Of a stretch of 64,000 nt of DNA, positions 1-64,000 are shown piece after piece. The position numbers and the translations under genes are program-made. Source of the DNA: a bacterium (GTDB lineage Bacteria > Planctomycetota > SZUA-567). The stretch spans positions 124,001 to 188,000 of the forward strand of contig QKCJ01000024.1 of assembly GCA_003245715.1 (NCBI GenBank). Reading direction: 5' to 3'. The notes under the pieces were generated by a model, which searched no databases, was not told the DNA's origin, and saw nothing but the letters and a program-made list of their open reading frames with translations. Every line of letters starts with the position of its first letter. Position 1 is the stretch's first letter.

Positions 1-2
1 AG

Positions 3-995
3 CTTGGCGGCGTGCAGATCGGTAACGTCAAGAATATCTCAATTGCCGATGATGACATCCAGCTTGTCGCCGGTATCGACCGCAAGTACAAACTCCGCGC
101 TGACTGCAGGGCGTCTATCGCGACCTCTGGGCTGGTTGGCGACTCGTTCCTTGATATCAGCCGCGGAAAAGACCGCAAGTATCTTTATGCAGACGCAACC
201 GACATCAAAGACGCGCCGCATATATCCGGTATCAGCCAGGCGGGTATGGGTGAATTGCTCAGTCAGGTTCAGAAGATCGGCGCACAGGTTGAGGAACTGG
301 TCATAAACATCAACAAGGTTGTCGGCAAGGAAGAGTTCCGCAAGAATATAGAAGAGAGCGTTGCCAATGTTAACTCCACAACAGCCGAGGCGCGCGACCT
401 TCTCGCGGGTCTTCGCAAGGATCTGGTTGAAGTAGACCGGGCTGTTGCCAGTGTTGCCAATGTCGCTCAGGCCGCCGAAAAGACCATGGACAAGGTCAAT
501 TTCTTTGTCGACAAGACTATCGGCAATCCGGAGAAGGTAGAAGAAATAAACACGACCATTGAGAATATCAAAACCATCACAACCTCACTGAGCGAGAACC
601 GCAACTACATCATAAACACAATCAAGCAGGTTGATAAAACGACCTCCAATCTCGCGCGCATTACTGACGGGATTGATCCTAATCAGGGTCTGTTGCGCCT
701 CCTGACCGACCAGCAGGCGGGAAATGACATCCTGCTCACACTCAAGAATCTCCAGAAGACCGCAAACTCACTGGCTACAGTCGGCCTGACGGACCTGATT
801 GCCGACAAACTCGCCGCCGACAAGATCTTTGAGGTATGGCAGAAGGAGCATAATTTCAAGAATTCCGCAGAGATGATGGCTAAGTGGAAAGAATGGATGG
901 CGATGCAGAAACGGGTCAACGACATGATAATGAACAGCCCGTACGGTGCAAGCTCCGGCAGTGTCTGCCCGCCAATGAGTCCGTCATACCGCTAG
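3..995 (+). CDS. MCE/MlaD-family protein, 5' truncated by window edge
   Basis: C-terminal part of an MCE (MlaD) protein, the periplasmic substrate-binding component of a lipid transport system across the Gram-negative envelope. The frame is open to the window edge, reading LGGVQIGNVKNI, which is the end of the first MCE beta strand motif, so the true start and membrane anchor lie upstream. About 60 residues of MCE domain remain, followed by roughly 200 residues of heptad-like helix rich in Asn, Thr and Lys, as in long MCE proteins that form helical tubes. The next gene is a second MCE protein, so this is a tandem pair; the usual permease and ATPase (MlaE/MlaF) are probably just upstream. Family assignment is confident because of the neighbour; the transported lipid is unknown. 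Confidence 0.8.
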   Translation, partial: LGGVQIGNVKNISIADDDIQLVAGIDRKYKLRADCRASIATSGLVGDSFLDISRGKDRKYLYADATDIKDAPHISGISQAGMGELLSQVQKIGAQVEELVININKVVGKEEFRKNIEESVANVNSTTAEARDLLAGLRKDLVEVDRAVASVANVAQAAEKTMDKVNFFVDKTIGNPEKVEEINTTIENIKTITTSLSENRNYIINTIKQVDKTTSNLARITDGIDPNQGLLRLLTDQQAGNDILLTLKNLQKTANSLATVGLTDLIADKLAADKIFEVWQKEHNFKNSAEMMAKWKEWMAMQKRVNDMIMNSPYGASSGSVCPPMSPSYR

Positions 996-1041
996 TTGAC
1001 TTTCTGTTTTTGCCTGAAAAGCTGCCGATAAGGTTATTAAT

Positions 1042-2193
1042 TTGCCAACAGAGACCAGCAAATTCAAAACGCTCAATACACTTGTAGGCCTGGGGCTTAT
1101 TGGTGGCATACTGGCAATTATCATCTCCACCTCAATCAACAACTTCACCGGTTTTTTCAAGAGTGAAGATTACATCATTCAGGGTTTTTACAATAATATC
1201 GGTGAGCTTAAAGCCGGCGCCCCTGTTTCAATCGGCGGCATCAAAGTCGGTGAAGTCATGGAAATATCCCTGCAGCCCGACAAACAGATAAAAGTAACCG
1301 CCGGCCTGCAACTCAAAACCCCCATCCCGGCAAACAGCATAATGGCAATTGACTCGACAACTGTAAGCGGCGACACCTTTGTCTCGCTCATCCGTGGCGA
1401 TTCAATCAATACAATAAAACCAATTTCAGAGACGGCACAACCGACAGTCCTGCAAGCCAGAGATTTTTTCAATATCAGCTCAATCGGCTCCTTTGCCGGA
1501 ACCCTGGGCGAATCGGCAACCGAATTCATTGATTCTTTTCAGGCCCTTTTCGGGAAAGACAGCCGTACCGCCAATGAACTGAGAATCTTTCAGCTGGAAC
1601 GGGAAAAAATGTCAAAGGAAATTTCAGCGTTTAAGGAAGACCTTCAGAAACGCGAGCCGGAATACAATAAATTAGGCACGCAAATCGAGCGTTGTGTCAA
1701 AAAGGCCGACGAAATAAAAGTAGCAATTGATATGGCCCTCCCTGAAAGCAAGCTAAAGAGTATAAATCAGAACCTTACAGAAATTGCGCAGGCCCGCTCC
1801 GAGATAAATAAGCTGAAAGAACAGAACAAGGCGCATTTATCTGCAATTTCTGGCAACCTTACCAGAATTTCCAACTGGGCAGCCAGTTTTAAAGTCGAAG
1901 GAGGCAGCATAATTGGTGTCCTCACCTCGGATAAATGCAGCGGTCTGCCGGCAACCTTGTCGCTTATCGACGACTCTATCAATAAAGTCAGCAATTTTTC
2001 ACTGATGAAAAAACTTGGCTTTTATTTCGATGCCAAAAGCCTCTTCAGTGATTTTATCGACCAAATACCAGAGACGTATACCTTTTCACCAAGTACACTC
2101 TACAGTAGCTGGGCAAAATTCCGTTTCAAACGCTCAATGGCGCGGTTTCGCACTACACCCGACGGCTGCCAGATTAGAAAGCAAGAATGGTAA
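1042..2193 (+). CDS. MCE/MlaD-family lipid transport protein
   Basis: Full-length MCE protein of 383 residues. It opens with a short cytoplasmic tail and one membrane anchor (about residues 13-30, VGLGLIGGILAIIIS), followed by the MCE domain: YNNIGELKAGAPVSIGGIKVGEV near residues 50-70 is the family signature. A helical region with charged coiled coil (about 180-260) follows. I chose the TTG start because AAGG lies 8 bases upstream and it puts the anchor at the N-terminus. The stop overlaps the next start by 7 bases (ATGGTAA), which suggests translational coupling with the amidase. Role by family: carries lipid between inner and outer membranes together with an ABC permease. Substrate and direction cannot be read from sequence. 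Confidence 0.87.
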   Translation: MPTETSKFKTLNTLVGLGLIGGILAIIISTSINNFTGFFKSEDYIIQGFYNNIGELKAGAPVSIGGIKVGEVMEISLQPDKQIKVTAGLQLKTPIPANSIMAIDSTTVSGDTFVSLIRGDSINTIKPISETAQPTVLQARDFFNISSIGSFAGTLGESATEFIDSFQALFGKDSRTANELRIFQLEREKMSKEISAFKEDLQKREPEYNKLGTQIERCVKKADEIKVAIDMALPESKLKSINQNLTEIAQARSEINKLKEQNKAHLSAISGNLTRISNWAASFKVEGGSIIGVLTSDKCSGLPATLSLIDDSINKVSNFSLMKKLGFYFDAKSLFSDFIDQIPETYTFSPSTLYSSWAKFRFKRSMARFRTTPDGCQIRKQEW

Positions 2194-3203
2194 AATATCT
2201 CAATTATACCCTGATTCTGCTTCTCTGCCTGTGCTCGGGATGCTGGCGCAGTGAAGAGGAAGTGCCTGACACGGCAACGCCGAGCATGTCCTCAGCAGAG
2301 TTCAGCTGCCTCTATAAGATGCGCGAAATTCCACCTTCAGAAAACGGCGCCTATGGTTTTTATGCCGACAACAGCGTACTGCTGCTCTACCCCGGTATGA
2401 CCACAGCCACTTGGCGGGGACGGGTTATCAATCTGCCCCAACCACCGCTTTTGAATGCCGCCGGTCTGCAAATACCAGTGGCAAGCGTGAACTCCCTGCC
2501 GCGGGATATCCTTAACCGTGAGAAAATTAAACGCATACAGACGACCGTCATTATTGACGCCGGTCATGGCGGACATGACCCCGGCGCTATCGGCGGCAGT
2601 CTGGCAGAAAAAGACCTTACCCTTGATATCGCCCTCAAAGTTTCGGCAATTCTGCGCCAGAACAAGGTACCGTTCAAACTGACCCGCAACAGCGACGATT
2701 TCCTGACCCTGCGCCAGCGTTGCGCGGTTGCCAATACCAATCCTGGCGCTATCTTTGTGTCAATCCACGTAAATTCTAGTTCATCATTAAATGCTTCCGG
2801 AGTTGAGACTTACTATATATCGCCAAAGATTACCGATGAAAGCCGCGCCAAGATGGCAGTTTCGCGGTATGTTCTTGGTGGTCCGGAAGGGCGTTACTCC
2901 AAGCAAGGCGGTTATGACAAAGCACATGATCTGAGCGCGCGCTACCGCAAGGATAGTGAGCGTCTGGCGCAGAATATCCAACAGATGCTCTCACTCCAGA
3001 CCAAAGACCGTGACCGCGGCGTAAAATCGGCAAATTACGCCGTACTGCGTGAAAGCTTCTTCGGACCCGGTGTTTTAACTGAAATCGGCTTTATTTCAAA
3101 CCCCTCAATCAGGCAGAAGTTTCAAACCGGCAGCTATAAAAATAAAATTGCCACGGCTATAGCCATGGCAATAATAAATTATCTCTCTTCCTGCTCCGGC
3201 TGA
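2187..3203 (+). CDS. N-acetylmuramoyl-L-alanine amidase (Amidase_3), probable lipoprotein
   Basis: Zinc amidase that cuts the bond between muramic acid and the stem peptide of peptidoglycan. The hydrophobic N-terminus ends in CSGC at residue 19, an imperfect lipobox (Cys instead of Leu/Val at -3), so envelope anchoring is likely but not certain. A linker of about 90 residues precedes the Amidase_3 domain. Visible catalytic elements are DAGHGGHDPG (first Zn His), EKDLTLDIA (Zn Glu), SIHVNSS (second Zn His) and VLTEIGFISNP (catalytic Glu near the C-terminus), so the enzyme appears complete. It overlaps the preceding MCE gene and ends 29 bases before the convergent STAS gene. Likely role: cell separation or wall turnover. 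Pairing with lipid-transport genes suggests an envelope-maintenance operon (inference). Confidence 0.9.
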   Translation: MVKYLNYTLILLLCLCSGCWRSEEEVPDTATPSMSSAEFSCLYKMREIPPSENGAYGFYADNSVLLLYPGMTTATWRGRVINLPQPPLLNAAGLQIPVASVNSLPRDILNREKIKRIQTTVIIDAGHGGHDPGAIGGSLAEKDLTLDIALKVSAILRQNKVPFKLTRNSDDFLTLRQRCAVANTNPGAIFVSIHVNSSSSLNASGVETYYISPKITDESRAKMAVSRYVLGGPEGRYSKQGGYDKAHDLSARYRKDSERLAQNIQQMLSLQTKDRDRGVKSANYAVLRESFFGPGVLTEIGFISNPSIRQKFQTGSYKNKIATAIAMAIINYLSSCSG

Positions 3204-3232
3204 AAACCGTTACCACCCTAAAACCGATAAGA

Positions 3233-3520
3233 TTATTCTTCGCCGTCAATGACCTGCGCCATATTAACCATTCTCAGAAGCCGACTGATCTTGTCGCAAG
3301 TATTAATAATCGTCAATTTACGTCCCTCTTCCATGAGCTTCTGATATGTCGCGAATAATGACCCCATGGCAATTGAACTGATTGCTGTAACATCTGTAAA
3401 ATCAAGAAGGATATCGCCGGAAAGGCTTTTTTCGAATTCATCGAGATCACGTGAAAAAGTATCCGCCCTGTCACCTGTAATCTCAGGATATTTTTTTCCA
3501 ACAGCAAACACGTTATCCAT
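3233..3520 (-). CDS. STAS-domain anti-sigma factor antagonist-like protein
   Basis: A 95-residue single STAS domain of the SpoIIAA/RsbV type. The core LLDFTDVTAISSIAMGSL (residues 38-55) matches the strand-loop-helix that carries the phosphoacceptor serine. The loop reads ISSIAMG where SpoIIAA has the DSSGLG-type loop, so the usual Asp before the phosphoserine is Ser48 here and Ser49 is the expected acceptor. A good ribosome site (GGTGGGAG) lies upstream. No anti-sigma kinase, phosphatase or sigma factor lies nearby, so the partner is unknown; Hanks-type kinases occur elsewhere in the window. Cytoplasmic regulator by family. Confidence 0.85.
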   Translation of the reverse strand: MDNVFAVGKKYPEITGDRADTFSRDLDEFEKSLSGDILLDFTDVTAISSIAMGSLFATYQKLMEEGRKLTIINTCDKISRLLRMVNMAQVIDGEE

Positions 3521-3622
3521 ATTTTTTATCTCCCACCCTATAATGTACCAATAATTATTAGTATAGATTAACTTATTTCAACAAATTCGTCAAACAGAAT
3601 TTACATACGTGTCTAAAAAAAA

Positions 3623-4702
3623 TTACAATAAATCATCAAACAGACCACCGCCGGACTTATCCGTTGGAGCTTCAGCGTCTTCGTCAACAGCATTCTCCAA
3701 CGCAGAATCATCCTCACCTGAACGTGTAGCGTCCTGTCCGGTTACGTTAGGAGAAGCAGGCGTCTTGAATAACTTAGTCTCAAACATCCAGTTACGGGCA
3801 GTCCAGTTGTCATCGGTCTCATCTTCATCAATAACCCTGCGCGCGGCAACGGTTTTAGCATCAAGATTATCAATATGATGGAGAGCCAAAGCCTCCGGAA
3901 TTTTCGGAAGCACAGGAGAGCCATATTCATAACGACCGTGATGACTTAAAATCATGTGCTGCAGGAGCATCTTTTTGGTTTCATCAATATTCGGCAAAGC
4001 CTCCGCCCGCTGCTCGACCATCATCGCCCCGATTATCAGATGTCCAAGAAGCCCCCCTCGGTCAGTATAACGGATCACCGCACCGGCCTCAAGTTCTTCG
4101 ATCTTGCCGATATCATGCAGGAAAACGCCAGCCAGCAAAAGATCACGGTTAAGCCTCGCGGGGCTGTTTTTACAGAAGACATCTGCATAACGGGCAAGCG
4201 AGACTGTATGTTCAAGCAGACCACCAATATAGGCATGATGATTGCCGGTCGCCGCCGGAGAAGTACAAAATTTATTGTAAATCTCAGGGTCATCAAAAAA
4301 AGCATTTAACAGGGCTGAATAATCAGGGTCGGTTATGGAATCAAGAAAACGCCTGAGTTCGTCTTTAAGCTCATTAATGTCAGCGGTAGTCGAAGGCAGA
4401 AAATCAGCAGAGTCTGCTTCATCATTCTCCGCTTTGCGCAGGCGATTGACCTTAAGCTGCAGTGCGCCGCGATAAGTCTCAACGAGCGCCTGTACCTTGA
4501 CAACAGAACCAGCAGAGAAAGTGGAAAATAACTCCTTTGAGCCGTCCCACATATTGGCACTGATCGAACCGGTTGCATCAGAAAGGGTCAGGCGTATATA
4601 AGGTTTGCCAGAGGAGGTCATATTAAGCGAGGCCTCTTTTACGGCATAATAATCCTCGACAAACTCCCCTTCAGACAGCCCTGATATCTCAATATGCGAC
4701 AT
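3623..4702 (-). CDS. yhaM: YhaM-type OB-fold/HD 3'-5' exoribonuclease
   Basis: Predicted 3'-5' exonuclease of the YhaM/CBF1 family, acting on RNA and possibly single-stranded DNA. The N-terminal OB-fold (about residues 15-90) contains SGKPYIRLTLSDATGSISANMWD. The HD domain (about 155-290) shows NHHAYIGGLLEHT and the metal-binding doublet FLHDIGK, followed by SHHGRYEYGSP. I use the ATG at 4702 because GGGAGGAATA lies directly upstream; an in-frame start at 4735 has no such support. The C-terminus beyond residue 290 is an acidic, probably disordered tail. The next gene downstream on this strand is the STAS gene, about 100 bases away, so co-transcription is possible. Confidence 0.88.
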   Translation of the reverse strand: MSHIEISGLSEGEFVEDYYAVKEASLNMTSSGKPYIRLTLSDATGSISANMWDGSKELFSTFSAGSVVKVQALVETYRGALQLKVNRLRKAENDEADSADFLPSTTADINELKDELRRFLDSITDPDYSALLNAFFDDPEIYNKFCTSPAATGNHHAYIGGLLEHTVSLARYADVFCKNSPARLNRDLLLAGVFLHDIGKIEELEAGAVIRYTDRGGLLGHLIIGAMMVEQRAEALPNIDETKKMLLQHMILSHHGRYEYGSPVLPKIPEALALHHIDNLDAKTVAARRVIDEDETDDNWTARNWMFETKLFKTPASPNVTGQDATRSGEDDSALENAVDEDAEAPTDKSGGGLFDDLL

Positions 4703-4841
4703 TATTCCTCCCGCGACCAAATGTATTACCATCAATTAAGCAGCTATAATTTTAGCGAGCAGATAAAAAAACTCAATCAGTATTTCATAATATTATGCAA
4801 TGCCCAGCAATAAAGGTTAAAGTTAGATTACTTTTATTTAT

Positions 4842-4874
4842 AAAAAGATCCCGGACTTTTAACAGCCCGGGATC
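4842..4874 (-). terminator. Rho-independent terminator of the polyol-phosphate/2-oxoacid dehydrogenase operon
   Basis: A perfect 8-bp inverted repeat, GATCCCGG at 4847-4854 and CCGGGATC at 4867-4874, has five A residues at 4842-4846 on the plus strand. On the minus strand this is a GC-rich stem followed by TTTTT, just beyond the stop of the E1 gene at 4901. Confidence 0.85.
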
Positions 4875-4900
4875 AGATAATTCAGTTGTTAGCGCACAGA

Positions 4901-7360
4901 CTAGATACCGTTTTTGTAACGCTGGATTAACTCGCCGGTTGTCTGGTTGGTGCTGCAGACGTGACCGTCAAGCTTCATGATGCGTTCGTGGATTGTATCA
5001 AGGTACCACTGAGTCTGCGGGAAGAACATCGCCTCAAGCTCGGCAGCCGGTGATATCCAGTTGCGGCAACCAAGAACAGCAACCGGAGCATCAAGATAAT
5101 CAAAGGCCATTGTTGAGAGGTTCGATGCGACGTTGTGCATGTATGAACCACGTTCAACAGACTGCTGCGCGAGAAGCACCTTACCGGTCTTCTTGATCGA
5201 CTCAATAAGCGGCTCGTAGTTAAGCGGGCTCAGGAAGCGCAGGTCGATAACTTCGGCACTGACATTATATTTCTCCTGAAGCTCATCAGCCACTTCCAGC
5301 GCGTCATACATCGCCGCTCCCAGTGTCATGATAGTCAGGTCTGTACCAACTCGGCGGATTGCCGGCTCTCCATAAGGTATTTCATAATACCCTTCCGGCA
5401 CTCCGCCCTCAACAAACATCTCACCCATATCGTAAAGCTTCTGGCTCTCGAAATAGAGAACCGGGTCTGTACCGCTAAGGGCAAGGTTCATCATACCCTT
5501 GGCGTCATATGGGGTAACCGGGTACATCATGCGCAGACCCGGAATATGGTTAACCAGTGAAGACCAGTCCTGTGAATGTTGCGCGCCGTACTTCATACCG
5601 ATTGACACACGCAGCGTTACCGGCATCTTGAGGATACCCGCACTCATTGACTGCCACTTTGAAAGCTGGTTGAAGATTTCATCACCACTGCGGCCCAAGA
5701 AGTCACAGTACATCAGCTCAGCCACCGCGCGGCCACCTTCAAGAGCGTAACCAACCGCAGAACCGACAATCGCCGCTTCAGAGATCGGTGAGTTAAAGAG
5801 GCGGTGATAAGGAAGCGCTTCTGTCATGCCGCGGTAAACAGCAAACGCACCACCCCAGTCACGGTTTTCCTCACCAAAAGCAATCATCGTCGGATCAATA
5901 TAGAAGCGGTGCATCATTGCTTCAAAGATCGCATCGCGAATATTGTAAAGCTTCATCTTCGGCACAGCCTTGCCGTCCTTGAACGCGTAACGTTCCTTAC
6001 CGGCGATCTGCTGAACGCGGAAGTTTTCGCTCATCGGGTGGTTAACTTCAGGCTCACGGTCATCGAGCTTCTCGGCTTTCTCATTGCTGAACATGTAACC
6101 GCCGATAACTTCAGAGCTGATCGGAAGACGTGGAGAAATATCGAGATCAATCGCTTTCTTGAACATCTCAAAGATGATGTCCTGCATTGAATTCTTGAGA
6201 CCTTCAAGCTCATCGTCCTTGGCAACGCCAGCTTCAACAATACGCTTGCGGTAAGCAGGGATTGCGTCAGCTTCAATGAAGAGATCCATCTCTTCCTTGC
6301 TGCGGTAGCTGGAAGCGTCTGACGGGCTGTGGCCGCTGACGCGGTAGGTAACTGTATCCATAAGAACCGGACCTTCGCCTGATTCTGCGATTGCCTTCTT
6401 ACGGCGGTAAGCATCGATAACAGCCAGCGGATCATAACCGTTGACACGTTCTGCATGCAGCTGGTCAGGATTGATACCTGCACCGATACGGGCGAGGAAC
6501 TGGTAAGCCATTGTCTCGCCGCAGGTCTGTCCGCCCATACCGTAGCTGTTATTGAAGCAGTTGATAATCAGCGGAAGACCGCCGCCAAGCGCCTTGTCCC
6601 AGAGAGTCTTGTACTGGTCCATTGTCGCAAACCACAAACCTTCCCAGACCGGGCCGCAACCAAATGATGCGTCACCGATATTACAGATGACAATACCAGG
6701 CTTGCGGTTGATACGCTTAAATAGTGCAGCACCAGGCACAATCGGACCTGAACCGCCAACGATAGCGTTGTTAGGATAAATGCCAAACGGGGTGAAGAAG
6801 GCGTGCATTGAACCGCCGAAACCGCGGTTGAAACCTGTATCACGTGCAAACATTTCTGCGTAGGCACCGTAAACGAGGAACTTGATAGCCAGCTCCTTGA
6901 CTGTTCCGCTATGGCCGCCTTCAACAACACGCAGAGTATCGCCGTCCCAGAAATTCTTCATGATGTCCATGAGTTTCTCATCATCAAGTTTCTGAATAGC
7001 CGACAAACCCTTTGCCATGATTTCACTGTGGCTGCGGTGTGAGCCGTAGATGTGGTCCTCAATACCAAGCAGGTAAGCCTGCCCCACAGCCGCAGCTTCC
7101 TGACCGATTGAAAGGTGAGCAGGACCGGCGTGGTTGTACTCGACATCGCGGTACTGGCCTTCCTTCTTCAGGCAGTCAAGACACCATTCAAACTCGCGCA
7201 GCAAGCTCATATCACGGTAAATACGTTTAAAATCGTCCTCTGAGAAATTAGTCTTCTCATCAGCGATTGACTTGTTATACTGACAGACGTCAATATCCTT
7301 GAAAGTAATCTTACCCGGTGCAAAAAGCTTTTCCGGGGTTATCTCAAGTTCTCTAACCAT
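4901..7360 (-). CDS. 2-oxoacid dehydrogenase E1, fused alpha and beta subunits
   Basis: Thiamine-diphosphate decarboxylase component of a 2-oxoacid dehydrogenase complex, with the two usual subunits joined in one 819-residue chain. The alpha part (about 45-450) holds the ThDP motif starting GDASFG at residue 229 and ending NN at 270-271, plus VSGHSPSDASSYRS. The beta part (from about residue 475) contains FGEENRDWGG, the region around FNSPISEAAI and the C-terminal transketolase fold with IDLRFLSPL. AGGAG precedes the ATG. It is the last gene of a run that also encodes E2 and E3, so a complete complex is made. The substrate is not clear: pyruvate, acetoin and branched 2-oxoacids are all handled by this superfamily. 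Company with polyol-phosphate dehydrogenases argues for a dedicated catabolic complex rather than housekeeping PDH (inference). Confidence 0.9.
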   Translation of the reverse strand: MVRELEITPEKLFAPGKITFKDIDVCQYNKSIADEKTNFSEDDFKRIYRDMSLLREFEWCLDCLKKEGQYRDVEYNHAGPAHLSIGQEAAAVGQAYLLGIEDHIYGSHRSHSEIMAKGLSAIQKLDDEKLMDIMKNFWDGDTLRVVEGGHSGTVKELAIKFLVYGAYAEMFARDTGFNRGFGGSMHAFFTPFGIYPNNAIVGGSGPIVPGAALFKRINRKPGIVICNIGDASFGCGPVWEGLWFATMDQYKTLWDKALGGGLPLIINCFNNSYGMGGQTCGETMAYQFLARIGAGINPDQLHAERVNGYDPLAVIDAYRRKKAIAESGEGPVLMDTVTYRVSGHSPSDASSYRSKEEMDLFIEADAIPAYRKRIVEAGVAKDDELEGLKNSMQDIIFEMFKKAIDLDISPRLPISSEVIGGYMFSNEKAEKLDDREPEVNHPMSENFRVQQIAGKERYAFKDGKAVPKMKLYNIRDAIFEAMMHRFYIDPTMIAFGEENRDWGGAFAVYRGMTEALPYHRLFNSPISEAAIVGSAVGYALEGGRAVAELMYCDFLGRSGDEIFNQLSKWQSMSAGILKMPVTLRVSIGMKYGAQHSQDWSSLVNHIPGLRMMYPVTPYDAKGMMNLALSGTDPVLYFESQKLYDMGEMFVEGGVPEGYYEIPYGEPAIRRVGTDLTIMTLGAAMYDALEVADELQEKYNVSAEVIDLRFLSPLNYEPLIESIKKTGKVLLAQQSVERGSYMHNVASNLSTMAFDYLDAPVAVLGCRNWISPAAELEAMFFPQTQWYLDTIHERIMKLDGHVCSTNQTTGELIQRYKNGI

Positions 7361-7507
7361 TTTTTTATCTCCTGGCCTTTTTCCGACCCTTGCCGGAACA
7401 CCGGCGGTTGATATTGACTGGCGGGTAATTACAAACCTTTAAAAAGAATTTTAATTACCGCCAATCTGATTCATTGAAATAAAATAAACCCAAATAATCC
7501 GTCAGGC
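7361..7507 (-). other. Intercistronic region with two hairpins between E3 and E1
   Basis: The spacer between the E3 stop and the E1 start is long for this operon. It contains an inverted repeat GGCGGGTAATTA (7420-7431) and TAATTACCGCC (7452-7462), one bulged G, and a smaller TTCCG/CGGAA hairpin near 7380-7398. Neither is followed by a T run on the minus strand, so they look like RNA-stabilising or processing hairpins rather than terminators. The ribosome site of E1 sits at its downstream end. Confidence 0.4.
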
Positions 7508-8848
7508 TTATGCCCGGATGATAGTTTCTTTGAGCGCTTCTGAAATTGTCGGATGCGGGAAGATAACCTGCTTGATCTCGTCAACTGTCATCTCCATCTC
7601 GATCATCATCGCAGCACTGTTAATAAACTCACCGCCACAGCCACCGATCATATGCACGCCAAGAATCTCGCCGTAATCCTGACCGACCAGAACCTTCACA
7701 GTACCTGCTTCACCGGGATACTCAACAGTGAAACGACCGGCAATCGCCATCGGCATTGATGACTTGCGGTAAGCAATGCCTTCATCCTTGAGCTGCTCTT
7801 CAGTCTTACCGACACAGGCAACTTCTGGGTTAGTATAAACAACGCCAGGGATAGCATCAAAACGCATACGCTCATTGCCGCCAAACATATTGGCAATTGC
7901 CACCAGACCTTCGCGGGTTGCTGAATGAGCAAGCAGACAACGGCCAGTAACGTCACCACAAGCCCAGACGCCCGGCAGGTTGGTCTTGCCAAATTCATCA
8001 GTCTTGATACCGCGACGATCGTAAGCGATACCAGCTTCGTCAAGTCCCAGACCGGCGATAACGGGTGCGCGACCAGTAGCGCAGAGAATCTTCTCAGCCT
8101 TGACTGACTGCTCGTTGCCGTCTTTGTCTGTGAACACTACCGCGCCGCCTTCGATCTTTGAAACACGGCTTGAAACATAAAACTCAATGCCCTTCTGCTT
8201 CATGGCCTGCATCAGACGCTTTGCCATCTCACCGTCAAGCGCGCCGCCAATCTGCGGCAGCATCTCAACAACTGAAACCTTCGCGCCGATGCTGTTAAAG
8301 AATGAGGCGAATTCAAGACCGATCACACCGCCACCGATCACGCAGAGTGACTCGATCTTATCATCCATTGAAAGGATGCCGGTGCTGTCGATAACGTTAG
8401 CTGAATCAAGGCCGGGAATCGGCGGAGTAGCAGGCTTGCTACCGGTCGCAATCAGGATATTGGCTGTCTCATAAACTTCGCCATTAGCTTCAACCTTACC
8501 GCTGGCAATAATCTTGGCCTTGCCCGTAACGATCTCAACCTTTGACTTCTTGAGCAGCCCTTCAACACCAGCAGTCAGAGTCGCAACAACTTCGCTGCGG
8601 CGCTTGGCCATTGCTTTCATGTCAAACTCAACACCGCTGCAGTTGACACCAAGCTCCGCACCTTCTTTAGCGCTCTCATAAACGTGCGCACTCTTGAGCA
8701 TGGTCTTGGTAGGAATGCAACCAACATTAAGACAAGTTCCGCCGATGTACTTCTCTTCAATAAGCAGAACCTTCTTACCCTTCTGACCGGCGTGTGCGGC
8801 AGCTTCATAACCACCAGGTCCGGCACCAATAACAATCAGGTCATACAT
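7508..8848 (-). CDS. lpdA: Dihydrolipoyl dehydrogenase (E3)
   Basis: FAD disulfide oxidoreductase that reoxidises dihydrolipoamide on E2 and passes electrons to NAD+. At 446 residues it is close to usual length. It begins with the FAD-binding GAGPGGYEAA and has the redox-active pair in GGTCLNVGCIPTK (Cys39 and Cys44). The NAD-binding motif GGGVIGLEFA lies near residue 175, and the catalytic His-Glu pair is in HPTISEAL (His432, Glu437). There is no N-terminal lipoyl domain. It lies between E2 and E1, all on the minus strand, giving a complete three-component complex in gene order E2-E3-E1. Confidence 0.95.
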   Translation of the reverse strand: MYDLIVIGAGPGGYEAAAHAGQKGKKVLLIEEKYIGGTCLNVGCIPTKTMLKSAHVYESAKEGAELGVNCSGVEFDMKAMAKRRSEVVATLTAGVEGLLKKSKVEIVTGKAKIIASGKVEANGEVYETANILIATGSKPATPPIPGLDSANVIDSTGILSMDDKIESLCVIGGGVIGLEFASFFNSIGAKVSVVEMLPQIGGALDGEMAKRLMQAMKQKGIEFYVSSRVSKIEGGAVVFTDKDGNEQSVKAEKILCATGRAPVIAGLGLDEAGIAYDRRGIKTDEFGKTNLPGVWACGDVTGRCLLAHSATREGLVAIANMFGGNERMRFDAIPGVVYTNPEVACVGKTEEQLKDEGIAYRKSSMPMAIAGRFTVEYPGEAGTVKVLVGQDYGEILGVHMIGGCGGEFINSAAMMIEMEMTVDEIKQVIFPHPTISEALKETIIRA

Positions 8849-8898
8849 AATATATAATCTCCACTGAAAAAAAATGTTTAAACTTTTTGTTTAATTGC

Positions 8899-10224
8899 CT
8901 AGAGCGCGATACCGGTCAGCTCGTCAATCTTCTCGATATTAGCCTTCACCGCCTGCAGGAACTTCGCACCCGGAGCGCCATCAACAACCTGATGGTCAAT
9001 TGTCAGAGACAAGCCAATATAGTCGCAGTACTTGATCTCCCCACCCTCACGCACAGGACGCAGTACCGGAGCGCAGACACCAAGGATCGCTACCTGCGGA
9101 GCGTTAAGAACAGGAGTAAAGCTTTCAATACCGAACGCACCAAGGTTGGAAACAGTAAAGGTTCCACCCTCAAGATTGTCCGGGCTGATGCTGCCGCCGA
9201 TTGCTTCAGCCGCAAGCTGCTTGACTTTCAGAGCGATGTCCTTAAGTTCCATCTTGCCGGCGCCGTGCAGAACCGGAACCAGCAGCCCCTTAGGAGTATC
9301 ACAGGCAAAAGCGATATTAACGCCCTTACCCGGATAAATCTTGTTGTTATAGTACTCGCAGTTAAGCGCCGGAAATTCCTTGAGCGCGGCAACAACGGCA
9401 AACATGATAAGATCACCGACGGTTACATTAACAAAACCAGGCTCGCCCTGCTGTTTCTTAATCGCACCACGGCAGGCAAGAAGCTTGTCTGCACGTGCTG
9501 AACCGTTGAGGGTAAGCTGGGCGTGGTCCTTCAGTGAAGCATTCATGCGCTGGGCGATAACCTTGCGGACGTTGCTCATCGGCTCGCCCTTCTTGAGGTC
9601 GGCACCGCGAACAAGACCGTCGACACCAGTCGCGACCTTACCCATTTCATAACCCTTGGTCAGAAGCTTACGCGCCAGGAATGATTTGCGCGGCTCTGAA
9701 TAATATCTGGCCTTGAGGTCTTCTTCAGTGATACGGCCATTAGGGCCACTACCGGTCATGCCGGAGTAATCAATGCCGTGGCTCTTGGCGTACAGACGCG
9801 CACGTGGTGAAGCGACGCCAGTCATTACCTGAGGCGCGGCTGGTGCTGCAGAAGCGGTTGCTGTTGCTTCAACAGTAGCTGCACCACCGGCAACCGGAGC
9901 TGCCGCTGCAGGAGCGCCACCCGGAGCCGGAGCCGCCGCTGCCGCAGGTGCAGCTTTAGCAGGGCGGAAAGACTCAACATCCTCCCCATCCGCACCGATA
10001 ACCCCAACATTGGTCAGAACCGGGGCAAGTTCCCCTTCATTAACAAACAACGCAATAATCTTACCGTCGGCCGGAGCTTCAATTTCAAAGGTCGCCTTGT
10101 CGGTTTCCATCTCCGCGATCGGCTCGCCTGCAGTGACTGTCTCGCCGACCTTCTTCTTCCACGCGACGATCAGACACTCTTCAACACTGTTACCCTGTTT
10201 GGGCATCAGAATAGGTGTTGCCAT
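8899..10224 (-). CDS. 2-oxoacid dehydrogenase E2, lipoyl acyltransferase
   Basis: Dihydrolipoamide acyltransferase core of the complex. It has one lipoyl domain (about residues 1-75) with the lipoyl lysine in METDKATFE (Lys43), then an Ala/Pro-rich flexible linker. The peripheral subunit-binding domain (around SPRARLYAKSHGIDYSGM and GPNGRITEEDL) and the catalytic domain follow, ending with DHQVVDGA, the conserved His/Asp acyltransferase motif. I place the start at 10224, where GGAG stands 8 bases upstream, instead of the upstream in-frame start at 10251. The lipoylated protein is cytoplasmic and forms the multimeric core. No lipoate ligase or synthase is seen in the window. Confidence 0.93.
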   Translation of the reverse strand: MATPILMPKQGNSVEECLIVAWKKKVGETVTAGEPIAEMETDKATFEIEAPADGKIIALFVNEGELAPVLTNVGVIGADGEDVESFRPAKAAPAAAAAPAPGGAPAAAAPVAGGAATVEATATASAAPAAPQVMTGVASPRARLYAKSHGIDYSGMTGSGPNGRITEEDLKARYYSEPRKSFLARKLLTKGYEMGKVATGVDGLVRGADLKKGEPMSNVRKVIAQRMNASLKDHAQLTLNGSARADKLLACRGAIKKQQGEPGFVNVTVGDLIMFAVVAALKEFPALNCEYYNNKIYPGKGVNIAFACDTPKGLLVPVLHGAGKMELKDIALKVKQLAAEAIGGSISPDNLEGGTFTVSNLGAFGIESFTPVLNAPQVAILGVCAPVLRPVREGGEIKYCDYIGLSLTIDHQVVDGAPGAKFLQAVKANIEKIDELTGIAL

Positions 10225-10299
10225 CTCTCTATCTCCAATACTGCTAATCAAAAAAGTATTTACTGTTTCATTTCTTGCGCCCCAACTACAGCGCTCATA

Positions 10300-11556
10300 C
10301 TAGCTCGCAAAGTTAGCCAGCAGGTACTCCTCAGCTTCAACCGACCAGAGTCCGTTATGCTTTGTGCAGATTTCATCAAGCTTGGCATAACGCGCATCAG
10401 ACTTGCCAATCTCAGCAAAATCAGAAATAGCAGTCATCGGCATCTCAACAACTGTGTAAATCAGCTTCTTGCCGCCCGGAATATTCGGCAAGTTGAGTGT
10501 CGTCTCAACAACACTGTTAAGACCACCAACGTGGGTAATCATAACCGCCGGGTTAAGCTTGCCCTGCCCCATCATCGCCAGAGATTCTTTCATGTCATCA
10601 GTATTACCGCCACTTGTACCAACAATGTGAGTAGCAGCGTAGTGGACATTGTAAAAATTAAACTCGGCCTTGAATTCAGGATTGGTAGGACCGGCAAAGA
10701 AATTCAGACAGCCGTCTTTACCAAGAATCGCATCGCCCTGCTCGATAACCGGACGAACCGGTGCAAAGACGAAGACATCGTCATAACCTTCACCGCCATT
10801 GGCATCGAGAATAGTCTTGATCGGATCGCCATTACCGGTGTTAAGATAAAGCAGTTCCACACCGTTTTTCTTTGCTTCTTCAACAGTGAACAAACTCGCC
10901 GCACGTGCCAGTCGCGCGTCATCAATATCAGTAACAACCAGACGCGCAGGCTTGCGGTCGCAGTGAATAGCGTAATCAATCGCGCCCAATCCCATCGGGC
11001 CAACGCCGGCAAGGATCGCCATCGAACCACCCTCGACAATTCCCATATCATGCACATATGTTCCCTGAGTTGTGTGGTAGTTGGCGTGGAACGCGCCAAC
11101 AATACAGCTGACCGGCTCTGAGAGGCTGGCAAGAAAATAACCTTCGCCTTCATAAGGAAGCAGACAGCCCATTTCCATAACTTCGTTAGGAATGTTAATG
11201 TAAGTAGCATCGCCACCGATAAACTTGTATGAATAACCCGGAGCATAAAGGCTGCCCTTGTAGTTGAGCGCTGGCTGGATTGAGAACTTCATACCGGCCT
11301 TGAACTCCCCTGCCCACTTGCTGCCAACCTCAACGATCTCGCCGCAGAATTCATGGCCGATCATTGTCGGATTATCAGCGCAATCATCAGGAACGCGTTT
11401 GTGCTCAGGTCCCTGCTTGGCTGCTTTATAGCTTGACATACAGATACTGTCAGAGATAACCTTTGCGCGGATTTCATCCTCACCGATCTCCGGTAATTCA
11501 AATTCCTCAAGGCGGATATCACTCTTACCGTAAAGTCTTACTGCTTTAGTCTTCAT
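10300..11556 (-). CDS. sorE: Zinc-dependent dehydrogenase of the SorE (L-sorbose-1-phosphate reductase) family
   Basis: Medium-chain Zn dehydrogenase of 418 residues. Key features are SDSICMSSYKAAKQG near residue 35, the Zn/catalytic motif IGHEFCGEIVEVG, SLSEPVSCIVGAF, the nucleotide-binding GVGPMGLGAIDYA, and NFFAGPTNPEF with GTSGGNTDDMKE. This combination, especially ICMSSYKAA and TSGGNTDDM, is what I know from SorE proteins, which interconvert L-sorbose 1-phosphate and glucitol 6-phosphate with NAD(P)H. The neighbour at 12477 resembles the next enzyme, glucitol-6-phosphate dehydrogenase, which supports a polyol-phosphate role. AAAGG precedes the ATG. The exact substrate may be a different ketose or polyol phosphate. 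No PTS or kinase gene lies nearby to make the phosphate. Confidence 0.82.
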   Translation of the reverse strand: MKTKAVRLYGKSDIRLEEFELPEIGEDEIRAKVISDSICMSSYKAAKQGPEHKRVPDDCADNPTMIGHEFCGEIVEVGSKWAGEFKAGMKFSIQPALNYKGSLYAPGYSYKFIGGDATYINIPNEVMEMGCLLPYEGEGYFLASLSEPVSCIVGAFHANYHTTQGTYVHDMGIVEGGSMAILAGVGPMGLGAIDYAIHCDRKPARLVVTDIDDARLARAASLFTVEEAKKNGVELLYLNTGNGDPIKTILDANGGEGYDDVFVFAPVRPVIEQGDAILGKDGCLNFFAGPTNPEFKAEFNFYNVHYAATHIVGTSGGNTDDMKESLAMMGQGKLNPAVMITHVGGLNSVVETTLNLPNIPGGKKLIYTVVEMPMTAISDFAEIGKSDARYAKLDEICTKHNGLWSVEAEEYLLANFAS

Positions 11557-11615
11557 TTGTTAAACCTTTCTGCAGCGCGCCCGCCGCAACATTTATATAG
11601 CCTAAAAAAATATGC

Positions 11616-12410
11616 TTAATTATTTTCAACACTCACCCGGTCAACCCGGATACCCTCATGCTCAAACTCCGCCGCCGCCTTTACCGACAACCCTTCGTCA
11701 GTAATTATGCGTTGCAGTGTCTGAACTCCGCCGGCAGACGAGAATGAAACCTTGCCGAATTTCTTGCTGTCAGCAAGCAAGATCACCTCACGTGCCGCGC
11801 GCGTTGCCACCTTCTTGGTAAAGGCCTCGCCCGGCTCAGTCGTCGTCAACCCCTCACGCGCCGAGATACCGATAGTTCCCATAAACGCCTTATCAACATG
11901 CAGCTCAGACAAAAGCAGTGAACTGAGCGACCCGATAATCGTCTGGGAATGGCGGCGCAACTCACCCCCGGCAATAATCAGTCGCGGACCACCGCTTGAC
12001 AGCTCCATCGCCGCGCGCAGCGAATTAGTAACAACGGTAATGTCTTCGCGGTTCTTGAGAAGACGCGCCAGCGCCAGCAAGGTACTGCCACCATCAAGGA
12101 AGATCGTTTCACCTTCACCGATGAGATTATAAGCCGCTTCAGCGATAGCCAGCTTTTCCTTCTCCGACTCCATGGTCTTCTCGTCGAACTGCAACTCGTC
12201 AAGAAGCTTGTCCGCCGGTACAGCCCCGCCATGCACACGCTTCAAATCACCGCGCGCCTCAAGCTCTTCAAGATCACGCCGGACTGTCGCCGGAGAAACC
12301 CCAAGTGTCTCGCAGAGCTCATCAACGCGCACCACATTCTCACGCCGGAGATTCTCAAGGATCTGTCCCTGACGCTGCGGAGCTAGCTCTTTGTGCTTTA
12401 CCTGTGCCAT
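11616..12410 (-). CDS. DeoR-family transcriptional regulator
   Basis: Sugar-phosphate-responsive repressor type. The N-terminal helix-turn-helix is typical of DeoR: RQGQILENLRREN, VDELCETLGVSPATVRRDLEELE, then RVHGGAV. The C-terminal DeoRC domain (about 80-240) carries IFLDGGSTLLALARLL, VVTNSLRAAMEL and GGELRRHSQTIIG, the fold that binds phosphorylated sugars. The gene sits inside the operon it probably controls, between the SorE-like and SrlD-like genes, which suggests autoregulation. Candidate operator repeats lie upstream of the operon promoter near 14706-14727. Effector unknown; a ketose or polyol phosphate is expected from the context. Confidence 0.9.
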   Translation of the reverse strand: MAQVKHKELAPQRQGQILENLRRENVVRVDELCETLGVSPATVRRDLEELEARGDLKRVHGGAVPADKLLDELQFDEKTMESEKEKLAIAEAAYNLIGEGETIFLDGGSTLLALARLLKNREDITVVTNSLRAAMELSSGGPRLIIAGGELRRHSQTIIGSLSSLLLSELHVDKAFMGTIGISAREGLTTTEPGEAFTKKVATRAAREVILLADSKKFGKVSFSSAGGVQTLQRIITDEGLSVKAAAEFEHEGIRVDRVSVENN

Positions 12411-12476
12411 ATTTTTGCCTCAATTTTTTATAAACATACTTCAGTAATTTTATGCAACCAATCTGCAAGTCGCAGA

Positions 12477-13274
12477 CTATTTCATTTCCTGACCACCGGT
12501 AACGTTGATCCCCTGACCGGTCATGTAGCTTGAAGCGTCAGACGCAAGGAAAATAAGCAGGTTGCAGACATCGTCATACTGGCAGCCGCGCTTCATCGGA
12601 ACCTGATTAATATAACGTTCACGAACTTCCGCTTCACTGATACCAAGCTTTTCAGCGTACTGCTTGTAGAGTGAGTTAACCCAGAGAGGACTGTCAAGAA
12701 GGTTACCAGGGCAGATTGAATTAACGCGCACACCAGTTTCAGCAAGATCAAGAGCGATACTCTGAGTCAGGCCGATACCGCCGAACTTGCCGGCTGAGTA
12801 GGCTGAATTCTTGAAAGAACCCTTCTTGCCTGATTTTGAATTAATCTGGATAATTGAGCCTTTACCGTTCTTCTTCATGGCAATTGCCGCGTGCTTTGCA
12901 AAGAGAAAATAACCGAAAAGATTAACGTCGATTACTTTCTTCCACTTGGCAGCGTCAGCAACAGTAATCTCTTCAGCAATCAGAATCGCAGCGTTGGCAA
13001 CCGCTATATCAACCTTGCCGAATTTGTCCTCAGCAGTCTTGAGAAGGTTGGCGACCTCGTCTTCATTTGTGACATCAACCTTGACGCCGATAGCTTCGCC
13101 GTTAAATTCCTTGCTGATCTCTTCAGCAGTCTGCTTGACAACATCTTCCTGAATGTCACCGATAACAACCTTGCAGCCTTCCTGCAGAAGACGTCCACAG
13201 ATCGCGCGTCCCAAGCCCTGCGCTCCGCCAGTAACAACCGCAACCCTGCCAGCAATTGAAAATACGCTCATCAT
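12477..13274 (-). CDS. srlD: SDR dehydrogenase of the SrlD (sorbitol-6-phosphate 2-dehydrogenase) type
   Basis: Short-chain dehydrogenase/reductase of about 265 residues. It shows the cofactor motif TGGAQGLG, the NAG-equivalent region VANAAILIAEE and the catalytic set with Ser in INSKSGKKGS and YSAGKFGG (Tyr-x3-Lys). The stretch PGNLLDSPLWVNSLYKQYA and the ending TGQGINVTGGQ strongly resemble SrlD, which oxidises glucitol 6-phosphate to fructose 6-phosphate with NAD+. Starts at 13274 and 13271 (ATG ATG) are supported by GAAAGG upstream; a TTG at 13277 is less likely. It is the second gene of the operon, next to the DeoR regulator. Together with the SorE-like enzyme it could connect L-sorbose 1-phosphate to fructose 6-phosphate. 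Confidence 0.83.
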   Translation of the reverse strand: MMSVFSIAGRVAVVTGGAQGLGRAICGRLLQEGCKVVIGDIQEDVVKQTAEEISKEFNGEAIGVKVDVTNEDEVANLLKTAEDKFGKVDIAVANAAILIAEEITVADAAKWKKVIDVNLFGYFLFAKHAAIAMKKNGKGSIIQINSKSGKKGSFKNSAYSAGKFGGIGLTQSIALDLAETGVRVNSICPGNLLDSPLWVNSLYKQYAEKLGISEAEVRERYINQVPMKRGCQYDDVCNLLIFLASDASSYMTGQGINVTGGQEMK

Positions 13275-13344
13275 CAACCTTTCTCTTAATCTTTATTTTT
13301 CTAATTTTATAACTGACTAAAATTTGAATCCATTATCACGACGC

Positions 13345-14589
13345 TCAGACACAAGCCCCCGCCGGAAAACCGCCAATCCTCGCAAGCTCACGGTTACGCT
13401 TGAGGCGGTCATTCTCCTGCGGCAATTCAGTAACGCCTTCCTCACGCTGCAGCTTGCTGTAGCCATACAACGCATAAGCGTTCTCGCGGAAAAGCCGTGC
13501 GTGCTTCTTCATCTCGGGCGCATCAAAATTATCAACAAACGGCAGGCCGTAATTATTCATCTCAGTACCGACAGTTATCAGCATGCCACGCTTTCTTGAC
13601 TCCTCCACCAGCGCGTCAAACTTGGCAACCTTGATCGCCTTAACCTCGGCATCAGCGATGTTCCAATTGCGGTCAGGGATAATGCTGATCGCCTCACAAC
13701 CAAGCCCAAGAGCAAAGTCACAGAGCTTCTCCGCGTCACTCTCACCGTTGGATGTACCGTCCAGCCACGCCCAGCAAGGGATCCCGCCGCAAGCCTTGAC
13801 CATGCTTATCATCTTCTCAACAGCCGGGAAGGTAGTGGCGTCAGGCTGCACATAACCAGGTCCGCCCTTCTTCATCAGCTTGGCGCGGATTGTATTACGA
13901 AGCTTTGCCTTGTTACTGATAATCGACTTGACCTCATCAGCAGTCATTGACAGAGTCTTCGCCCAGTAAGCAATAACCTTGTCCTCATACTCAAACATCA
14001 ACCTCGCCTTGCGGTCAAAGGCCGCCAGCATATGACGCTCGGTGGCATTACCAGACGGAGTCAGACGCTCAACATCATGAGCATAATCAATCTCAAGCTC
14101 GCCAAGCGCACCGCGCAGACGATCAAGCATCGCGATATTACGCTCACGCGCACCGCTGCGCATCTCGGCCAGAGTCTTCGCCGCTTCGCTGCCCTCTTCA
14201 GGCAGACGGGTAAAACAGCAACCCATGTGATAAGCGACCCCAGGCTCACCCGGTGAGTTGATATCCTTGTCAGCCATGTCATTTACAAAGGTACGCGATT
14301 CAAGTGAAGAGATCGTGCGAAGATCCAGAATCTTGCCCGCTTCATAAAATTCATCCATCGCATCAAGCACGTCAAAGTCAACCGTACCAGCAACCTCAAG
14401 ACCACGTACCTTGGCCTCATAAGCAACACGGCTCGGTGACCAGTCCTCCGCATTAAATGAAAAAAAAGTGTGCAGGTGGGTGTTGACCGCCTCCACACTC
14501 AACGGCGCAATATCACTGGCCGCTTCTTTTAATGCCTCAAGTCTCTGCTTTAAATCGAATGAATTGATCTTCGCTTCGTCCATCCCCAT
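13345..14589 (-). CDS. PHP-domain metal-dependent hydrolase-like protein
   Basis: Predicted member of the PHP superfamily (histidinol-phosphatase and polymerase-associated phosphoesterase fold), 414 residues. Metal-ligand motif I is NTHLHTFFSFN (His38, His40). Motif II, normally containing Asp-His-Asp, reads VDFDV here (Asp71-Phe72-Asp73). An acidic motif III follows in LESRTF (Glu97). Later candidate ligands are in YHMGCC and TVGTEMNNYG. The middle (about 120-250) is a helical insertion. It is the first gene after the operon promoter, with GGAAGGG before the ATG. Acting on a sugar phosphate would fit the context, but I do not recognise a characterised orthologue, and the loss of the His in motif II means the metal site may differ. 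Confidence 0.65.
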   Translation of the reverse strand: MGMDEAKINSFDLKQRLEALKEAASDIAPLSVEAVNTHLHTFFSFNAEDWSPSRVAYEAKVRGLEVAGTVDFDVLDAMDEFYEAGKILDLRTISSLESRTFVNDMADKDINSPGEPGVAYHMGCCFTRLPEEGSEAAKTLAEMRSGARERNIAMLDRLRGALGELEIDYAHDVERLTPSGNATERHMLAAFDRKARLMFEYEDKVIAYWAKTLSMTADEVKSIISNKAKLRNTIRAKLMKKGGPGYVQPDATTFPAVEKMISMVKACGGIPCWAWLDGTSNGESDAEKLCDFALGLGCEAISIIPDRNWNIADAEVKAIKVAKFDALVEESRKRGMLITVGTEMNNYGLPFVDNFDAPEMKKHARLFRENAYALYGYSKLQREEGVTELPQENDRLKRNRELARIGGFPAGACV

Positions 14590-14673
14590 AACGTCCCTTC
14601 CGACAATTTGTTATCTGCACCCTAAAAAATGAAATCAATCGCCGACCATGATTGATAATGATTACTTTTGATT

Positions 14674-14702
14674 ATTATACCCCCCAGTTTTTGCGATGTC
14701 AA
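14674..14702 (-). promoter_or_regulatory. Consensus sigma-70 promoter of the polyol-phosphate/2-oxoacid dehydrogenase operon
   Basis: On the minus strand, TTGACA (14702-14697) and TATAAT (14679-14674) are both perfect and separated by exactly 17 bases. Transcription would begin near 14667 and give a leader of about 80 bases before the PHP-protein start at 14589. A perfect promoter implies strong basal activity and therefore control by a repressor. Confidence 0.85.
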
Positions 14703-14705
14703 ACT

Positions 14706-14727
14706 CAAATAAACAAAAACAAATAAA
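14706..14727 (-). promoter_or_regulatory. Candidate DeoR-type operator, direct repeats
   Basis: Two identical octamers CAAATAAA (14706-14713 and 14720-14727 on the plus strand; TTTATTTG on the minus strand) are spaced 14 bases start to start, immediately upstream of the -35 box. DeoR-family repressors often bind T-rich direct repeats of the TGTTTNWTTT kind, and TGTTTATTTG occurs here. The site would suit the DeoR regulator encoded in the operon. Purely sequence-based inference. Confidence 0.4.
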
Positions 14728-14849
14728 AATAATCACCTTTTGCCGATATCCGATATTTTTTTACTGAAAACGCTTAAATTAGATGGATAAATAATCAAAA
14801 TCTTTCAGAAAGTGACTGCCGCAGCCGGAAACAAAAACAGATAAAACGT

Positions 14850-15569
14850 TTAAAGATAAGAGATTACAATTATTTCGCGGCTTCTGCCGACAAGAGAAGA
14901 AATATCCGTTATCTGTATTTTTTTGATTGATTCCTCAGGCAGGGTGAGGTCTTTGAGATAAAAAATCTCAGGGGTGTTTTTTTTTGTTTCCCCGTAAACC
15001 AGTCCTGCATTGAATGACTTTCCCGCACCGGCACAGCAGCAGAGACATTCAATGAATTCACAGATCAGGTTATTATTTGCTTTATTACCGCCAAGGATGA
15101 TTACCCCGCTAAAGCCCGACGGGATAGACCCGGCGTCAGGAATATTTTTGATTACGGCAAGAAAATTTTTAAGCTCCGCCGGCTCTGGTGTGTGGGCGCT
15201 AAAAATCATTAATTTATCAAGAGGCAAGGCAAGCCTGCAGGCCGCAACCTCCACAGAACTGATCCCCGCAACAATCCTGCACCTGGCTCTGCCGAAATAC
15301 TCAACCACTTTACCGGCAAGGCTGTAAAGAGACGGGCTGCCTGAGACCAGCACACCAACTCTACCCGGCAACCCTGAAAGCTTCTGGCAGAATGCCAAAA
15401 CATCCCGCCCGTCAAATAAAACTTTCTCGCCGCGATAATCAGGGAATAACGAAAAAAGGCGCTCCGTACCCGCAAGGTTGTCAACGCCCTGCGCCGCAGC
15501 GATAGCCGCCGGAAGAAGATAATCCCTGCCTCCGGGGCCGCAACCGATAATGACCACTTCATCCGGCAT
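14850..15569 (-). CDS. cbiE: Cobalt-precorrin-7 C5-methyltransferase (CbiE)
   Basis: SAM-dependent tetrapyrrole methyltransferase of 239 residues in the cobalamin (vitamin B12) pathway. It shows the nucleotide/SAM motif IIGCGPGGRDYLLPAA at the N-terminus, GRVGVLVSGSPSLYSLAG near residue 85, and VAGISSVEVAACRLALP. No CbiT decarboxylase domain is fused, so this is the stand-alone anaerobic-type CbiE. Its ATG overlaps the stop of the upstream gene (TAATG at 15567-15571), so translation is coupled to the unknown 332-residue protein. No other cobalamin gene is in the window, so the rest of the pathway must be elsewhere. Confidence 0.85.
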   Translation of the reverse strand: MPDEVVIIGCGPGGRDYLLPAAIAAAQGVDNLAGTERLFSLFPDYRGEKVLFDGRDVLAFCQKLSGLPGRVGVLVSGSPSLYSLAGKVVEYFGRARCRIVAGISSVEVAACRLALPLDKLMIFSAHTPEPAELKNFLAVIKNIPDAGSIPSGFSGVIILGGNKANNNLICEFIECLCCCAGAGKSFNAGLVYGETKKNTPEIFYLKDLTLPEESIKKIQITDISSLVGRSREIIVISYL

Positions 15570-16567
15570 TACAGATATCCGTTTTTATAGACAGTGCGGT
15601 CGTTGGCGATATCAGAGAGAACGTCCTTAGGCAGATAGTTACCAAGATCAAATTTGCGGTTGATATAACGGATAAGCTCCTCGGACTCATGGTTGAGCTG
15701 ATCGAAGTTACCTTTCTCGACATAACTTTTTACAGTTGTACACATGGTAAGAAGCTCATTGAGCTGATTGATGTAGAACTGTTTTCTGGCCATGATACTG
15801 GTGATTGCGTCCTTACCGTTGATGATGATTGTCTGAAGGCGCCCGCGCAGCATGGCTTCATATTTATTGAGCATCTGCTGGACGTACTCCGGTTCCATAT
15901 CCTTAGGCATGTTACTGCTTCGCTTGAGGTCTTTGACCTTCTTCAGGGTTGAGTCGGCGACCGAGCGTATTTCCTCTTCCGGGAATGTTATATAAAATGT
16001 CCGGCGCAGGCGCTCAAGTTCTTTTATATCAGGTACCGCAGCATCAAGTGCGTCTGAAGCAATATTCATGTAGGATGTGACCTCTTCCTCATCGATATTT
16101 TCCCGCAGGATTTTCAGCAGGTTTGTCGCCTGTCCGCAAAAAGCCGCCGACAGGATCGAATAACGCATCTCGACCATCCGGTCACTTTTTGCCACAGCGT
16201 CATTTAGAGGTTTGAATTTCGGTTTTTTGATCTTCCCCCGGCTCTCGCCAAGGATCATTTTCAGGTCTTCAGGAACGCTTGTACTAAGACGATCATAAGG
16301 GAAGAGGTTACGCACCACCCGCAGCAGCACCTTCTGCGAGGCCATGACATGCTCAAGATTGGCAGACTCAAGAATTTTCTGGGCAATACAGATTCGCGTC
16401 GCATAGTCAAAAGGGCTGCAACGCCCCTGCAATTCCCAATACATTGCTATCAGCCAATCGACAAAAAAGCCCTTTGGCGCCTGAAAACGCGCCAAATACT
16501 CCCGCTGTGTGGAGAAATCCACATCTTCTTCATAGGCTTTATCTATATCTGGTGAAGCAATAAACAT
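15569..16567 (-). CDS. Unknown helical protein coupled to cbiE
   Basis: A 332-residue soluble protein that I do not recognise. It has no signal peptide or membrane segment. Composition and spacing predict an all-helical fold, with a Lys-rich stretch GKIKKPKFKPL near residue 112 and heptad-like helices from about residue 190 to the end. It could be a regulatory or scaffold protein. Its stop overlaps the start of cbiE by two bases, so the two are translated together, but this does not show a cobalamin role. The ribosome site is weak. A TATAAT on the minus strand near 16619-16614 could serve as its promoter -10, with only a T-rich -35. Confidence 0.75.
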   Translation of the reverse strand: MFIASPDIDKAYEEDVDFSTQREYLARFQAPKGFFVDWLIAMYWELQGRCSPFDYATRICIAQKILESANLEHVMASQKVLLRVVRNLFPYDRLSTSVPEDLKMILGESRGKIKKPKFKPLNDAVAKSDRMVEMRYSILSAAFCGQATNLLKILRENIDEEEVTSYMNIASDALDAAVPDIKELERLRRTFYITFPEEEIRSVADSTLKKVKDLKRSSNMPKDMEPEYVQQMLNKYEAMLRGRLQTIIINGKDAITSIMARKQFYINQLNELLTMCTTVKSYVEKGNFDQLNHESEELIRYINRKFDLGNYLPKDVLSDIANDRTVYKNGYL

Positions 16568-16862
16568 TTTTTACAGAAAGACCCGTCCCGTGTAATCCCC
16601 AATAAAAACTGCAATTATAGTCTGTACTCAAATATACAAAAAAAATGACTCCTTCCCTAGTATAACCGAAGGAAATCTTGCCATATATTGCTGCTCCCCC
16701 TGTAGCCGGCCCCCTCGCCAGCTTTTTGCGCAAATCCGCTTCATCCGATCAGAAATGCTACATTTGCGCAATTCGAGATTAGCAAAAAAGATGATTTTTG
16801 TCAAGCAAAGCCTTAATTTTTGTTTAAAATCATAAATTTATCGCAGAATCATTATTTACAAT
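16568..16862. other. Gene-free region upstream of the 332-residue protein gene
   Basis: No convincing gene. It holds a candidate minus-strand -10 (TATAAT near 16614-16619) and two copies of the palindrome TTGCGCAA, at 16726-16733 and 16764-16771. In extended form these give an exact 10-bp inverted repeat, TTGCGCAAAT (16726-16735) and ATTTGCGCAA (16762-16771). The arrangement could be a pair of operator sites. A short open frame at 16539-16733 has no ribosome site and is not accepted. Confidence 0.4.
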
Positions 16863-16864
16863 GG

Positions 16865-17032
16865 TTAGAGTCTGTCGTCACGAGATTTTGCTGTCTCAGC
16901 CAAGGCTGTCGCGACAAAGAGACCTTATTGGTCTGTGCGAAGCGATACCCGAACCGGGCCGATTAACCCAGGACAATCCACCAGAACACGCATATTGAAT
17001 AATTTTACTATTTATGTGACGACTGGCTCTAA
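16865..17032. mobile_element. MITE-like element with terminal inverted repeats and TA ends
   Basis: The sequence TTAGAGTCTGTCGTCAC at 16865-16881 is matched in inverted orientation by GTGACGACTGGCTCTAA at 17016-17032 (15 of 17 positions). The ends can be read as TA-GAG...CTC-TA, the pattern left by IS630/Tc1-type or some IS5-group transposases that duplicate TA. The 168-base interior has no intact gene but contains smaller hairpins such as AGACC-TTATT-GGTCT (16920-16934). The interior is GC-richer than the AT-rich flanks. The alternative is a structured non-coding RNA closed by a 17-bp stem. No second copy was noticed in this window. Confidence 0.5.
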
Positions 17033-17252
17033 TTTATCACAAATTTAATCAAGAAAACTGCCGATGAGATAAACGTTAAATCTTACCGCCCGGTTAGATT
17101 CATTAAAACTTTTTGTAAAAATCTCCAATTCAAGGCTTCATTACCATGTGAAAACCATTATAATAAAAACAATTAGTAATCTTTTTATACAGCACGGTAC
17201 TCTAAACCGGCAATAATGTAATTTTAGTGATAATTAAACAAAGGAATATAAT
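17033..17252. other. AT-rich leader upstream of nifS
   Basis: No gene. A TATAAT lies near 17158-17163 with only a weak -35 upstream. AAAGGAATATAAT is the ribosome site before the nifS ATG. I see no clear Fe-S regulator (IscR-like) palindrome. Confidence 0.35.
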
Positions 17253-18437
17253 ATGCCTAACATATATCTCGATAACGCAGCAACCACACGGATTGATGAA
17301 AGAGCGCTTGAAGCGATGCTACCGTTTCTGCGCGAGAACTTCGGTAATGCCTCAGCCAAATATTATGAAATGGGCAAGATTGCACGACGCGCGGTCCTGA
17401 AAGCCCGCCAGCAGGTTTCAGCCCTGATTAACGCCGTCAAACCTGAAGATGAGGACCGTGTCAATGAACTGGTCTTCACCGCCTGTGCGACCGAGAGCAA
17501 CAACTGGGTAATCAAAACCGTTCCCCTCATTGACCCGGAGAAGAACCACATCATAACCTCATCAATCGAGCATCACTCGGTTCTTGAGACCTGCGAATTC
17601 ATGGTCAAAAACCACGGCGCACAGCTTACAGTCCTGTATGTCGACCAGTACGGTCAAGTCTCGCCTGATGATCTGCGTGACGCGATGCGCCCCAATACCG
17701 GCCTGGTAAGCATAATGACAGCCAACAACGAAGTCGGCACGATCCAGCCGGTCAAAGAACTTGCCAGGATTGCCCACGATGGCGGAGCACTCTTCCATAC
17801 TGACGCAGTTCAGGCGGCGGGTAAGATCAAAATTGATGTTCAGGACTGGGATGTGGATTTCCTCAGCCTTTCAGGGCACAAGTTCCACGCACCAAAGGGT
17901 GTGGGCGCGCTTTACATCAGAAAAGGCACACGCCTGAGGCCGTTTATGTCCGGTGGCGGACAGGAAGGCGGACGCCGTGCCGGTACGCTTAATGTCGCTG
18001 GCATTGTCGGCATGGGCGAAGCGGCCGAGATTGCTGTCGGCAAGATCGAAGAACTCGACCCGCGCCTTCGTGCGATGACGGAAAAACTCTGGAAGGGTAT
18101 CAGTGCCTCTGTGCCGAAGGTTCACCGTAACGGACACCCTGACAACCGCCTGCCTAATATCCTCAATGTCCGCTTTGAAGGGGCCGAAGGGGAAGCGATC
18201 CTGCTGCGCCTTGACATGTTCGGAATTCAGGTAGCCTCAGGCTCAGCCTGCTCAACCGGCGACATAACCCCCTCGCACGTACTTATGGCGATGGGAATCC
18301 CGCAGGAGGACGTCCACGGCTCGATCCGTTTCAGTCTCAGCCGCGATACAACTGATGAGGATATTGAAAAGACACTTGAAATACTGCCCGCACAGGTCCA
18401 GCTTATCCGTGACATGAGCGTTACCTGGAACGGCTGA
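17253..18437 (+). CDS. nifS: Cysteine desulfurase (NifS/IscS family)
   Basis: PLP enzyme that removes sulfur from L-cysteine and holds it as a persulfide for Fe-S cluster assembly. Length (394) and motifs are canonical: LDNAATTR at the N-terminus, SSIEHHSVLE near 103, HTDAVQAAGK near 182, the PLP lysine in SLSGHKFHAPKG (Lys210), and the sulfur-carrying Cys in ASGSACSTG (Cys333). A sequence with no large deletion after the active Cys fits the group I NifS/IscS type. It heads a cluster in which the scaffold nifU follows after two PilZ genes. Confidence 0.94.
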   Translation: MPNIYLDNAATTRIDERALEAMLPFLRENFGNASAKYYEMGKIARRAVLKARQQVSALINAVKPEDEDRVNELVFTACATESNNWVIKTVPLIDPEKNHIITSSIEHHSVLETCEFMVKNHGAQLTVLYVDQYGQVSPDDLRDAMRPNTGLVSIMTANNEVGTIQPVKELARIAHDGGALFHTDAVQAAGKIKIDVQDWDVDFLSLSGHKFHAPKGVGALYIRKGTRLRPFMSGGGQEGGRRAGTLNVAGIVGMGEAAEIAVGKIEELDPRLRAMTEKLWKGISASVPKVHRNGHPDNRLPNILNVRFEGAEGEAILLRLDMFGIQVASGSACSTGDITPSHVLMAMGIPQEDVHGSIRFSLSRDTTDEDIEKTLEILPAQVQLIRDMSVTWNG

Positions 18438-18496
18438 AATCCGTGCTTTGAAGAGTTCGCGGTTATTTTTTAATCTTTATATGGAAATGGTGAAAA

Positions 18497-19441
18497 ATGG
18501 CTGAAGTATCATCAGATGCCAAGACTAAAATGCCTTATATCCCCGGGATTCAGAGCAGCGACAATCTCGGAGACACCTTCCTGTTTGTCATCGCTTTCAC
18601 AATTTCCGGGATTATTATTTTCGCTTACGTGCGCTGGCTTCAGCGCAAGCGCCGCAGCAATCTTGAAAGCATTGCCAATATCGAACAGCACCGGCCGGTT
18701 GCTGACGAGAAGTCGCGCTTTATCGCCTCAAAGCCCATAGCCAACAACTTGTCCGGAACCATGGTTTTCAGCCCCGGTCAGGGAATGAACGTATCTTTTC
18801 CGAGTAAGGGCAAAAATTTTGCATCAACGATTATCAATGTTTCGGCGGAGAGCTTTGTCATTACCTTACCGCGTGAAGACACCGATGACTTCATGCCCTC
18901 GGTTGGTGATATTGCCGCCTTCCACACCGTTAAGGACGGACGGAATCATAATTTCAAAACCAGCGTATTACAGGTCTTCAGCGGAGGCTTGCGCGCCTGC
19001 GCTTTCAGGCATACCGACAATATCGAGGTCACCGACCGGCGCAAGAAGACCAGAGTATCAGGTGAATCGCCGGCACTCTTTTCCTATATCCCGGCAAGCC
19101 TGATTAACAGCAACAAGATACCGTTTTCAGATATCTTCAAAAACATGCAGGGCTATATCCCCGCCAATATGCTTGATATCAGCACCGGTGGCTGCGCTAT
19201 GCGGACACGCTCCCCCCTGCATTTTAACGCCGGTGATCTGGTCGGAATCTACTCAACACTTCCGGATAGCGATGATGAGGAGTACTTTGTTCTTGGCGGC
19301 ATAATTTCAGCGCAGAAAAGCCCACGCAGCGAAGGCGGCGGATCAATTTTGAGCATTGAATTTCTTGGTGTTGAGGAAAAGACCAAAACCAAGCTACGTG
19401 AACATATTTCAAATATTATTGAGGACGAGGTAATCGAATAG
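18497..19441 (+). CDS. Membrane-anchored YcgR-like PilZ protein, c-di-GMP receptor
   Basis: 314 residues with one N-terminal membrane segment (about 28-47, LFVIAFTISGIIIFAYVRW), then a YcgR-type N-domain (about 85-185) and a PilZ domain. The c-di-GMP-binding motifs are DRRKKTRVS (RxxxR, about residue 180) and DISTGG (DxSxxG, about 228), both intact. Two-domain proteins of this type slow flagella or control secretion and polysaccharide synthesis when c-di-GMP rises. Membrane anchoring suggests a local partner. It sits between nifS and a second, smaller PilZ gene. Ribosome site GGAAATGGTG precedes the ATG. Confidence 0.82.
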   Translation: MAEVSSDAKTKMPYIPGIQSSDNLGDTFLFVIAFTISGIIIFAYVRWLQRKRRSNLESIANIEQHRPVADEKSRFIASKPIANNLSGTMVFSPGQGMNVSFPSKGKNFASTIINVSAESFVITLPREDTDDFMPSVGDIAAFHTVKDGRNHNFKTSVLQVFSGGLRACAFRHTDNIEVTDRRKKTRVSGESPALFSYIPASLINSNKIPFSDIFKNMQGYIPANMLDISTGGCAMRTRSPLHFNAGDLVGIYSTLPDSDDEEYFVLGGIISAQKSPRSEGGGSILSIEFLGVEEKTKTKLREHISNIIEDEVIE

Positions 19442-19464
19442 GGTGACAGACTAAAGGGGAAGAA

Positions 19465-19824
19465 ATGTCTGCAGGAAAAGCCAACAAACGATCACTTGAG
19501 AGAAAAAACCTGATTTATTTTCCGAAGGCCTTATTAAAGGAGAACAACGAAGAGTTTGGCAAAATTGTCGATATTACTGTAGAAGGATTCATGCTTATAC
19601 GGTACAATGCAGTACAGAGCGGAAATAATTTTGATCTGCGCATCGCCTGGGAAGCTGAGGACGGACATGAAGAACTCTTTGACTGCTCAGTCACGGCCTG
19701 CTGGTGTAAGCCCGACAAAAACCCCGAGCTTTATGCAATTGGTTTTAAATTTAATAACCGGGATGCGAAATCAGACAATGAAGTAACTCGTCTGATAAGG
19801 AAGTGGAGCTTCCCGGAATGGTAG
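19465..19824 (+). CDS. Small PilZ-domain protein
   Basis: A 119-residue cytoplasmic PilZ domain with little else. RSLERKNL near the N-terminus supplies the RxxxR switch (Arg9 and Arg13) and DITVEG (about 37-42) supplies the DxSxxG motif with Thr in place of Ser. The intact first motif suggests it can bind c-di-GMP, though the substitution lowers certainty. GGGGAAG precedes the ATG, 23 bases after the larger PilZ gene and 26 before nifU, so co-translation with Fe-S genes is likely. Confidence 0.7.
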   Translation: MSAGKANKRSLERKNLIYFPKALLKENNEEFGKIVDITVEGFMLIRYNAVQSGNNFDLRIAWEAEDGHEELFDCSVTACWCKPDKNPELYAIGFKFNNRDAKSDNEVTRLIRKWSFPEW

Positions 19825-19850
19825 AATAATTTTCAGTAAAGGAACATACT

Positions 19851-20231
19851 ATGGAATATACACAAGCAGTTATAGATCACTTTCAGAACCCGCGCAATGT
19901 TGGTGAGATCGCCGAAGCTGACGGGGTTGGTGAAGTCGGCAACCCGAGTTGCGGCGACATGATGCGCATCAGTATCGCAGTCAAAGACAAAAAAATCACC
20001 GACTGCAAATTCAAAACTCTTGGCTGCGGAGCGGCTATTGCCACCTCCAGCATCGCCACAGAAATGGCCCGGGGCATGACCCTTGACGAGGCAATGGCCC
20101 TTACCCGTGACCAGGTCGCTGAAGCGCTCGGCGGACTGCCACCGGAAAAGATGCACTGCTCAAATCTGGCGGCTGACGGATTGCATGCTGCGGTTGAAGA
20201 TTATTACAGCAAGCATCCGGAGGCTAAATGA
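19851..20231 (+). CDS. nifU: Fe-S scaffold protein (NifU N-terminal/IscU type)
   Basis: 126-residue scaffold on which Fe-S clusters are built with sulfur from NifS. The three cluster-binding cysteines are present: GNPSCGD (Cys34), KTLGCGAA (Cys59) and KMHCSNLA (Cys103), with Asp36 conserved. The LPPxK chaperone-binding site of IscU appears as LPPEKMHC. It lacks the C-terminal thioredoxin-like NifU domain. The stop overlaps the apbE start (ATGA, 20228-20231), coupling cluster assembly to flavinylation. Confidence 0.93.
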   Translation: MEYTQAVIDHFQNPRNVGEIAEADGVGEVGNPSCGDMMRISIAVKDKKITDCKFKTLGCGAAIATSSIATEMARGMTLDEAMALTRDQVAEALGGLPPEKMHCSNLAADGLHAAVEDYYSKHPEAK

Positions 20232-21454
20232 GTCCCGCAAGCCCCAAGACACCGATATCACTCTGGCTACCGCCGATACTGGCGGTAGCCCTTGTTGCGC
20301 TGGTCTTTCTGCTGCGTTCCAACCAGAAGAAAGAGGTGGAGAACAGTACTGAAAAATACCAGAAACATTTTTCCGGTATTATGGGTACTGAAGCCAATTT
20401 CATTATCATACCTGACAAGGCCATGACCGTCTCTGCCCAGGATGCAGCCGATGAGGCTTTCAAGGCGGCAAAATACATTGAAAAGCTGATGAACGCCTAC
20501 TCGGAAACCAGTGATATCAGCCGCATCAACAGAGCAGCCCCCGGCGTGGAAGTTCCCGTCTCTCCGCTCACCTGGTCAGTAATCGAGCAGTCACTGCGCT
20601 TTAATTATATCAGCGAGGGCGCGTTCAACCCGCTGATGGGGCGTCTTATCAAGTTATACAAATGGGGCAATGCCAAGGTCAAACAACTGCCGGCAGAGGA
20701 AAAGATTTTATCCGCCCTGCAGTCAACGAAATTATCCAATCTCAAACTTAAGCGCGAAGGGATGCTCGTAAGCCGCACCAACGCAGACACGCTCCTCGAT
20801 CTTGGCGGAATAGCCAAAGGCATGGGTGTTGACGCTGCTGCCAACAAGCTGATCGAACTTGGCGTAAAAAATGCCATTGTCGAGATCGGCGGCGAGGTAA
20901 GACTGATCGGTCACGCCCCTCAGAGCAGCGGCGTAAATGACCTCATCGGCAACCCCGACACCCCATGGCACGCCGGTATCCGTGACCCGCGCGGCAACGG
21001 CACAATAATGACCCTCGAAGAGAAGGGCGACTGCGCCATTGCCACCTCCGGCGATTATGAGAAATTTTTTGAGATCGGCGACAAGCGCTACTCACACATT
21101 ATCGACCCCAGAACCGGCCTGCCGGTAAGCGGCGGGGTTATTTCCGCAACAGTTATTTATCCCGGCTCCTGCCTTGAGGCTGACGCGCTTGCCACCAGTG
21201 CGTGCGTGCTTGGCGTTGAGAAGTTCACAAAACTTCTTAATTTATTTCCCAGTACCCGGGAGGTGCAGACCAGAGCCATCCTCATCCTTGAGGACGGAAG
21301 CAGGGTCGAGGTCAAATCTGAGCTGTACAAAACCATCAAGAAGCATTTTATAAAACCACAACCAGAAAACAGCAACCCTCCGGCTGCCCCTGATGAAAAT
21401 AAACCAGACACCCCGCCCCACACGTTCGCCTTTAACCACAGGGACACCCTATGA
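20228..21454 (+). CDS. apbE: FAD:protein FMN transferase (ApbE)
   Basis: Attaches FMN covalently to Thr/Ser in target flavoproteins such as RnfG/NqrC-type subunits, working outside the cytoplasmic membrane. It has an N-terminal anchor (about 11-29) and then the ApbE fold: GIMGTEANFII, SEGAFNPLMGRL, LDLGGIAKGMGVD, and the FAD/Mg site ATSGDYEKF, YSHIIDPRTG and EADALATSACVLG. A Pro-rich tail follows. Length 408 includes this tail. It is linked by 4-base overlaps to nifU upstream and the activase downstream. No Rnf or Nqr gene is in the window. Confidence 0.92.
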   Translation: MSPASPKTPISLWLPPILAVALVALVFLLRSNQKKEVENSTEKYQKHFSGIMGTEANFIIIPDKAMTVSAQDAADEAFKAAKYIEKLMNAYSETSDISRINRAAPGVEVPVSPLTWSVIEQSLRFNYISEGAFNPLMGRLIKLYKWGNAKVKQLPAEEKILSALQSTKLSNLKLKREGMLVSRTNADTLLDLGGIAKGMGVDAAANKLIELGVKNAIVEIGGEVRLIGHAPQSSGVNDLIGNPDTPWHAGIRDPRGNGTIMTLEEKGDCAIATSGDYEKFFEIGDKRYSHIIDPRTGLPVSGGVISATVIYPGSCLEADALATSACVLGVEKFTKLLNLFPSTREVQTRAILILEDGSRVEVKSELYKTIKKHFIKPQPENSNPPAAPDENKPDTPPHTFAFNHRDTL

Positions 21455-22200
21455 GCCGGCTTGGAATTGATATCGGATCAACCACCGTTAAGGCGGTGCT
21501 GCTTAATGATGACTCAGACGAAATCGTCTCGTCAATAATTCTTCCCACAGGAAACTCTCCCGTTGAGACCGCCAAAACCGCTGCGCTAAAAGTCAGCGAC
21601 GGCGACCTGCCGACAGATATCTGCGCTACCGGTTACGGCCGGAAGATCGCGCCCTTTGCCATCAAAGATATTACCGAGATCACCTGTCACGCGGCCGGTG
21701 TTAAAGCCATGCACCCAAACGCTGCGACGATAATTGATATCGGCGGACAGGACAGCAAAGCCATCAGGCTTGACGCGCGCGGCGGAGTGCTTGACTTTGC
21801 GATGAATGACAAATGCGCGGCAGGAACGGGAAGCTTTCTCGACTCAATTGCCAGACGCTTCGAACTTACCCTTGAACAGGTCGCGCAGAAATGCCTGCAG
21901 AGCGATAACCCGCTGCCAATCAGTGCAACCTGTGTGGTCTTCGCAGAAAGCGAAGTGATCGGCCTGCTGACTCAGGGACATGACCTTGCTGATATCATCA
22001 GCGGCATCCACGCTTCAATTGCCGCCAGAATTTCCCGGCTCTACGCACAGGTGCAGGGCTGCGGTCCGGTTTATTTCAGCGGCGGTGTTGCCAAAAACGA
22101 AGGCATGATTCTGGCACTGAGCCGTGAACTCTCAACTGAAGTCAAAGCGGCTCACGAACCACAGTTAATGGGCGCGTACGGTGCGGCTCTGCTAGCCTGA
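21451..22200 (+). CDS. BadF/HgdC-type ATPase, 2-hydroxyacyl-CoA dehydratase activase family
   Basis: ASKHA-fold ATPase of 249 residues, resembling the archerase that injects an electron, at the cost of ATP, into 2-hydroxyacyl-CoA dehydratases or benzoyl-CoA reductase. The phosphate-binding loop is GIDIGSTTVKAVL. DIGGQDSKAI marks the second loop. The two cysteines that bridge a [4Fe-4S] cluster between subunits are in NDKCAAGTGSF (Cys122) and ISATCVVFAESEV (Cys161). The complete set implies an oxygen-sensitive, active protein. No dehydratase subunits lie beside it; the Fe-S protein downstream may be the partner (inference). Overlaps apbE by ATGA. Confidence 0.87.
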   Translation: MSRLGIDIGSTTVKAVLLNDDSDEIVSSIILPTGNSPVETAKTAALKVSDGDLPTDICATGYGRKIAPFAIKDITEITCHAAGVKAMHPNAATIIDIGGQDSKAIRLDARGGVLDFAMNDKCAAGTGSFLDSIARRFELTLEQVAQKCLQSDNPLPISATCVVFAESEVIGLLTQGHDLADIISGIHASIAARISRLYAQVQGCGPVYFSGGVAKNEGMILALSRELSTEVKAAHEPQLMGAYGAALLA

Positions 22201-22308
22201 TTTTTCTGCTTACTGAAATCCGGCACAAACAAGCATAAAACAGTTTCACTTACCGGCAAAAGCAATTCCCCTGAAAGTTCCACCACGCACTAAACCGGGA
22301 AAAACCTC

Positions 22309-23091
22309 ATGTGTATTAATATTACAGACCTTAACGATATTGCAACGGAATTCATTCTGAGCTCTGAGCTTAACTCCGCTGAAGAAATCGGACTGCGCCA
22401 GATCTTCAACGCGCCACATCTTTGCGTCAGCTCCGCCAGCGACCAGCTTTACCGGCAATTTAAAGAGAGTGCCATAATCGGCGCGCACCACCTTTCACCA
22501 GACGAGTGGCTGGAGGGTGCAAACTCGGTCATAAGCTACTTTCTGCCCTTCACCGACGAAGTTAAAATTGCCAATTCAGAAAAAGGGCTGCCGCACCTCA
22601 AATGGGTCTATGGCCGAATTGAAGGTGAACAGCTCAACAATAAATTGTGCGCCCTGCTTGCAGAGACGCTGAGAAAGAGTAATCACAAAGCTATCATACC
22701 GGTCTTGGATGCGAGATTTGAAATCATAGACATGCGCGCAAATTGGTCGGAGCGTCATGCGGCCTTCGCCTCCGGCCTTGGCACCTTCAGCCTCAGCAAG
22801 TCAATGATAACAAAAAAGGGTAGCGCCGGGCGACTGGGCAGTCTCATAACGGATCTCTTTATCCCACCGACGGCGCGCGAGTATTCTGAGATCTATCAGT
22901 GGTGCAGCATGTGCGGCGAATGTATCGAGCGTTGCCCGGCCGGCGCCATCGACCTTGAAAACGGCAAAGACCATGTTGCCTGCGCAAAATATCTCAAGGA
23001 AGTGACTTCAGTAAAATTCGCGCCGCGTTACGGATGTGGCAAATGTCAGACTGGGGTAATGTGCCAGAACTGCGCGCCGTCAGTAGCATAA
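22309..23091 (+). CDS. 4Fe-4S protein related to epoxyqueuosine reductase (QueG-like)
   Basis: 260-residue iron-sulfur protein. A ferredoxin-type site CSMCGECIERCPAGAI (about residue 200) gives three Cys plus CP, and a second set lies in DHVACAKYL and GCGKCQTGVMCQNC near the C-terminus. The N-terminal part (SVISYFLPFT, YGRIEGEQLN, HAAFASGLGTFSLSKSMIT) matches the QueG-like fold, but the HEAT domain of true QueG is missing, so it may be a reductase of other function. It closes the nifS-to-activase run, 108 bases after the activase. Related short versions are common in anaerobes. The partner enzyme is unknown. Confidence 0.75.
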   Translation: MCINITDLNDIATEFILSSELNSAEEIGLRQIFNAPHLCVSSASDQLYRQFKESAIIGAHHLSPDEWLEGANSVISYFLPFTDEVKIANSEKGLPHLKWVYGRIEGEQLNNKLCALLAETLRKSNHKAIIPVLDARFEIIDMRANWSERHAAFASGLGTFSLSKSMITKKGSAGRLGSLITDLFIPPTAREYSEIYQWCSMCGECIERCPAGAIDLENGKDHVACAKYLKEVTSVKFAPRYGCGKCQTGVMCQNCAPSVA

Positions 23092-23152
23092 CTTCCCGCC
23101 AGAAGAAGCAAACGGTAAATAACCGGCGAAAAAAGATTGAAGGGAAATATTT

Positions 23153-24496
23153 TTAGCCAACAGCCTGGCGTTTGCGCTGGCGCTGCATCTCGCGGAATTT
23201 GTCATAGATAACCGAGATCGTATCGTAGATCGGGTTAACCACACGCACAACCCCGCGGTAATTCTCAAGCCCGGAACGGATAAGCTGAAGGTTCTTCTCG
23301 ATCTCCTTGACCTGATTAGCCAGCTGCTCTTTCTTCTGAATGTTTTTGGCTTTATTCATGTCTGCGCGAAGCTTGCCGATCTTGACCTCTTCAAGCTGGA
23401 ACTCACGCTCGGCCTTCTTGACCATATTATTGAACTGGTTGTAAGTCCGCTGCAGTGAAGCGCCTGCCTGCGCGAAACTCTCAAGGTGTTTAAGCTCATG
23501 CGCCGCCCAGAACTTTCTGGCGTTAAACCTGACATTCTCACGCACGTCAAAATTCTCAACACTGCTGTCAGGAATCTTGATAAAGCATTTTAGCGCTTCC
23601 TTGATGGAATCAAGCCGCTTTTTCTTGATCTCCTGAAATGAATTTGACAACTCCGGATCTTCAAGCTGCTTCTCAAACTGCAGGGACTTCAGCAGGTTAA
23701 GCATCCCCAGCTGATACATCAGCTCAGCCTTGCGGTTGATACTGACCTTACCGATAAGAAACTCCAGAGTATCCGAGGCAAGATCAATGGAGATCGCCGC
23801 GTCCTCTTCTGTGCGCTCGGTAGAAAAAAGACGCCGCCCCATATCCCCGGCACTCTGCGCCAGGCGCATGCGCCGCTCAATATTATTATGAAAAGCGGCA
23901 TAAATTTTCTGAGGTATCTTGGTATGCTTACGCTTGATCCACTGCGGATTTTTTGCACCAGCATCCCAGAGATCAAACTCCTTCTCGGTGGAAGCGTAAA
24001 GGCATTTTGGGCAAAGCATGATATGAAAAAGCGAAAAGTCGACAAACTCCTTCTCGGAATCCTGACGCACACCGGTGTAAACCTCCATCTGGGTACGCTG
24101 GTCAACCTTAACAAGCAGGCTTCCTGTCTTAAGCGCCGGCGCGGTAAAGGCATTCTCGCACATCGGACAACGGTATTTTCGTTTGAGAAATACTGACTCA
24201 ATCCCCGTTTCAAGATCCTGAAACTCATCCGGATAATCAACCGGCTCGACCGGAGAGCTCGCCGCCTCATCCCGAATCCGCTGACGTTTGTCGGCAAGTG
24301 CCTTGTAAATCTGCGCGTACGCGGCTTTGCTTTTTAATAATGTTATATGGATGCGGGTTATGGATTCCTCGATAATCGTCTCAGGAGTCTTGACTTTGCC
24401 TTCCTCTGCGCGAAACATGCTACTGATTGCCAGTAGCCGCAGTGAGGTCTCCTCATCAAGCGTGTAATCCGTTCTCTCTAATTCCTGATCGTTCAT
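23153..24496 (-). CDS. DUF2225-family protein with zinc ribbon and coiled coil
   Basis: 447-residue cytoplasmic protein of unknown function. After a helical N-terminus, the DUF2225 core (about 105-235) starts with KRKYRCPMCENAFTAP and continues with DFSLFHIMLCPKCLYAS; the two CxxC pairs (CPMC and CPKC) probably bind Zn. A long helical part follows with a strong coiled coil at about 330-410 (alternating Glu/Lys/Leu). The family often has TPR-like repeats. No clear ribosome site precedes the ATG. It stands alone between convergent Fe-S genes and the alpha-glucan genes. Confidence 0.78.
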   Translation of the reverse strand: MNDQELERTDYTLDEETSLRLLAISSMFRAEEGKVKTPETIIEESITRIHITLLKSKAAYAQIYKALADKRQRIRDEAASSPVEPVDYPDEFQDLETGIESVFLKRKYRCPMCENAFTAPALKTGSLLVKVDQRTQMEVYTGVRQDSEKEFVDFSLFHIMLCPKCLYASTEKEFDLWDAGAKNPQWIKRKHTKIPQKIYAAFHNNIERRMRLAQSAGDMGRRLFSTERTEEDAAISIDLASDTLEFLIGKVSINRKAELMYQLGMLNLLKSLQFEKQLEDPELSNSFQEIKKKRLDSIKEALKCFIKIPDSSVENFDVRENVRFNARKFWAAHELKHLESFAQAGASLQRTYNQFNNMVKKAEREFQLEEVKIGKLRADMNKAKNIQKKEQLANQVKEIEKNLQLIRSGLENYRGVVRVVNPIYDTISVIYDKFREMQRQRKRQAVG

Positions 24497-24608
24497 TAAT
24501 CAAACCCGTTTTTAGCAGCACTAACACGACACATTAATTATAAATTATAACAATAAACCAACCAAATCATACAACTATGTCGGCATATTTGATATTTTTT
24601 TTTACAAC

Positions 24609-27008
24609 CTACTCCGCTTTTTCCACGCGGGAGAACATCCGGAAATCAATATCCTTGTCAAAAATATTATCCGCCGTCTCAAGAGTGCAGAGGTAGCTCA
24701 TATTGATATCGTCATCCTCAATCTGGCGCAGCAGTTCTTTTGAACGGTCGATATGCTTGATGGTACGCACCTCAGAGTAGCGCACCGCCTGCCCTGTTGA
24801 AATAAGAAATCCCCAGTCAGAAGAAATCGCCAGGAACAACTCGCGCGCCGCCTGATTGAGCGCACGAATCAAAATACGCTTCTTGGGATCCTTTTCCGTC
24901 TTATAATCAAGATCAATATACTTTGTCGAGTACCCAATCATGCGGTTACACATACGGTAGAGGTGACGGAAGATCCAGTGGTTGGGCTGATATTCTCGTT
25001 CCTCAACCCAGGTCTGGAAGTAATCCTTCTTGCCCCATGAACTTGCGCCTGGGGTCATCTTCTGATGCGTCGGCTGCTCCATGAGATACTCACTTGGCGT
25101 AACCGGCCTGATCTCAGCCTGATCAAAGAGCATCTTGCGGAAGACCGACTCAATCCAGAACGGCCCTTCCTCCCACCAGTGGCCAAACAACTCCGCATCA
25201 TAGGCAGAAGCGATAATCGGCTTGTGGCCGGTATTGGCGCGGTTATGATAAACTTGCGCCCCGCGGTGGCAGACAAACTCTCCAGCCTGCTCGTGCGCAG
25301 TGCCTTCCGCCCAGTGCGGATTGTAATAATCCTTCTCGTGCAGCTCGGCAGTCTTTGAGGTGATGCGGTAATACTTCAGCCCCGTATTGCGACGGACATT
25401 GGCTGTCTTGAAGTAATCCGGCAGATAATCCCACTCCGCCTCGTAACCAAGGTCACGGTACCATTCCTTATAATTAGGATGCCCCGGATAACCGCCCTCG
25501 CGGCTCCAGACGGCAGAGCGTGTCATCTGGTCAATGCCGAACATCGCCACGCCATTAGGCGTAATCACCGGACGGTCTGTGCCGTGGTGGCAACGGGTAT
25601 CGCCCTCAAGGATACCGTTCTCATTACAGAGACACCACTTGATTCCTTCATCAGCCAGGAACTTGTCAACGCCCGGAGTGTAGGCATTCTCAGGCAGCCA
25701 GATACCACGCGGCCAACGGCCAAGCACCCGCTCGTACTGGCGGCAGGCAGTCTGAATCTGCGCGCGGACTGCTTCCGGGAAATGCTTGAAGAGTGGTAGA
25801 ACCATATGCGTCGCCGGACAGGTGATAATCTCAATCTTGCCCATGTCCTGAAAATCTTTATATGCCCTTGTAATATCACCATCATAAGCATCAAAGACTT
25901 CCTTGGCGACCCAGAAACGATGCAGCGTCTGCTCGACTGTGTCATGGTAAGGCGTGCCGAATGAGTTATCCCGCTCACGCGTTGCCAGTTCAATAAGCTG
26001 GTCGATATGCCGCGCCACGCGCTCCTTTAAAAGATCATCCTGCATCATGCTCATCAGCGGCGGAGTCAGTGACAGCGTCAGACGAAAGTCAACATTGTCA
26101 TTCTTGAGATTCCAGAACATCTTGATAAGCTGCGTATAAACCGAGACCACCGCCTCCATATACCACTGCTCCTCAAGCGGCACATTATACTCAGCATGCT
26201 TGACATACGGCAGGTGCTGGTGCAGAATCAGCGACCAGTACCCCTTCTCCTCCGGAGCATCATGCTTACCCTCACGCCAGTACTTGTACTGGTTGATGCG
26301 CCAGCTATCGGCATCAGCCGGAACTTCGGCCGGATTGCCGTCAACCTCGATAGTGCTGTATTCATTATAACGCTCGACAGTCTCGGTAAAGCCTTTGGGT
26401 GAAAATGCGCTGTTACTACGGGCAACCTTCTCAAAGAACTCCGTACCTTCAGAACGGTACCCGATCTCGGCGATAAAGTCCGCCCCGGCCGCAACCTCAA
26501 GCCAGTATGAATTTTTATCATTGAGCCAGTCGTCAATCTCAAAAACCGAGTTGGCATTAAAACCATCAAAATCCACCCCCGTCACCTCATAGACGCGCAG
26601 GATAAGACGGTTCTTGTTAAAGAATTCACTCCCGTAATCCTTGCAGAGCTGGTCACGTGTCTGCTGCCCGACCTCCCAGATACAGAGAATTTTTCCCGGC
26701 TCGCGCGGAATCAGATAACAATACGTTTCATTATAATAATCATCAATGAACGGCTCCTGCAGAAGCATATCCCGGTCGATCTTGACCTTCTCACCGGTAT
26801 CGGCATCCTCAACAAACTCAGGCAGCCCATGCACCTGATCGTCAAGCAGATTCTTCTTCTGCTCGGTATCCGGCTCCCCCTCACCCTCTTCGTTTCCGTT
26901 GAGAGTAGAAGGACGGTCTGTCATCTTATAATCAAGGCCACCTGAAGCGCCGGCAAAATCATTGCCAGCATGTCCGGTCAGTTCATCGTCTTTGTGCTCG
27001 GTTGTCAT
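24609..27008 (-). CDS. DUF4912-GH57 fusion, probable 1,4-alpha-glucan branching enzyme or related glucanotransferase
   Basis: About 800 residues. An acidic N-terminus (1-60) precedes a DUF4912 domain (about 70-200; YCYLIPREPGKILCIWEV) that may bind carbohydrate. The C-terminal two thirds is a GH57/DUF1957 catalytic module: SLILHQHLPYVKH, the nucleophile Glu in GIWLPENAYTPG, and the acid/base Asp in AYDAELFGHWWEEGP. The GH57 branching-enzyme type of site is seen, so transfer within alpha-glucan (glycogen) is the best guess. I prefer the ATG at 27008 (GGGGAAAG upstream); a start at 27032 is possible. The upstream gene is a GH13 alpha-glucan enzyme, so the two act on the same polymer. Confidence 0.85.
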   Translation of the reverse strand: MTTEHKDDELTGHAGNDFAGASGGLDYKMTDRPSTLNGNEEGEGEPDTEQKKNLLDDQVHGLPEFVEDADTGEKVKIDRDMLLQEPFIDDYYNETYCYLIPREPGKILCIWEVGQQTRDQLCKDYGSEFFNKNRLILRVYEVTGVDFDGFNANSVFEIDDWLNDKNSYWLEVAAGADFIAEIGYRSEGTEFFEKVARSNSAFSPKGFTETVERYNEYSTIEVDGNPAEVPADADSWRINQYKYWREGKHDAPEEKGYWSLILHQHLPYVKHAEYNVPLEEQWYMEAVVSVYTQLIKMFWNLKNDNVDFRLTLSLTPPLMSMMQDDLLKERVARHIDQLIELATRERDNSFGTPYHDTVEQTLHRFWVAKEVFDAYDGDITRAYKDFQDMGKIEIITCPATHMVLPLFKHFPEAVRAQIQTACRQYERVLGRWPRGIWLPENAYTPGVDKFLADEGIKWCLCNENGILEGDTRCHHGTDRPVITPNGVAMFGIDQMTRSAVWSREGGYPGHPNYKEWYRDLGYEAEWDYLPDYFKTANVRRNTGLKYYRITSKTAELHEKDYYNPHWAEGTAHEQAGEFVCHRGAQVYHNRANTGHKPIIASAYDAELFGHWWEEGPFWIESVFRKMLFDQAEIRPVTPSEYLMEQPTHQKMTPGASSWGKKDYFQTWVEEREYQPNHWIFRHLYRMCNRMIGYSTKYIDLDYKTEKDPKKRILIRALNQAARELFLAISSDWGFLISTGQAVRYSEVRTIKHIDRSKELLRQIEDDDINMSYLCTLETADNIFDKDIDFRMFSRVEKAE

Positions 27009-27088
27009 CTTTCCCCACTTCCATTTATCCAAACATCATAAAAAATTCAGCCAAAATTTTTCACGCGCCCCCGCCCGAAGCGACGCGA

Positions 27089-28354
27089 TTATATCGCCAT
27101 CAGGGTAAAGCCATAACGGTTGAGCTTCAGCCTGTGCTGCGCCTCATCCTCAAGCGGCTTGCCCCCGCAATTATTAAGAAGATTACGCAGATCAATCTCC
27201 GCCTCACCGTCAGTACGGTTAAAGATAAGAAGAACCCGCTGGTTTGTCCCCGCACTGTTCTTGACCAGCGCCAGAACCGAACCATGCCCCGCGTCCTTGA
27301 CCTCCAGACGACCATCATCCTGCAGCGCCGGATAGTGCATCTTGAGCTTATTGACGTCACGGATAAAATCAGTCAGGTCGTAACTCGCACCCTCGTAATC
27401 ATAAGGATTGGTATGAACAACGTGCAGATCCTTCTTAAAGCCGTACTCAAAACCGATCGGAATGAGAACGCCTGACGTCACCAGAGTTGTATATAAATAA
27501 TGCTGCTTGATGCGGTCAAGGTCATTGTGCCACTCATTACACAAACGCTTGGTGTCATGGCTCTCCGGGAAAGCAATCGAGCGTCCGCCGTGCTTGGCCA
27601 GTTCATTATTCTGCTGGATAAACCAGTCAGATTTATAATCCCACCACTTGCCTGAATTAAAGACAAAATCATGCCCCGCCTTGTGCAAGCCGACGGTCTG
27701 CTCCAGAGAACAGCCAAGGCTTTCAGCGAAGAACGTCACATACGGATCACGTTCCCGCGCCCGGCCAATCAGCATCCGCCAGAGGTCATTGGGAATCTGA
27801 TACGCCGCATCACAGCGAAAGCCCCGTACCCCGCAGTCAAGAAACATCTCAACAACCTTCCACCAGTACTCCCACAAATTCTGCCGGTCAGGTGAATGCT
27901 CGTTATCAACCTCGTTAAGGTCACCCCACGTCACCCAGCCACCCGGCGCAGTATCATCCTTACAGCCGGGATTACGGATAGACCCGTCATCATTAAGCTT
28001 GTACCAGTTGCGGTGGTCACGCGTCAGCGGATTGTCATACGCAGTATGGTTAATAACCAGATCCACCATCACCTCAACGCCGATCTCGCGCGCGTTCTGC
28101 ACAAAACGCTTAAGCCTCGCCCGTTGCGCAGCCGGCTGACCGCCGGGGAAAAACACCGGACTGAGTGTAAAGTAATCACGCACCGCATAAAGACTACCAG
28201 ACGCACCCACAAGGTGAATCGGGTTAAGAAAACACCAGTTAAAGCCCATATCCGCAGCACGCTCAATATGAGGCAGCCACTTGTCAACTTCCCCCACCAG
28301 CGGCGGAAAAAGATTGTAAATCAGCGGGGCGATACGTTTGTGACCATCAGACAT
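27089..28354 (-). CDS. GH13 alpha-amylase-family enzyme, GlgE-like
   Basis: 421 residues from the ATG at 28354, which has AGGAGAAC upstream; an in-frame upstream start lacks one. The (beta/alpha)8 barrel of GH13 is clear: VMVDLVINHTAYDNP (region I), GFRCDAAYQIP with the nucleophile Asp (region II), TFFAESLG with the acid/base Glu (region III) and ESHDTKR with the transition-state Asp (region IV). NHTAYDNPLTRDH and VTWGDLNEVDNE resemble GlgE maltosyltransferases and related intracellular amylases. No signal peptide, so it works on cytoplasmic glucan. It is the first gene of a pair with the GH57 fusion. The exact reaction (hydrolysis or maltosyl transfer) is not settled. Confidence 0.8.
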   Translation of the reverse strand: MSDGHKRIAPLIYNLFPPLVGEVDKWLPHIERAADMGFNWCFLNPIHLVGASGSLYAVRDYFTLSPVFFPGGQPAAQRARLKRFVQNAREIGVEVMVDLVINHTAYDNPLTRDHRNWYKLNDDGSIRNPGCKDDTAPGGWVTWGDLNEVDNEHSPDRQNLWEYWWKVVEMFLDCGVRGFRCDAAYQIPNDLWRMLIGRARERDPYVTFFAESLGCSLEQTVGLHKAGHDFVFNSGKWWDYKSDWFIQQNNELAKHGGRSIAFPESHDTKRLCNEWHNDLDRIKQHYLYTTLVTSGVLIPIGFEYGFKKDLHVVHTNPYDYEGASYDLTDFIRDVNKLKMHYPALQDDGRLEVKDAGHGSVLALVKNSAGTNQRVLLIFNRTDGEAEIDLRNLLNNCGGKPLEDEAQHRLKLNRYGFTLMAI

Positions 28355-28731
28355 GCTAGTTCTCCTGCACGCAACAAAAACTTTTGGCAGCCATGGCTGC
28401 ATAAAATGTATACTTGGATTTATTACTGTAAATTCACCGGACTAACGCTCCCCCGCCGATACTTAAGGACATGAGAAATTCCCCCCATTTTCTGGCAGAC
28501 AAGGTAAAAATACATTACGACAAAAATACGTTTTGATTTTCCACAGTTTTCACAATCCGTCAAGCAATTTCAGGATTATGTTTATTATTTACAGTTAAGG
28601 TTGCGACCAGCAACGCGACAAATGGCTTAATCGGCATTAATTTCCGATATAATTATCGCAAAATATTAAAAAAAGATATAATAGTCTTCGTATCAGAGAT
28701 TAATCTAACGTGAATACTTCTAGTTTGAAGG
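28355..28731. other. Divergent intergenic region between GH13 gene and membrane-protein gene
   Basis: No gene found. It separates a minus-strand and a plus-strand transcription unit and is AT-rich. TATAAT sequences at 28648-28653 and 28677-28682 could be -10 elements for the plus-strand gene at 28732, but neither has a good -35 at 17 bases. TTTTCCACA near 28539 resembles a DnaA box but is single. Confidence 0.35.
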
Positions 28732-29328
28732 ATGCAGACACCAATGAACGCCGCACAGAAGAAACGAACAGAAAGCCTGCAAAAGGAATTTGAAGACTTC
28801 TTCGCCCTGCCCTGCCCCCGACAGCTCACCCCGGCAGTCGAGACCATGCTGAACAAATCCGCCTCGCTTTTTCTCTACCGCTTAATGTCCATATACTCTG
28901 CCGCGTTCTTCCTTATTATCGCTGTGGCACTTATTCTCTGGCAACAAGGAGTAAACATCCCGCCCGCGATTTATATTATAATCCCGTTGTTTCTTACAGC
29001 CTCTGTGGTTATCTCCTTTGTAAGCCGGAGCATCTTTAATAAATCCAAACGCAACCTGACACACGGCCAGCTTTACCCGGCAAAAATTCTCGCAATAAAG
29101 CAAACCTCATGCCACTCAAAGGGCGAGCATTTTTTCAAAGCAACGCTAAGTATTCAGACACCCGAAGAAGGCGAAATTAAATGCCACGATCTTGTCGGCT
29201 CTTTATCAGTCGAATACTTTCTAGATAAACGCGATAACGCTCAAACTGTTGACACAGCGTACTATCCAAACTCATCAAGGCGCTGCACACTTATCAGAAA
29301 ATTCATCACCTCCGCCCGCTTTGACTGA
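28732..29328 (+). CDS. Unknown membrane protein with two transmembrane segments
   Basis: 198 residues, not recognised. A charged N-terminus of about 45 residues is followed by two membrane helices (about 52-70, YSAAFFLIIAVALIL; and about 77-97, AIYIIIPLFLTASVVISFV), then a cytoplasmic or periplasmic domain of about 100 residues that may be beta-rich. The start is either ATG 28732 or ATG 28744; GAAGG lies directly before the first, which favours the second. It precedes the broken helical-repeat gene by 24 bases and probably shared its transcript. Confidence 0.65.
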   Translation: MQTPMNAAQKKRTESLQKEFEDFFALPCPRQLTPAVETMLNKSASLFLYRLMSIYSAAFFLIIAVALILWQQGVNIPPAIYIIIPLFLTASVVISFVSRSIFNKSKRNLTHGQLYPAKILAIKQTSCHSKGEHFFKATLSIQTPEEGEIKCHDLVGSLSVEYFLDKRDNAQTVDTAYYPNSSRRCTLIRKFITSARFD

Positions 29329-29352
29329 ACCTATTTCTATAAGAGATAATTT

Positions 29353-29693
29353 ATGTATAAAACAAAAACCCGTGAAGAATTAGAGAAATACCTGCAGGAT
29401 TCAATCAATAATCTGGCACCTAAAAGCATTATGGATAACCGCGAAGCGGTCGGGGAGATCTGCCGCTGGCTCTGCACGCAGGCCTTTCATTACGAGTTAC
29501 TCCGTGACTACGCCGCTGCTAACGCCCTCTTTATGACCCTCCCGCCAATAAAGGGGCAGCACTCGGTAATCTTCTCCAATATCGCCAATAATTTCGGTCG
29601 CCTCGGCAAATTTGATAAAGCTGTCGAGTACGCCCGTATCGCCAAAGAAGCAGCCACAAAAATGCAGATGTGGCAGGAAATGAGCCGCTTCAG
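29353..29693 (+). pseudogene. 5' half of a helical-repeat (TPR-like) gene interrupted by the GGDEF insert
   Basis: Open frame from ATG 29353 encodes a host-like helical protein (AANALFMTLPPIKGQHSVIFSNIANNFGRLGKFDKAVEYARIAKEAA in two TPR-like units; quoted as position guide only in parts) up to MWQEMSRF. At about 29693 the base composition changes sharply to AT-rich and the frame ends at 29724 after about ten foreign residues. The matching 3' half resumes near 30888. The gene is therefore split and probably non-functional, unless the first half works alone as a 123-residue protein. Confidence 0.65.
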
Positions 29694-30887
29694 ATTTCAA
29701 AATCACCCTGTATATTGTAATTGAAAATTTTGAGAATACTTTTTTCTAACATTTTTTTTAACAAATATGCAATATTTATTCCACCACAACCTCAAGGTCA
29801 TACGTTATCGCGTTGCCTGATAAATAGTTGTTGTTTTTTCACTTTACTTATTTTTCATGCCACGAAATAATTGATTGTAGATGGAAAACATATAGGGAGG
29901 AAACACAATGGCTTCAAGTATTATATCAGGAATCCAATCTGACAAACTATTAAGCAAAATCATGAACTCATTATATGATGGCGTTTATTGCATGGATTTA
30001 GACCGTAACATTGTATTTTGGAATAATGCTGCAGAAAAATTAACTGGATATTCTCGTGATGAAGTCATTGGAAATTCTTGTGCGAATAATATCCTTAACC
30101 ATATATCAGAAGATGGCGTATGCTTATGCAAAGAAGGCTGCCCAGCAGTTAAATCTATGACTGACGGTCAAAATAGAGAGGTACTTGCATATTTACATCA
30201 TAAAGTTGGTTATAGGAGACCTGTGTATATCAGGACTAGCCCTATTGTTGATGAAAATGAAAACATTATTGGTGCTGTTGAAATCTTCTCTAGTGCATCA
30301 ATGTTTGTCGCAATGAAACAAACGAACGAACGATTAAAGAAACTTGCTTTTTTAGATGAACTAACGGAGCTTCCCAACAGACGTTTTGCCAATCAAACAT
30401 TAGAGGAATTTCTGTGGACTTTTTCAAATCACAACACTAAATTTGGTGTTGCCATTTATGACATTGACAACTTCAAAAAGATTAATGATACATACGGGCA
30501 TGATGTTGGAGATCAAGCACTCAAAATGGTTGCAAGTACATTAAAAATGGCTATACGTGAAAATGATGTTATTTGCCGATGGGGGGGAGAAGAGTTCTTG
30601 TTTATTTGTCATTGCAATAGCGAAAAGGAATTACTGAATATTTGTGATCGTCATAGAGTATTTGTTGAAAATAGTTTTATTGACAATAAAGGTGAGATTT
30701 TGACTGCAACTATTTCTGGGGGTAAGTGTTTTGTTTGTGAAAAGACTTCTATCAATGATTCTATAAAACGAGCAGATGAGAATTTATACACAAGCAAGCT
30801 ATCTGGGAAAAACCAAATACATTAGTTTCCACTAAAATCGGTTTATTTCCGTCATTAGCCATTTTCTTTGTAAAAACAACGTCTCTT
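29694..30887. mobile_element. AT-rich inserted segment carrying a PAS-GGDEF gene
   Basis: About 1.2 kb with base and codon use quite unlike its surroundings (A/T-ending codons, long A/T runs) interrupts a host gene. The six-base sequence CTTCAG occurs at both edges (29688-29693 and 30891-30896). I see no transposase and no long terminal inverted repeat, so the entry mechanism is unknown. Removing the segment exactly between the CTTCAG copies would not restore the host frame (the halves are offset by one base), so boundaries are approximate or a later indel occurred. Confidence 0.6.
29908..30825 (+). CDS. PAS-GGDEF diguanylate cyclase, horizontally acquired
   Basis: 305-residue cytoplasmic signalling protein. 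A PAS domain (about 15-130; GVYCMDLDRNIVFWNNAAEKLTGYS) includes a Cys-rich stretch with CLCKEGCP, then a short linker (LKKLAFLDELTELPNRR) leads into the GGDEF domain (about 145-300). The active-site loop is RWGGEEF, intact, so it should make c-di-GMP from two GTP. The usual RxxD inhibitory site five residues before GGEEF is not evident. A strong ribosome site AGGGAGG precedes the ATG. The gene is markedly AT-rich and sits inside an insertion that splits another gene, both signs of transfer. The PAS sensor ligand is unknown. Confidence 0.88.
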   Translation: MASSIISGIQSDKLLSKIMNSLYDGVYCMDLDRNIVFWNNAAEKLTGYSRDEVIGNSCANNILNHISEDGVCLCKEGCPAVKSMTDGQNREVLAYLHHKVGYRRPVYIRTSPIVDENENIIGAVEIFSSASMFVAMKQTNERLKKLAFLDELTELPNRRFANQTLEEFLWTFSNHNTKFGVAIYDIDNFKKINDTYGHDVGDQALKMVASTLKMAIRENDVICRWGGEEFLFICHCNSEKELLNICDRHRVFVENSFIDNKGEILTATISGGKCFVCEKTSINDSIKRADENLYTSKLSGKNQIH

Positions 30888-31177
30888 ACACTTCAGCAAT
30901 CGCTCTGGCAACCTGGCTTGCAGCATCCGGCAAGACCGCTGAGACTGAAGATGAATTCTCATCCTGCACCCCGCCGCCGGATTATGACTCGCGCGATGTT
31001 TCAGCCTTCCACTCACTGCGCTGCCAGTATTTCGCCGTCACCAGAAACCGTGAAGAATTAAAAAAACAACTCGCGCTTTCACTCAAATACGACATGGGCG
31101 AAGAGCCATTCCCCTACTATAACCGCATGCTGATCGAGAATGACATCCTGCTTGACGAGTACCGCGATGAAGACTGA
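30888..31177 (+). pseudogene. 3' half of the interrupted helical-repeat gene
   Basis: A frame with host-like composition but no start runs from about 30888 to the TGA at 31175-31177. It reads YTSAIALATWLAASGKTAE and later CQYFAVTRNREELKKQLALS, ending in ILLDEYRDED. Its helical, Ala/Leu-rich character continues the TPR-like pattern of the frame at 29353-29693. It has no ribosome site and is one base out of phase with the 5' half. Confidence 0.6.
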
Positions 31178-31243
31178 TTCAAAGAGCTCTTGGCATAGCT
31201 TATAATTTTTCGATTCCGCCAACCGACGCGCCACAAATAAAAA

Positions 31244-31280
31244 CGCCGCAACCCGTTTATGTCAGGTCGCGGCGCTTTTT
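31244..31280. terminator. Bidirectional rho-independent terminator
   Basis: CGCCGCAACC (31244-31253) pairs with GGTCGCGGCG (31265-31274) with one mismatch around an AT-rich loop. TTTTT follows at 31276-31280 and AAAAA precedes at 31239-31243, so it can end the plus-strand transcript of the broken gene and the minus-strand kinase operon. Confidence 0.85.
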
Positions 31281-31318
31281 ATATCAATAATCTCAGCCAT
31301 AACACAGAGAACAAAAAT

Positions 31319-32323
31319 CTATTCCTGCGGCTGGTGTTTTGAGCCGGGGCCGGTGTAGATAACAAACTCGTCATCATCGAGCGCGTCATCATCATCTTCA
31401 TTTTTCTCCTCAGCCTCGTCAGCCTCCATCAGGTCATGCTGCTGTTGCTCAAGCTTGACCAGCGGGTGGGTCATTAATTTGCTGACAAACTGCTGCGGCG
31501 TGCGCGGGCGGCGTTCACGATCTTTATTTAGCAGCCACATTATAAGTTGCCCCGTAGCCGGAGTGATGCGCGAATCAACCTCATGCGGCATCTCCGGATC
31601 ATCAGAAATATGCTTGCGCAGTACAACCGCCGCCGACTCGCCGGTAAACGGATACCGCCCCAATAACATCCGAAACCAGCAACAGCCAAGCGAGTACAGA
31701 TCAGACCTGATATCAATGATCGGATCAGCCGAAGCCACCTCAGGCGAAGCGATCTCGCAATTAGCCAGAGCCGCATCTTCAGCAGACAGAAAGGTTAAAT
31801 CTTTAGCCATGCCAAAGTCAGCAAGCTTGACCACACCCTTATTATCAATCAGGATATTACTCGGTTTGACGTCACGGTGCATCAGCCCCTGTTCGTGGAT
31901 AAACTGCAGAGCGTCTGCAACCTGCATCACATATTTAAGCGACTCAAGCTCGCGGATCTTCCCCTGCTGCAACCCTTCAAGCCGCCCCTGCAGGGATTCA
32001 CCCCGGATATACTCAGTGACAAAATAAAAATACTTCGGCGTGCGCCCGACATCGTAGCCGCGCACCAGGTTCTCATGCTTGAGCCTGGCCACCTGTCGCG
32101 CATCGTAAAAGAAACGCTCCACCGCCCCCTCAAGGTCATCACCAACCGGCGCCATCGTCTTGATGACAACATCGCGCTCAAAACGGGTGTCACGCGCCAG
32201 CAATACCGAGCCGCTCTTACCGCGTCCCAGAATATTCAAGACCTGATAACCCTGAAACGGCTGCTCCCAGAACTCCTCCTGCCGCTCCACACTCACTTCA
32301 CTATATTCAGTCTCTTCCACCAC
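31319..32323 (-). CDS. Hanks-type Ser/Thr protein kinase, soluble
   Basis: 334 residues. The kinase domain (about 25-290) is complete: glycine loop LGRGKSGSV (32-40), ATP lysine in VVIK (Lys55), catalytic loop MHRDVKPSN, DFG in LADFGMAK, and IRSDLYSLGC. No membrane segment is present. The C-terminal tail (about 295-334) is highly acidic (EDDDDALDDDE) and may bind a basic partner. The start is GTG at 32323, since no ATG in frame fits. It is the second gene after a VWA protein on the same strand, and likely phosphorylates or is regulated by it. Targets unknown. Confidence 0.88.
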   Translation of the reverse strand: MVEETEYSEVSVERQEEFWEQPFQGYQVLNILGRGKSGSVLLARDTRFERDVVIKTMAPVGDDLEGAVERFFYDARQVARLKHENLVRGYDVGRTPKYFYFVTEYIRGESLQGRLEGLQQGKIRELESLKYVMQVADALQFIHEQGLMHRDVKPSNILIDNKGVVKLADFGMAKDLTFLSAEDAALANCEIASPEVASADPIIDIRSDLYSLGCCWFRMLLGRYPFTGESAAVVLRKHISDDPEMPHEVDSRITPATGQLIMWLLNKDRERRPRTPQQFVSKLMTHPLVKLEQQQHDLMEADEAEEKNEDDDDALDDDEFVIYTGPGSKHQPQE

Positions 32324-32380
32324 TCGTCATCCTCATAAAATCATGAAAGAATAATTCCACCTGATATTAATTAACCACCC

Positions 32381-34246
32381 CTACCTGCTCTTGCCTAATT
32401 TTTCAGCCATCGCATCCATAAAGGTCAGACCATAATTGTTGATAAGACGCCGCAACTCCTGTAGGCGCAGATTAAACTCCGACCTGTCCTGCGCGTCAAT
32501 TATTTTCTGCACCATATCATAAGCCCGCCCCAGCGCCCACTCCCGGTAGATACTCTGCCCGCCGTAAACCTGACTGCCTTCTGGCCTGAAGTAAAATTCC
32601 CGCACCCCGCCGCTAGCTGACACCCCCATCACCCGAATCACAAAGCTCCCCGGCTCCTGCGAACTGCCGGTAAAAACCACCGGAGTATTTCGATATAAAT
32701 TCGGCAGAACCTGCGGGAAGACCGAATCCGGCTCAAGATTAGTATAACTGCCCACGCAATTTGAGAGTACCGGCTGGTCGTAACGGGTGAAAAAAGTCAG
32801 CAGGTCATTTGACAAATTCAACCCCGGATTATGCCGGGCGAAAAAACCGCGCGAACGGTAAGCAAGAAGACGCAGCAGATCCGCATCGCCCTTATCCCCA
32901 CTCATAAACGTGAAGATCGAGAAGTTGTCACGGCGCTGGCGGCTGAAGCCCTGCACAATCCTGCGCACATCATTTGTACTGTAATTAGCCTTGCCATCAG
33001 AGATCAGAAAGATATTGCAGGGACGCGACGACCCGGGGATGCGGCGCAGAATCACACTTGTCGCATCAAAGAGATCAGTCATGAATTCATTGGCCGGGCG
33101 CTTGATAAACCGGCTTACCGCCTCCTCGTCAAAAGCATCCGCCGAGCGGAAAGAGTAATCGCGGGTAAACGAATAAGTCCGCTCACTGAAAATATAAACA
33201 TTCCAGCGGTCACCACTGCGCAGGCTGGAAAGATACGCCAGCACCGCCGAGCGCGCGGCCTGAATCTGGGCGGTACTGATACTCTGACTCACATCAATCA
33301 GGAATGCGACATCCTTGGAAAGCACCGGCAGCTTGCTCTCAGGGCGCAGACTGAATTCAACACTGAAATAATTCTCTCCACCTCGCTTCTCAAGAAAGAA
33401 ACGCGAACTGATCTCACTGTCAAGCGAAGGATACCCTTCCTCAGGACGGTATTTAACCAGGTCCTGCACCTGCAGGTTAACTTCAGAGGGCAAGGTGAAA
33501 TTGCCACCGGTAAGCTGCGGCTGCACCGCGCCAACCGCGACCTCCGGCAAAGGCCCCTCAGACACACCCGGCTTGAAGTCAAGAATCTCAGGCTTTGGCC
33601 GGATACGTTCAACACTCCCGCCATGCCCTGAAAGCGCATCACCAATCAGCGCCGCCCCGGCCTTGTCTGCGCTGACAACCTTGCGCCGCAGGGCAATCAC
33701 ATCATCGCCGCCCTCACCAATCCCCGGCAACGTACTTCCGGCTATGGCACTAAGACCGCTATCCTCAGGACTAAGCCCCAAAGGCGGCTGCGCCGGCAAT
33801 TCAGGCGGCTGCATGCTGCTTGCAGGAAATTTGTCAAACCCCACCTGCGGCAACTCGGGCATCTGCGGAGCGCGGGCAAATAAACTCTCACTCTGCCCCA
33901 TCGCCATCTCCCCGGCAAGGCTTGTCGCTTCCTGCTGACTGCTGCCGGAAGTGAAAGTGGTAACCGCCGAGAAATCAACCTGAAAAAGTTTCTCCACCTT
34001 CTGGCGGAAATCCCCAAGATCAATAAATGCCATCGTCGAGGCAAGCAGAAACAACCCGGCACAGACCACCGTCGCACCCAGTAATGAGATATAGATTTCC
34101 TGCTTGTGCTGCATTATATTCTTCCAAAACGCCTCAATGAACGCTCCCGGCTTCACACCCCGCGCAAACCACCGCTGTATACAGAAAACCAGAGCCCCCA
34201 AACCAGCCTTTTTCACGGCCGGAGCCAAACGGTAAAAGTTGAGCAT
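32381..34246 (-). CDS. Membrane-anchored VWA-domain protein
   Basis: 621 residues with one membrane segment near the N-terminus (about 52-72, IYISLLGATVVCAGLFLLAS) and a long Pro/Gly-rich region (about 100-270). A von Willebrand A domain (about 315-490) follows, with the metal site in FLIDVSQSIS (DxSxS) and the second part in FLISDGKANYS. A C-terminal helical stretch (about 570-621) ends the protein. VWA domains bind proteins through a metal ion; here the domain faces the periplasm if the anchor is a type II helix. Transcribed with the downstream kinase (57-base gap). It could be a scaffold or sensor for that kinase (inference). Confidence 0.82.
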   Translation of the reverse strand: MLNFYRLAPAVKKAGLGALVFCIQRWFARGVKPGAFIEAFWKNIMQHKQEIYISLLGATVVCAGLFLLASTMAFIDLGDFRQKVEKLFQVDFSAVTTFTSGSSQQEATSLAGEMAMGQSESLFARAPQMPELPQVGFDKFPASSMQPPELPAQPPLGLSPEDSGLSAIAGSTLPGIGEGGDDVIALRRKVVSADKAGAALIGDALSGHGGSVERIRPKPEILDFKPGVSEGPLPEVAVGAVQPQLTGGNFTLPSEVNLQVQDLVKYRPEEGYPSLDSEISSRFFLEKRGGENYFSVEFSLRPESKLPVLSKDVAFLIDVSQSISTAQIQAARSAVLAYLSSLRSGDRWNVYIFSERTYSFTRDYSFRSADAFDEEAVSRFIKRPANEFMTDLFDATSVILRRIPGSSRPCNIFLISDGKANYSTNDVRRIVQGFSRQRRDNFSIFTFMSGDKGDADLLRLLAYRSRGFFARHNPGLNLSNDLLTFFTRYDQPVLSNCVGSYTNLEPDSVFPQVLPNLYRNTPVVFTGSSQEPGSFVIRVMGVSASGGVREFYFRPEGSQVYGGQSIYREWALGRAYDMVQKIIDAQDRSEFNLRLQELRRLINNYGLTFMDAMAEKLGKSR

Positions 34247-34579
34247 ATTCTACACGTAACGCACTACGACACAATCATTTTATTTTTTATCACCGTTAAT
34301 ATGATCCCCGCAAATTAACCCAATTCCAACACCCGCCCCATGGAAAACCGACACAATATGGGTAATTTGAGAAAAGTTACAAAAAAGAATTGATTCTCGA
34401 CCAACTTTTACCGATACTACATATAGGATTAATAAGATTTGAATAAAACCCGGAATACTAAAATACAACAAGATAACGGGAATGTTCCCGATATTACAGG
34501 GGGAGATGATAAGTACGTTCATCTCAATTCTTGCGGAAGTGCAAGCTCCGCGGGAAGAAAAGAACAGGAGATAAGTGCC
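34247..34579. other. Leader region of the small Cys-rich protein gene, with palindromes
   Basis: No gene accepted. An exact inverted repeat CGGGAA-TG-TTCCCG lies at 34477-34490, a possible operator or hairpin. A second hairpin can form from GCGGA and TCCGC near 34530-34550. A frame could extend upstream to a TTG at 34439, but it has no ribosome site and the palindromes fall within it, so I read it as an untranslated leader. Confidence 0.4.
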
Positions 34580-34765
34580 ATGGCTGTGCAAACGGGGGGA
34601 GCAGTAAATGTTGCTACCAGTACGCCTATTCAGTGCCTTGATTGCTCCATGTTTCTGGGTTCAGGCGTTACCGGCGGCAGGTGCCGCAATCATCCGGAGG
34701 GTATCCCGGGCGAGAAACGAACGAGTCTGTGCCTGCAGCATGAATACCGCCTCAGGTTCCGCTGA
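34580..34765 (+). CDS. Small Cys-rich, probably zinc-binding protein
   Basis: 61 residues from ATG 34580, with AGGAG nine bases upstream. It contains QCLDCSMFLGSGVTGGRCRNHPEG and SLCLQHEY: four cysteines (CxxC, then C, then C) with two nearby His, a likely single Zn or Fe site. I do not recognise the family. It has its own leader with palindromes and its own terminator (34826-34867), so it is probably a separately regulated small protein. Alternatively translation starts at TTG 34439, giving 108 residues. Confidence 0.6.
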   Translation: MAVQTGGAVNVATSTPIQCLDCSMFLGSGVTGGRCRNHPEGIPGEKRTSLCLQHEYRLRFR

Positions 34766-35146
34766 CAGATACTGATTCTGCAGCGTTTTTTATTGCCTTT
34801 TTCAGGGCGATACTGGCGGTAGTTCAAATAAATGTCTCCGATGTCGGCGGGGGCATTTATTTTTTTGCGCAAAAAATACCTTATAAAAACCCATAATACG
34901 CGGCCATTAATAGAACAAAATAACTGCCACACAGCTAGCGAAGTTGCGCTCAAACCTGCCATGTTTGCCGGGGTATGGGGTGGGCAGTCCCATACGTTTA
35001 ACAAACAAATCCAAAAAAAAATTTCATAACTCCAACGCCATTAAATAATATTTTTCCGGCAATTTCATTTTTCATATTCCGCATTATACATATACTCTTA
35101 TCCCTGAAAATTAATCATGCAGAATAACCGTAAAATTGGAGCAAAA
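34766..35146. other. Gene-free region before the purine nucleoside phosphorylase gene
   Basis: No gene. It contains the terminator at 34826-34867 and then AT-rich sequence leading to punA. The ribosome site GGAG of punA lies at its end. No clear promoter with both boxes was found. Confidence 0.35.
34826..34867 (+). terminator. Rho-independent terminator after the small Cys-rich gene
   Basis: AAATAAATG (34826-34834) pairs exactly with CATTTATTT (34854-34862), with further pairing of the CC/GG region inside. A run of T follows to 34866. It can work on the plus strand to end the small-protein transcript. Confidence 0.7.
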
Positions 35147-35950
35147 ATGTCAGAAATAAGCGCAAAACATATCAGGGAAATCACCGGCGGCAAAACTGAA
35201 ACAGCAATCGTTCTCGGCTCGGGGCTTAACTTTTACGGCGAGCAGATTGATTCGGCTAAGGTCATCCCCTATCAGGAAATACCGGATTTTCCCGTCTCAA
35301 CCGCTCCCGGACACAAGGGGCAGCTAATCAGCGCCAATATTAGCGGCAAACCGGTTCTGCTGATGCAGGGACGCTTTCATCTCTATGAAGGATATGATGT
35401 TACAGTTATTACCGATGTCATCCGCTCACTCAAACTTGCCGGCATCAAGCGGCTACTCCTGACCAATGCCTCCGGCGGCATCAATGAAAACTTCCGCCCG
35501 GCGGAACTGATGCTGATAACCGACCACATCAACCTGACTGGTCGCAACCCGCTTATCGGCGCCAATGACGAGAGTATCGGACTGCGTTTTCCCGATATGA
35601 GCAAGGCGTATTCACCAAAACTCCGTGAAACCATGCTGCAGGCCGCGGAAAACTGCAGAGTTAAGCTCCATCAGGGCGTTTATATCGGTGTAACCGGGCC
35701 AAGTTTTGAGACTCCGGCAGAAATCAGAATGATGCGAACAATGGGCGCGGACGCGGTTGGCATGTCGACAGTTCTTGAAGCAATCGCGGCGGTTCACGGC
35801 GGCATGGAGGTCTGCGGGCTGTCATTTATCAGCAACCTCGCTGCCGGAATTTTAGACCAGCCGATAACCTGTGAGGAGGTTATGGAAGAGGCGGAGAAGG
35901 TCAAGCCGGTGGTTGCCAAACTGCTTGAGGAATTTATCAGCCTCCTCTGA
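35147..35950 (+). CDS. punA: Purine nucleoside phosphorylase (class II, PunA type)
   Basis: Splits purine nucleosides with phosphate to give free base and (deoxy)ribose 1-phosphate, for nucleoside salvage. 267 residues from ATG 35147, chosen because GGAG lies 7 bases upstream; an in-frame ATG at 35117 has none. Motifs typical of the trimeric class: IVLGSGLN, the phosphate site in GRFHLYEGY, LTNASGGIN, GPSFETPAEIRMMR and GMSTVLEAIAAVH. No membrane or signal segments. It stands alone, with no nucleoside transporter nearby. Confidence 0.93.
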   Translation: MSEISAKHIREITGGKTETAIVLGSGLNFYGEQIDSAKVIPYQEIPDFPVSTAPGHKGQLISANISGKPVLLMQGRFHLYEGYDVTVITDVIRSLKLAGIKRLLLTNASGGINENFRPAELMLITDHINLTGRNPLIGANDESIGLRFPDMSKAYSPKLRETMLQAAENCRVKLHQGVYIGVTGPSFETPAEIRMMRTMGADAVGMSTVLEAIAAVHGGMEVCGLSFISNLAAGILDQPITCEEVMEEAEKVKPVVAKLLEEFISLL

Positions 35951-35973
35951 TTTCAGCAAAATTAATGACGACA

Positions 35974-36007
35974 TAAAAAATTCCATGCTCAAAAATGAGC
36001 ATGGAAT
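35974..36007 (-). terminator. Terminator of ilvN
   Basis: ATTCCATGCTC (35980-35990) and GAGCATGGAAT (35997-36007) form a perfect 11-bp stem with a six-base loop. On the minus strand the stem is followed by TTTTTT, so it ends the ilvN transcript. It lies between the convergent punA and ilvN genes. Confidence 0.85.
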
Positions 36008-36045
36008 AATCAAATTTGATTATTTGGAAACCCGGGGCGAGTATT

Positions 36046-36522
36046 TTACTCGGTTCTAGCCATCGCCACGCGGCCTGTGCGCATCATCTCAACAATGCCA
36101 AACGGATTGAGCATCTTGACAAAACGGGCAAGTTTATCCTGGTCGCCGGTGAGTTCGAGAATAACCGCTTTTTCAGCCATATCCAGAATATTAGCTCCAA
36201 AAACCTCAGCTATGGTACAAACTTCAGTACGCTTGGCCGAAGTCGTCTTGACCTTAACCAGCATCAGGTCACGAACCACGCAGGGAGTATCGCGGAAATC
36301 CTGTACCCGTATGGTATCAACGAGTTTACTGAGCTGCTTGCGGACCTGTTCAAGAATGGCATCATCACCAGGCACCACCACCGTCATACGGCTGACATCA
36401 GGGTCTTCAGTCTCACCAACCGCAAGAGACTCGATATTGAAACCACGCGCAGAAAAAAGCCCCGCAACCCGTGCAAGAACACCCGGCTTGTTGCGCACCA
36501 ACGCTGAAATTACATGCCTCAT
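36046..36522 (-). CDS. ilvN: Acetolactate synthase small regulatory subunit (IlvN/IlvH)
   Basis: 158 residues from ATG 36522 (AGGA upstream); the longer frame to 36591 lacks a ribosome site. The N-terminal ACT domain (about 1-75) has HVISALVRNKPGVLARVAGLFSARGFNIESL-type residues (quoted motif NKPGVLARVAGLF) that bind valine, and a C-terminal domain completes the subunit. It controls acetohydroxyacid synthase in branched-chain amino acid synthesis. The large catalytic subunit ilvB is not adjacent, which is unusual. An acetolactate decarboxylase is present at 55956, so acetolactate is a metabolite of interest in this organism. Confidence 0.93.
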   Translation of the reverse strand: MRHVISALVRNKPGVLARVAGLFSARGFNIESLAVGETEDPDVSRMTVVVPGDDAILEQVRKQLSKLVDTIRVQDFRDTPCVVRDLMLVKVKTTSAKRTEVCTIAEVFGANILDMAEKAVILELTGDQDKLARFVKMLNPFGIVEMMRTGRVAMARTE

Positions 36523-36938
36523 TTTAGCATCCTGTCTATATCCAGATAATCGACAAATAGCCCTAATACATTCCTTGCCAATGAGTTGCAAACCAGATAA
36601 GCGAAAAACGCCTGCGAGATCAGGTTTACCGGCAACAAAAAAGAGCTACAAACTCAATCTATTTTCCGTAAGCAGAAAAAAAACGCAAGCATATTTTTTC
36701 AGTATAAACCAAATTTATCATTATTATACAGGCTGAATACTGCGCAGGAAAAAACGGAAAGAAGCATTAACCCCAGTATTTATGCCAGCATATAAAGCCT
36801 AAGTAACGCAATAAATCACTCGCAAAGGTTATTATTACAAATTCGATTGTGTTTATAATCAACCATTGCCCTACTCCTTGCCTTCCCTATAATAATCAAT
36901 ATAATATCGGTAACGCCACAACACGAAAGCGAGAAATA
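36523..36938. other. Divergent intergenic region between ilvN and bioB
   Basis: No gene. It has TATAAT at 36854-36859 (plus strand, toward bioB) and at 36728-36723 (minus strand, toward ilvN), each without a convincing -35. No BirA-type operator (TTGTAAACC and its inverted copy) was recognised. Confidence 0.35.
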
Positions 36939-37916
36939 ATGAGCATCAACAACCTGAACGAAATCACCCTTGAGGCAATCGACGGCCAAGGCTGCAGCCG
37001 CGAAAACGCCCTCAAGCTGGCAACCGAATGCGGCCTGGATGAGCTGAAAGATAGCGCAACCAAGATCCGCGAACACTTTTTTAATAACAAAGTCAACCTC
37101 TGCGTTATCATTAATGCCAGAAGCGGCGCGTGCGTTGAGGATTGCCGGTACTGCTCACAGAGCGCGCATAATGATTCACCGGTGGAGATTTATGACCTGC
37201 TGCCGGAAGAGAAGATTGTTGGCGAGGCAAAAAAACTATCCGCGTCGGGAGCGAAAAATTACGGCGTTGTCACCAGCGGCGCGACGGTTGAGGGTGAGGA
37301 CCTTAATAAATTATGCGAGACCCTTGGCAAGATTCCGGCCGAGAGCGGGCTGCAGCCCTGCGCTTCATTGGGGCGGTTTAATGAAGAGAAGCTCACGAAA
37401 TTAAAAAATGCGGGACTCGCGCGCTACCACCATAACCTTGAAACCTCGAAGAATTTTTACCCTGAAATCTGCACGACGCACGACTGGTCTGAGCGGGTGG
37501 ATACGGTCAGGGCGGCGTTTGCGGCGGGCCTTGATGTCTGCAGCGGCGGGCTATTTGGCCTTGGCGAGAGTTGGGAGGACCGGATTGATCTGGCGATAAC
37601 TATCCGCGAACTTGGCGTGAAAAATGTGCCGCTCAACTTTCTGCACTCGCATCCGGGAACACCGATGGCGAATCACCCTCCGCTGACGACCGATGAGGCT
37701 CTGCGCATTATTGCGGTATACCGCCATCTGCTGCCAGACGCGACGCTGCGGGTCTGTGGGGGTAGGCCGAAGATTCTCAATGAGCGTCAGGGCGAGATCT
37801 TTGCCTACGGCGCCAACGCGATGATGACCGGTAATTATCTTACCACCAGCGGCATTACACCGGAAAAAGATCTTGAAATGATAAAGTCTTTGGGGCTTAA
37901 AATCGATAAAGAGTAG
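36939..37916 (+). CDS. bioB: Biotin synthase, radical SAM, variant auxiliary-cluster residues
   Basis: Inserts sulfur into dethiobiotin to make biotin. 325 residues from ATG 36939 (GAGAAATA upstream). The radical SAM cluster site is GACVEDCRYCSQS (Cys65, Cys69, Cys72). The auxiliary-cluster region differs from the E. coli type: the Cys of FCMGAAW is absent (KNYGVVTSG, Gly109), Cys141 (QPCASLG) and Cys201 (DVCSGGLFGLGE) are kept, Arg271 is kept, and an extra Cys273 occurs in LRVCGGRPK. Such changes fit the variant BioB of obligate anaerobes that is reported to use a different auxiliary Fe-S cluster. No bioA/bioD/bioF are in the window. Confidence 0.9.
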   Translation: MSINNLNEITLEAIDGQGCSRENALKLATECGLDELKDSATKIREHFFNNKVNLCVIINARSGACVEDCRYCSQSAHNDSPVEIYDLLPEEKIVGEAKKLSASGAKNYGVVTSGATVEGEDLNKLCETLGKIPAESGLQPCASLGRFNEEKLTKLKNAGLARYHHNLETSKNFYPEICTTHDWSERVDTVRAAFAAGLDVCSGGLFGLGESWEDRIDLAITIRELGVKNVPLNFLHSHPGTPMANHPPLTTDEALRIIAVYRHLLPDATLRVCGGRPKILNERQGEIFAYGANAMMTGNYLTTSGITPEKDLEMIKSLGLKIDKE

Positions 37917-38011
37917 TAGTTTATAACTAACTGGCAGATAATTTTTATTGCCGCTTTATCTTTTAAGCTTCCTGCGGCGGCTTTGACCGTCCTGCAAAAA
38001 AAGGCGGATTT

Positions 38012-38461
38012 ATGCATAATATCCTTGTACTTAATGGTCCGAATTTGAATCTTCTGGGAAAACGCGAGCCGGGCATTTACGGTTCTCTCACTCTTGAGGA
38101 GATCAACGGGCAGTTGCGTCTTGAGGCTGAAAACCTTGGCCTGAGCATTAGCTTCATGCAGTCCAACCATGAAGGCGAACTTGTAACCGCCATCCAGAAA
38201 GCCGAGGAAGAAGGCATTACCGGAGTTATCTTCAACGCCGGTGCCTACACCCATACCAGCGTTGCGCTGCGGGACGCGATTGCGGGGGTCAAGACTCCGG
38301 TAATCGAGGTGCATCTCTCAAACCCGCACGCCCGTGAGGAGTTCAGGCATGTCTCGTATATTTCTCCGGTCTGTATCGGCACCATCTGCGGCTTTGGCCG
38401 TGAGAGCTATTCTCTGGCACTGACCCATTTTTCAAAGACGTCAGCTGAAAGCGGGAAATAG
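38012..38461 (+). CDS. aroQ: 3-dehydroquinate dehydratase, type II
   Basis: Third step of the shikimate pathway, converting 3-dehydroquinate to 3-dehydroshikimate. 149 residues, the usual length of the dodecameric type II enzyme. Catalytic elements are [18 protein letters not shown] (Arg and the essential Tyr), [23 protein letters not shown] and [17 protein letters not shown] (His). AAGGCGG precedes the ATG. The gene lies 95 bases after bioB on the same strand, perhaps co-transcribed; no other shikimate gene is present. Confidence 0.95.
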
Positions 38462-38511
38462 TCAGAGAACGGCATGGGGCTGAAGTTGCAGCAGAGTAAA
38501 ATGATTAAAAG

Positions 38512-38545
38512 ACTCACGCTCTAATCGAGGGTGAGTTTTCTTTTG
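38512..38545 (+). terminator. Terminator after aroQ, overlapping the end of the epimerase gene
   Basis: ACTCAC (38512-38517) pairs with GTGAGT (38531-38536), extended by CTC/GAG inside the loop. TTTTCTTTT follows. It ends the bioB-aroQ direction while lying within the 3' end of the convergent epimerase gene. Confidence 0.65.
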
Positions 38546-39642
38546 CAGGTCTTGCCAAGTGACGGGCTGCTAAGGTATACGCCAAGGCCGGGGTTTGACA
38601 CCTGCGCAGAGCCGACGCCGAAGTACCCGGCCGGGCCGCCCCGGAAAGGGTCTGGCTTGAGAAATAGTCGTGGGAAAGCGTACTCAACGTGGGTAAAGTC
38701 CGTCAGGGTGCTGGCAGCTCTGCCGGCGGCCTGCAAGAGCGAGGTCTCACCAACGAGCGAGCCAAGGTGCAGCGCGATATTATTAGCCCCGGCAAGCTTT
38801 ATCATCGCCCGCATACCGGTAAATCCGCCAACCTTGGCCAGACGGACATTCCAGAGATCAGCCGCGCCCATGTCAATTAATGCCCGCGCATCAGCCAGAG
38901 TGCAGAGCGACTCATCCGCCATCACCCGCAGGCCGCTTTCTTTCCTGAAACGGGCAAGGTCTTCAATATTATCAACCGGTTGCTCCACCGAACTGACCGA
39001 GAACGCACGCAGAGTATCAGCCGCCGCCAGTGCCTGGTCGATACTCCAGCCGCCGTTTGAATCAACGCGCAGATCCTTGTCGGCACCGATATAACGACGA
39101 ACCAGCGACAAGGTCTCGCGGTCATGGCCAAGGCCGGTCTTGACCTTGAAATCAGTAAAACCAAGGGCGCGGAAAAGGATGGCCTTCAGGGCTGTCTTTT
39201 TACCTTTGCCACCACCAAGCGGGGCGCTCAATCTGACCTTTTTAGCTTTACCGCCAATAAATTCAACCAAAGATTTGCCGTTTATCTTTGCCGCCAGATC
39301 ATGCAGGGCAAGATCAACCCCGGCGTATGAGGCGGTCTTTCGTGCAGCGTCAGCCTGAAGGTAAAACTCATGAAGCTGCGCGGAAAATGCTGCATAGTCG
39401 GTAGAAAAATCCGTATCGCGCAAGGCCGGCCACCAGAGAGACAGGATATCCTCCCAGGCAGAAGAGATGCTTTCACCGGTAAGGTAGGCGCGCGGAACAA
39501 TCTCCCCCCAACCCAATGTGCCATCCTCGGCAACCAGACGCAGCAGGATAATATTGCCGCATTTGCGGTCCGCCAGAGCATGCCGGAAGGAAAAACGGAA
39601 AGGGATCTCAAGCTCAAAAAGTTCTACTCTCTGGATTCTCAT
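38521..39642 (-). CDS. Enolase-superfamily dipeptide epimerase (L-Ala-D/L-Glu epimerase-like)
   Basis: 373-residue member of the muconate-lactonizing subgroup of the enolase superfamily. The capping domain (about 1-120) has RQRVELF-like strands and FRFSFRHALADRK. The barrel shows the KxK pair in DFKVKTGLG, the metal ligands in RVDSNGGWS, SVEQPVDN and VMADESLC, and the opposite lysine in NVRLAKVGGF. This arrangement suits 1,1-proton transfer, as in L-Ala-D/L-Glu epimerase used to recycle murein peptides. Other dipeptides are possible. The start has only a weak ribosome site. It sits alone. Confidence 0.83.
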   Translation of the reverse strand: MRIQRVELFELEIPFRFSFRHALADRKCGNIILLRLVAEDGTLGWGEIVPRAYLTGESISSAWEDILSLWWPALRDTDFSTDYAAFSAQLHEFYLQADAARKTASYAGVDLALHDLAAKINGKSLVEFIGGKAKKVRLSAPLGGGKGKKTALKAILFRALGFTDFKVKTGLGHDRETLSLVRRYIGADKDLRVDSNGGWSIDQALAAADTLRAFSVSSVEQPVDNIEDLARFRKESGLRVMADESLCTLADARALIDMGAADLWNVRLAKVGGFTGMRAMIKLAGANNIALHLGSLVGETSLLQAAGRAASTLTDFTHVEYAFPRLFLKPDPFRGGPAGYFGVGSAQVSNPGLGVYLSSPSLGKTCKRKLTLD

Positions 39643-39885
39643 TCAAACCAGCTTTCATCAGGAAAAACAAAATCAATAAGCACCATTTTAATCTGATATT
39701 CATTAAAAGCAAGACATATACCGCCTTTCAAAATTCCCGGCAGAAAACAGGGCTGGAAAAACTTAAATTTCTGTCGTAAATTCAAAATCTGAATAATTTT
39801 ATTTTTCTTGTGCGAAAAAGAAAATAACCTTGATAAAGAATTTGATCTGTGCTTAAATATAGTTGTATCCTATTTTTACTCATTT

Positions 39886-41103
39886 ATGAATGGATTATTA
39901 TCCGTGACTGACTTTTCTTCAATCCGTTGTCTGTTAGTAGAGGACGAATCATTCCAGCAGGAAATTGCTGTTGTCGTTCTTAAACAGGCGGGGATAAATG
40001 ACATTTCAGTGGCAACCGACGGCCTTAAGGCTGTAGCGATGCTGGAGAAAGCGCAGGAAAAGGGCGCCCCATTTGAGCTTATTATTTCCGACCTTGGATT
40101 GCCTAATATGGATGGCGTTGAATTTATCCGTCATCTGGCAAACAACAATGTCAACTCAGGCATTATCATTATCAGTTCAATGGACAAGAAAATTATTGAT
40201 ACGGTGGAACTGGTTGCAAAGACACACGCGCTTAATATCCTCGGCTCAATCGAAAAGCCACTCAAACCCGCGGCAATCAAAGATCTCCTGACAAACATGA
40301 GCTGCACTATCACCCCAAAACAAAAGAGTGACAGCTATTCACTGGATGCTACAGACCTTCAGAATGCTATTGAACAAATGCATATTGAATCTTTTTTTCA
40401 GCCGAAATTCCACTTCAGCAATAAATCAGTGGCTGGCATGGAAGCACTCGCGCGCTGGCGCGACCCTGATCTTGGTTTTATCAGCCCCAATGTATTTATA
40501 CCGCTGGCTGAAAACAACGGGCTGATTTCACTGCTTACCGAGAGAATTCTAGAATGCGCAATTTCCGGAGCGTCACCGCTTATTGCGGCTAATCTTGTAC
40601 CGTCAGTCTCAATCAATGTCTCTGTTGACCTGCTGGATTCACTGAGCTTTCCGGATTATGTTTACAATATGACCAGAAAGTACGGCTTGGAACCAAAGGC
40701 TGTAGTTCTGGAAGTGACAGAGAGCCGGGGCATCTCTGACCTGGCCAAGGCGCTGGACAGTCTGGTGCGCCTGCGCATGAAGGGGTTCCGCCTCTCGCTT
40801 GATGATTACGGAACAGGCAGCTCTACACTTGAGCAGCTTTCACGAATACCTTTCAGCGAGCTTAAAATTGACCAGTCCTTTGTTACCGGCACCTGGGAAA
40901 AATCCGAGCAGCGGATCATTCTTGAGTCTACGGTAACGATGGGGCGCAACCTTGGCCTCTCTATTGTTGCTGAAGGAATTGAAACCACCGAGGACTGGAA
41001 CTATATTTCATCGCTTGGCTGTGACGAGGGACAGGGCTTTCTCATGTGCCGTCCGCTTCCGGTTTCAGACCTGGCGCCGTTTCTGGCCGGTTCATCCTGG
41101 TAG
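39886..41103 (+). CDS. Response regulator with EAL domain, c-di-GMP phosphodiesterase
   Basis: Receiver domain (about 12-135) with acidic pocket LVEDES and phosphoacceptor Asp69 in IISDLGLP, followed by an EAL domain (about 165-400). The EAL active site looks complete: GMEALARW, SINVSVD, LEVTES, SLDDYGTGSS, LKIDQSF, VAEGIET and DEGQGFL. Phosphorylation should control breakdown of c-di-GMP. I take ATG 39886; an in-frame TTG at 39808 and a GTG at 39904 are alternatives, and no start has a strong ribosome site. The next gene, 41 bases on, is a hybrid histidine kinase with a LOV-like PAS domain, so the two probably form one pathway. Confidence 0.88.
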   Translation: MNGLLSVTDFSSIRCLLVEDESFQQEIAVVVLKQAGINDISVATDGLKAVAMLEKAQEKGAPFELIISDLGLPNMDGVEFIRHLANNNVNSGIIIISSMDKKIIDTVELVAKTHALNILGSIEKPLKPAAIKDLLTNMSCTITPKQKSDSYSLDATDLQNAIEQMHIESFFQPKFHFSNKSVAGMEALARWRDPDLGFISPNVFIPLAENNGLISLLTERILECAISGASPLIAANLVPSVSINVSVDLLDSLSFPDYVYNMTRKYGLEPKAVVLEVTESRGISDLAKALDSLVRLRMKGFRLSLDDYGTGSSTLEQLSRIPFSELKIDQSFVTGTWEKSEQRIILESTVTMGRNLGLSIVAEGIETTEDWNYISSLGCDEGQGFLMCRPLPVSDLAPFLAGSSW

Positions 41104-41144
41104 CCAGCAAACCGGGCTCACAGACAAACAGATAGAAATCCGCC

Positions 41145-44100
41145 ATGAATGACTCAAGACTGGCAGCAGACATCACACCAATCGCACCAAGCCCAATCTG
41201 TCAGAGCAGGTTCAGTGGCCGGGTAATGCGCCGCTTTCTGCTTGTGATAATTCCTTTACTTGTCCTTTTTGGCGCCACGATGTATTTCCTCCGCGAATCA
41301 GAGATCAAAGACAAAACGCAACAACTTTCGCAGCGGGAAGCAAAAGGGGTAAGTTTTATCTATTACCTTATCATGCACGACCTACAGGATACCCTGTCTG
41401 AGATTAACAGCCTAAAGGACAATATTCATCTCATAAATTTCATCAACAATATTCAAAAAGAAGATAACCGCCTAAAGTTAATCGATGATCTCAAAAAGCT
41501 GGCCTACCTCAACCAGCATTATCTGCAAGTAAGATTACTCAATAACGCCGGCAAGGAAATAATCCGCATTAATAATGACGACAAGCAAATAACGTCTGTC
41601 GCTGAAGGGGCGCTGCAGGACAAGTCCGACAGGCTTTATTACAAGATGGGCAAAAATCTCAAACGGGATGAGCTTTACATTTCAACCTTTGACATCAATG
41701 TGGAAAAAAAAGAACTCCAGGTCAACAAGCCTGTCATCAGGTTTGTACAAAAAATCTATAACAATGCTGGCGCTGAAGTCGGCTTTATTGTTATCAACAT
41801 CAACGGCAATACCATTTTCTCGGAAATAAATGACACACCGATAGATATGCCCGGAGAAATTTATATCGTATCCTCCAAAGGCACATGGGTGCGAAGCTCA
41901 AAGTTACATGACCAGATTACCACAAACGATTTTATCAATAATGAATCAATGCTGCCAGAGAAGGCAAGGCCGCTCTTCCATGCCTCAAATTTTTCCGATA
42001 CCTTCAGTACCAGCTGGGATATTATCGACGGCAGCACCAGCGGGCAATTTCATAATGCCGAGGGGTTATTCACATATATCATTGTGACAACCGAAGCCAT
42101 AAACAATTTCCAGCATGACCACACAATCCTTGACCTTTCCAAAAACCAGCCCCGTGAACAAACCGGTGAGGGTTGGTATATCATCTCCCATATCAGCCAA
42201 TACATGATAACCCAGCAGGCAAAGCTGATAGATAACAACTACTTCCCGATGATACTGGCAATGTTGATTCTGATTCTCCTGCTGTCAGTCTACGCCTGTT
42301 ATGTCTGGACCAAACGTGACGATACAATAACGGAACTAAATATCCGCTTCCGGGCAATTGAATCTGCCAGTAACGGCATCACCATCGCTGACGCGCGTGC
42401 CGAGGACATGCCGCTGATTTACGTCAATCCCGCTTTCACCAAAATCACCGGTTACACCGCCGAGGAAGCTCTGGGCAGAAACTGTCGTTTCCTGCACAGA
42501 CAGGCCGCCGACCAGCGGGGGCTTGATGTTATCAGAAAATCATTTGCCAAGGGCAATGAATCAAAGGAACTGCTGCTGAATTACAAAAAGAATGGCAGCG
42601 TCTTCTGGAATGAATTGTTAATCGCGCCTATCCGCGATAACAACAACAGAACAACCCATTATGTCGGAATCCAGAATGATGTTACCGAGCGGGTACTGGC
42701 TGAGAAAGCTTTGCGTGAGAGTGAATTCCGTTATCACAGTCTAGCCACGATCTCTCCGGTAGGGATGTTCAGGGCCGACTTCTCCGGAGAGTTGCTCTAT
42801 ACCAATGAACGTTGGCGTGAACTGACGGGGGTCTCGGATAATGATACTGAGAGCAAAGGCTGGAATGATATCATCTTAAAAAGTGACCAGGAAAAATTCT
42901 GGCAACAGTGGAATGTCTCGGTGGCAATGAAAGAGGTTTTCTCACTACAGTTTAGGATCATCCATTCAGACGGCAACATCAAATGGCTCTGGGGGATTGC
43001 CCGCCTGCAGGAACAGGAAATTGAAGGGAAAAAGACATATGTCGGTATTATTGCCGACATCACCGAATTACGCGAGACGCAGAATGAGCTATCACTCTTC
43101 CGCCAGCTTGTTGACCATCTCACAGACTCGGTATTTATAATTGAAACCGAGAGCGGCAATATTATTGATGTCAACGAGAGCGCCTGCAGAAGCCTGCTGT
43201 ACAGCCACGAAACACTCTGCACCAAAAAGATCTGGGAAATTCAGGAGAATATCAACTCTCATTCATCATGGGAGAAGCATCTACTTATCAGCGCCACACG
43301 CGAAGACACGGTATATACAGACCTCCATAAGCGTAATGACGGGAGTGAATTCCCGGTTGAAATTAGCCAGAGTAATGTCACTCTTGGCGAGGTAAATTAC
43401 ACCCTCACCGTGGTAAGAAATATCACCGAAAGAAGAAACATTGAAAACCAGTCCAGAGAACACGCCAAAGCGCTGGCAATTATGGCAGACATGGCCGGCC
43501 CGATCAACCAGAGCACGACCGCATTCTCCCTGCTCAGTGATTGTGCAAAAGTCATCGCCAAACACCTGCCCCAGGCCAGCATCACCATCTGGAGCCATAA
43601 CAATGCTGATGAGAAATTCAAGCTGATCCTGCATGAAGGGGCGGCTTTTGAAAATTCAGCCCCGACTACACGTATTCTGGCCGAGTCTGCCCTTATTGAA
43701 AATATCGCGAAAAAGATGACCGCCTTAAGCATCAACGACTTATCACGCCAGCCGCTGGAAGGACATAACTGGCTGCCGGAAAATAACATAAAAGCGCTTA
43801 TCGCACTGCCGGTCATGACCGGTGACAAGTGCTTTGCTATTATCGCCGTATACTTCCGGGATATTTTTTCAAAACAGATCGGTCTTGGCCTTAACAGCCT
43901 TGCAGTGCAGATCGAAGCCGGAGTCAACCGGCTGCAGGCGGTGAATGAACTGCATACAGCCAAAACTGAGGCTGAAAGAGCAAATAAGGCCAAAGCAAAG
44001 TTCCTGGCCTTTATGAGCCATGAAATCCGCACCCCGCTTAATGGTGTTATTTCAATAACCGAGATGCTGCTTGAAAGTCAGCTGAAAACGAAGCAGGCAG

Positions 44101-46034
44101 AATATGCGTCGACGATTCTGTCTTCCTCTGAATCGCTGCTCTTTCTGATTAATGACATCCTTGATTTCTCGAAAATTGAGGCGGGCAAGCTTGAGATCAA
44201 GAACCAGAAATTCAATTTAAAGGAATTAAGTTACGAGGTCTGCCAGCTTTTATCGGCAAGGGTGCGCCTGAAAAATATCGAAATCATAAATAATTACCCG
44301 GATGACTGCCCCGAAGTCTTTATCGGCGACCCCCTAAGGATACGCCAGATAATTCTCAACCTTGCGGGTAACGCCATAAAATTCACCTCAAATGGGTATG
44401 TGAAAATAAGTTTCCGCTCGACAACAACCGACCACGAGCAATCCAGAATCATCATCGAAATTGAAGACACCGGCTCAGGCATCCCCCCCCACGCCAGAGA
44501 AAAAATCTTCAACATGTTCACCCAGGCAGACAACAATCCAACCAGCCACGAAGAAGGAACCGGGCTTGGTCTGGCGATAACCAAATTCCTGACCTCAATG
44601 ATGTCCGGCACCATTGACTTCCGTGAACGCGAAGGTGGCGGAACAATTTTTCAGGTTGTGTTGCCACTGGCGCAACTCAGACACAAAGCCAAACCCGGTT
44701 ACAATCTGTCTCTGCTTAACCGGCTCAACGTCGCATTGTTAGGCAGCAACGAAACCAATCTTGACATCTATTCAGACATTCTCGGACTTTATAATATTTA
44801 TCATTCAAAATTCAAATGCCCGAGTGACAATGAAGAACTTCTCACCAAGCAGATGGCTGGCACAATAAACGCTGATGTTCTGATTATTGATTTCACCCCC
44901 AAAGCGTTTGATAAATTTGATTTCAAAAATATCATTTCAAAGTTTCCATCTGCGCCGAAATATATTATTGGCCTCTGCCCCACCAAGCTCCACGCACAGG
45001 TAAAATCGACTGGTTTCTTCCGCACCTTCACCAAACCCGTCACCGAAGACAATATCATCACAGCCCTTGACGCGGTTGCACTTGATCTTTACGACGACAA
45101 CAGGAGCATCAATGCCCGCGAAATCCTCAAGGAAAGCGATTTCACCTCAGACTATAACTTTAAGCTCAGAATCCTTTTTGTTGACGACCATGTCATCAAT
45201 CAGGAAACAGGCAAGATCGTTCTCGGCGCACTTGGCTGCACTACCGACATCGCCCAGAACGGCAAGGAAGCGCTCGAACTTTACTCAGAGAGTGACTACG
45301 ACCTGATCTTCATGGATTGCTATATGCCGGTTATGGGAGGATATACCGCCACTACTGAAATCAGAAAAATGCAGAAGCGGCAAAACCGTCCGCACATTCC
45401 GATTGTGGCAATGACTGCCAGCGCCTTTGATGATGACAGGAAAAACTGTCTTGAGGCCGGCATGGATGAGCATCTCTGCAAACCAGTTAAAAAGTCCGAG
45501 TATATTGAGGTAATAAAAAAACTGGTCAAGCCGGCAAGGGATGATAATGCCGCGCCTGAGGATAATGAAAAAAATACCAGCCTGCAACCTCAGAGGCAAA
45601 CGGATAACCCTGAGACAGAGAACGACATTGACATTATCGACATTCCAGAAACAACCGGGGATAGTGTTCGAGTAGCGACCTCTGACAGTGCGGATGCGGT
45701 TGTTGACCTGAGCAATATGCTTGAACAGATTGGCGGCAATGCCGAACTGATGAAATCCCTGCTTGAAAAATTCATCTCCTCACACAGCGAGGACCGGGTG
45801 AAGCTATTCAATCTTTTTGCCCAGAAAAACATCAAACAACTGTCACTCACCGCACATCGCATGAAGGGCGCAGCCGCTATTCTCGGTGCCGACAAACTAT
45901 CTGAAACCTGTGCCAAACTTCAGGTAGCTGATGAAAACACCGACTGGGAAATCATTACAGATCTTATTCATTCCTTCAAATCCCAGTCAGACGATGTAAT
46001 TACTTTTGTTAAAGAACAAATCAATAACGCCTGA
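41145..46034 (+). CDS. Hybrid sensor histidine kinase with LOV-type PAS, REC and HPt domains
   Basis: 1629 residues. Membrane segments at about 31-48 and 368-388 flank a periplasmic sensor domain of about 310 residues. Cytoplasmic order: a first PAS (about 398-520) with the LOV signature GRNCRFLH (Cys447), LLNYKKNGSVFWN and VGIQNDVT; two further PAS domains (about 523-650 and 655-770); a GAF-like domain (about 790-935); HisKA with MSHEIRTPLNG (His959); HATPase with NLAGNAIKF and GTGLGLAIT; a degenerate receiver (about 1190-1310); a true receiver with Asp1391 (LIFMDCYMP); and an HPt domain with His1571 (TAHRMKGAA). A full phosphorelay is thus encoded. The upstream EAL regulator is the likely output. 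Blue-light sensing is inference from the LOV motif. Confidence 0.88.
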   Translation: MNDSRLAADITPIAPSPICQSRFSGRVMRRFLLVIIPLLVLFGATMYFLRESEIKDKTQQLSQREAKGVSFIYYLIMHDLQDTLSEINSLKDNIHLINFINNIQKEDNRLKLIDDLKKLAYLNQHYLQVRLLNNAGKEIIRINNDDKQITSVAEGALQDKSDRLYYKMGKNLKRDELYISTFDINVEKKELQVNKPVIRFVQKIYNNAGAEVGFIVININGNTIFSEINDTPIDMPGEIYIVSSKGTWVRSSKLHDQITTNDFINNESMLPEKARPLFHASNFSDTFSTSWDIIDGSTSGQFHNAEGLFTYIIVTTEAINNFQHDHTILDLSKNQPREQTGEGWYIISHISQYMITQQAKLIDNNYFPMILAMLILILLLSVYACYVWTKRDDTITELNIRFRAIESASNGITIADARAEDMPLIYVNPAFTKITGYTAEEALGRNCRFLHRQAADQRGLDVIRKSFAKGNESKELLLNYKKNGSVFWNELLIAPIRDNNNRTTHYVGIQNDVTERVLAEKALRESEFRYHSLATISPVGMFRADFSGELLYTNERWRELTGVSDNDTESKGWNDIILKSDQEKFWQQWNVSVAMKEVFSLQFRIIHSDGNIKWLWGIARLQEQEIEGKKTYVGIIADITELRETQNELSLFRQLVDHLTDSVFIIETESGNIIDVNESACRSLLYSHETLCTKKIWEIQENINSHSSWEKHLLISATREDTVYTDLHKRNDGSEFPVEISQSNVTLGEVNYTLTVVRNITERRNIENQSREHAKALAIMADMAGPINQSTTAFSLLSDCAKVIAKHLPQASITIWSHNNADEKFKLILHEGAAFENSAPTTRILAESALIENIAKKMTALSINDLSRQPLEGHNWLPENNIKALIALPVMTGDKCFAIIAVYFRDIFSKQIGLGLNSLAVQIEAGVNRLQAVNELHTAKTEAERANKAKAKFLAFMSHEIRTPLNGVISITEMLLESQLKTKQAEYASTILSSSESLLFLINDILDFSKIEAGKLEIKNQKFNLKELSYEVCQLLSARVRLKNIEIINNYPDDCPEVFIGDPLRIRQIILNLAGNAIKFTSNGYVKISFRSTTTDHEQSRIIIEIEDTGSGIPPHAREKIFNMFTQADNNPTSHEEGTGLGLAITKFLTSMMSGTIDFREREGGGTIFQVVLPLAQLRHKAKPGYNLSLLNRLNVALLGSNETNLDIYSDILGLYNIYHSKFKCPSDNEELLTKQMAGTINADVLIIDFTPKAFDKFDFKNIISKFPSAPKYIIGLCPTKLHAQVKSTGFFRTFTKPVTEDNIITALDAVALDLYDDNRSINAREILKESDFTSDYNFKLRILFVDDHVINQETGKIVLGALGCTTDIAQNGKEALELYSESDYDLIFMDCYMPVMGGYTATTEIRKMQKRQNRPHIPIVAMTASAFDDDRKNCLEAGMDEHLCKPVKKSEYIEVIKKLVKPARDDNAAPEDNEKNTSLQPQRQTDNPETENDIDIIDIPETTGDSVRVATSDSADAVVDLSNMLEQIGGNAELMKSLLEKFISSHSEDRVKLFNLFAQKNIKQLSLTAHRMKGAAAILGADKLSETCAKLQVADENTDWEIITDLIHSFKSQSDDVITFVKEQINNA

Positions 46035-46112
46035 ACCTAATCTTCAAACGCTAATCAAGCTTACGGCTACAGTTGAAGTACTCCATTATTTTCATTGCAG
46101 ATCAACCAGCAA

Positions 46113-46146
46113 TAAAAAACCGGAGACAGTTACTGGCTGTCCCCGG
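46113..46146 (-). terminator. Terminator of the HEAT-repeat gene
   Basis: CCGGAGACAG (46120-46129) pairs with CTGTCCCCGG (46137-46146) with one mismatch. Six A residues at 46114-46119 make a T run on the minus strand after the stem, so it ends the 46173-54239 minus-strand gene series. Confidence 0.85.
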
Positions 46147-46172
46147 TATCGGCATTATGATTTTGCTGCATG

Positions 46173-47657
46173 TTATTTGTAGGGAACCTTACCGGCAACA
46201 AGCTTGGCCTTATTAGCGTCAAACCACTTTATCCAGCGGTCAACGTCAGGCATGGTAATCTTTTCTACCTCAACACCGGAAAGTGTAGGACCGGCATCTT
46301 TCTTTTCTTCCTTGGCCTTTACAACAACAATCTGGAAAGGAGCTACGCCGGTAAGAGAAGTCAGCGCCACTTCAATATCTCGGATCATCTGACGTGAAGG
46401 ATTATCCTGTTTGGCTTCCATACCTAAAAGCGCAATCAGGCTCTGAACCGGGATTACACGATCAAAGTCAACAGGGATACAGCTCAAGCCGAGAATCATG
46501 GTCTTGCGCAGCTCAGCGGGGACCTTATCAGCCATATCAGGCTTAAGCAGGTCGATCATATGTTTAATGATGCGGTTAGCTTCGTCCTTATACTTCTTGG
46601 CGCCAGTCTTGCTGTCAGAGATACCAAGCAGCACATCAATCAGCGCACTGTTAACAATATTAATGGTCTCATAAGAAAGAGGACGTGAGGCTGAAGGGGT
46701 AGCAACTTCAAGAAGCGGCATCGCGACCTTCGGGTCACGACTGGTCATACCCATGAGAAATTTCACCGCGGAGACAACTTCCGGATCGGTACCGTTTCGC
46801 AGCATACCTTCAACTGCGGAAACAGTGGGCTTGCTCGGAAGCCACCCAGCCTTCGGACGGCCGCTGTCAATTGACATCCGGTTAATATTAGCCGAGACAA
46901 TCTGAAGACAATCAAGCGACAATACCGCGATTGTCATATTTTTATTCTTAACGGCAGTCAGGAATCTTGCCTGCAGGTCTTCAGCCATTCGCGCGTCCAT
47001 TGACTCGGTAACCTGCAGTGCAGCTTTAAGACCAGTCAGGGCAGCTTCGACGACTTCCTGTGAAGGGTCTTTAAGCGCGTCCATCAGCATGGTGCGTGCG
47101 CTCTTTTCATTACCAAAGCCACCAAGCGCCTGAAGGATGCCAACACGCAGAGAGGTCGGAAGATCGCGCCGCCCCTTCCAGAGGTTTTTAAGAATCAGCA
47201 ACGCGCGGTCAGTGGTCGGGTTGGCCCGATTCGCTACCGGCGGATGGCTGCGGACAACTTCAGTAAGCATCTGCAGCGAAATAATCCGGAGCTGAAAGGG
47301 AACCCCATCCGACTGCAGAAGGCTGTTAATGATATCAAGCAGGTCAGGAATCTGAATACCGTTAGCGTCAAGCTCGACCAGACCTGTCAGCGCCGCACGA
47401 CGGATAACAAAATTCTGTTTATCAGAAGCGACAAACTCCTTGAACTTATCGACAACCTTGAATTCATCGATAACAGAAGGGTTGTTAATCTGAGACAATC
47501 CCTGAATAGCCAGCATTTTCTCAGCAGTAAGAGCAGAGTTCAGCCCTCTGACCATTATTAAAGCATCATTTCGCGCGTCCGACTTATCCGCGCCGAAGAT
47601 CAGACCATTAGCGAAAAGGCCAAGCACAACCAAAAACACACCAGCTCTTTTAATCAT
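46173..47657 (-). CDS. Exported HEAT-repeat protein
   Basis: 494 residues from ATG 47657, which has GGAGGAAATT upstream; the frame's earlier start is unsupported. An N-terminal signal peptide (IKRAGVFLVVLGLFANGLIFGA) is followed by about 400 residues of HEAT-like helical pairs, with repeat units such as ALTGLVELDANG, RVGILQALGGFGNEKSARTML and EVVEAALTGLKAAL. The C-terminus (VDRWIKWFDANKAKLVAGKV) resembles an end common in exported HEAT proteins of PVC bacteria. It probably acts as a periplasmic binding scaffold. It lies 60 bases after the kinase gene. Confidence 0.82.
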   Translation of the reverse strand: MIKRAGVFLVVLGLFANGLIFGADKSDARNDALIMVRGLNSALTAEKMLAIQGLSQINNPSVIDEFKVVDKFKEFVASDKQNFVIRRAALTGLVELDANGIQIPDLLDIINSLLQSDGVPFQLRIISLQMLTEVVRSHPPVANRANPTTDRALLILKNLWKGRRDLPTSLRVGILQALGGFGNEKSARTMLMDALKDPSQEVVEAALTGLKAALQVTESMDARMAEDLQARFLTAVKNKNMTIAVLSLDCLQIVSANINRMSIDSGRPKAGWLPSKPTVSAVEGMLRNGTDPEVVSAVKFLMGMTSRDPKVAMPLLEVATPSASRPLSYETINIVNSALIDVLLGISDSKTGAKKYKDEANRIIKHMIDLLKPDMADKVPAELRKTMILGLSCIPVDFDRVIPVQSLIALLGMEAKQDNPSRQMIRDIEVALTSLTGVAPFQIVVVKAKEEKKDAGPTLSGVEVEKITMPDVDRWIKWFDANKAKLVAGKVPYK

Positions 47658-47717
47658 AATTTCCTCCAAATTATAAGCACCATTTTCTCAGCACCCCAGC
47701 AGGCAAAGCCACCGCCC

Positions 47718-48920
47718 CTACTTTGTTGAGAGAAGATATAAGATAATCCCTATTGCCACAACAAGCAAGCCCGAATTAATAATCAGAAGGATCGTCAGGA
47801 ATTTGATTTTACCTTCTGTCTCCTTATTGGAGATCGTTACCGATGTCCCGGAGATTTCTGCGCCTTCGGGGTTGACCAGCCTGCGCAGGAGTTCCATGTC
47901 CGCAAAAAACTCGGTATATTTCTGGTAGCGGTTCTCGGGCTTTTTGGCAATCATTTTATTGACAATATCACAGGCAAGCTTGGGCAGGTCGGGCCTGAAT
48001 TCGGTAATCAGTGGCGGCTTCTTGAAAATATGGGCGTCGAGAACTTCAGAGCTTGTACCGGCAAAAGGCGGCTTACCCGCAAGCATATGGTAAAAGCTCA
48101 CTCCAAGGCTGTAGATGTCACTGCGAAAATCAATATCACGATCACCATTTGCCGCTTCTGGTGAAATATAATCAGGCGTACCCAGAATTTCACCGTCAGG
48201 AGACAGCACCGAATCAAGCGAGCTTTTCACAAAACCGAAATCTCCCAGCTTGGCTACGCCTTTGGTTGTGACCATGATGTTACCAGGCTTGACATCGCGG
48301 TGAACGATCTTCTTGCTGGCAAGATGCTCAAGCGCGCTGGCAACCTGGCAGACAATATCCATCGCCTGCGGCAACTCCATAGCACCAAAATCATCAAGCT
48401 GCGTCTCGACCGTGACACCCTCAATAAATTCCATCGAGTAATAAAGCTGGTTGCGGTGGCGTCCGACGTCGATAACCTGAATCAGATTAGGATGCGACAG
48501 CCGTCCAACAAGACGCGCCTCAACAAGAAAACGCTTGCGGAATTCATCATCACCGATCCACTTTTCATGTAAAACCTTCAAGGCGACGGTACGCCCCATA
48601 CTCAGCTGGCGCGCGCGGTAAACAACACCAAGGCCACCTTCACCAACTTTACTGATAATCTCGTAACCGCCGATCTTCTCGCCGACATTGGTCGCGTCCC
48701 GCAGCAGCCGCTCCTGCGCTTTCTTGACCGCCCAGATTTCTTCGTGCTTAATCATCCCCATCTCAAGCAGGACATCTTCAATTGCCCTGCCGGTCACGCC
48801 GCGGGCCTTTTCATCAGCAAGCACCGCCTGCGCCTCTTCGACCTGGTCATGGGTAAGAACCTTGTGGGCAATTGCCAGCGTGGCAAAATCCAGGTCCTTG
48901 TTGTTGGAATTGTCAGGCAT
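47718..48920 (-). CDS. Hanks-type Ser/Thr kinase with C-terminal membrane anchor
   Basis: 400 residues. A helical N-terminus (about 1-75) resembles the adapter found before some bacterial kinases. The kinase domain (about 86-350) has VGEGGLGVVYRA, the ATP lysine in ALKVL (Lys115), VHRDVKPGN, LGDFGFVK and GTPDYISPEA, all intact. A single membrane helix at about 376-397 anchors it, with almost nothing beyond, so it lacks an extracellular sensor. AGAGGTAAGCC precedes the ATG. The gene begins three bases after the stop of a dual-specificity phosphatase gene, giving a kinase-phosphatase pair. Confidence 0.9.
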   Translation of the reverse strand: MPDNSNNKDLDFATLAIAHKVLTHDQVEEAQAVLADEKARGVTGRAIEDVLLEMGMIKHEEIWAVKKAQERLLRDATNVGEKIGGYEIISKVGEGGLGVVYRARQLSMGRTVALKVLHEKWIGDDEFRKRFLVEARLVGRLSHPNLIQVIDVGRHRNQLYYSMEFIEGVTVETQLDDFGAMELPQAMDIVCQVASALEHLASKKIVHRDVKPGNIMVTTKGVAKLGDFGFVKSSLDSVLSPDGEILGTPDYISPEAANGDRDIDFRSDIYSLGVSFYHMLAGKPPFAGTSSEVLDAHIFKKPPLITEFRPDLPKLACDIVNKMIAKKPENRYQKYTEFFADMELLRRLVNPEGAEISGTSVTISNKETEGKIKFLTILLIINSGLLVVAIGIILYLLSTK

Positions 48921-48923
48921 GGC

Positions 48924-49397
48924 TTACCTCTTGCTTTCTGCAGAACTAAGCGATGCGGCGTAATTGATAATTGCCTGCTCCTGCTCTGAGGTTTCAATTG
49001 AGCCGGGACGGATAGACCTGACCGAATCAATCGCTTCCTCAGCACTCTCGCCAAGGCTGACAAGATAACACGCAAGCATCGTACCCGTACGCCCCATCCC
49101 GGCAGCGCAATGAGCGGCAACCGCAACACCATCACGGTTACACTCGCTGACAAAGGCAACGAATTTCTCGATCTGCCCAAGGGTCGGTGCAGTAAAATCA
49201 TGTATTACAATGTGAGTATAGCTGAAAGAGAGCATCTCAAGGATTTTATTGTCAAGCGGCGTTTCACAGAGTGAAGCGATCGCGCCGACGCCTTCCTTCT
49301 TAAGCTGCTCCAGCTCAAGCTCAAGCGGCAGGGAAATACCGGGGCGGGCCATCCCTGCAAGCTTTCCCGGAATCACATATGAAAAATTATAAAGCAT
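48924..49397 (-). CDS. Dual-specificity/tyrosine protein phosphatase
   Basis: 157-residue cysteine phosphatase. The CX5R site is HCAAGMGRTG (Cys97, Arg103), with the probable general acid Asp67 in IHDFTAP. The N-terminus VIPGKLAGMARPG is typical of this small bacterial group. It lies directly upstream of the Ser/Thr kinase and is co-transcribed; it could reverse phosphorylation by that kinase or act on other phosphates. GAGGAATAATTA precedes the ATG. Confidence 0.88.
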   Translation of the reverse strand: MLYNFSYVIPGKLAGMARPGISLPLELELEQLKKEGVGAIASLCETPLDNKILEMLSFSYTHIVIHDFTAPTLGQIEKFVAFVSECNRDGVAVAAHCAAGMGRTGTMLACYLVSLGESAEEAIDSVRSIRPGSIETSEQEQAIINYAASLSSAESKR

Positions 49398-49426
49398 TAA
49401 TTATTCCTCATTTTTTGTTTTATATT

Positions 49427-49837
49427 TCAGATATCAGAAAAAGCCTCGGAAAAATCATAACCGTCAGCAAAATCTTCCCGCCGGTCACATTCACGCTTCT
49501 TCCACTGCATGGTCTCGTCCTCAACCATGCAAAAAACTATCTCACCAAAATCCTCCGTGCGGTAAACCCGCCAGTTAGCCAGAACCGCCGGCGCCATCAT
49601 ACCCCAACGCTCAGAAGCCAGCCTTTTTATGCCGGCAAGAAGCTCACGCCCGCTGACATGGAACTCGCTCCCGCCACCACGCACACCACCAGGATCATTC
49701 TCTTCAAGTTCACCATCACGCAGCCACTGCGCAGTATAGGCAATCGCCTCAGAAACAAACATGAACGCCTCAGGTGCGTAACGTCCATCGCGCTCTGCCA
49801 GCTCACGGATATATTTTAAATGATCGAACGGATTCAT
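49427..49837 (-). CDS. Minf_1886-type conserved protein restricted to PVC bacteria
   Basis: 136 residues matching the Verrucomicrobia/Planctomycetes-restricted conserved family: RDGRYAPEAFMFVSEAI, then HVSGRELLAGIKRLA, RTEDFGEIVFCMVE and REDFADGYDFSEAF. Function is unknown. The family is nearly always a stand-alone small cytoplasmic protein. Its presence here is the best phylogenetic marker in the window. It lies between the phosphatase and the PSP1 gene on the same strand. GGGAG precedes the ATG. Confidence 0.85.
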   Translation of the reverse strand: MNPFDHLKYIRELAERDGRYAPEAFMFVSEAIAYTAQWLRDGELEENDPGGVRGGGSEFHVSGRELLAGIKRLASERWGMMAPAVLANWRVYRTEDFGEIVFCMVEDETMQWKKRECDRREDFADGYDFSEAFSDI

Positions 49838-49882
49838 TACCAGAGACTCCCTCAGAAAAACACAATAAAAGAGATCATAACG

Positions 49883-51106
49883 CTAATTACTGTTCTCTTT
49901 ATCGTCCTCTCCTTTACCGGAATCATTTTTTTTATCGCTATTATTATTGCTCCTAGCCTGAGGCTCTCTTGGCTTCTGGCTATCGTTGCGCTTGTCGCGT
50001 GGCGAAGTATTCGGTGCCACCGGGACATTTTTCTTTCGGGAGATTATGTCATTGGCATTGATAACCTCACGGCTGCCATCGCGCAACTCGATTGTGACAT
50101 TCTGGCTGAGGGTCTCTGTAGAAAGAACCCGGCCACTCACCTCCCCGGTTTCAACAAGATCATTTTTATACGGCAGGGATTTTTTATTCTCTTTATATAC
50201 CTCATCCTCAAAGCGCAGACAGCACATCAGCCTTCCGCAGTGACCGCTGATCTTGGTCGGATCAAGCGTGCTTTTCTGGATCTTTGCCATGCGCATGGTA
50301 ACCGGCTCAAGCTCACGGATAAAGCTGCGGCAGCAAAGCTCGCGCCCGCAATGCTCATAATCAGAGAGCATCCGCGCTTCGTCACGCACCCCGATCTGGC
50401 GCATCTCAATACGGGTGCGGTAACGCCGCGCAAGATCCTTGACCAACTCGCGGAAATCAACCCGCCCGTCAGCAAGGAAATAAAATATTATCTTGTCGCC
50501 GCCAAAAAGATGCTCAATACCCGCCATCTTCATCGGCATATCACGCTCCGCCACTTTGGACTTACAGTAAGCAAGCTCTTCAGATTCCTTGCTCTTCTCA
50601 ATATGTTCAAGGAGGTTTTTATCACTTTCAGTTGCAATGCGGATAACCTCGCCAAGCCCTCTGGGAGAATTTGCCGAAGGCATGGGCTTGTGGACGACGA
50701 TACCAAAATCCTCGCCGCGCGAACTTTTGACAATGACCATGTCATTAAGCCGGATGCCGGGGAAATCAGCCACAAAATTCTCGGTAATCCCCATCTTGCT
50801 GTAATGAACAGAAACAACAAAGTACGGGCCGTCGCCGTCACTTACCGACTTCGGCGGAATATAAACAATCTCCTCACCAGCACAACCGCCGCACGCTCCG
50901 TCCTTGCCACCGGTATTGCCGCAGCAGCATGAAGCCTCTGATTTATCAGCCTTAGCACCCGCGCAACCACCAGAACACGCACAAGCGCCCTCATGGTTAT
51001 CAGTACCGCCGTTCTCCGCTCCAGCCTGATTGCCGCTTTCATTTATTGCGCCGCTTTTATCTGCCGCACCGGAATTTTCACCGGCGGCAGTAGAATCACT
51101 TTCCAT
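49883..51106 (-). CDS. PSP1-domain protein (RicT/YaaT-like) with Cys-rich N-terminus
   Basis: 407 residues from ATG 51106 (AGGA upstream). The PSP1 core (about 95-345) contains FGIVVHKP, YFLADGRVDFRELVKDLA, YEHCGRELCCRSF and GHCGRLMCCLRFE, with the Cys sets typical of RicT-like proteins, whose complex in Bacillus carries Fe-S clusters and acts in RNA processing. The first 85 residues are low complexity and unusually rich in Cys, Gly and Ala (ACACSGGCAG and SCCCGN), and the tail after 350 is charged and disordered. It sits next to holB and tmk, the common placement of this family. Confidence 0.85.
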   Translation of the reverse strand: MESDSTAAGENSGAADKSGAINESGNQAGAENGGTDNHEGACACSGGCAGAKADKSEASCCCGNTGGKDGACGGCAGEEIVYIPPKSVSDGDGPYFVVSVHYSKMGITENFVADFPGIRLNDMVIVKSSRGEDFGIVVHKPMPSANSPRGLGEVIRIATESDKNLLEHIEKSKESEELAYCKSKVAERDMPMKMAGIEHLFGGDKIIFYFLADGRVDFRELVKDLARRYRTRIEMRQIGVRDEARMLSDYEHCGRELCCRSFIRELEPVTMRMAKIQKSTLDPTKISGHCGRLMCCLRFEDEVYKENKKSLPYKNDLVETGEVSGRVLSTETLSQNVTIELRDGSREVINANDIISRKKNVPVAPNTSPRDKRNDSQKPREPQARSNNNSDKKNDSGKGEDDKENSN

Positions 51107-51189
51107 AAACTTCAATCCTGTATTAACCTCTGAAATAAGAAATATTATAAACCGGCTGCAAAAAAACCTGCCCCGGACAAAACATAAAA

Positions 51190-52173
51190 CTATCTGCGCA
51201 TCGCAGTAAGCGTGTCAAGCACCGTGTTATAAACCACCAGTTCCGGGCGCACATTGGCGGACAATTCCTCGCCGGCCTGCCAAAGCGTCAGAAGCGCACG
51301 ATACCCTGCCCGCGGCGACAACCCGCCACGAAGAGCGCGCCTGACATATAGAGCCATCAGATTAAAATATCGCCCCGCCAGCACACGGCGGTCACGGGCG
51401 TTTTTACTGACACTCAGGCGGTTATTGATCTCTTCTGCGAACCGGACCATATTGACCGGCGTCTTCTCACGCTCCAGCCAGTCGCTCAGCCAGTTCCAGT
51501 TCTCAACCATCTCCCCGTCATTCATCTGCAGGGCGATTCCCAGCGAACCCTCACTAAGCGCGGCAAGAAGTCTGGCCTGAGAAGGCTCAATCCCTTTAAG
51601 CTCAACCAGCGCCGCACCAAGTTCAAACTCGGCAAGCGGAGCCAGGCCAACCCTCCGGCAACGGCTGACAATTGTCCCCAGCACCCGGTCACGCGCGGAG
51701 GTCGTGAGAATAATCAGACTGTTCTCCGGCGGCTCTTCAAGCGTCTTTAAAAACGCATTGGCCGAAGCATCATTCATCCGCTCGGCATCAGGTATCACGC
51801 AGACCTTACCGGCCTGCAGCATCGGACGAAGGCGCATAAAATCAAGTACCGGCGTATGCTCGGGTGCGTCGCCACCGCTGCGGTCAACAAAGTGCCTGAT
51901 ACCCAGATCATTATCCTCGCGCGGCAGTTCAAGATAATCCGGATGCGAGCCGCCTTTGAGCATTACACAGCTCTTGCATCCGCCACACGCGTCATTATCC
52001 CGCGGACTGTGGCACAAATACCGTGCCGCTAGTGCCCGGGCAAGGGTAACACGCCCCACCCCCTCCGGCCCTTCAAGCAGATACGCGTGATTGAGACGGT
52101 TACGCTCAAATGACATACGCAGACTGTCAACCGCCATCTGCTGTCCGATTATGGTGCTAAAAGAGTAAATCAA
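51190..52173 (-). CDS. holB: DNA polymerase III delta-prime subunit
   Basis: Clamp-loader subunit. The best start is TTG 52173, just after GGAGAAG, giving 327 residues and a 17-base overlap with the 3' end of tmk; the frame is open further upstream only because it runs inside tmk. The nucleotide loop GPEGVGRVTLAR has Arg in place of the usual Lys, as expected for a non-catalytic delta-prime. A zinc site is present in CHSPRDNDACGGCKSC. The C-terminal helical collar domain follows. Pairing with tmk and a PSP1 gene is a widespread arrangement. Confidence 0.88.
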   Translation of the reverse strand: MIYSFSTIIGQQMAVDSLRMSFERNRLNHAYLLEGPEGVGRVTLARALAARYLCHSPRDNDACGGCKSCVMLKGGSHPDYLELPREDNDLGIRHFVDRSGGDAPEHTPVLDFMRLRPMLQAGKVCVIPDAERMNDASANAFLKTLEEPPENSLIILTTSARDRVLGTIVSRCRRVGLAPLAEFELGAALVELKGIEPSQARLLAALSEGSLGIALQMNDGEMVENWNWLSDWLEREKTPVNMVRFAEEINNRLSVSKNARDRRVLAGRYFNLMALYVRRALRGGLSPRAGYRALLTLWQAGEELSANVRPELVVYNTVLDTLTAMRR

Positions 52174-52771
52174 TCTTCTCCAGTACCTCTTTCTTGACCT
52201 CGAGAATAGACTCAGTAGCGTCAATTATCGTCGCCCGGCTCGGGGGCATTGTGTCAAACATCCCAAGATAACGCTGTCTGACCTCTTCCATATAAAAGAC
52301 CCCCTTCTGCTCCATCCGGTCAGGATTCCTGCCGGCACGCCTCAGGCCGTCTTCAGCGGGGATATCAAGATAAATGATATGGTCAGGCTCAAGCCCGCCG
52401 CAGCCGGTCATTACCGTTGCCCGCAGGACTTCCTCAGAGATCTCGCCCGCAACCCCCTGATAAGCAAGGGTCGAATAGATATAGCGGTCACTGATAACAA
52501 TTTCGCCGCGCGCAAGAGCCGGCCGGATAACCTCGCCAACAAGCTGCGCCCGGCTGGCAGAATACAACAACAGTTCCGTAAGAGGGGTCATTGCTTCGTT
52601 TTTGGGGTCAAGCAGAACCTTGCGTAGCTGCTGCCCGATCTCAGTGCCGCCCGGATCATAGACAAAACGGGCTTTAATACCCTTGACCCGCAAATGCTCG
52701 CGCACCTCTTCAATCATGGTTGACTTGCCCGAACCATCCGTTCCCTCAAAGACAATAAACTTAGCACTCAT
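52157..52771 (-). CDS. tmk: Thymidylate kinase
   Basis: Phosphorylates dTMP to dTDP. 204 residues with P-loop FEGTDGSGKST (about 8-18), DRYIYSTLAYQG (about 95), and YLDIPAEDGLRR. The lid region RNPDRMEQKG is present. Length is standard. It overlaps holB at its 3' end. Ribosome site weak. Confidence 0.95.
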   Translation of the reverse strand: MSAKFIVFEGTDGSGKSTMIEEVREHLRVKGIKARFVYDPGGTEIGQQLRKVLLDPKNEAMTPLTELLLYSASRAQLVGEVIRPALARGEIVISDRYIYSTLAYQGVAGEISEEVLRATVMTGCGGLEPDHIIYLDIPAEDGLRRAGRNPDRMEQKGVFYMEEVRQRYLGMFDTMPPSRATIIDATESILEVKKEVLEKIDLLF

Positions 52772-52952
52772 CGGTTATCAATCAGCCTTATCTCTATTCA
52801 GCGGCCGGAGCCGTTCGTGTGTTAATAAAAATTACTCAAACAGTCAAATTCAACAATTCCGGGAAGGATTTTCCCAAGGCAAGATTATACATTCAAAAAG
52901 AAGCAATTCAAAGCATAATCCAGCCCCGAAAGGAAAATAATCTCCTGAAAAA

Positions 52953-54239
52953 TCAGGCTTTCTCCGGCTCTGCATCCCCTGCTTCGTCACTGTCAAGCGG
53001 GGGCATTTTCTGTGTCTCGGCAAGGCGGGCATCAGATACATTGGCACAATCCCGCCCAGTCCCAGCCGATTCTTTCGCAACGACGACATCTTCAGATAAT
53101 TCATCATCATATAAATCGTCGCCACCCTCGCTAATGCCTCCACCGGCATCCAGAATAAACCTCTTGTAATAAGCAAGCAGAAGGCAGGTCATCGGCAGCG
53201 CAACCAGTAACCCCAGTACTCCCAGCAATTTACCCCAGATCGAAAGCGAAAGAATCATTATCGCCGGGCTGAGACCGGTCACATCCCCCATTATCCGCGG
53301 GGTCAGCAGAAGATCCTGAATCGCCTGAGCGACAATAAAAACCACCAGCACCTGCGCCATAATAAACCAGAAGCTCTCACCGGAGTCAAGCGACTTGGCA
53401 AACGCAAGCGTAACCGCCGGAACCAGACCGATTGTCTGCAGATACGGAACCATATTAAGCAGGCCGATAAAGAGACCAAGCAGCACCCCAAGAGGTAGGC
53501 CGATAATGCCAAAACCGATAGCAAAGACAATACCCACCAGCGCCGCGATTGTCGCCTGTGCGCGGAAATAACGGTTCATGTTATAGTCAAATTCGCGGAC
53601 GAAACTTATAACCGTATCCCGGTACTGCGGCGGTATTAAAGTCTTCCACTTGCGCCTGACCTGCTGGAAGTCAAGCATCAGAAAGATCAGGTATAAAAAA
53701 ACCACCGTAAGACCGACGACACCGAGAATGATACTGACCGCTGTAGAAATAATCCCCTTGCCAATCGGCAGAACCTTCTCGCTGAGTCCGCGCAGGCTGT
53801 CCAGAAGCCGCTCTGAAGTCAGATACTCCTGGAAATTGGCCGTATTGATAAAGGCCTTGAACTCAGACCAGAACTGGGCCGGGATATATTCGGTTGCTTT
53901 TTTGGCAAGATCCTTGTTAGCCAGCAAGTCCTTTATCATCAGAATCAAATTATGGACTTCATTGACAATCATCGGAATGACAATATAGCAGCCGATAGTT
54001 ATTACAGAGGTAACCACCAGTAACGTAAGCAGTACCGCCGCCAGACGGTTACGCACCCCGATACGCTGAAAAAGAATGACAATCGGATTGAAGAGGTACG
54101 CCAGCAGAAAAGCTACCGCAAACGGGACAAGCACATTACTCAGATACCCCAGAAGAAGTATCAGCACGATAACAACCGCCAACCCCATTCCAAGACGCAC
54201 CACACGGTCAAAGGTATATGGCCGGTTATCAAAAATCAT
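52953..54239 (-). CDS. AI-2E family transporter
   Basis: 428 residues from ATG 54239 (AGGAG six bases upstream). It has six to eight membrane segments in the family pattern: two at the N-terminus (LGMGLAVVIVLILLLGYL; VPFAVAFLLAYLFNPIV), LLTLLVVTSVITIG, and a C-terminal group (LVGIVFAIGFGIIGLPLGVLLGLFIG). The central cytoplasmic helical region and the conserved PYLQTIGLVPA are visible. Family members export autoinducer-like molecules or exchange Na+/H+; substrate not predictable. The C-terminal tail (about 380-428) is acidic and disordered. Followed by tmk after 180 bases. Confidence 0.85.
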   Translation of the reverse strand: MIFDNRPYTFDRVVRLGMGLAVVIVLILLLGYLSNVLVPFAVAFLLAYLFNPIVILFQRIGVRNRLAAVLLTLLVVTSVITIGCYIVIPMIVNEVHNLILMIKDLLANKDLAKKATEYIPAQFWSEFKAFINTANFQEYLTSERLLDSLRGLSEKVLPIGKGIISTAVSIILGVVGLTVVFLYLIFLMLDFQQVRRKWKTLIPPQYRDTVISFVREFDYNMNRYFRAQATIAALVGIVFAIGFGIIGLPLGVLLGLFIGLLNMVPYLQTIGLVPAVTLAFAKSLDSGESFWFIMAQVLVVFIVAQAIQDLLLTPRIMGDVTGLSPAIMILSLSIWGKLLGVLGLLVALPMTCLLLAYYKRFILDAGGGISEGGDDLYDDELSEDVVVAKESAGTGRDCANVSDARLAETQKMPPLDSDEAGDAEPEKA

Positions 54240-54668
54240 TGCACACTCCTTTTTCTGTTCCGCTATTTCCCGTGACACAAGCTAAAAAAAACTGCACAGT
54301 CAGCTGACTAAAACAAAAAACCACTCACACGCCAGTAACGCCAACTTAAGACGGTACAAAATGAATACTCAATCCCCGCACAGCAGCACAGGGTTACACA
54401 ACAACCACCCGCCAGATGCAGTTACAGACTTTCCCCAAAAAACAGGACGCAAAAAATGAAGCAAAAGTCTTATCCACACTTCCTTAAAATTATAGCTATA
54501 CATGAAGCTAATTAAAGCATAAAAAAATTCCCGAAAAACTCATTTTAAACAGCTTACATAATTCGTATAAACAGAATATTAAAATTACATATCCGGCAAA
54601 CAGCCATTTGTCTCATTTATCTCCTTTTATTCAATAGATTTATGAAAAATAATTATTATTCGTTGGTA

Positions 54669-54697
54669 TTGAATTTCCTATTTTGTATAATTCACAA
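54669..54697 (+). promoter_or_regulatory. Candidate promoter for a short leader or small RNA
   Basis: TTGGTA is followed after 17 bases by a perfect TATAAT (in TTTTGTATAATTCAC, about 54688-54693). Transcription would start near 54700 and reach the UUCG terminator within about 65 bases. Coordinates are good to a few bases. Confidence 0.5.
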
Positions 54698-54722
54698 TAA
54701 CTTAAATTTTCCCCTCAGCCGT

Positions 54723-54764
54723 GGCGGGGCAGTTTGACTTCGGTCATTCTCCCCGCCTTTTTTT
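54723..54764 (+). terminator. Strong UUCG-loop terminator or attenuator
   Basis: GGCGGGG (54723-54729) pairs with CCCCGCC (54751-54757); the inner stem closes on GAC-TTCG-GTC, a UUCG tetraloop, and seven T residues follow. An upstream CCCC (in TTTTCCCCTCAG) could pair with the same GGGG, so an alternative anti-terminator fold is possible. No plus-strand gene precedes it within 400 bases, so it either ends a small RNA or attenuates the amidase transcript. Confidence 0.7.
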
Positions 54765-55055
54765 ATACATATTCAACAAACCCGTAGTTTCTATTACACC
54801 AGAATGGCAGTTTTTACAATCAAATGATAATCTATCCACAGGATTATCGGACCTCGAATGTCCCATTTTACCCCATATTTATCATTCTCTTTCGGAATGC
54901 CGACAAAGGTTGAAAAGAGTTGGCCGAATTATGCCGATAGAAGCTAAACATCAAGTTTAACAGAGGATTTTTCTGACCGGTTTTAGTCAAATATACAGGA
55001 TGATGCCTCATCTGTATTATCCAGCTCTCCGGCCAACTAAAGGTATAAGCTTAAT

Positions 55056-55841
55056 ATGGAGCGTCGAGATTTTGTAAAGTTAGCAGCGGCGGCACTGTCG
55101 GCTGGGTTTCTCAGCGGTTGTGCAGGTAAGGTTTTAGGGCCTTCACCACTGCTCCCCCCAAACTGTGGGGAAGAAGACGATGGCATCCAGGTCATGTCTG
55201 GCGGTCCATTTGACTATAACACCCCTTCAACAGACGGGTTGCAGCACCACAACGGGGTTATGATAAATCCTGAAGAGATAAGGAAACGCAGTTGCCCGTC
55301 TCCGCAGCCCCAGCTGCCGCAGACACATTCATTACAGGCGGTCTCCCGGAAACGCTGGCACGCCCAAAACAGTAAAATGTCGCGGATGCACCCGATGGGA
55401 ACCATTGAGCGTGTTACCATCCACCATGAAGGAAATCCTCAACCGAATTTTGATTCAACCCCCGGTCAGGTTGCCAGATCGCTGCGTCAAATTCAGAACG
55501 CGCATTTCAGGATTATGGCCGCCGGTGATATTGCCTATCATTTTATAATCGACCGTCAGGGGCTTATCTGGCAGGGAAGGGAACTCTGTTATCAGGGCGC
55601 GCACTCAAAAGGCAATAACAGCCACAATGTCGGTATAATGTGCCTTGGCAACTTCGACCTGCAACGCCCGACCGGCGCACAACTCTCGTCTCTGGAATCG
55701 TTATGCTCTGCGATGCTTCAGGGTTATGGTATTCCGCCATCACGTCTTTACGGCCACCGGGAACTGCGCCAGACCGCCTGCCCGGGTAACAACCTCTACC
55801 CGTACGTCAAAGATATGCGCAGCAAATTCAAGCGCGCCTGA
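55056..55841 (+). CDS. PGRP-type N-acetylmuramoyl-L-alanine amidase, Tat-exported lipoprotein
   Basis: 261 residues. The N-terminus ERRDFVKLAAAALSAG has the twin-arginine pattern and continues to the lipobox LSGC (about residue 22), so it is exported folded by Tat and lipid-anchored. The Amidase_2/PGRP domain (about 115-255) carries the zinc ligands in TIHHEGNPQ, GAHSKGNN and TACPGNN (His, His, Cys) and the catalytic Tyr region DIAYHFIID. It cleaves muropeptides or peptidoglycan in the periplasm. The middle (about 35-110) is Pro/Gln-rich linker. Its own terminator follows at 55884-55921. Confidence 0.9.
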   Translation: MERRDFVKLAAAALSAGFLSGCAGKVLGPSPLLPPNCGEEDDGIQVMSGGPFDYNTPSTDGLQHHNGVMINPEEIRKRSCPSPQPQLPQTHSLQAVSRKRWHAQNSKMSRMHPMGTIERVTIHHEGNPQPNFDSTPGQVARSLRQIQNAHFRIMAAGDIAYHFIIDRQGLIWQGRELCYQGAHSKGNNSHNVGIMCLGNFDLQRPTGAQLSSLESLCSAMLQGYGIPPSRLYGHRELRQTACPGNNLYPYVKDMRSKFKRA

Positions 55842-55883
55842 TTAATCATTCTTGACTGAAGGCGGCAATTAGCTAAAACTTGA

Positions 55884-55921
55884 TACCCTGCACTGGTGCA
55901 AACTCGTGCAGGTATTTTTTT
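55884..55921 (+). terminator. Terminator after the PGRP-type amidase gene
   Basis: TACCCTGCAC (55884-55893) pairs with GTGCAGGTA (55906-55914), one extra C bulged, followed by seven T residues. Confidence 0.85.
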
Positions 55922-55955
55922 GGGGCAGAAATCAAACTAAAAAAGAGGATCAGCT

Positions 55956-56768
55956 ATGATAAAGAAAATACTACTAACAATTACTGCGGCGTTTTTACTG
56001 GCAGCGCCCACTCTGCACTCAGCGGAAAATAAAGCAAGCGACAAGAACACCAGCAGCAAGCTGACTCAGATTTCAACGCTGCAGGCATTGCTTGAAAGCT
56101 GCTATGAGGGGATTATCACCGCAGGCGAACTGAAGAAGCTCGGCACCTACGGCATCGGCACCTTCAATGATCTTGACGGCGAGATGATTATGTATAATGG
56201 CGAAATTTATAAGGCGCGCGCAACCGGCGAGGTGGTTAAAGTCGAGGACAGCCAGACCATTCCCTTTGCCAATGTCAGCCTGATTGGTCAGGAGCAGATC
56301 GCCGCGGGTACAGAGATATCAGGAAGCTGCGGCTCTTTTTCCGACCTGAAAAACGCGATACTGAAAAACATCAAAAATTACAATGTTCCGCACTGTGTTA
56401 TTATTAATTTCAATTCGGCTAAAATCAGGGTACGCTCAGTTCCGGCGCAGAAGCGGCCATACCCGAGACTGGTTGAGGTTGTCAAAAACCAGAAGGTCTT
56501 TGAGAATGACAAGATCAACGGCGTCCTGATCGGCTTTTATTTTCCGAAGTATTTTCAGGGAATAAACGCGACAGGTTTTCATCTGCATTTTCTGAGTACT
56601 GACAAAAATTTCGGCGGGCATCTTCTTGAGATCAGCGGCAGTTATAACGTAGCCGCACTGCTCCCGCAGTATGAATTCAATATGCTGTTACCCAAAGAAG
56701 GCGACTTTGCCAAAGCCAGACTGTATGACAAAGCACACGAGAAGGAAATCAACAGGGTGGAAAAATAA
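55956..56768 (+). CDS. alsD: Alpha-acetolactate decarboxylase with signal peptide
   Basis: Converts alpha-acetolactate to acetoin. 270 residues; the first 23 form a signal peptide (IKKILLTITAAFLLAAPTLHSA), so the enzyme is predicted in the periplasm or outside. The ALDC fold is clear: GTFNDLDGEMIMYNGEIY, TIPFANVSLIG, RSVPAQKRPYPRL, and the zinc site GFHLHFLSTDKNFGGHLLE with three His. Most family members are cytoplasmic, although an exported enzyme is known from Brevibacillus. The last 20 bases overlap the convergent ispE gene. No acetolactate synthase large subunit lies beside it. Confidence 0.9.
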   Translation: MIKKILLTITAAFLLAAPTLHSAENKASDKNTSSKLTQISTLQALLESCYEGIITAGELKKLGTYGIGTFNDLDGEMIMYNGEIYKARATGEVVKVEDSQTIPFANVSLIGQEQIAAGTEISGSCGSFSDLKNAILKNIKNYNVPHCVIINFNSAKIRVRSVPAQKRPYPRLVEVVKNQKVFENDKINGVLIGFYFPKYFQGINATGFHLHFLSTDKNFGGHLLEISGSYNVAALLPQYEFNMLLPKEGDFAKARLYDKAHEKEINRVEK

Positions 56769-57597
56769 TCCGCTCTTTGAGGTGAGCAGGCAGTGCATTC
56801 AGGCGCGAATCGGGAACCAGCCAGCAACATGAACCGCTGCCGCTCATTCTGATACGGCAACCATGCGCAAGACACTCGCCCATAATATTTCGCTGCCGCG
56901 GCTCGAAGTTGAAGACCGCTTCCTCAAAACGGTTGAAGCTCTCGGAAAAATATTCAAAGTCGGGCAAACCATCTTCAAGTGCGGCAATAATTCCCGTACT
57001 GTCGCGCTGGTTAAAATTATCGGCGATCAGATTTTTAAAAGCCAGCGGCGTTGCGATCTTCCAGTCAGGGATAAGTATCGCCAAGCGCGGAGGTCTGACC
57101 CCGGTTAGCGGAGTAAGGATCTCTCCCCTGCCCCCGGCATGACAGACCCCGCCATAAAGAAAAAACGGCACATCACTGCCGACCTCAGCCGCAATATCAA
57201 GCAGTTCATCTCTGCACGCGCCGCAATTCCATAACGAATTACACAAGACCAACGCCGCCGCCGCATCAGAAGACCCGCCACCAAGCCCGCCGCCGTCAGG
57301 GATATTTTTCTGCAACATAAAACTCGCCCCCTGAGTAACGCCAAAACGCACAGCAAGTTTTTTCGCGGCTCTGATTATCAGATTGCTCTCATCAAGAGGT
57401 ATCGACGAATTATCACAGAGCAGAGAAAAGCCCACCGCAGGACTTACCGATAACTCGTCATAAAGATTCTCAACAACAGAAAAGACCGTATCCAGTTCAT
57501 GGAAATTATCCTCGCGCCTGCGTACAACCTCAAGAAAGAGATTGACCTTCGCGTAAGCCTTGGTGTGCAGGCTTGCGCCTTTACTGATTATTTCCAC
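56749..57597 (-). CDS. ispE: 4-diphosphocytidyl-2-C-methyl-D-erythritol kinase
   Basis: Kinase of the MEP isoprenoid pathway. 282 residues, GHMP fold: AYAKVNLFLEV at the N-terminus, the ATP loop IPDGGGLGGGSSDAAAAL (about 100-117), and the C-terminal MSGSGSCCW. The start is GTG 57597; its ribosome site AAGGA lies in the last codons of the upstream gene, so translation is coupled. The 3' end overlaps alsD by 20 bases in convergent orientation. Confidence 0.94.
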   Translation of the reverse strand: MEIISKGASLHTKAYAKVNLFLEVVRRREDNFHELDTVFSVVENLYDELSVSPAVGFSLLCDNSSIPLDESNLIIRAAKKLAVRFGVTQGASFMLQKNIPDGGGLGGGSSDAAAALVLCNSLWNCGACRDELLDIAAEVGSDVPFFLYGGVCHAGGRGEILTPLTGVRPPRLAILIPDWKIATPLAFKNLIADNFNQRDSTGIIAALEDGLPDFEYFSESFNRFEEAVFNFEPRQRNIMGECLAHGCRIRMSGSGSCCWLVPDSRLNALPAHLKERIIFPPC

Positions 57598-57602
57598 GCC
57601 GG

Positions 57603-60600
57603 TTAATCCTTGTAGGTAAGCATTTCTGCGGCTGCGGCAGTAACCGCATTACAGAACTTGCGGAAATCCTGATACTCGGAAACTGTCACCCGGTCTTTAA
57701 GAATTGTAAACTCATAAACGATTTTGACAACCCGGTCGAGACTGCTGGCTTTCAGACGGAAGCTGGCAGCAGCAACAGAAAGATCTTTATCCTGCGGCAA
57801 GGTTATCAGCGTCGCCCCTTCAGGCAGAGTTAGCGAAACCTCCATCCGTTCAATGCTGGGTGCGCCGAGCATCAGGTCATACTTCCTCTCGGCAAGCATG
57901 GCCAGGCCGCTGATATCAAGCGGGAAGTAAAGCGGCATCAGTTTGAACTGCCCGAAAACATTATTGGCAATCGTCGGAGATTTTATTTTCAGCTCAAAGC
58001 CGCAACTGTCATCACCATCACACTCAACCTTGCCGAAAGTTATAAGATTCCCTCCGGCATAACGCTTGCCCGAATAATTCTTCAGCATATACTCAAACGC
58101 CTTGGGACGCTCAAAGGCACGGAAAAGCGCCATCGCCGCTTCACCACGGTTACGCTGCTGATATGAGACAGTACCACTACCGCCCCTGGCAAGCTGAATA
58201 TCAATCTTGCTGCTCTTGAGATTCATATCAGGCTTTGACGGGTCAATCAGCAAGACCTCACCATTGTCACTGCCAAAGACCAGTGCCTCGGTGCCACGGT
58301 CCATTGACGGTATCATGCCGAATGAAAAATAATCAGTAGTGCCATCAAGCCAGTAACTCTTATCGCCTTCTTTTTCTGCCGGGGCGTAAGCAATTGCATG
58401 GTTATAGATAAGCGGACTGGGAAGATCAAGTTTATAGATTCCCGCCTCACGGGCGCGCACCAGCGCCGGATAGGCTTTCACCCCAGCTTCACGCAGAAGC
58501 GCCACAAAGAGCGCCGCCGTATCCTTGCAGTCACCGTAACGCGAGTTGAAGGTACGCTTGACCTTGTGCGGAGTGTAACCAAAGCGACCATAGGAGATAG
58601 AGACATAACGGATGTCACCGATAATAAAATCATAAACGGCCTTGATCTTTTCCTCACGCGTGGCCTTGCCTTTTATCAACTCCGCGACCTTGTCTTTCAT
58701 CTGGCTGCTTAAAACCATCTGCGGCTCAAACAATCGCCACGCCCATTCACCAAGCTCCTTCCAGCCTGAGAACGAACTCAGAGACAAATAAGGTTTTATC
58801 TCAGAGAAAGGCGGCATTGACGTCTCAGACTTGATGCCCGGAATATCAGATTCGCTCCAGCTTAAACGTTTATAACTGTCTTTATCCGAAACCTCCGGCT
58901 CATACCCGCAACCGGGAGTCACCGCATAACGCACCAGCAAAGACTCGGGAAATTCCGCCGCGTAGCGGAAGTTTAGTGTTGGCTGGGGCGCGCCGAAAAA
59001 GAACATGTCATAAAAATTATTGCCATACAGTGGCTCGCCGATATCCTCAACCGTCCAGGCGACATCAACAATTGAACCTACCTTGACCTGCGAAAGCTTT
59101 ATCGTCTTGACCATCCCCCCGGAGCCGTAAACCGAGGACGCGCTATTATTTGAGCCGTACTCATACTCATCAATCTCGGCTGCCTCGATAACACTCCCGT
59201 CAGGCTGGATAACCCGCGCATGCACCACCTCCGCCTTCTGGCTGGAAGCGGAAAAATAAATTTCATGCTTTGACGCACCGGATATTGCCTTTTCACGCAG
59301 TACCTTGCTGACAGCCCGGTACATCCTTCTGGCTGAGCCGTTAGGCAGAACATAAACATAGCCCTGATCAAGAAGGAATATCTGGTCAAACTCAGGGTAG
59401 TCGGCTGTAGTTTTATCCCTGCCCTTAAGTGTGCTTAAGGAGACCATTTCCTTACTGTAGAAAGATTTTATTTTCGGTTTTAACTGTTTAACGTAGGCCT
59501 GCAACTCAGGATTGTCACTGACAGTTTCAAGTGAGCGGTGGAAGAAATCCAGCGCCAGTTTTTTATCCCCGGCCTGAAGATGATAACGCCCGATCTTCTC
59601 AAGGAGCTGGGCTGACTGCGGCATCCACCTCATGGCATTGGTCAGTATCTGCGCAGCCTGTTGGAAATCACTCATCGCCGCAGCGCATTCAGCCGCCACA
59701 ATCCAGGTATACTTCCAGTAGCAATTCTCCCCTACCAGCCGCAGGTAAATATCCAGCGCCTCACGGAATTTATTATCCTTATAAAGCCGCTCAGCGTACT
59801 CGCTATGCACACGAGCGCCGTGGGTTTTGAGCATACTTTTAAGGTAAGACAAAGTTTCCTCACTGCCAGACATCATCTGCGAGATATCAACAACAAGAGA
59901 ATCACTGCCCGGATAAAGGGCAAGGCATTTCTGATACTCAGCCCGCGCCTGTTCATACCATTCAAGCTTGCGGTAATACTCAGCCAAAATCTTGTGCGCG
60001 GTATAACTGTCGCGGATTTTCAATATTTCATTAGCCTTATCCTTTGCCTGCTCGGAAAAACCCGAAGAGTAAAGATTGGATAAAAGCGTGTCCTGATAGG
60101 AATATTCAAGCGGAGCAAGTTTGAACGCTTTCTCAAGAAGCCTGCGCTCTTTATTCTCATCAGACTGGGACTGGGCAAGCGAACTCAAAAATAATGAACA
60201 ACCGGGATAAGCCTCGACTAGTTTTTCATCATAGGAAAGCGTGCGTGAGTACTCATCATCATCAACGCCATACTCTGAATTAAGATAAGACATGTTAAGC
60301 AGCGCCAGTGGGTGCCGAGGATTTTTCTCCAACAGCTTCAGATACTCTTTGCGCGCGCCCCATATAATACCAGAATCACCAAACGAGCCATCAACGTTCT
60401 CTGCCAGATTGCCCTCAATAGACTTGATTTCACGTTGCGCATAATCTTTCAGCGCTGACTTCATCCCGGGGTATTCAATAAGCCCGGCATTATTTTCAGA
60501 TTCTTTTGCGGAGGATTTTCTATCAATATTTTCAACAGCAAGCGGTACAATCCTCATTGAAAAAGCCGCGTCAACATCATAATCACCGGCAATCTTTAGA

Positions 60601-61514
60601 ACAATCTGGTTGACGCCTTTATGCAACCTGATACCTATCAGCCGCTGCAGTGAGCCGTCCCCGTCAACATACTTTCCGTCGCGATAAACCTTAACGCCGT
60701 TAAGCCACAACTCGGAAGCACCGGACTGGTCAAGGTCAAGGGTCGCAGACATATCCTGTTTTGCCGTGACATAAGTGCAGACATACGCCATACTCTCGCT
60801 GCCCGGTGAAAGTACCTCCTCAAGGTCAACCCGGCCGTCATAGGGAGCCGTGTACTCAAACCAGCCGACATTACGCCCCCGCCCCTGATAACTCTTTTCA
60901 AGATCAGGCAGAGACAACTCAGACTCAAGCGGTAATTGTTTTTCAAAACCCTCACGGTTGCGGTTACTGAAAGGACCGGCAATCAGAAAGGAGGTGATAT
61001 AGGGCTGGCGGGCGAATATTTCGCGGCGCGTCTTGTAATCCCCGTTCATATAGCTCAGGCTCTGAAGCTCTACAGTAATAAGCGCTTTTTCCAGCCAGGA
61101 GATTTCAGGATTGGCCAGACGCCCCTGATATATTTTACCGATCTCGGCATACTCTTCTGGAGTCAGATCAGTATAAAAAGATGACATATCAGCCAGCGCC
61201 GGCTCTGCCCAGAGATCCCACTTGCCACTGCGCATCGCCGCCATCAGAACTTTGGCCGCGTCATGATCTTTTGCCTGCTGTGAATAAAGTTGCGCGTAGG
61301 AGGAAGAAGCGACGAAGCTCTCCGGATTTTCTTTGGCAGCTTCTGAGAAAAGTTTCTGCGCCTTTAAGGTATCGGAAGTTGCCGCATATACTTGCCAGCC
61401 TTCAACAACCTTCAGCGGCGAAACTCCTGCGAGTGAAAAATCCTCTGCTGCCTTAACCCCAACAACAGTAAAGATCCCGACAAAAAAAAGCAACATTAAC
61501 TTTAATTTCTGCAT
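57603..61514 (-). CDS. Large exported DUF3857/transglutaminase protein with TPR repeats
   Basis: 1303 residues. A signal peptide (about 1-22, KLMLLFFVGIFTVVGVKA) leads to two TPR regions (about 30-150 and 390-680; EQARAEYQKCLALYPGSDSL, AQILTNAMRWMPQSAQLLEK) with a beta domain between them. DUF3857 (about 720-880; YVLPNGSARRMYRA) precedes a transglutaminase-like core (about 940-1080) whose Cys-His-Asp triad is visible as YGDCKDTAAL, YNHAIAY and WLDGTTDY. A final beta-rich domain (about 1090-1290) follows. Such proteins are common in Bacteroidetes and PVC bacteria and act in the periplasm, perhaps as proteases or cross-linkers. Translation coupled to ispE. Confidence 0.85.
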   Translation of the reverse strand: MQKLKLMLLFFVGIFTVVGVKAAEDFSLAGVSPLKVVEGWQVYAATSDTLKAQKLFSEAAKENPESFVASSSYAQLYSQQAKDHDAAKVLMAAMRSGKWDLWAEPALADMSSFYTDLTPEEYAEIGKIYQGRLANPEISWLEKALITVELQSLSYMNGDYKTRREIFARQPYITSFLIAGPFSNRNREGFEKQLPLESELSLPDLEKSYQGRGRNVGWFEYTAPYDGRVDLEEVLSPGSESMAYVCTYVTAKQDMSATLDLDQSGASELWLNGVKVYRDGKYVDGDGSLQRLIGIRLHKGVNQIVLKIAGDYDVDAAFSMRIVPLAVENIDRKSSAKESENNAGLIEYPGMKSALKDYAQREIKSIEGNLAENVDGSFGDSGIIWGARKEYLKLLEKNPRHPLALLNMSYLNSEYGVDDDEYSRTLSYDEKLVEAYPGCSLFLSSLAQSQSDENKERRLLEKAFKLAPLEYSYQDTLLSNLYSSGFSEQAKDKANEILKIRDSYTAHKILAEYYRKLEWYEQARAEYQKCLALYPGSDSLVVDISQMMSGSEETLSYLKSMLKTHGARVHSEYAERLYKDNKFREALDIYLRLVGENCYWKYTWIVAAECAAAMSDFQQAAQILTNAMRWMPQSAQLLEKIGRYHLQAGDKKLALDFFHRSLETVSDNPELQAYVKQLKPKIKSFYSKEMVSLSTLKGRDKTTADYPEFDQIFLLDQGYVYVLPNGSARRMYRAVSKVLREKAISGASKHEIYFSASSQKAEVVHARVIQPDGSVIEAAEIDEYEYGSNNSASSVYGSGGMVKTIKLSQVKVGSIVDVAWTVEDIGEPLYGNNFYDMFFFGAPQPTLNFRYAAEFPESLLVRYAVTPGCGYEPEVSDKDSYKRLSWSESDIPGIKSETSMPPFSEIKPYLSLSSFSGWKELGEWAWRLFEPQMVLSSQMKDKVAELIKGKATREEKIKAVYDFIIGDIRYVSISYGRFGYTPHKVKRTFNSRYGDCKDTAALFVALLREAGVKAYPALVRAREAGIYKLDLPSPLIYNHAIAYAPAEKEGDKSYWLDGTTDYFSFGMIPSMDRGTEALVFGSDNGEVLLIDPSKPDMNLKSSKIDIQLARGGSGTVSYQQRNRGEAAMALFRAFERPKAFEYMLKNYSGKRYAGGNLITFGKVECDGDDSCGFELKIKSPTIANNVFGQFKLMPLYFPLDISGLAMLAERKYDLMLGAPSIERMEVSLTLPEGATLITLPQDKDLSVAAASFRLKASSLDRVVKIVYEFTILKDRVTVSEYQDFRKFCNAVTAAAAEMLTYKD

Positions 61515-61632
61515 AAATCCCTTCCCGGATGATTCATCAAGCGCAACCTGACCACAGACTTTCCGCGCAACTGAAGCAGAAGAAAATTACAGTCAAGCCT
61601 GTGCAACGGCATTAATTCTGGTTTATGGAAAT

Positions 61633-63432
61633 TTATAACGCTCTGGCCTCAACGCTGGTATCCTGAAGATTAGAGAGCGTTGAATAGGTCGGACAGCTGA
61701 GCATCAGTTCTTCGTGACTGCCAACCCCGACAACAGCCCCTTCATGAATAACCACAATCCTGTCAGCATTGCGCACAGTCGAGAGACGGTGGGCGATAAC
61801 AATTGAAGTACGGTCCTTCATCAGGTTGTCAAGGGCTGACTGGACTTTGAATTCACTCTCGGAATCAAGCGCGGACGTCGCCTCATCAAGGAGCATTATC
61901 GGCGGGTTACGGAATATCGCCCGGGCAATGGTAACACGCTGACGCTGGCCACCGGAGAGATTTTCGCCGCGTTCACCAACTATAGTGTTATAGCCTTTTG
62001 GTAGCTCCATGATTTCGTCATGGATGTTGGCCGCTTGGGCGGCGGCGTGGATATCATTGATATCCGCACCCTCAATACCATAAGCGATGTTATCAGCAAT
62101 TGTCGTATTAAAGAGAAACGGGCTCTGGCCGACGTGGGCAATATTGGAGCGCAACGAGCTAAGGCTGTATTCGCGGATATCATGACCGTCAATTTTAATA
62201 CAACCGGAATCAACATCATAAAAACGCAGAATAAGGTTGGTGATCGTTGTCTTACCACTGCCCGAGGGGCCAACGAGGGCAATCATCTCGCCCTTATTGA
62301 TTTTGAGGTCGACCCTGTGCAGAACTTCATTATTCGCCTCATAGCCAAAGCAGACTTTATCAAGCTCAACCGGCCCTTCAAATTTCCGCAGCACCCGCCC
62401 TCCAAGCTGCTGGGTTGCGGTATTATCCATAATTTCAAAGACCCGTTCAGCACCGGGAAGAGCAACCTGCAGCTCGCTGTTACCGCGGCTGAGTTCCTTC
62501 ATCGGATCAAACATCAAAGCCAGCGCCGCCATAAAAGCAACCAGTTCATTGATCTTCATCGTGCCGTCAATAATCATATTACCGCCGACAAAAATCGCCG
62601 CTACCACACCAAGCTTGGAGAAAAAACTGATGATCGGCCTCTCGCGGCTCACCGCTCTTTCGCGCGTAATAACCTCGTTAAAATAACCCTCGTTACATTT
62701 GCGGAAAACTTTATATTCATAATCCTCGCAGGCAAAAGCCTTGACGACCATAATGCCGGAGAGAAACCGCACCATCGCATCGGTAACATTGGCAAGCTCG
62801 GTCTGGGCGCTGCGTGAAGCGTTGCGGATTGTCTTTGAAAGGTAGGAGAAAAGCAGGGTCGCTATCGGCGCACCGATAAGGCCGTAAAGAGCAAGTTTCC
62901 AGTTCGTCCAGAACATCGCACCAAGCAGGGCGGCCAGCTGAATAGGACGAGTAATAAAGATACACAGCAGCAAAACCGTTCTGGTAAGCAGAAACAGGTC
63001 ATTGGTCAGACGGCTTAAAAGCTCACCAAGACGCTGTTTCTTGAAGAAGGAATACTCAAGCGAGAGCATGTGTTTGGCAAGTCTGCTCTGGGTATCAACC
63101 ACCACGCGGTAACCAAGCCACTCTCCCATAAAACGGCGGTAGTAAATCCCCAGGCTCAGTAACACCATACAGACCATCAGCAGGACACAACAGATGTAGA
63201 AACATTCTTTTTGCGTGTAATCAGCCGTGTTGAAGGTTGTATTTACCCAATTGGGGAAAATATCCTTACCCGTTGCGGCTTCAGACTTCAAAACACTTTC
63301 AAGAATAACATTGGCAACCTGCACAAACCCGACGTTGACCGCCGCATACAACAAACCAACCACAACCAGCAGAAAGACCTTGAACTTATAAGGCTTGAGC
63401 AGAGCAAGCATACGCAATATGCGTTTAAACAT
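61633..63432 (-). CDS. msbA: ABC exporter of the MsbA/lipid A flippase family
   Basis: 599 residues from ATG 63432; an in-frame start at 63471 has no ribosome site. Six membrane segments (about 1-310) carry the exporter fold, including FKVFLLVVVGLLYAAVNVGF and LVAFMAALALMFDP. The ATPase (about 350-595) is complete: GPSGSGKTTITN (Walker A), VGQSPFLF (Q-loop), LSGGQRQRVTIARA (signature), IMLLDEATSALD (Walker B) and AHRLSTVRNA (H-loop). Half-size transporter that would dimerise. Substrate likely lipid A core or another lipid; the multidrug alternative cannot be ruled out. Confidence 0.88.
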   Translation of the reverse strand: MFKRILRMLALLKPYKFKVFLLVVVGLLYAAVNVGFVQVANVILESVLKSEAATGKDIFPNWVNTTFNTADYTQKECFYICCVLLMVCMVLLSLGIYYRRFMGEWLGYRVVVDTQSRLAKHMLSLEYSFFKKQRLGELLSRLTNDLFLLTRTVLLLCIFITRPIQLAALLGAMFWTNWKLALYGLIGAPIATLLFSYLSKTIRNASRSAQTELANVTDAMVRFLSGIMVVKAFACEDYEYKVFRKCNEGYFNEVITRERAVSRERPIISFFSKLGVVAAIFVGGNMIIDGTMKINELVAFMAALALMFDPMKELSRGNSELQVALPGAERVFEIMDNTATQQLGGRVLRKFEGPVELDKVCFGYEANNEVLHRVDLKINKGEMIALVGPSGSGKTTITNLILRFYDVDSGCIKIDGHDIREYSLSSLRSNIAHVGQSPFLFNTTIADNIAYGIEGADINDIHAAAQAANIHDEIMELPKGYNTIVGERGENLSGGQRQRVTIARAIFRNPPIMLLDEATSALDSESEFKVQSALDNLMKDRTSIVIAHRLSTVRNADRIVVIHEGAVVGVGSHEELMLSCPTYSTLSNLQDTSVEARAL

Positions 63433-63587
63433 TATTTTCAATCCCGTAACAATCCCATAAGGGACTACCATAAATTATGGTTGATATTATAGTGATACCG
63501 CCGGATTTTTCAAAACAAAAGCCACCGGCAACGTTTAAATATAAGAACCTGCAATAAGTAAATAAACCGCTCGATTGTCAATCCAGC

Positions 63588-63920
63588 CTAGAGATGCCTG
63601 TCAACCAGCTCCGCTGCAAGCTCAACGCACTTATCGCAGGGATAGCCGCTCCCGCTCTTGATATCACGGCAACGCCGCGCCCCGGCAACCTGCTCAAACT
63701 CCGCACAGATCCGGCTTTTGTCATCCTCACTCCCAGCCAGAACCACCGCCGCATAAAGCGCCCCGCACATACCATCAACAGCCCTCCCACCGCCATCAGC
63801 CTTTGCCTGCAGTATCTGCTCGTCACTGACTCCATGTCTGTCTTTATAAGCCTTCAGTACGCTCTGCGCACAATTAAGCCGTTCTTCCCTGAATGCCTTC
63901 AACGCTCGTGTAACCGGCAT
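63588..63920 (-). CDS. C_GCAxxG_C_C family redox protein
   Basis: 110 residues. The family pattern is complete: LNCAQSVL near residue 17, GGGRAVDGMCGALYAA (the GMCGA core), ARRCRDIKSGSGYPCDKCVE near the C-terminus. The conserved cysteines are thought to bind metal or take part in redox chemistry, and many members come from anaerobes with multihaem or selenium-linked genes. AAGGAG precedes the ATG. It is the last gene before the window edge. Confidence 0.88.
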   Translation of the reverse strand: MPVTRALKAFREERLNCAQSVLKAYKDRHGVSDEQILQAKADGGGRAVDGMCGALYAAVVLAGSEDDKSRICAEFEQVAGARRCRDIKSGSGYPCDKCVELAAELVDRHL

Positions 63921-64000
63921 GAATTACTCCTTGTATTTTATCCCGCACTACCTACGCAAACCGGGATCAACCTGACCACTTCGATAAAAAAACACAGCCA

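Follow-up and report, generated by a model that had tools for sequence, protein, structure and literature searches.

How a single diguanylate cyclase gene came to lie inside a host gene, and what its arrival may have meant for the cell, is the question raised by one locus in the window, by which we mean the whole stretch of 64,000 nucleotides analysed here. A first-pass annotation, made from the letters of the DNA, had read the locus as a helical-repeat gene split by about 1.2 kb of AT-rich DNA and had called the event a cargo-only insertion. That DNA has been inserted into a host gene is, in our assessment, near certain, and the features on which this rests are collected in Table 1. The draft genome comprises 63 contigs totalling 3.75 Mb, with a completeness of 91%.

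Table 1. Coordinates of the interrupted gene, the insert and the cyclase, numbered from the first nucleotide of the window
Feature	Position	Strand	Basis or remark
Host gene, left (N-terminal) half	29353..29691	+	ORF; aligned with five intact homologues
CTTCAG, left edge (repeat named in the first-pass annotation; boundary unlikely here)	29688..29693	+	
Insert, 1198 bp	29692..30889	.	Frame-keeping join; homologue spacing; composition segmentation
AT-rich insert leader, without long ORF	29693..29907	+	GGGAGG ribosome-binding site 29895-29900
Diguanylate cyclase, 305 aa: PAS then GGDEF	29908..30825	+	Pfam; alignment with 15 homologues
Short insert tail	30826..30889	+	Without terminator-like or attC-like site
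Host gene, right (C-terminal) half	30890..31174	+	Homologue alignment; HMM nodes 151-234
CTTCAG, right edge	30891..30896	+	

Two halves of one interrupted host gene

The left ORF begins at 29353, is host-like up to 29691/29692 and then runs on through about ten codons of the AT-rich insert, while the right half is host-like from 30889/30890 to a stop at 31177 and has insert sequence in frame on the 5' side of its host-like part. For the right half there is a match in an open frame of 227 residues at another place in this genome, and against this paralogue the protein obtained by joining the two halves is matched over residues 2-208 of 208 (7e-14); the joined protein also matches a protein of genome G019 across residues 69-205. 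A search of 294 genomes with the resulting three-row alignment gave three more long-coverage matches (in G026, G165 and G121); 76 of the 294 genomes were positive at E 1e-4, those that were not used being partial matches to the model with E values of 6.6e-8 or weaker. The number of uninterrupted homologues that pass through the junction is five, including the paralogue in the genome itself.

When the halves were added separately to the alignment of these five homologues, the end of the left half and the start of the right half fell in neighbouring columns. The joined query had been part of the alignment and was for this reason removed before the HMM test, in which, with the search space set to 1, a model built from the five intact homologues alone placed the left half at nodes 76-147 (3e-9) and the right half at nodes 151-234 (7e-12). 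The splitting of one host gene, as claimed in the first-pass annotation, is borne out by the five homologues that span both halves and by this docking at adjacent nodes. Judged from these alignments, the two halves make up a single gene for a protein of a putative TPR-like helical-repeat family; the best Pfam TPR score of the left half is 16.4 bits, against a curated cut-off of 27, and the right half has no Pfam TPR match. The spanning homologues are distant, with 27% and 23% identity to the joined protein in the two that were measured, so that a minor indel of ancestral origin where the halves meet is possible.

In the right half, the TGA at 31175-31177 stands where all five intact homologues carry a conserved Trp (YRxxxWF), and it is followed in the same frame by six further codons and a second stop. 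Such an early stop fits the decay of a dead gene, and it could also be older. Each half of the host gene also carries one copy of a 47-nt direct repeat (29362-29408 and 31040-31086, 72% identical, with a REEL motif), which may reflect internal repetition within the protein family or be coincidental.

Among 60 relatives, the left half was found in its own genome only and the joined protein in its own genome and G019 only; among 16 family genomes, the right half was found in its own genome, at two places, and in one weak match elsewhere (E 0.07). In the stretches viewed from five family genomes, the neighbouring amylase and kinase genes never occurred together, so that gene order across the site is not conserved in those stretches. 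The relatives searched, which included no other genome of the genus, contained neither an orthologue at the insertion locus nor a true empty site. None of them has the two halves as separate genes with the same cyclase between them, and this counts as weak evidence given that they offered no congener and no orthologue of the locus.

Extent and foreign composition of the insert

Joining 29691 to 30890 leaves the reading frame uninterrupted and no host residue lost, and the spacing then fits that of the paralogue residue for residue, without a gap. With this join the boundaries are placed to within a base. The dinucleotide CA is common to both edges (29691-29692 and 30889-30890), which leaves the boundary a play of 1 bp in either direction and limits any target duplication to 2 bp at most. 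A match of two bases at one fixed register is found in 16% of random position pairs in the window, and the shared CA is uninformative.

The first-pass annotation had pointed to the CTTCAG at both edges and to an offset of one base between the halves. The hexanucleotide is indeed present, at 29688 and at 30891, but it is an unlikely boundary because halves joined there are out of frame; the offset is seen with that join and vanishes when 29691 is joined to 30890. The in-frame join is preferred; a CTTCAG boundary would call for an additional indel where the halves meet. The target duplication would measure no more than 2 bp with the frame kept, and 6 bp with CTTCAG and the frame not kept. Sharing of the CTTCAG type (at least six bases over seven registers) occurred in 1.5% of 20,000 random position pairs in the window, and its occurrence here is suggestive only.

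The insert is compositionally foreign. Compared with the 43 remaining ORFs of 400 nt or more in the window, the cyclase gene has a GC content of 34.6% against 50.8% (sd 2.9, z -5.5) and a GC3 of 27.5% against 56.1% (sd 4.5, z -6.3), in agreement with the earlier description of the insert as clearly AT-rich, and segmentation by composition alone delimits the insert at 29711-30882. By codon-usage score the cyclase is second lowest among the scored window ORFs, and only the ORF at 36077-36736 is lower. The latter, whose codon use is the most atypical of all those scored and which lacks a Pfam match, could be a spurious reading frame or of foreign origin. A further observation concerns the leader, where positions 29779-29838 of the minus strand give a 20-residue reading that is GC-richer than its surroundings and resembles a protein C-terminus; no match to it was found.

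An intact PAS-GGDEF cyclase and its relatives

The insert holds one intact PAS-GGDEF gene, as the first reading had it: the GGDEF domain (PF00990) scores 136.1 bits against a curated 23.8, and the PAS domain (PF00989) scores 49.3 bits, above its cut-off. In an alignment with 15 homologues, the GGEEF motif (as RWGGEEF) and the RxxD inhibition site (I-site) are both intact, while a cysteine cluster in the PAS domain (CxC...CP) is present in some of the homologues and absent from others. The sequence GGGAGG just 5' of the gene would serve as its ribosome-binding site. These features suggest that the product may well be an active enzyme.

The closest relative of the cyclase among 294 genomes of the phylum is 44% identical. 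Within the class (29 genomes, its own included) the best other match is at 38%, and 27 of the 28 other genomes gave no match at E 1e-45 or better, the one match being of 38% identity. The genome_contigs collection held nine loci at 29-37% identity and the viral_contigs collection none; plasmids contributed two records at 31-32% identity, and 72 phage records had partial matches, none of them covering 80%. The donor would, to go by the composition of the insert, have been an AT-rich organism.

Orphan PAS-GGDEF cyclases of about 300 aa occur elsewhere in the phylum (G040, G270, G188, G300 and G088) and share with the present one the domain order, the length, the I-site and the GGEEF/GGDEF region, but they reach at most 44% identity to it. 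At the ten loci that were viewed, the relatives of the cyclase are flanked by other genes, and the leader and tail of the insert shared nothing by blastn with the cyclase-relative loci compared. In G040 and G088, three cyclase relatives have as neighbour a short gene encoding about 130-185 aa (L088 6730-7131, L090 4973-5377 and L094 3833-4387), which, by eye, we take to resemble a STAS/anti-sigma-antagonist protein.

The window that received the cyclase also encodes a PilZ protein (18497-19441) and a REC-EAL response regulator (39808-41103). The former is a candidate c-di-GMP receptor and the latter a candidate phosphodiesterase, so that c-di-GMP would have partners here.

Route of entry and biological meaning

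We consider the non-homologous gain of a fragment of about 1.2 kb, bearing one orphan cyclase gene and inactivating the host gene, to have about an even chance of being correct, and it is the most economical reading that we can infer from the locus. In its favour are the homologues that pass through the junction and the docking of both halves at adjacent nodes, the in-frame join, the outlying GC3 of the cyclase and its intact motifs, the lack of strong matches to it in all but one of the other genomes of the class, the PilZ and EAL neighbours, and the negative searches for mobile-element features given below. A piece of DNA from an AT-rich donor, comprising a complete orphan PAS-GGDEF gene together with the leader and ribosome-binding site that precede it, would have entered the TPR-like host gene without loss of host bases, either by end joining or by illegitimate recombination of the incoming DNA at microhomologies, and without a recognisable transposon. 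The host gene is thereby inactivated, its left half gaining a short foreign tail and its right half being severed from its start. Since the cyclase points in the direction of the host gene, either its own leader or read-through from the host could be used for expression, and production of c-di-GMP under the control of the PAS sensor would then feed into a host network that already holds EAL and PilZ proteins.

Several observations weigh against such a non-homologous entry. An insert as tidy as this one, with a single gene, could equally well be a mobile unit or a fragment taken at random; an edge repeat like CTTCAG is expected in only about 1.5% of cases by chance, while the shared CA is uninformative; the searches yielded no donor, the nearest cyclase being 44% identical, and no empty site at the locus; and the homologues that define the junction are distant. 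In addition, Ku gave no match at E 0.001 in this 91%-complete genome, so that classical bacterial non-homologous end joining would be unavailable unless Ku was missed. IS110 (PF01548) and the Y1 transposase (Y1_Tnp) likewise gave no match at that threshold, a result that speaks for the non-homologous reading; control searches among 14 named genomes gave matches in 4 for IS110, 5 for Y1 and 1 for Ku.

Signs of a mobile element were sought in the insert, at its ends and in its surroundings. No transposase or recombinase was present in the insert or among the 45 window proteins scanned (the two halves and the cyclase counted) at the Pfam thresholds used, and this part of the earlier cargo-only reading stands. 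The other part, a mobile element moving in the absence of its own transposase, lacks support: terminal inverted repeats at the insert ends scored 0, a search for further copies in the genome returned a single match, which was the window itself, and the insert DNA matched no phage or plasmid record. Rfam likewise gave no match across 29500-31300 at E values up to 1, and single-strand folds of the insert ends were unremarkable against shuffles (z -1.49 to 0.97). Exact matches of short end patterns in the viral_contigs collection (2 and 68 stretches) were attributed to chance, as no locus among them resembled the insert.

Set against known families, the insert lacks both the terminal inverted repeats and the additional genomic copies of a DDE-type insertion sequence; for the IS200/IS605 type, no subterminal hairpins beyond those of shuffles and no Y1 transposase match were found in the 91%-complete genome, nor was there a recombinase match for the IS110 type. 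Insertion sequences with passenger genes and non-autonomous elements exist, and like them the insert has a passenger gene without a transposase in a broken host gene; it differs from them in having no terminal inverted repeats, a duplication that, with the frame kept, does not exceed 2 bp, and one copy only.

The main rival to the non-homologous gain, which we regard as rather unlikely, is a non-autonomous unit with defined ends on which a recombinase supplied in trans would act at a core of 0-2 bp, of the serine-recombinase or IS110/IS200 type, with the cyclase as passenger. The precise entry, with no host bases lost and no more than 2 bp shared, and the single passenger gene with its leader of 215 bp would suit such a unit, as would the lack of inverted repeats, since serine-recombinase and IS110/IS200-type families usually have none. 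Against it stand the single copy in the genome, the missing IS110 and Y1 transposase matches, the unremarkable end folds and the lack of any copy of the insert, by DNA, in phage or plasmid records. The stronger proposal, that a transposase-free one-gene unit served by a recombinase elsewhere in the cell, with a core of 0-2 bp and no inverted repeats, spreads a c-di-GMP synthase between bacteria, strikes us as decidedly doubtful.

A decayed transposon or larger island is unlikely too, somewhat more so than the trans-mobilised unit. Here the CTTCA or CTTCAG would be a target duplication of 5-6 bp, the transposase and inverted repeats would have been lost, and the frame offset would stem from an earlier or later indel in a dead gene. 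The infrequency of such an edge repeat by chance is consistent with this history, as is the early stop at the Trp of the homologues, which marks a gene that is possibly decaying; yet it requires an additional frameshift at the junction, the paralogue spacing fits the join without loss residue for residue, and no inverted repeats are left. An assembly artefact, with DNA of another organism misjoined into the contig, is very improbable: a draft in 63 contigs and the differing composition of the insert would allow for it, but the two flanks are parts of a single gene and fit together with no residue missing, and a misassembly would have had to leave the gene at one base and re-enter it at the next. 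Least probable of all is an integron gene cassette at a secondary site, which the single ORF of about 1 kb in the direction of the host gene might recall, but which is largely refuted by the absence of attC core motifs (GTTRRRY or RYYYAAC) from 29650-29740 and 30820-30930 and fits poorly with the 215-bp leader, which is long for a cassette.

Gains of single genes in this manner have precedents, and diguanylate cyclases are already known as cargo of mobile DNA. In Vibrio alginolyticus, diguanylate cyclases reside on a genomic island that moves horizontally (PMC10672970). These island cyclases are likewise on mobile DNA and in principle able to alter the c-di-GMP of a recipient, but they come three to an island (PMC10672970), whereas the present insert has one gene on 1.2 kb and no recognisable mobility gene.

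Given its near-base boundaries, the locus offers a clean case of the horizontal gain of a single gene at a visible cost, namely the loss of a host gene. If the reading as a one-gene element mobilised in trans were true, its cargo would be one that rewires signalling, and the discovery of this 1.2-kb unit at another site, with identical ends, would point to a so far undescribed mechanism by which single signalling genes move.

Follow-up and report, generated by a model that had tools for sequence, protein, structure and literature searches.

A gene pair at positions 39886-46034 raises the question of whether blue light could control c-di-GMP through a phosphorelay in a bacterium that is probably anaerobic. 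The window (the whole stretch of DNA that was analysed, 64 000 nucleotides, QKCJ01000024.1:124001-188000 of assembly GCA_003245715.1) had been described in a sequence-only reading, which proposed that a LOV hybrid kinase sets the phosphorylation state of a neighbouring REC-EAL phosphodiesterase. The domains of the two proteins, the identity of the LOV domain, the genomic setting and the relatives of the pair were analysed.

Organization of the gene pair

The pair and the signalling domains of the kinase were located as follows.

39886-41103, + strand: REC-EAL response regulator of the PvrR/RocR/VieA type (Response_reg and EAL, Pfam)
41145-46034, + strand: unorthodox hybrid histidine kinase, 1629 aa (ORF, Pfam and sequence reading)
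42336-42704, + strand: LOV domain of the kinase (residues ~398-520; Cys447 codon at 42483-42485)
43989-44672, + strand: HisKA and HATPase_c of the kinase (residues 949-1176; His959 in SHEIRTPLNG)
45171-45515, + strand: REC of the kinase (residues 1343-1457; Asp1391 in FMDCYMPVMGG)
45759-45959, + strand: Hpt of the kinase (residues 1539-1605; His1571 in AHRMKGAA)

The two genes lie on the same strand, 41 bases apart, and form an isolated pair since the genes on either side are on the opposite strand. They are probably co-transcribed. The start codon of the REC-EAL gene is uncertain (ATG at 39886, or TTG at 39808 for a longer frame). The phospho-acceptor D69 is present in the REC-EAL protein and the EAL catalytic motifs are complete (MEALARW, LDDYGTGSS, LKIDQ and VAEGIET). 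Judged by its sequence, this protein is a c-di-GMP phosphodiesterase of the PvrR/RocR/VieA type, with an active site predicted to be intact. It aligned over its full length with the PvrR model NF052596 (282.9 bits). The equivalog cut-off of the model, 580 bits, is not reached by this score, and the protein is considered to be of the same type as PvrR and not PvrR itself. Apart from the start codon, the earlier description of a REC-EAL gene 41 bases ahead of the kinase, with D69 and an intact EAL site, was borne out.

The domains of the kinase are arranged in the order TM1, Cache-type periplasmic sensor, TM2, LOV, PAS, PAS, GAF-like, HisKA, HATPase, degenerate REC-like segment, REC and Hpt. The Cache-type sensor (residues 85-317, 65.6 bits, Pfam) is bordered by hydrophobic stretches at residues 23-41 and 361-379. 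With the second membrane helix at 361-379, the LOV domain begins directly after it. Pfam gave a PAS_9 match at residues 411-515, two more PAS domains downstream, a weak GAF match at residues ~800-905, HisKA at 949-1014 and HATPase at 1061-1176. The segment at residues ~1205-1325 was matched by no Pfam model; by its position, it appears to be a degenerate receiver (LIIDF, FTKPV). HisKA, HATPase, REC and Hpt are all present together with the predicted phospho-residues His959, Asp1391 and His1571, and on this reading of the sequence the kinase is an unorthodox hybrid histidine kinase of the BvgS/ArcB type.

Identity of the LOV domain

A 144-residue fragment of the kinase carrying the LOV domain was compared with PDB sequences and the best matches were LOV proteins (top E 1.9e-34). 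With the NCBIfam models, the fragment scored 137.4 bits for YtvA_fam and 120.4 bits for the LOV-kinase model, against 76.5 bits for the generic sensory_box model, which places YtvA_fam 60 bits ahead of generic PAS. This is the opposite of the low LOV score that the sequence-only reading had named as a refutation. As an internal control, the two PAS domains that follow the LOV domain in the kinase matched none of the LOV models. The whole-protein equivalog cut-offs of the LOV models were not reached by the fragment, as expected for an isolated domain. An AlphaFold model of the fragment (32-sequence alignment) had a pLDDT of 94.6 and contained flanking N- and C-terminal helices (fragment residues 2-19 and 126-143). 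The top 50 Foldseek matches of this model were all LOV structures. The closest was Meiothermus MrLOVe (TM 0.89, rmsd 1.1 Å), and the rmsd to crystallised LOVs was 1.1-1.4 Å, with TM values of 0.83-0.89 for the best matches. A generic PAS domain was ruled out by the PDB matches, by the scores of the LOV and PAS models and by Foldseek. By sequence and predicted fold, kinase residues ~398-520 are thus a LOV domain and not merely a PAS domain, in agreement with the sequence-only reading.

The LOV motifs of the kinase are GRNCRFLH (444), LNYKK (478), FWNEL (487) and GIQND (508). By alignment, the flavin pocket contains Cys447, R448 and R464 (VIRKSF) on the phosphate side, N479, N489 and the switch residue Q510, so that the Cys, the phosphate Arg, both Asn and the switch Gln named earlier were all found in the 1629-residue protein. 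The last Gln of the NCRFLQ motif had been described as the only residue changed. The replacement is real (NCRFLH), but two further positions depart from the phototropin/YtvA consensus, the T30 equivalent being Ala and the N37 equivalent Met. These two positions vary naturally among Cys-bearing LOVs. Among the 48 Cys-bearing LOV matches collected, the last motif residue was Gln in 45 and His in none. As this His is absent from all 48 of these LOVs, weaker FMN binding is possible. A LOV domain broken by the Gln to His change is unsupported since the equivalent YtvA variant, Q66H, still photocycles. In wet E. coli cells, its dark recovery takes 753 s and that of the wild type 2100 s (PMC4161478), so that its photocycle is ~2.8 times faster. 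YtvA T30A and N37C likewise photocycle (PMC4161478). The LOV sensor is apparently intact and of the blue-light type, judging from sequence and model, and we infer that it binds flavin and responds to light. Surveys requiring NCRFLQ would overlook this likely functional NCRFLH domain.

Variation in the same residues was observed in other proteins. In betaproteobacterial-type GGDEF-EAL proteins (L009, L010, L012, L013, L014, L016 and L018), the Cys is replaced by Gly (GKNGRFLQ) and the other pocket residues are kept. These are naturally Cys-less LOVs; their close relatives L011, L015 and L023 keep the Cys and lose the next Arg. Four planctomycete LOV-like domains (L119, L127, L128 and L140) retain the Cys and carry Leu or Val in place of the switch Gln, which makes them candidates for natural Gln-less LOVs. 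Another one (L124) has NMRMMH, with the Cys changed to Met and His at the last place of the motif.

Other c-di-GMP genes

The host genome contains 11 GGDEF loci. EAL matches are few: besides the REC-EAL gene, two loci matched more weakly, and one of these is interrupted by an in-frame stop. Other genes of c-di-GMP signalling in the window are listed below.

29908-30825, + strand: PAS-GGDEF diguanylate cyclase
18497-19441, + strand: PilZ protein (YcgR-type N part), 28.4 bits
19465-19824, + strand: PilZ protein, 32.3 bits

The PAS-GGDEF protein is a possible source of c-di-GMP for the pair, through a presumed functional link. Its gene has a GC content of 34.6% and a GC3 of 27.5%, versus ~49% and 51-61% in the other window genes checked, and was for this reason probably acquired recently. 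The two PilZ genes reported earlier at 18.5-19.8 kb are real, with modest scores (cut-off 22.5 bits). As a conjecture, their products could be receptors for the c-di-GMP set by the pair.

Host and distribution

In an RpoB tree, the genome containing the window fell into one clade (100/100) with same-phylum genomes and Rhodopirellula, which itself joins family f30 at 100/100. This grouping points to the phylum Planctomycetota. COX1 and CydA (cytochrome bd subunit I) were searched for in the 91%-complete genome and neither was found; both searches were positive in control genomes. The missing terminal-oxidase genes support, but do not prove, the earlier suggestion that the host is probably anaerobic.

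A Cys-bearing LOV was found in none of 15 genomes of the same family, two of the same order and 11 others of the same class (28 in total, many of them incomplete MAGs), where the best matches of the LOV search were PAS domains of the NPRILK type. Neither a comparable full-length REC-EAL nor the operon itself was found in the same 28 genomes of the host's class. In the 392-genome sample of the phylum, a Cys-bearing LOV was present in ~14 other genomes. Proteins with LOV or BLUF had already been recorded in Planctomycetes, Verrucomicrobia and Lentisphaerae by an older survey (PMC4844311). The sequence-only reading had called a light sensor unexpected in a PVC organism, which was overstated given these records; a Cys-bearing LOV is nevertheless unusual for the family and class of the host. 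The absence of both the operon and a Cys-bearing LOV from the 28 genomes suggests that the pair is a probably acquired accessory. Inheritance of the LOV within its own planctomycete lineage is unsupported by this sample (0/28, many being incomplete MAGs). The GC content of the pair (46-48%) is close to that of the window (49%), so that the acquisition would not be recent or the donor would have had a similar composition. In the LOV tree, the branch of the kinase's LOV domain is long and divergent, at 0.82 changes per column, and no donor was resolved among proteobacterial, actinobacterial and planctomycete LOVs. The second-best LOV-like match of the host itself (L095, G000:C28:26994-27380) is an NPRILK PAS domain without the Cys, located in a 2531-aa hybrid kinase frame.

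Proposed mechanism and alternative explanations

We consider it fairly probable that the two proteins form a phosphorelay of the PvrSR/BvgS type, in which the LOV domain stands in line between the Cache sensor and the kinase core and light acts on c-di-GMP hydrolysis through the REC-EAL protein. Since the pairing of a REC-EAL protein with an unorthodox kinase recurs elsewhere, a light-to-EAL phosphorelay is the natural reading. Blue light absorbed by oxidised FMN would produce an adduct with Cys447. The signal would pass via the C-terminal helix to the PAS-PAS-GAF segment and shift the kinase/phosphatase balance at His959. His959 would then hand its phosphate to Asp1391, from which it would reach Asp69 of the adjacent REC-EAL protein, the presumed specific partner of the kinase, by way of His1571. 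Phosphorylation at Asp69 would change the rate of c-di-GMP hydrolysis by the EAL enzyme, upwards or downwards.

What purpose an apparently complete LOV sensor serves in a reducing cytoplasm is a question raised by this organism, in which no terminal oxidase was detected. Reduced LOV flavin is photochemically silent and photochemistry needs oxidised flavin (PMC4844311). As the host looks anaerobic, redox gating or sensing is therefore the main rival. The LOV domain would be mainly a redox sensor, or a redox-gated light sensor: FMN would be reduced and dark-silent in the oxygen-free cytoplasm, and its oxidation, for example on exposure to oxygen, would switch the kinase or confer light sensitivity. 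Beside the missing heme-copper and bd oxidase genes, this is consistent with LOV midpoint potentials of -250/-300 mV, which are near cellular potentials, and with the description of LovK as redox-conditioned (PMC4844311). Cys-less LOV proteins are also able to signal via flavin photoreduction (PMC4682037). However, the kinase described here has retained its switch Gln as well as the Cys that would form the adduct, whereas close Cys-less relatives (GKNGRFLQ, Sulfuricellaceae) have lost only the Cys and kept the rest, which suggests selection for photochemistry. We hold a mainly redox role to be unlikely, although it deserves serious attention. A combined light-and-redox gate, in which blue light would reset c-di-GMP via the REC-EAL protein only when FMN is oxidised by oxygen or oxidants, is put forward tentatively and seems rather unlikely. 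If true, such a gate would tell the organism that its surroundings are both lit and oxic and are better left or avoided.

The kinase also has other potential inputs. The Cache-type sensor, the two further PAS domains and the GAF-like stretch are in the same chain, and comparable REC-EAL/kinase pairs use CHASE, solute-binding or propeller sensors. The kinase could thus be driven mainly by its periplasmic sensor or by the other PAS/GAF domains, with the LOV, inherited through domain shuffling, as no more than a passive link or a modulator of minor weight. The conservation of all catalytic LOV residues on so long a branch would be unexpected without a function, and we regard a passive LOV as decidedly improbable. 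Doubt may also be raised about the partner: in P. aeruginosa, PvrS acts on RcsB and not on its neighbour PvrR, with RcsC as the relay (PMC3842833), so that gene adjacency is no proof of partnership. By analogy with PvrSR/RcsCB, the true partner of the kinase could be another response regulator, and the REC-EAL protein could be set by other kinases or act as an antagonist. The isolation of the two genes between opposite-strand neighbours argues against this, as does the Hpt of the kinase, a domain that PvrS does not have. Another partner therefore appears improbable, and the phosphorelay from the LOV kinase to its neighbour is retained as the preferred reading.

Comparison with known systems

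Relatives of the REC-EAL protein (38-39% identity, full-length) adjoin a HisKA-HATPase-REC-Hpt kinase in Vibrio crassostreae, with a CHASE sensor, and in Paroceanicella profunda, where the pair is plasmid-borne and the kinase has HAMP and PAS. In these two pairs, no LOV was seen and the kinase gene is upstream of the REC-EAL gene, whereas it is downstream here. In Aeromonas, a REC-EAL relative is beside a kinase of the solute-binding type, and REC and Hpt are encoded by the frame that comes after this kinase. REC-bearing kinases also adjoin REC-EAL genes in two planctomycetes (G322 and G185). These pairings indicate a known module with interchangeable sensors, of which LOV is the input here. 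The G322 kinase (L181:8585-11347) ends, behind its receiver, with a hemerythrin domain, which suggests, on sequence grounds, that this form of the module senses oxygen or NO.

The P. aeruginosa PvrS-PvrR system (with RcsCB) resembles the pair in having a kinase gene beside a REC-EAL regulator and in the full-length similarity of the regulator to the PvrR model. It differs in that PvrS is a hybrid with neither Hpt nor LOV and in the reversed gene order. YtvA and the LOV histidine kinases (Brucella LOV-HK, Caulobacter LovK) share the LOV domain, the Cys and the FMN-site residues and, for the LOV histidine kinases, the kinase output. In contrast with these proteins, the kinase described here has its LOV behind a transmembrane Cache sensor, an unorthodox phosphorelay and the NCRFLH motif.

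Light is known to be coupled to c-di-GMP in other architectures, such as the LOV-GGDEF-EAL protein of Synechococcus SL2 (reviewed in PMC8846402). The LOV-GGDEF-EAL proteins (Synechococcus SL2, betaproteobacterial) are among the nearest LOV sequences to that of the kinase (50-55% identity) and likewise tie a blue-light LOV to c-di-GMP turnover. They do so in one polypeptide and with no phosphorelay, and many of the betaproteobacterial ones are without the Cys. In the literature searched, no description was found of a REC-EAL phosphodiesterase that is paired with a LOV kinase. Control of c-di-GMP by a LOV kinase has a precedent in Erythrobacter flavus 21-3, where LOV-1477 acts on the REC-bearing c-di-GMP enzyme DGC-2902 (PMC12172448); its output is a diguanylate cyclase (synthesis) and not an EAL phosphodiesterase. 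Both halves of the pair are known kinds of protein, and it is their combination and their host that are unusual. To the connections already known between c-di-GMP and blue light, the pair would contribute a version that is built on a phosphorelay and has a phosphodiesterase as its output.
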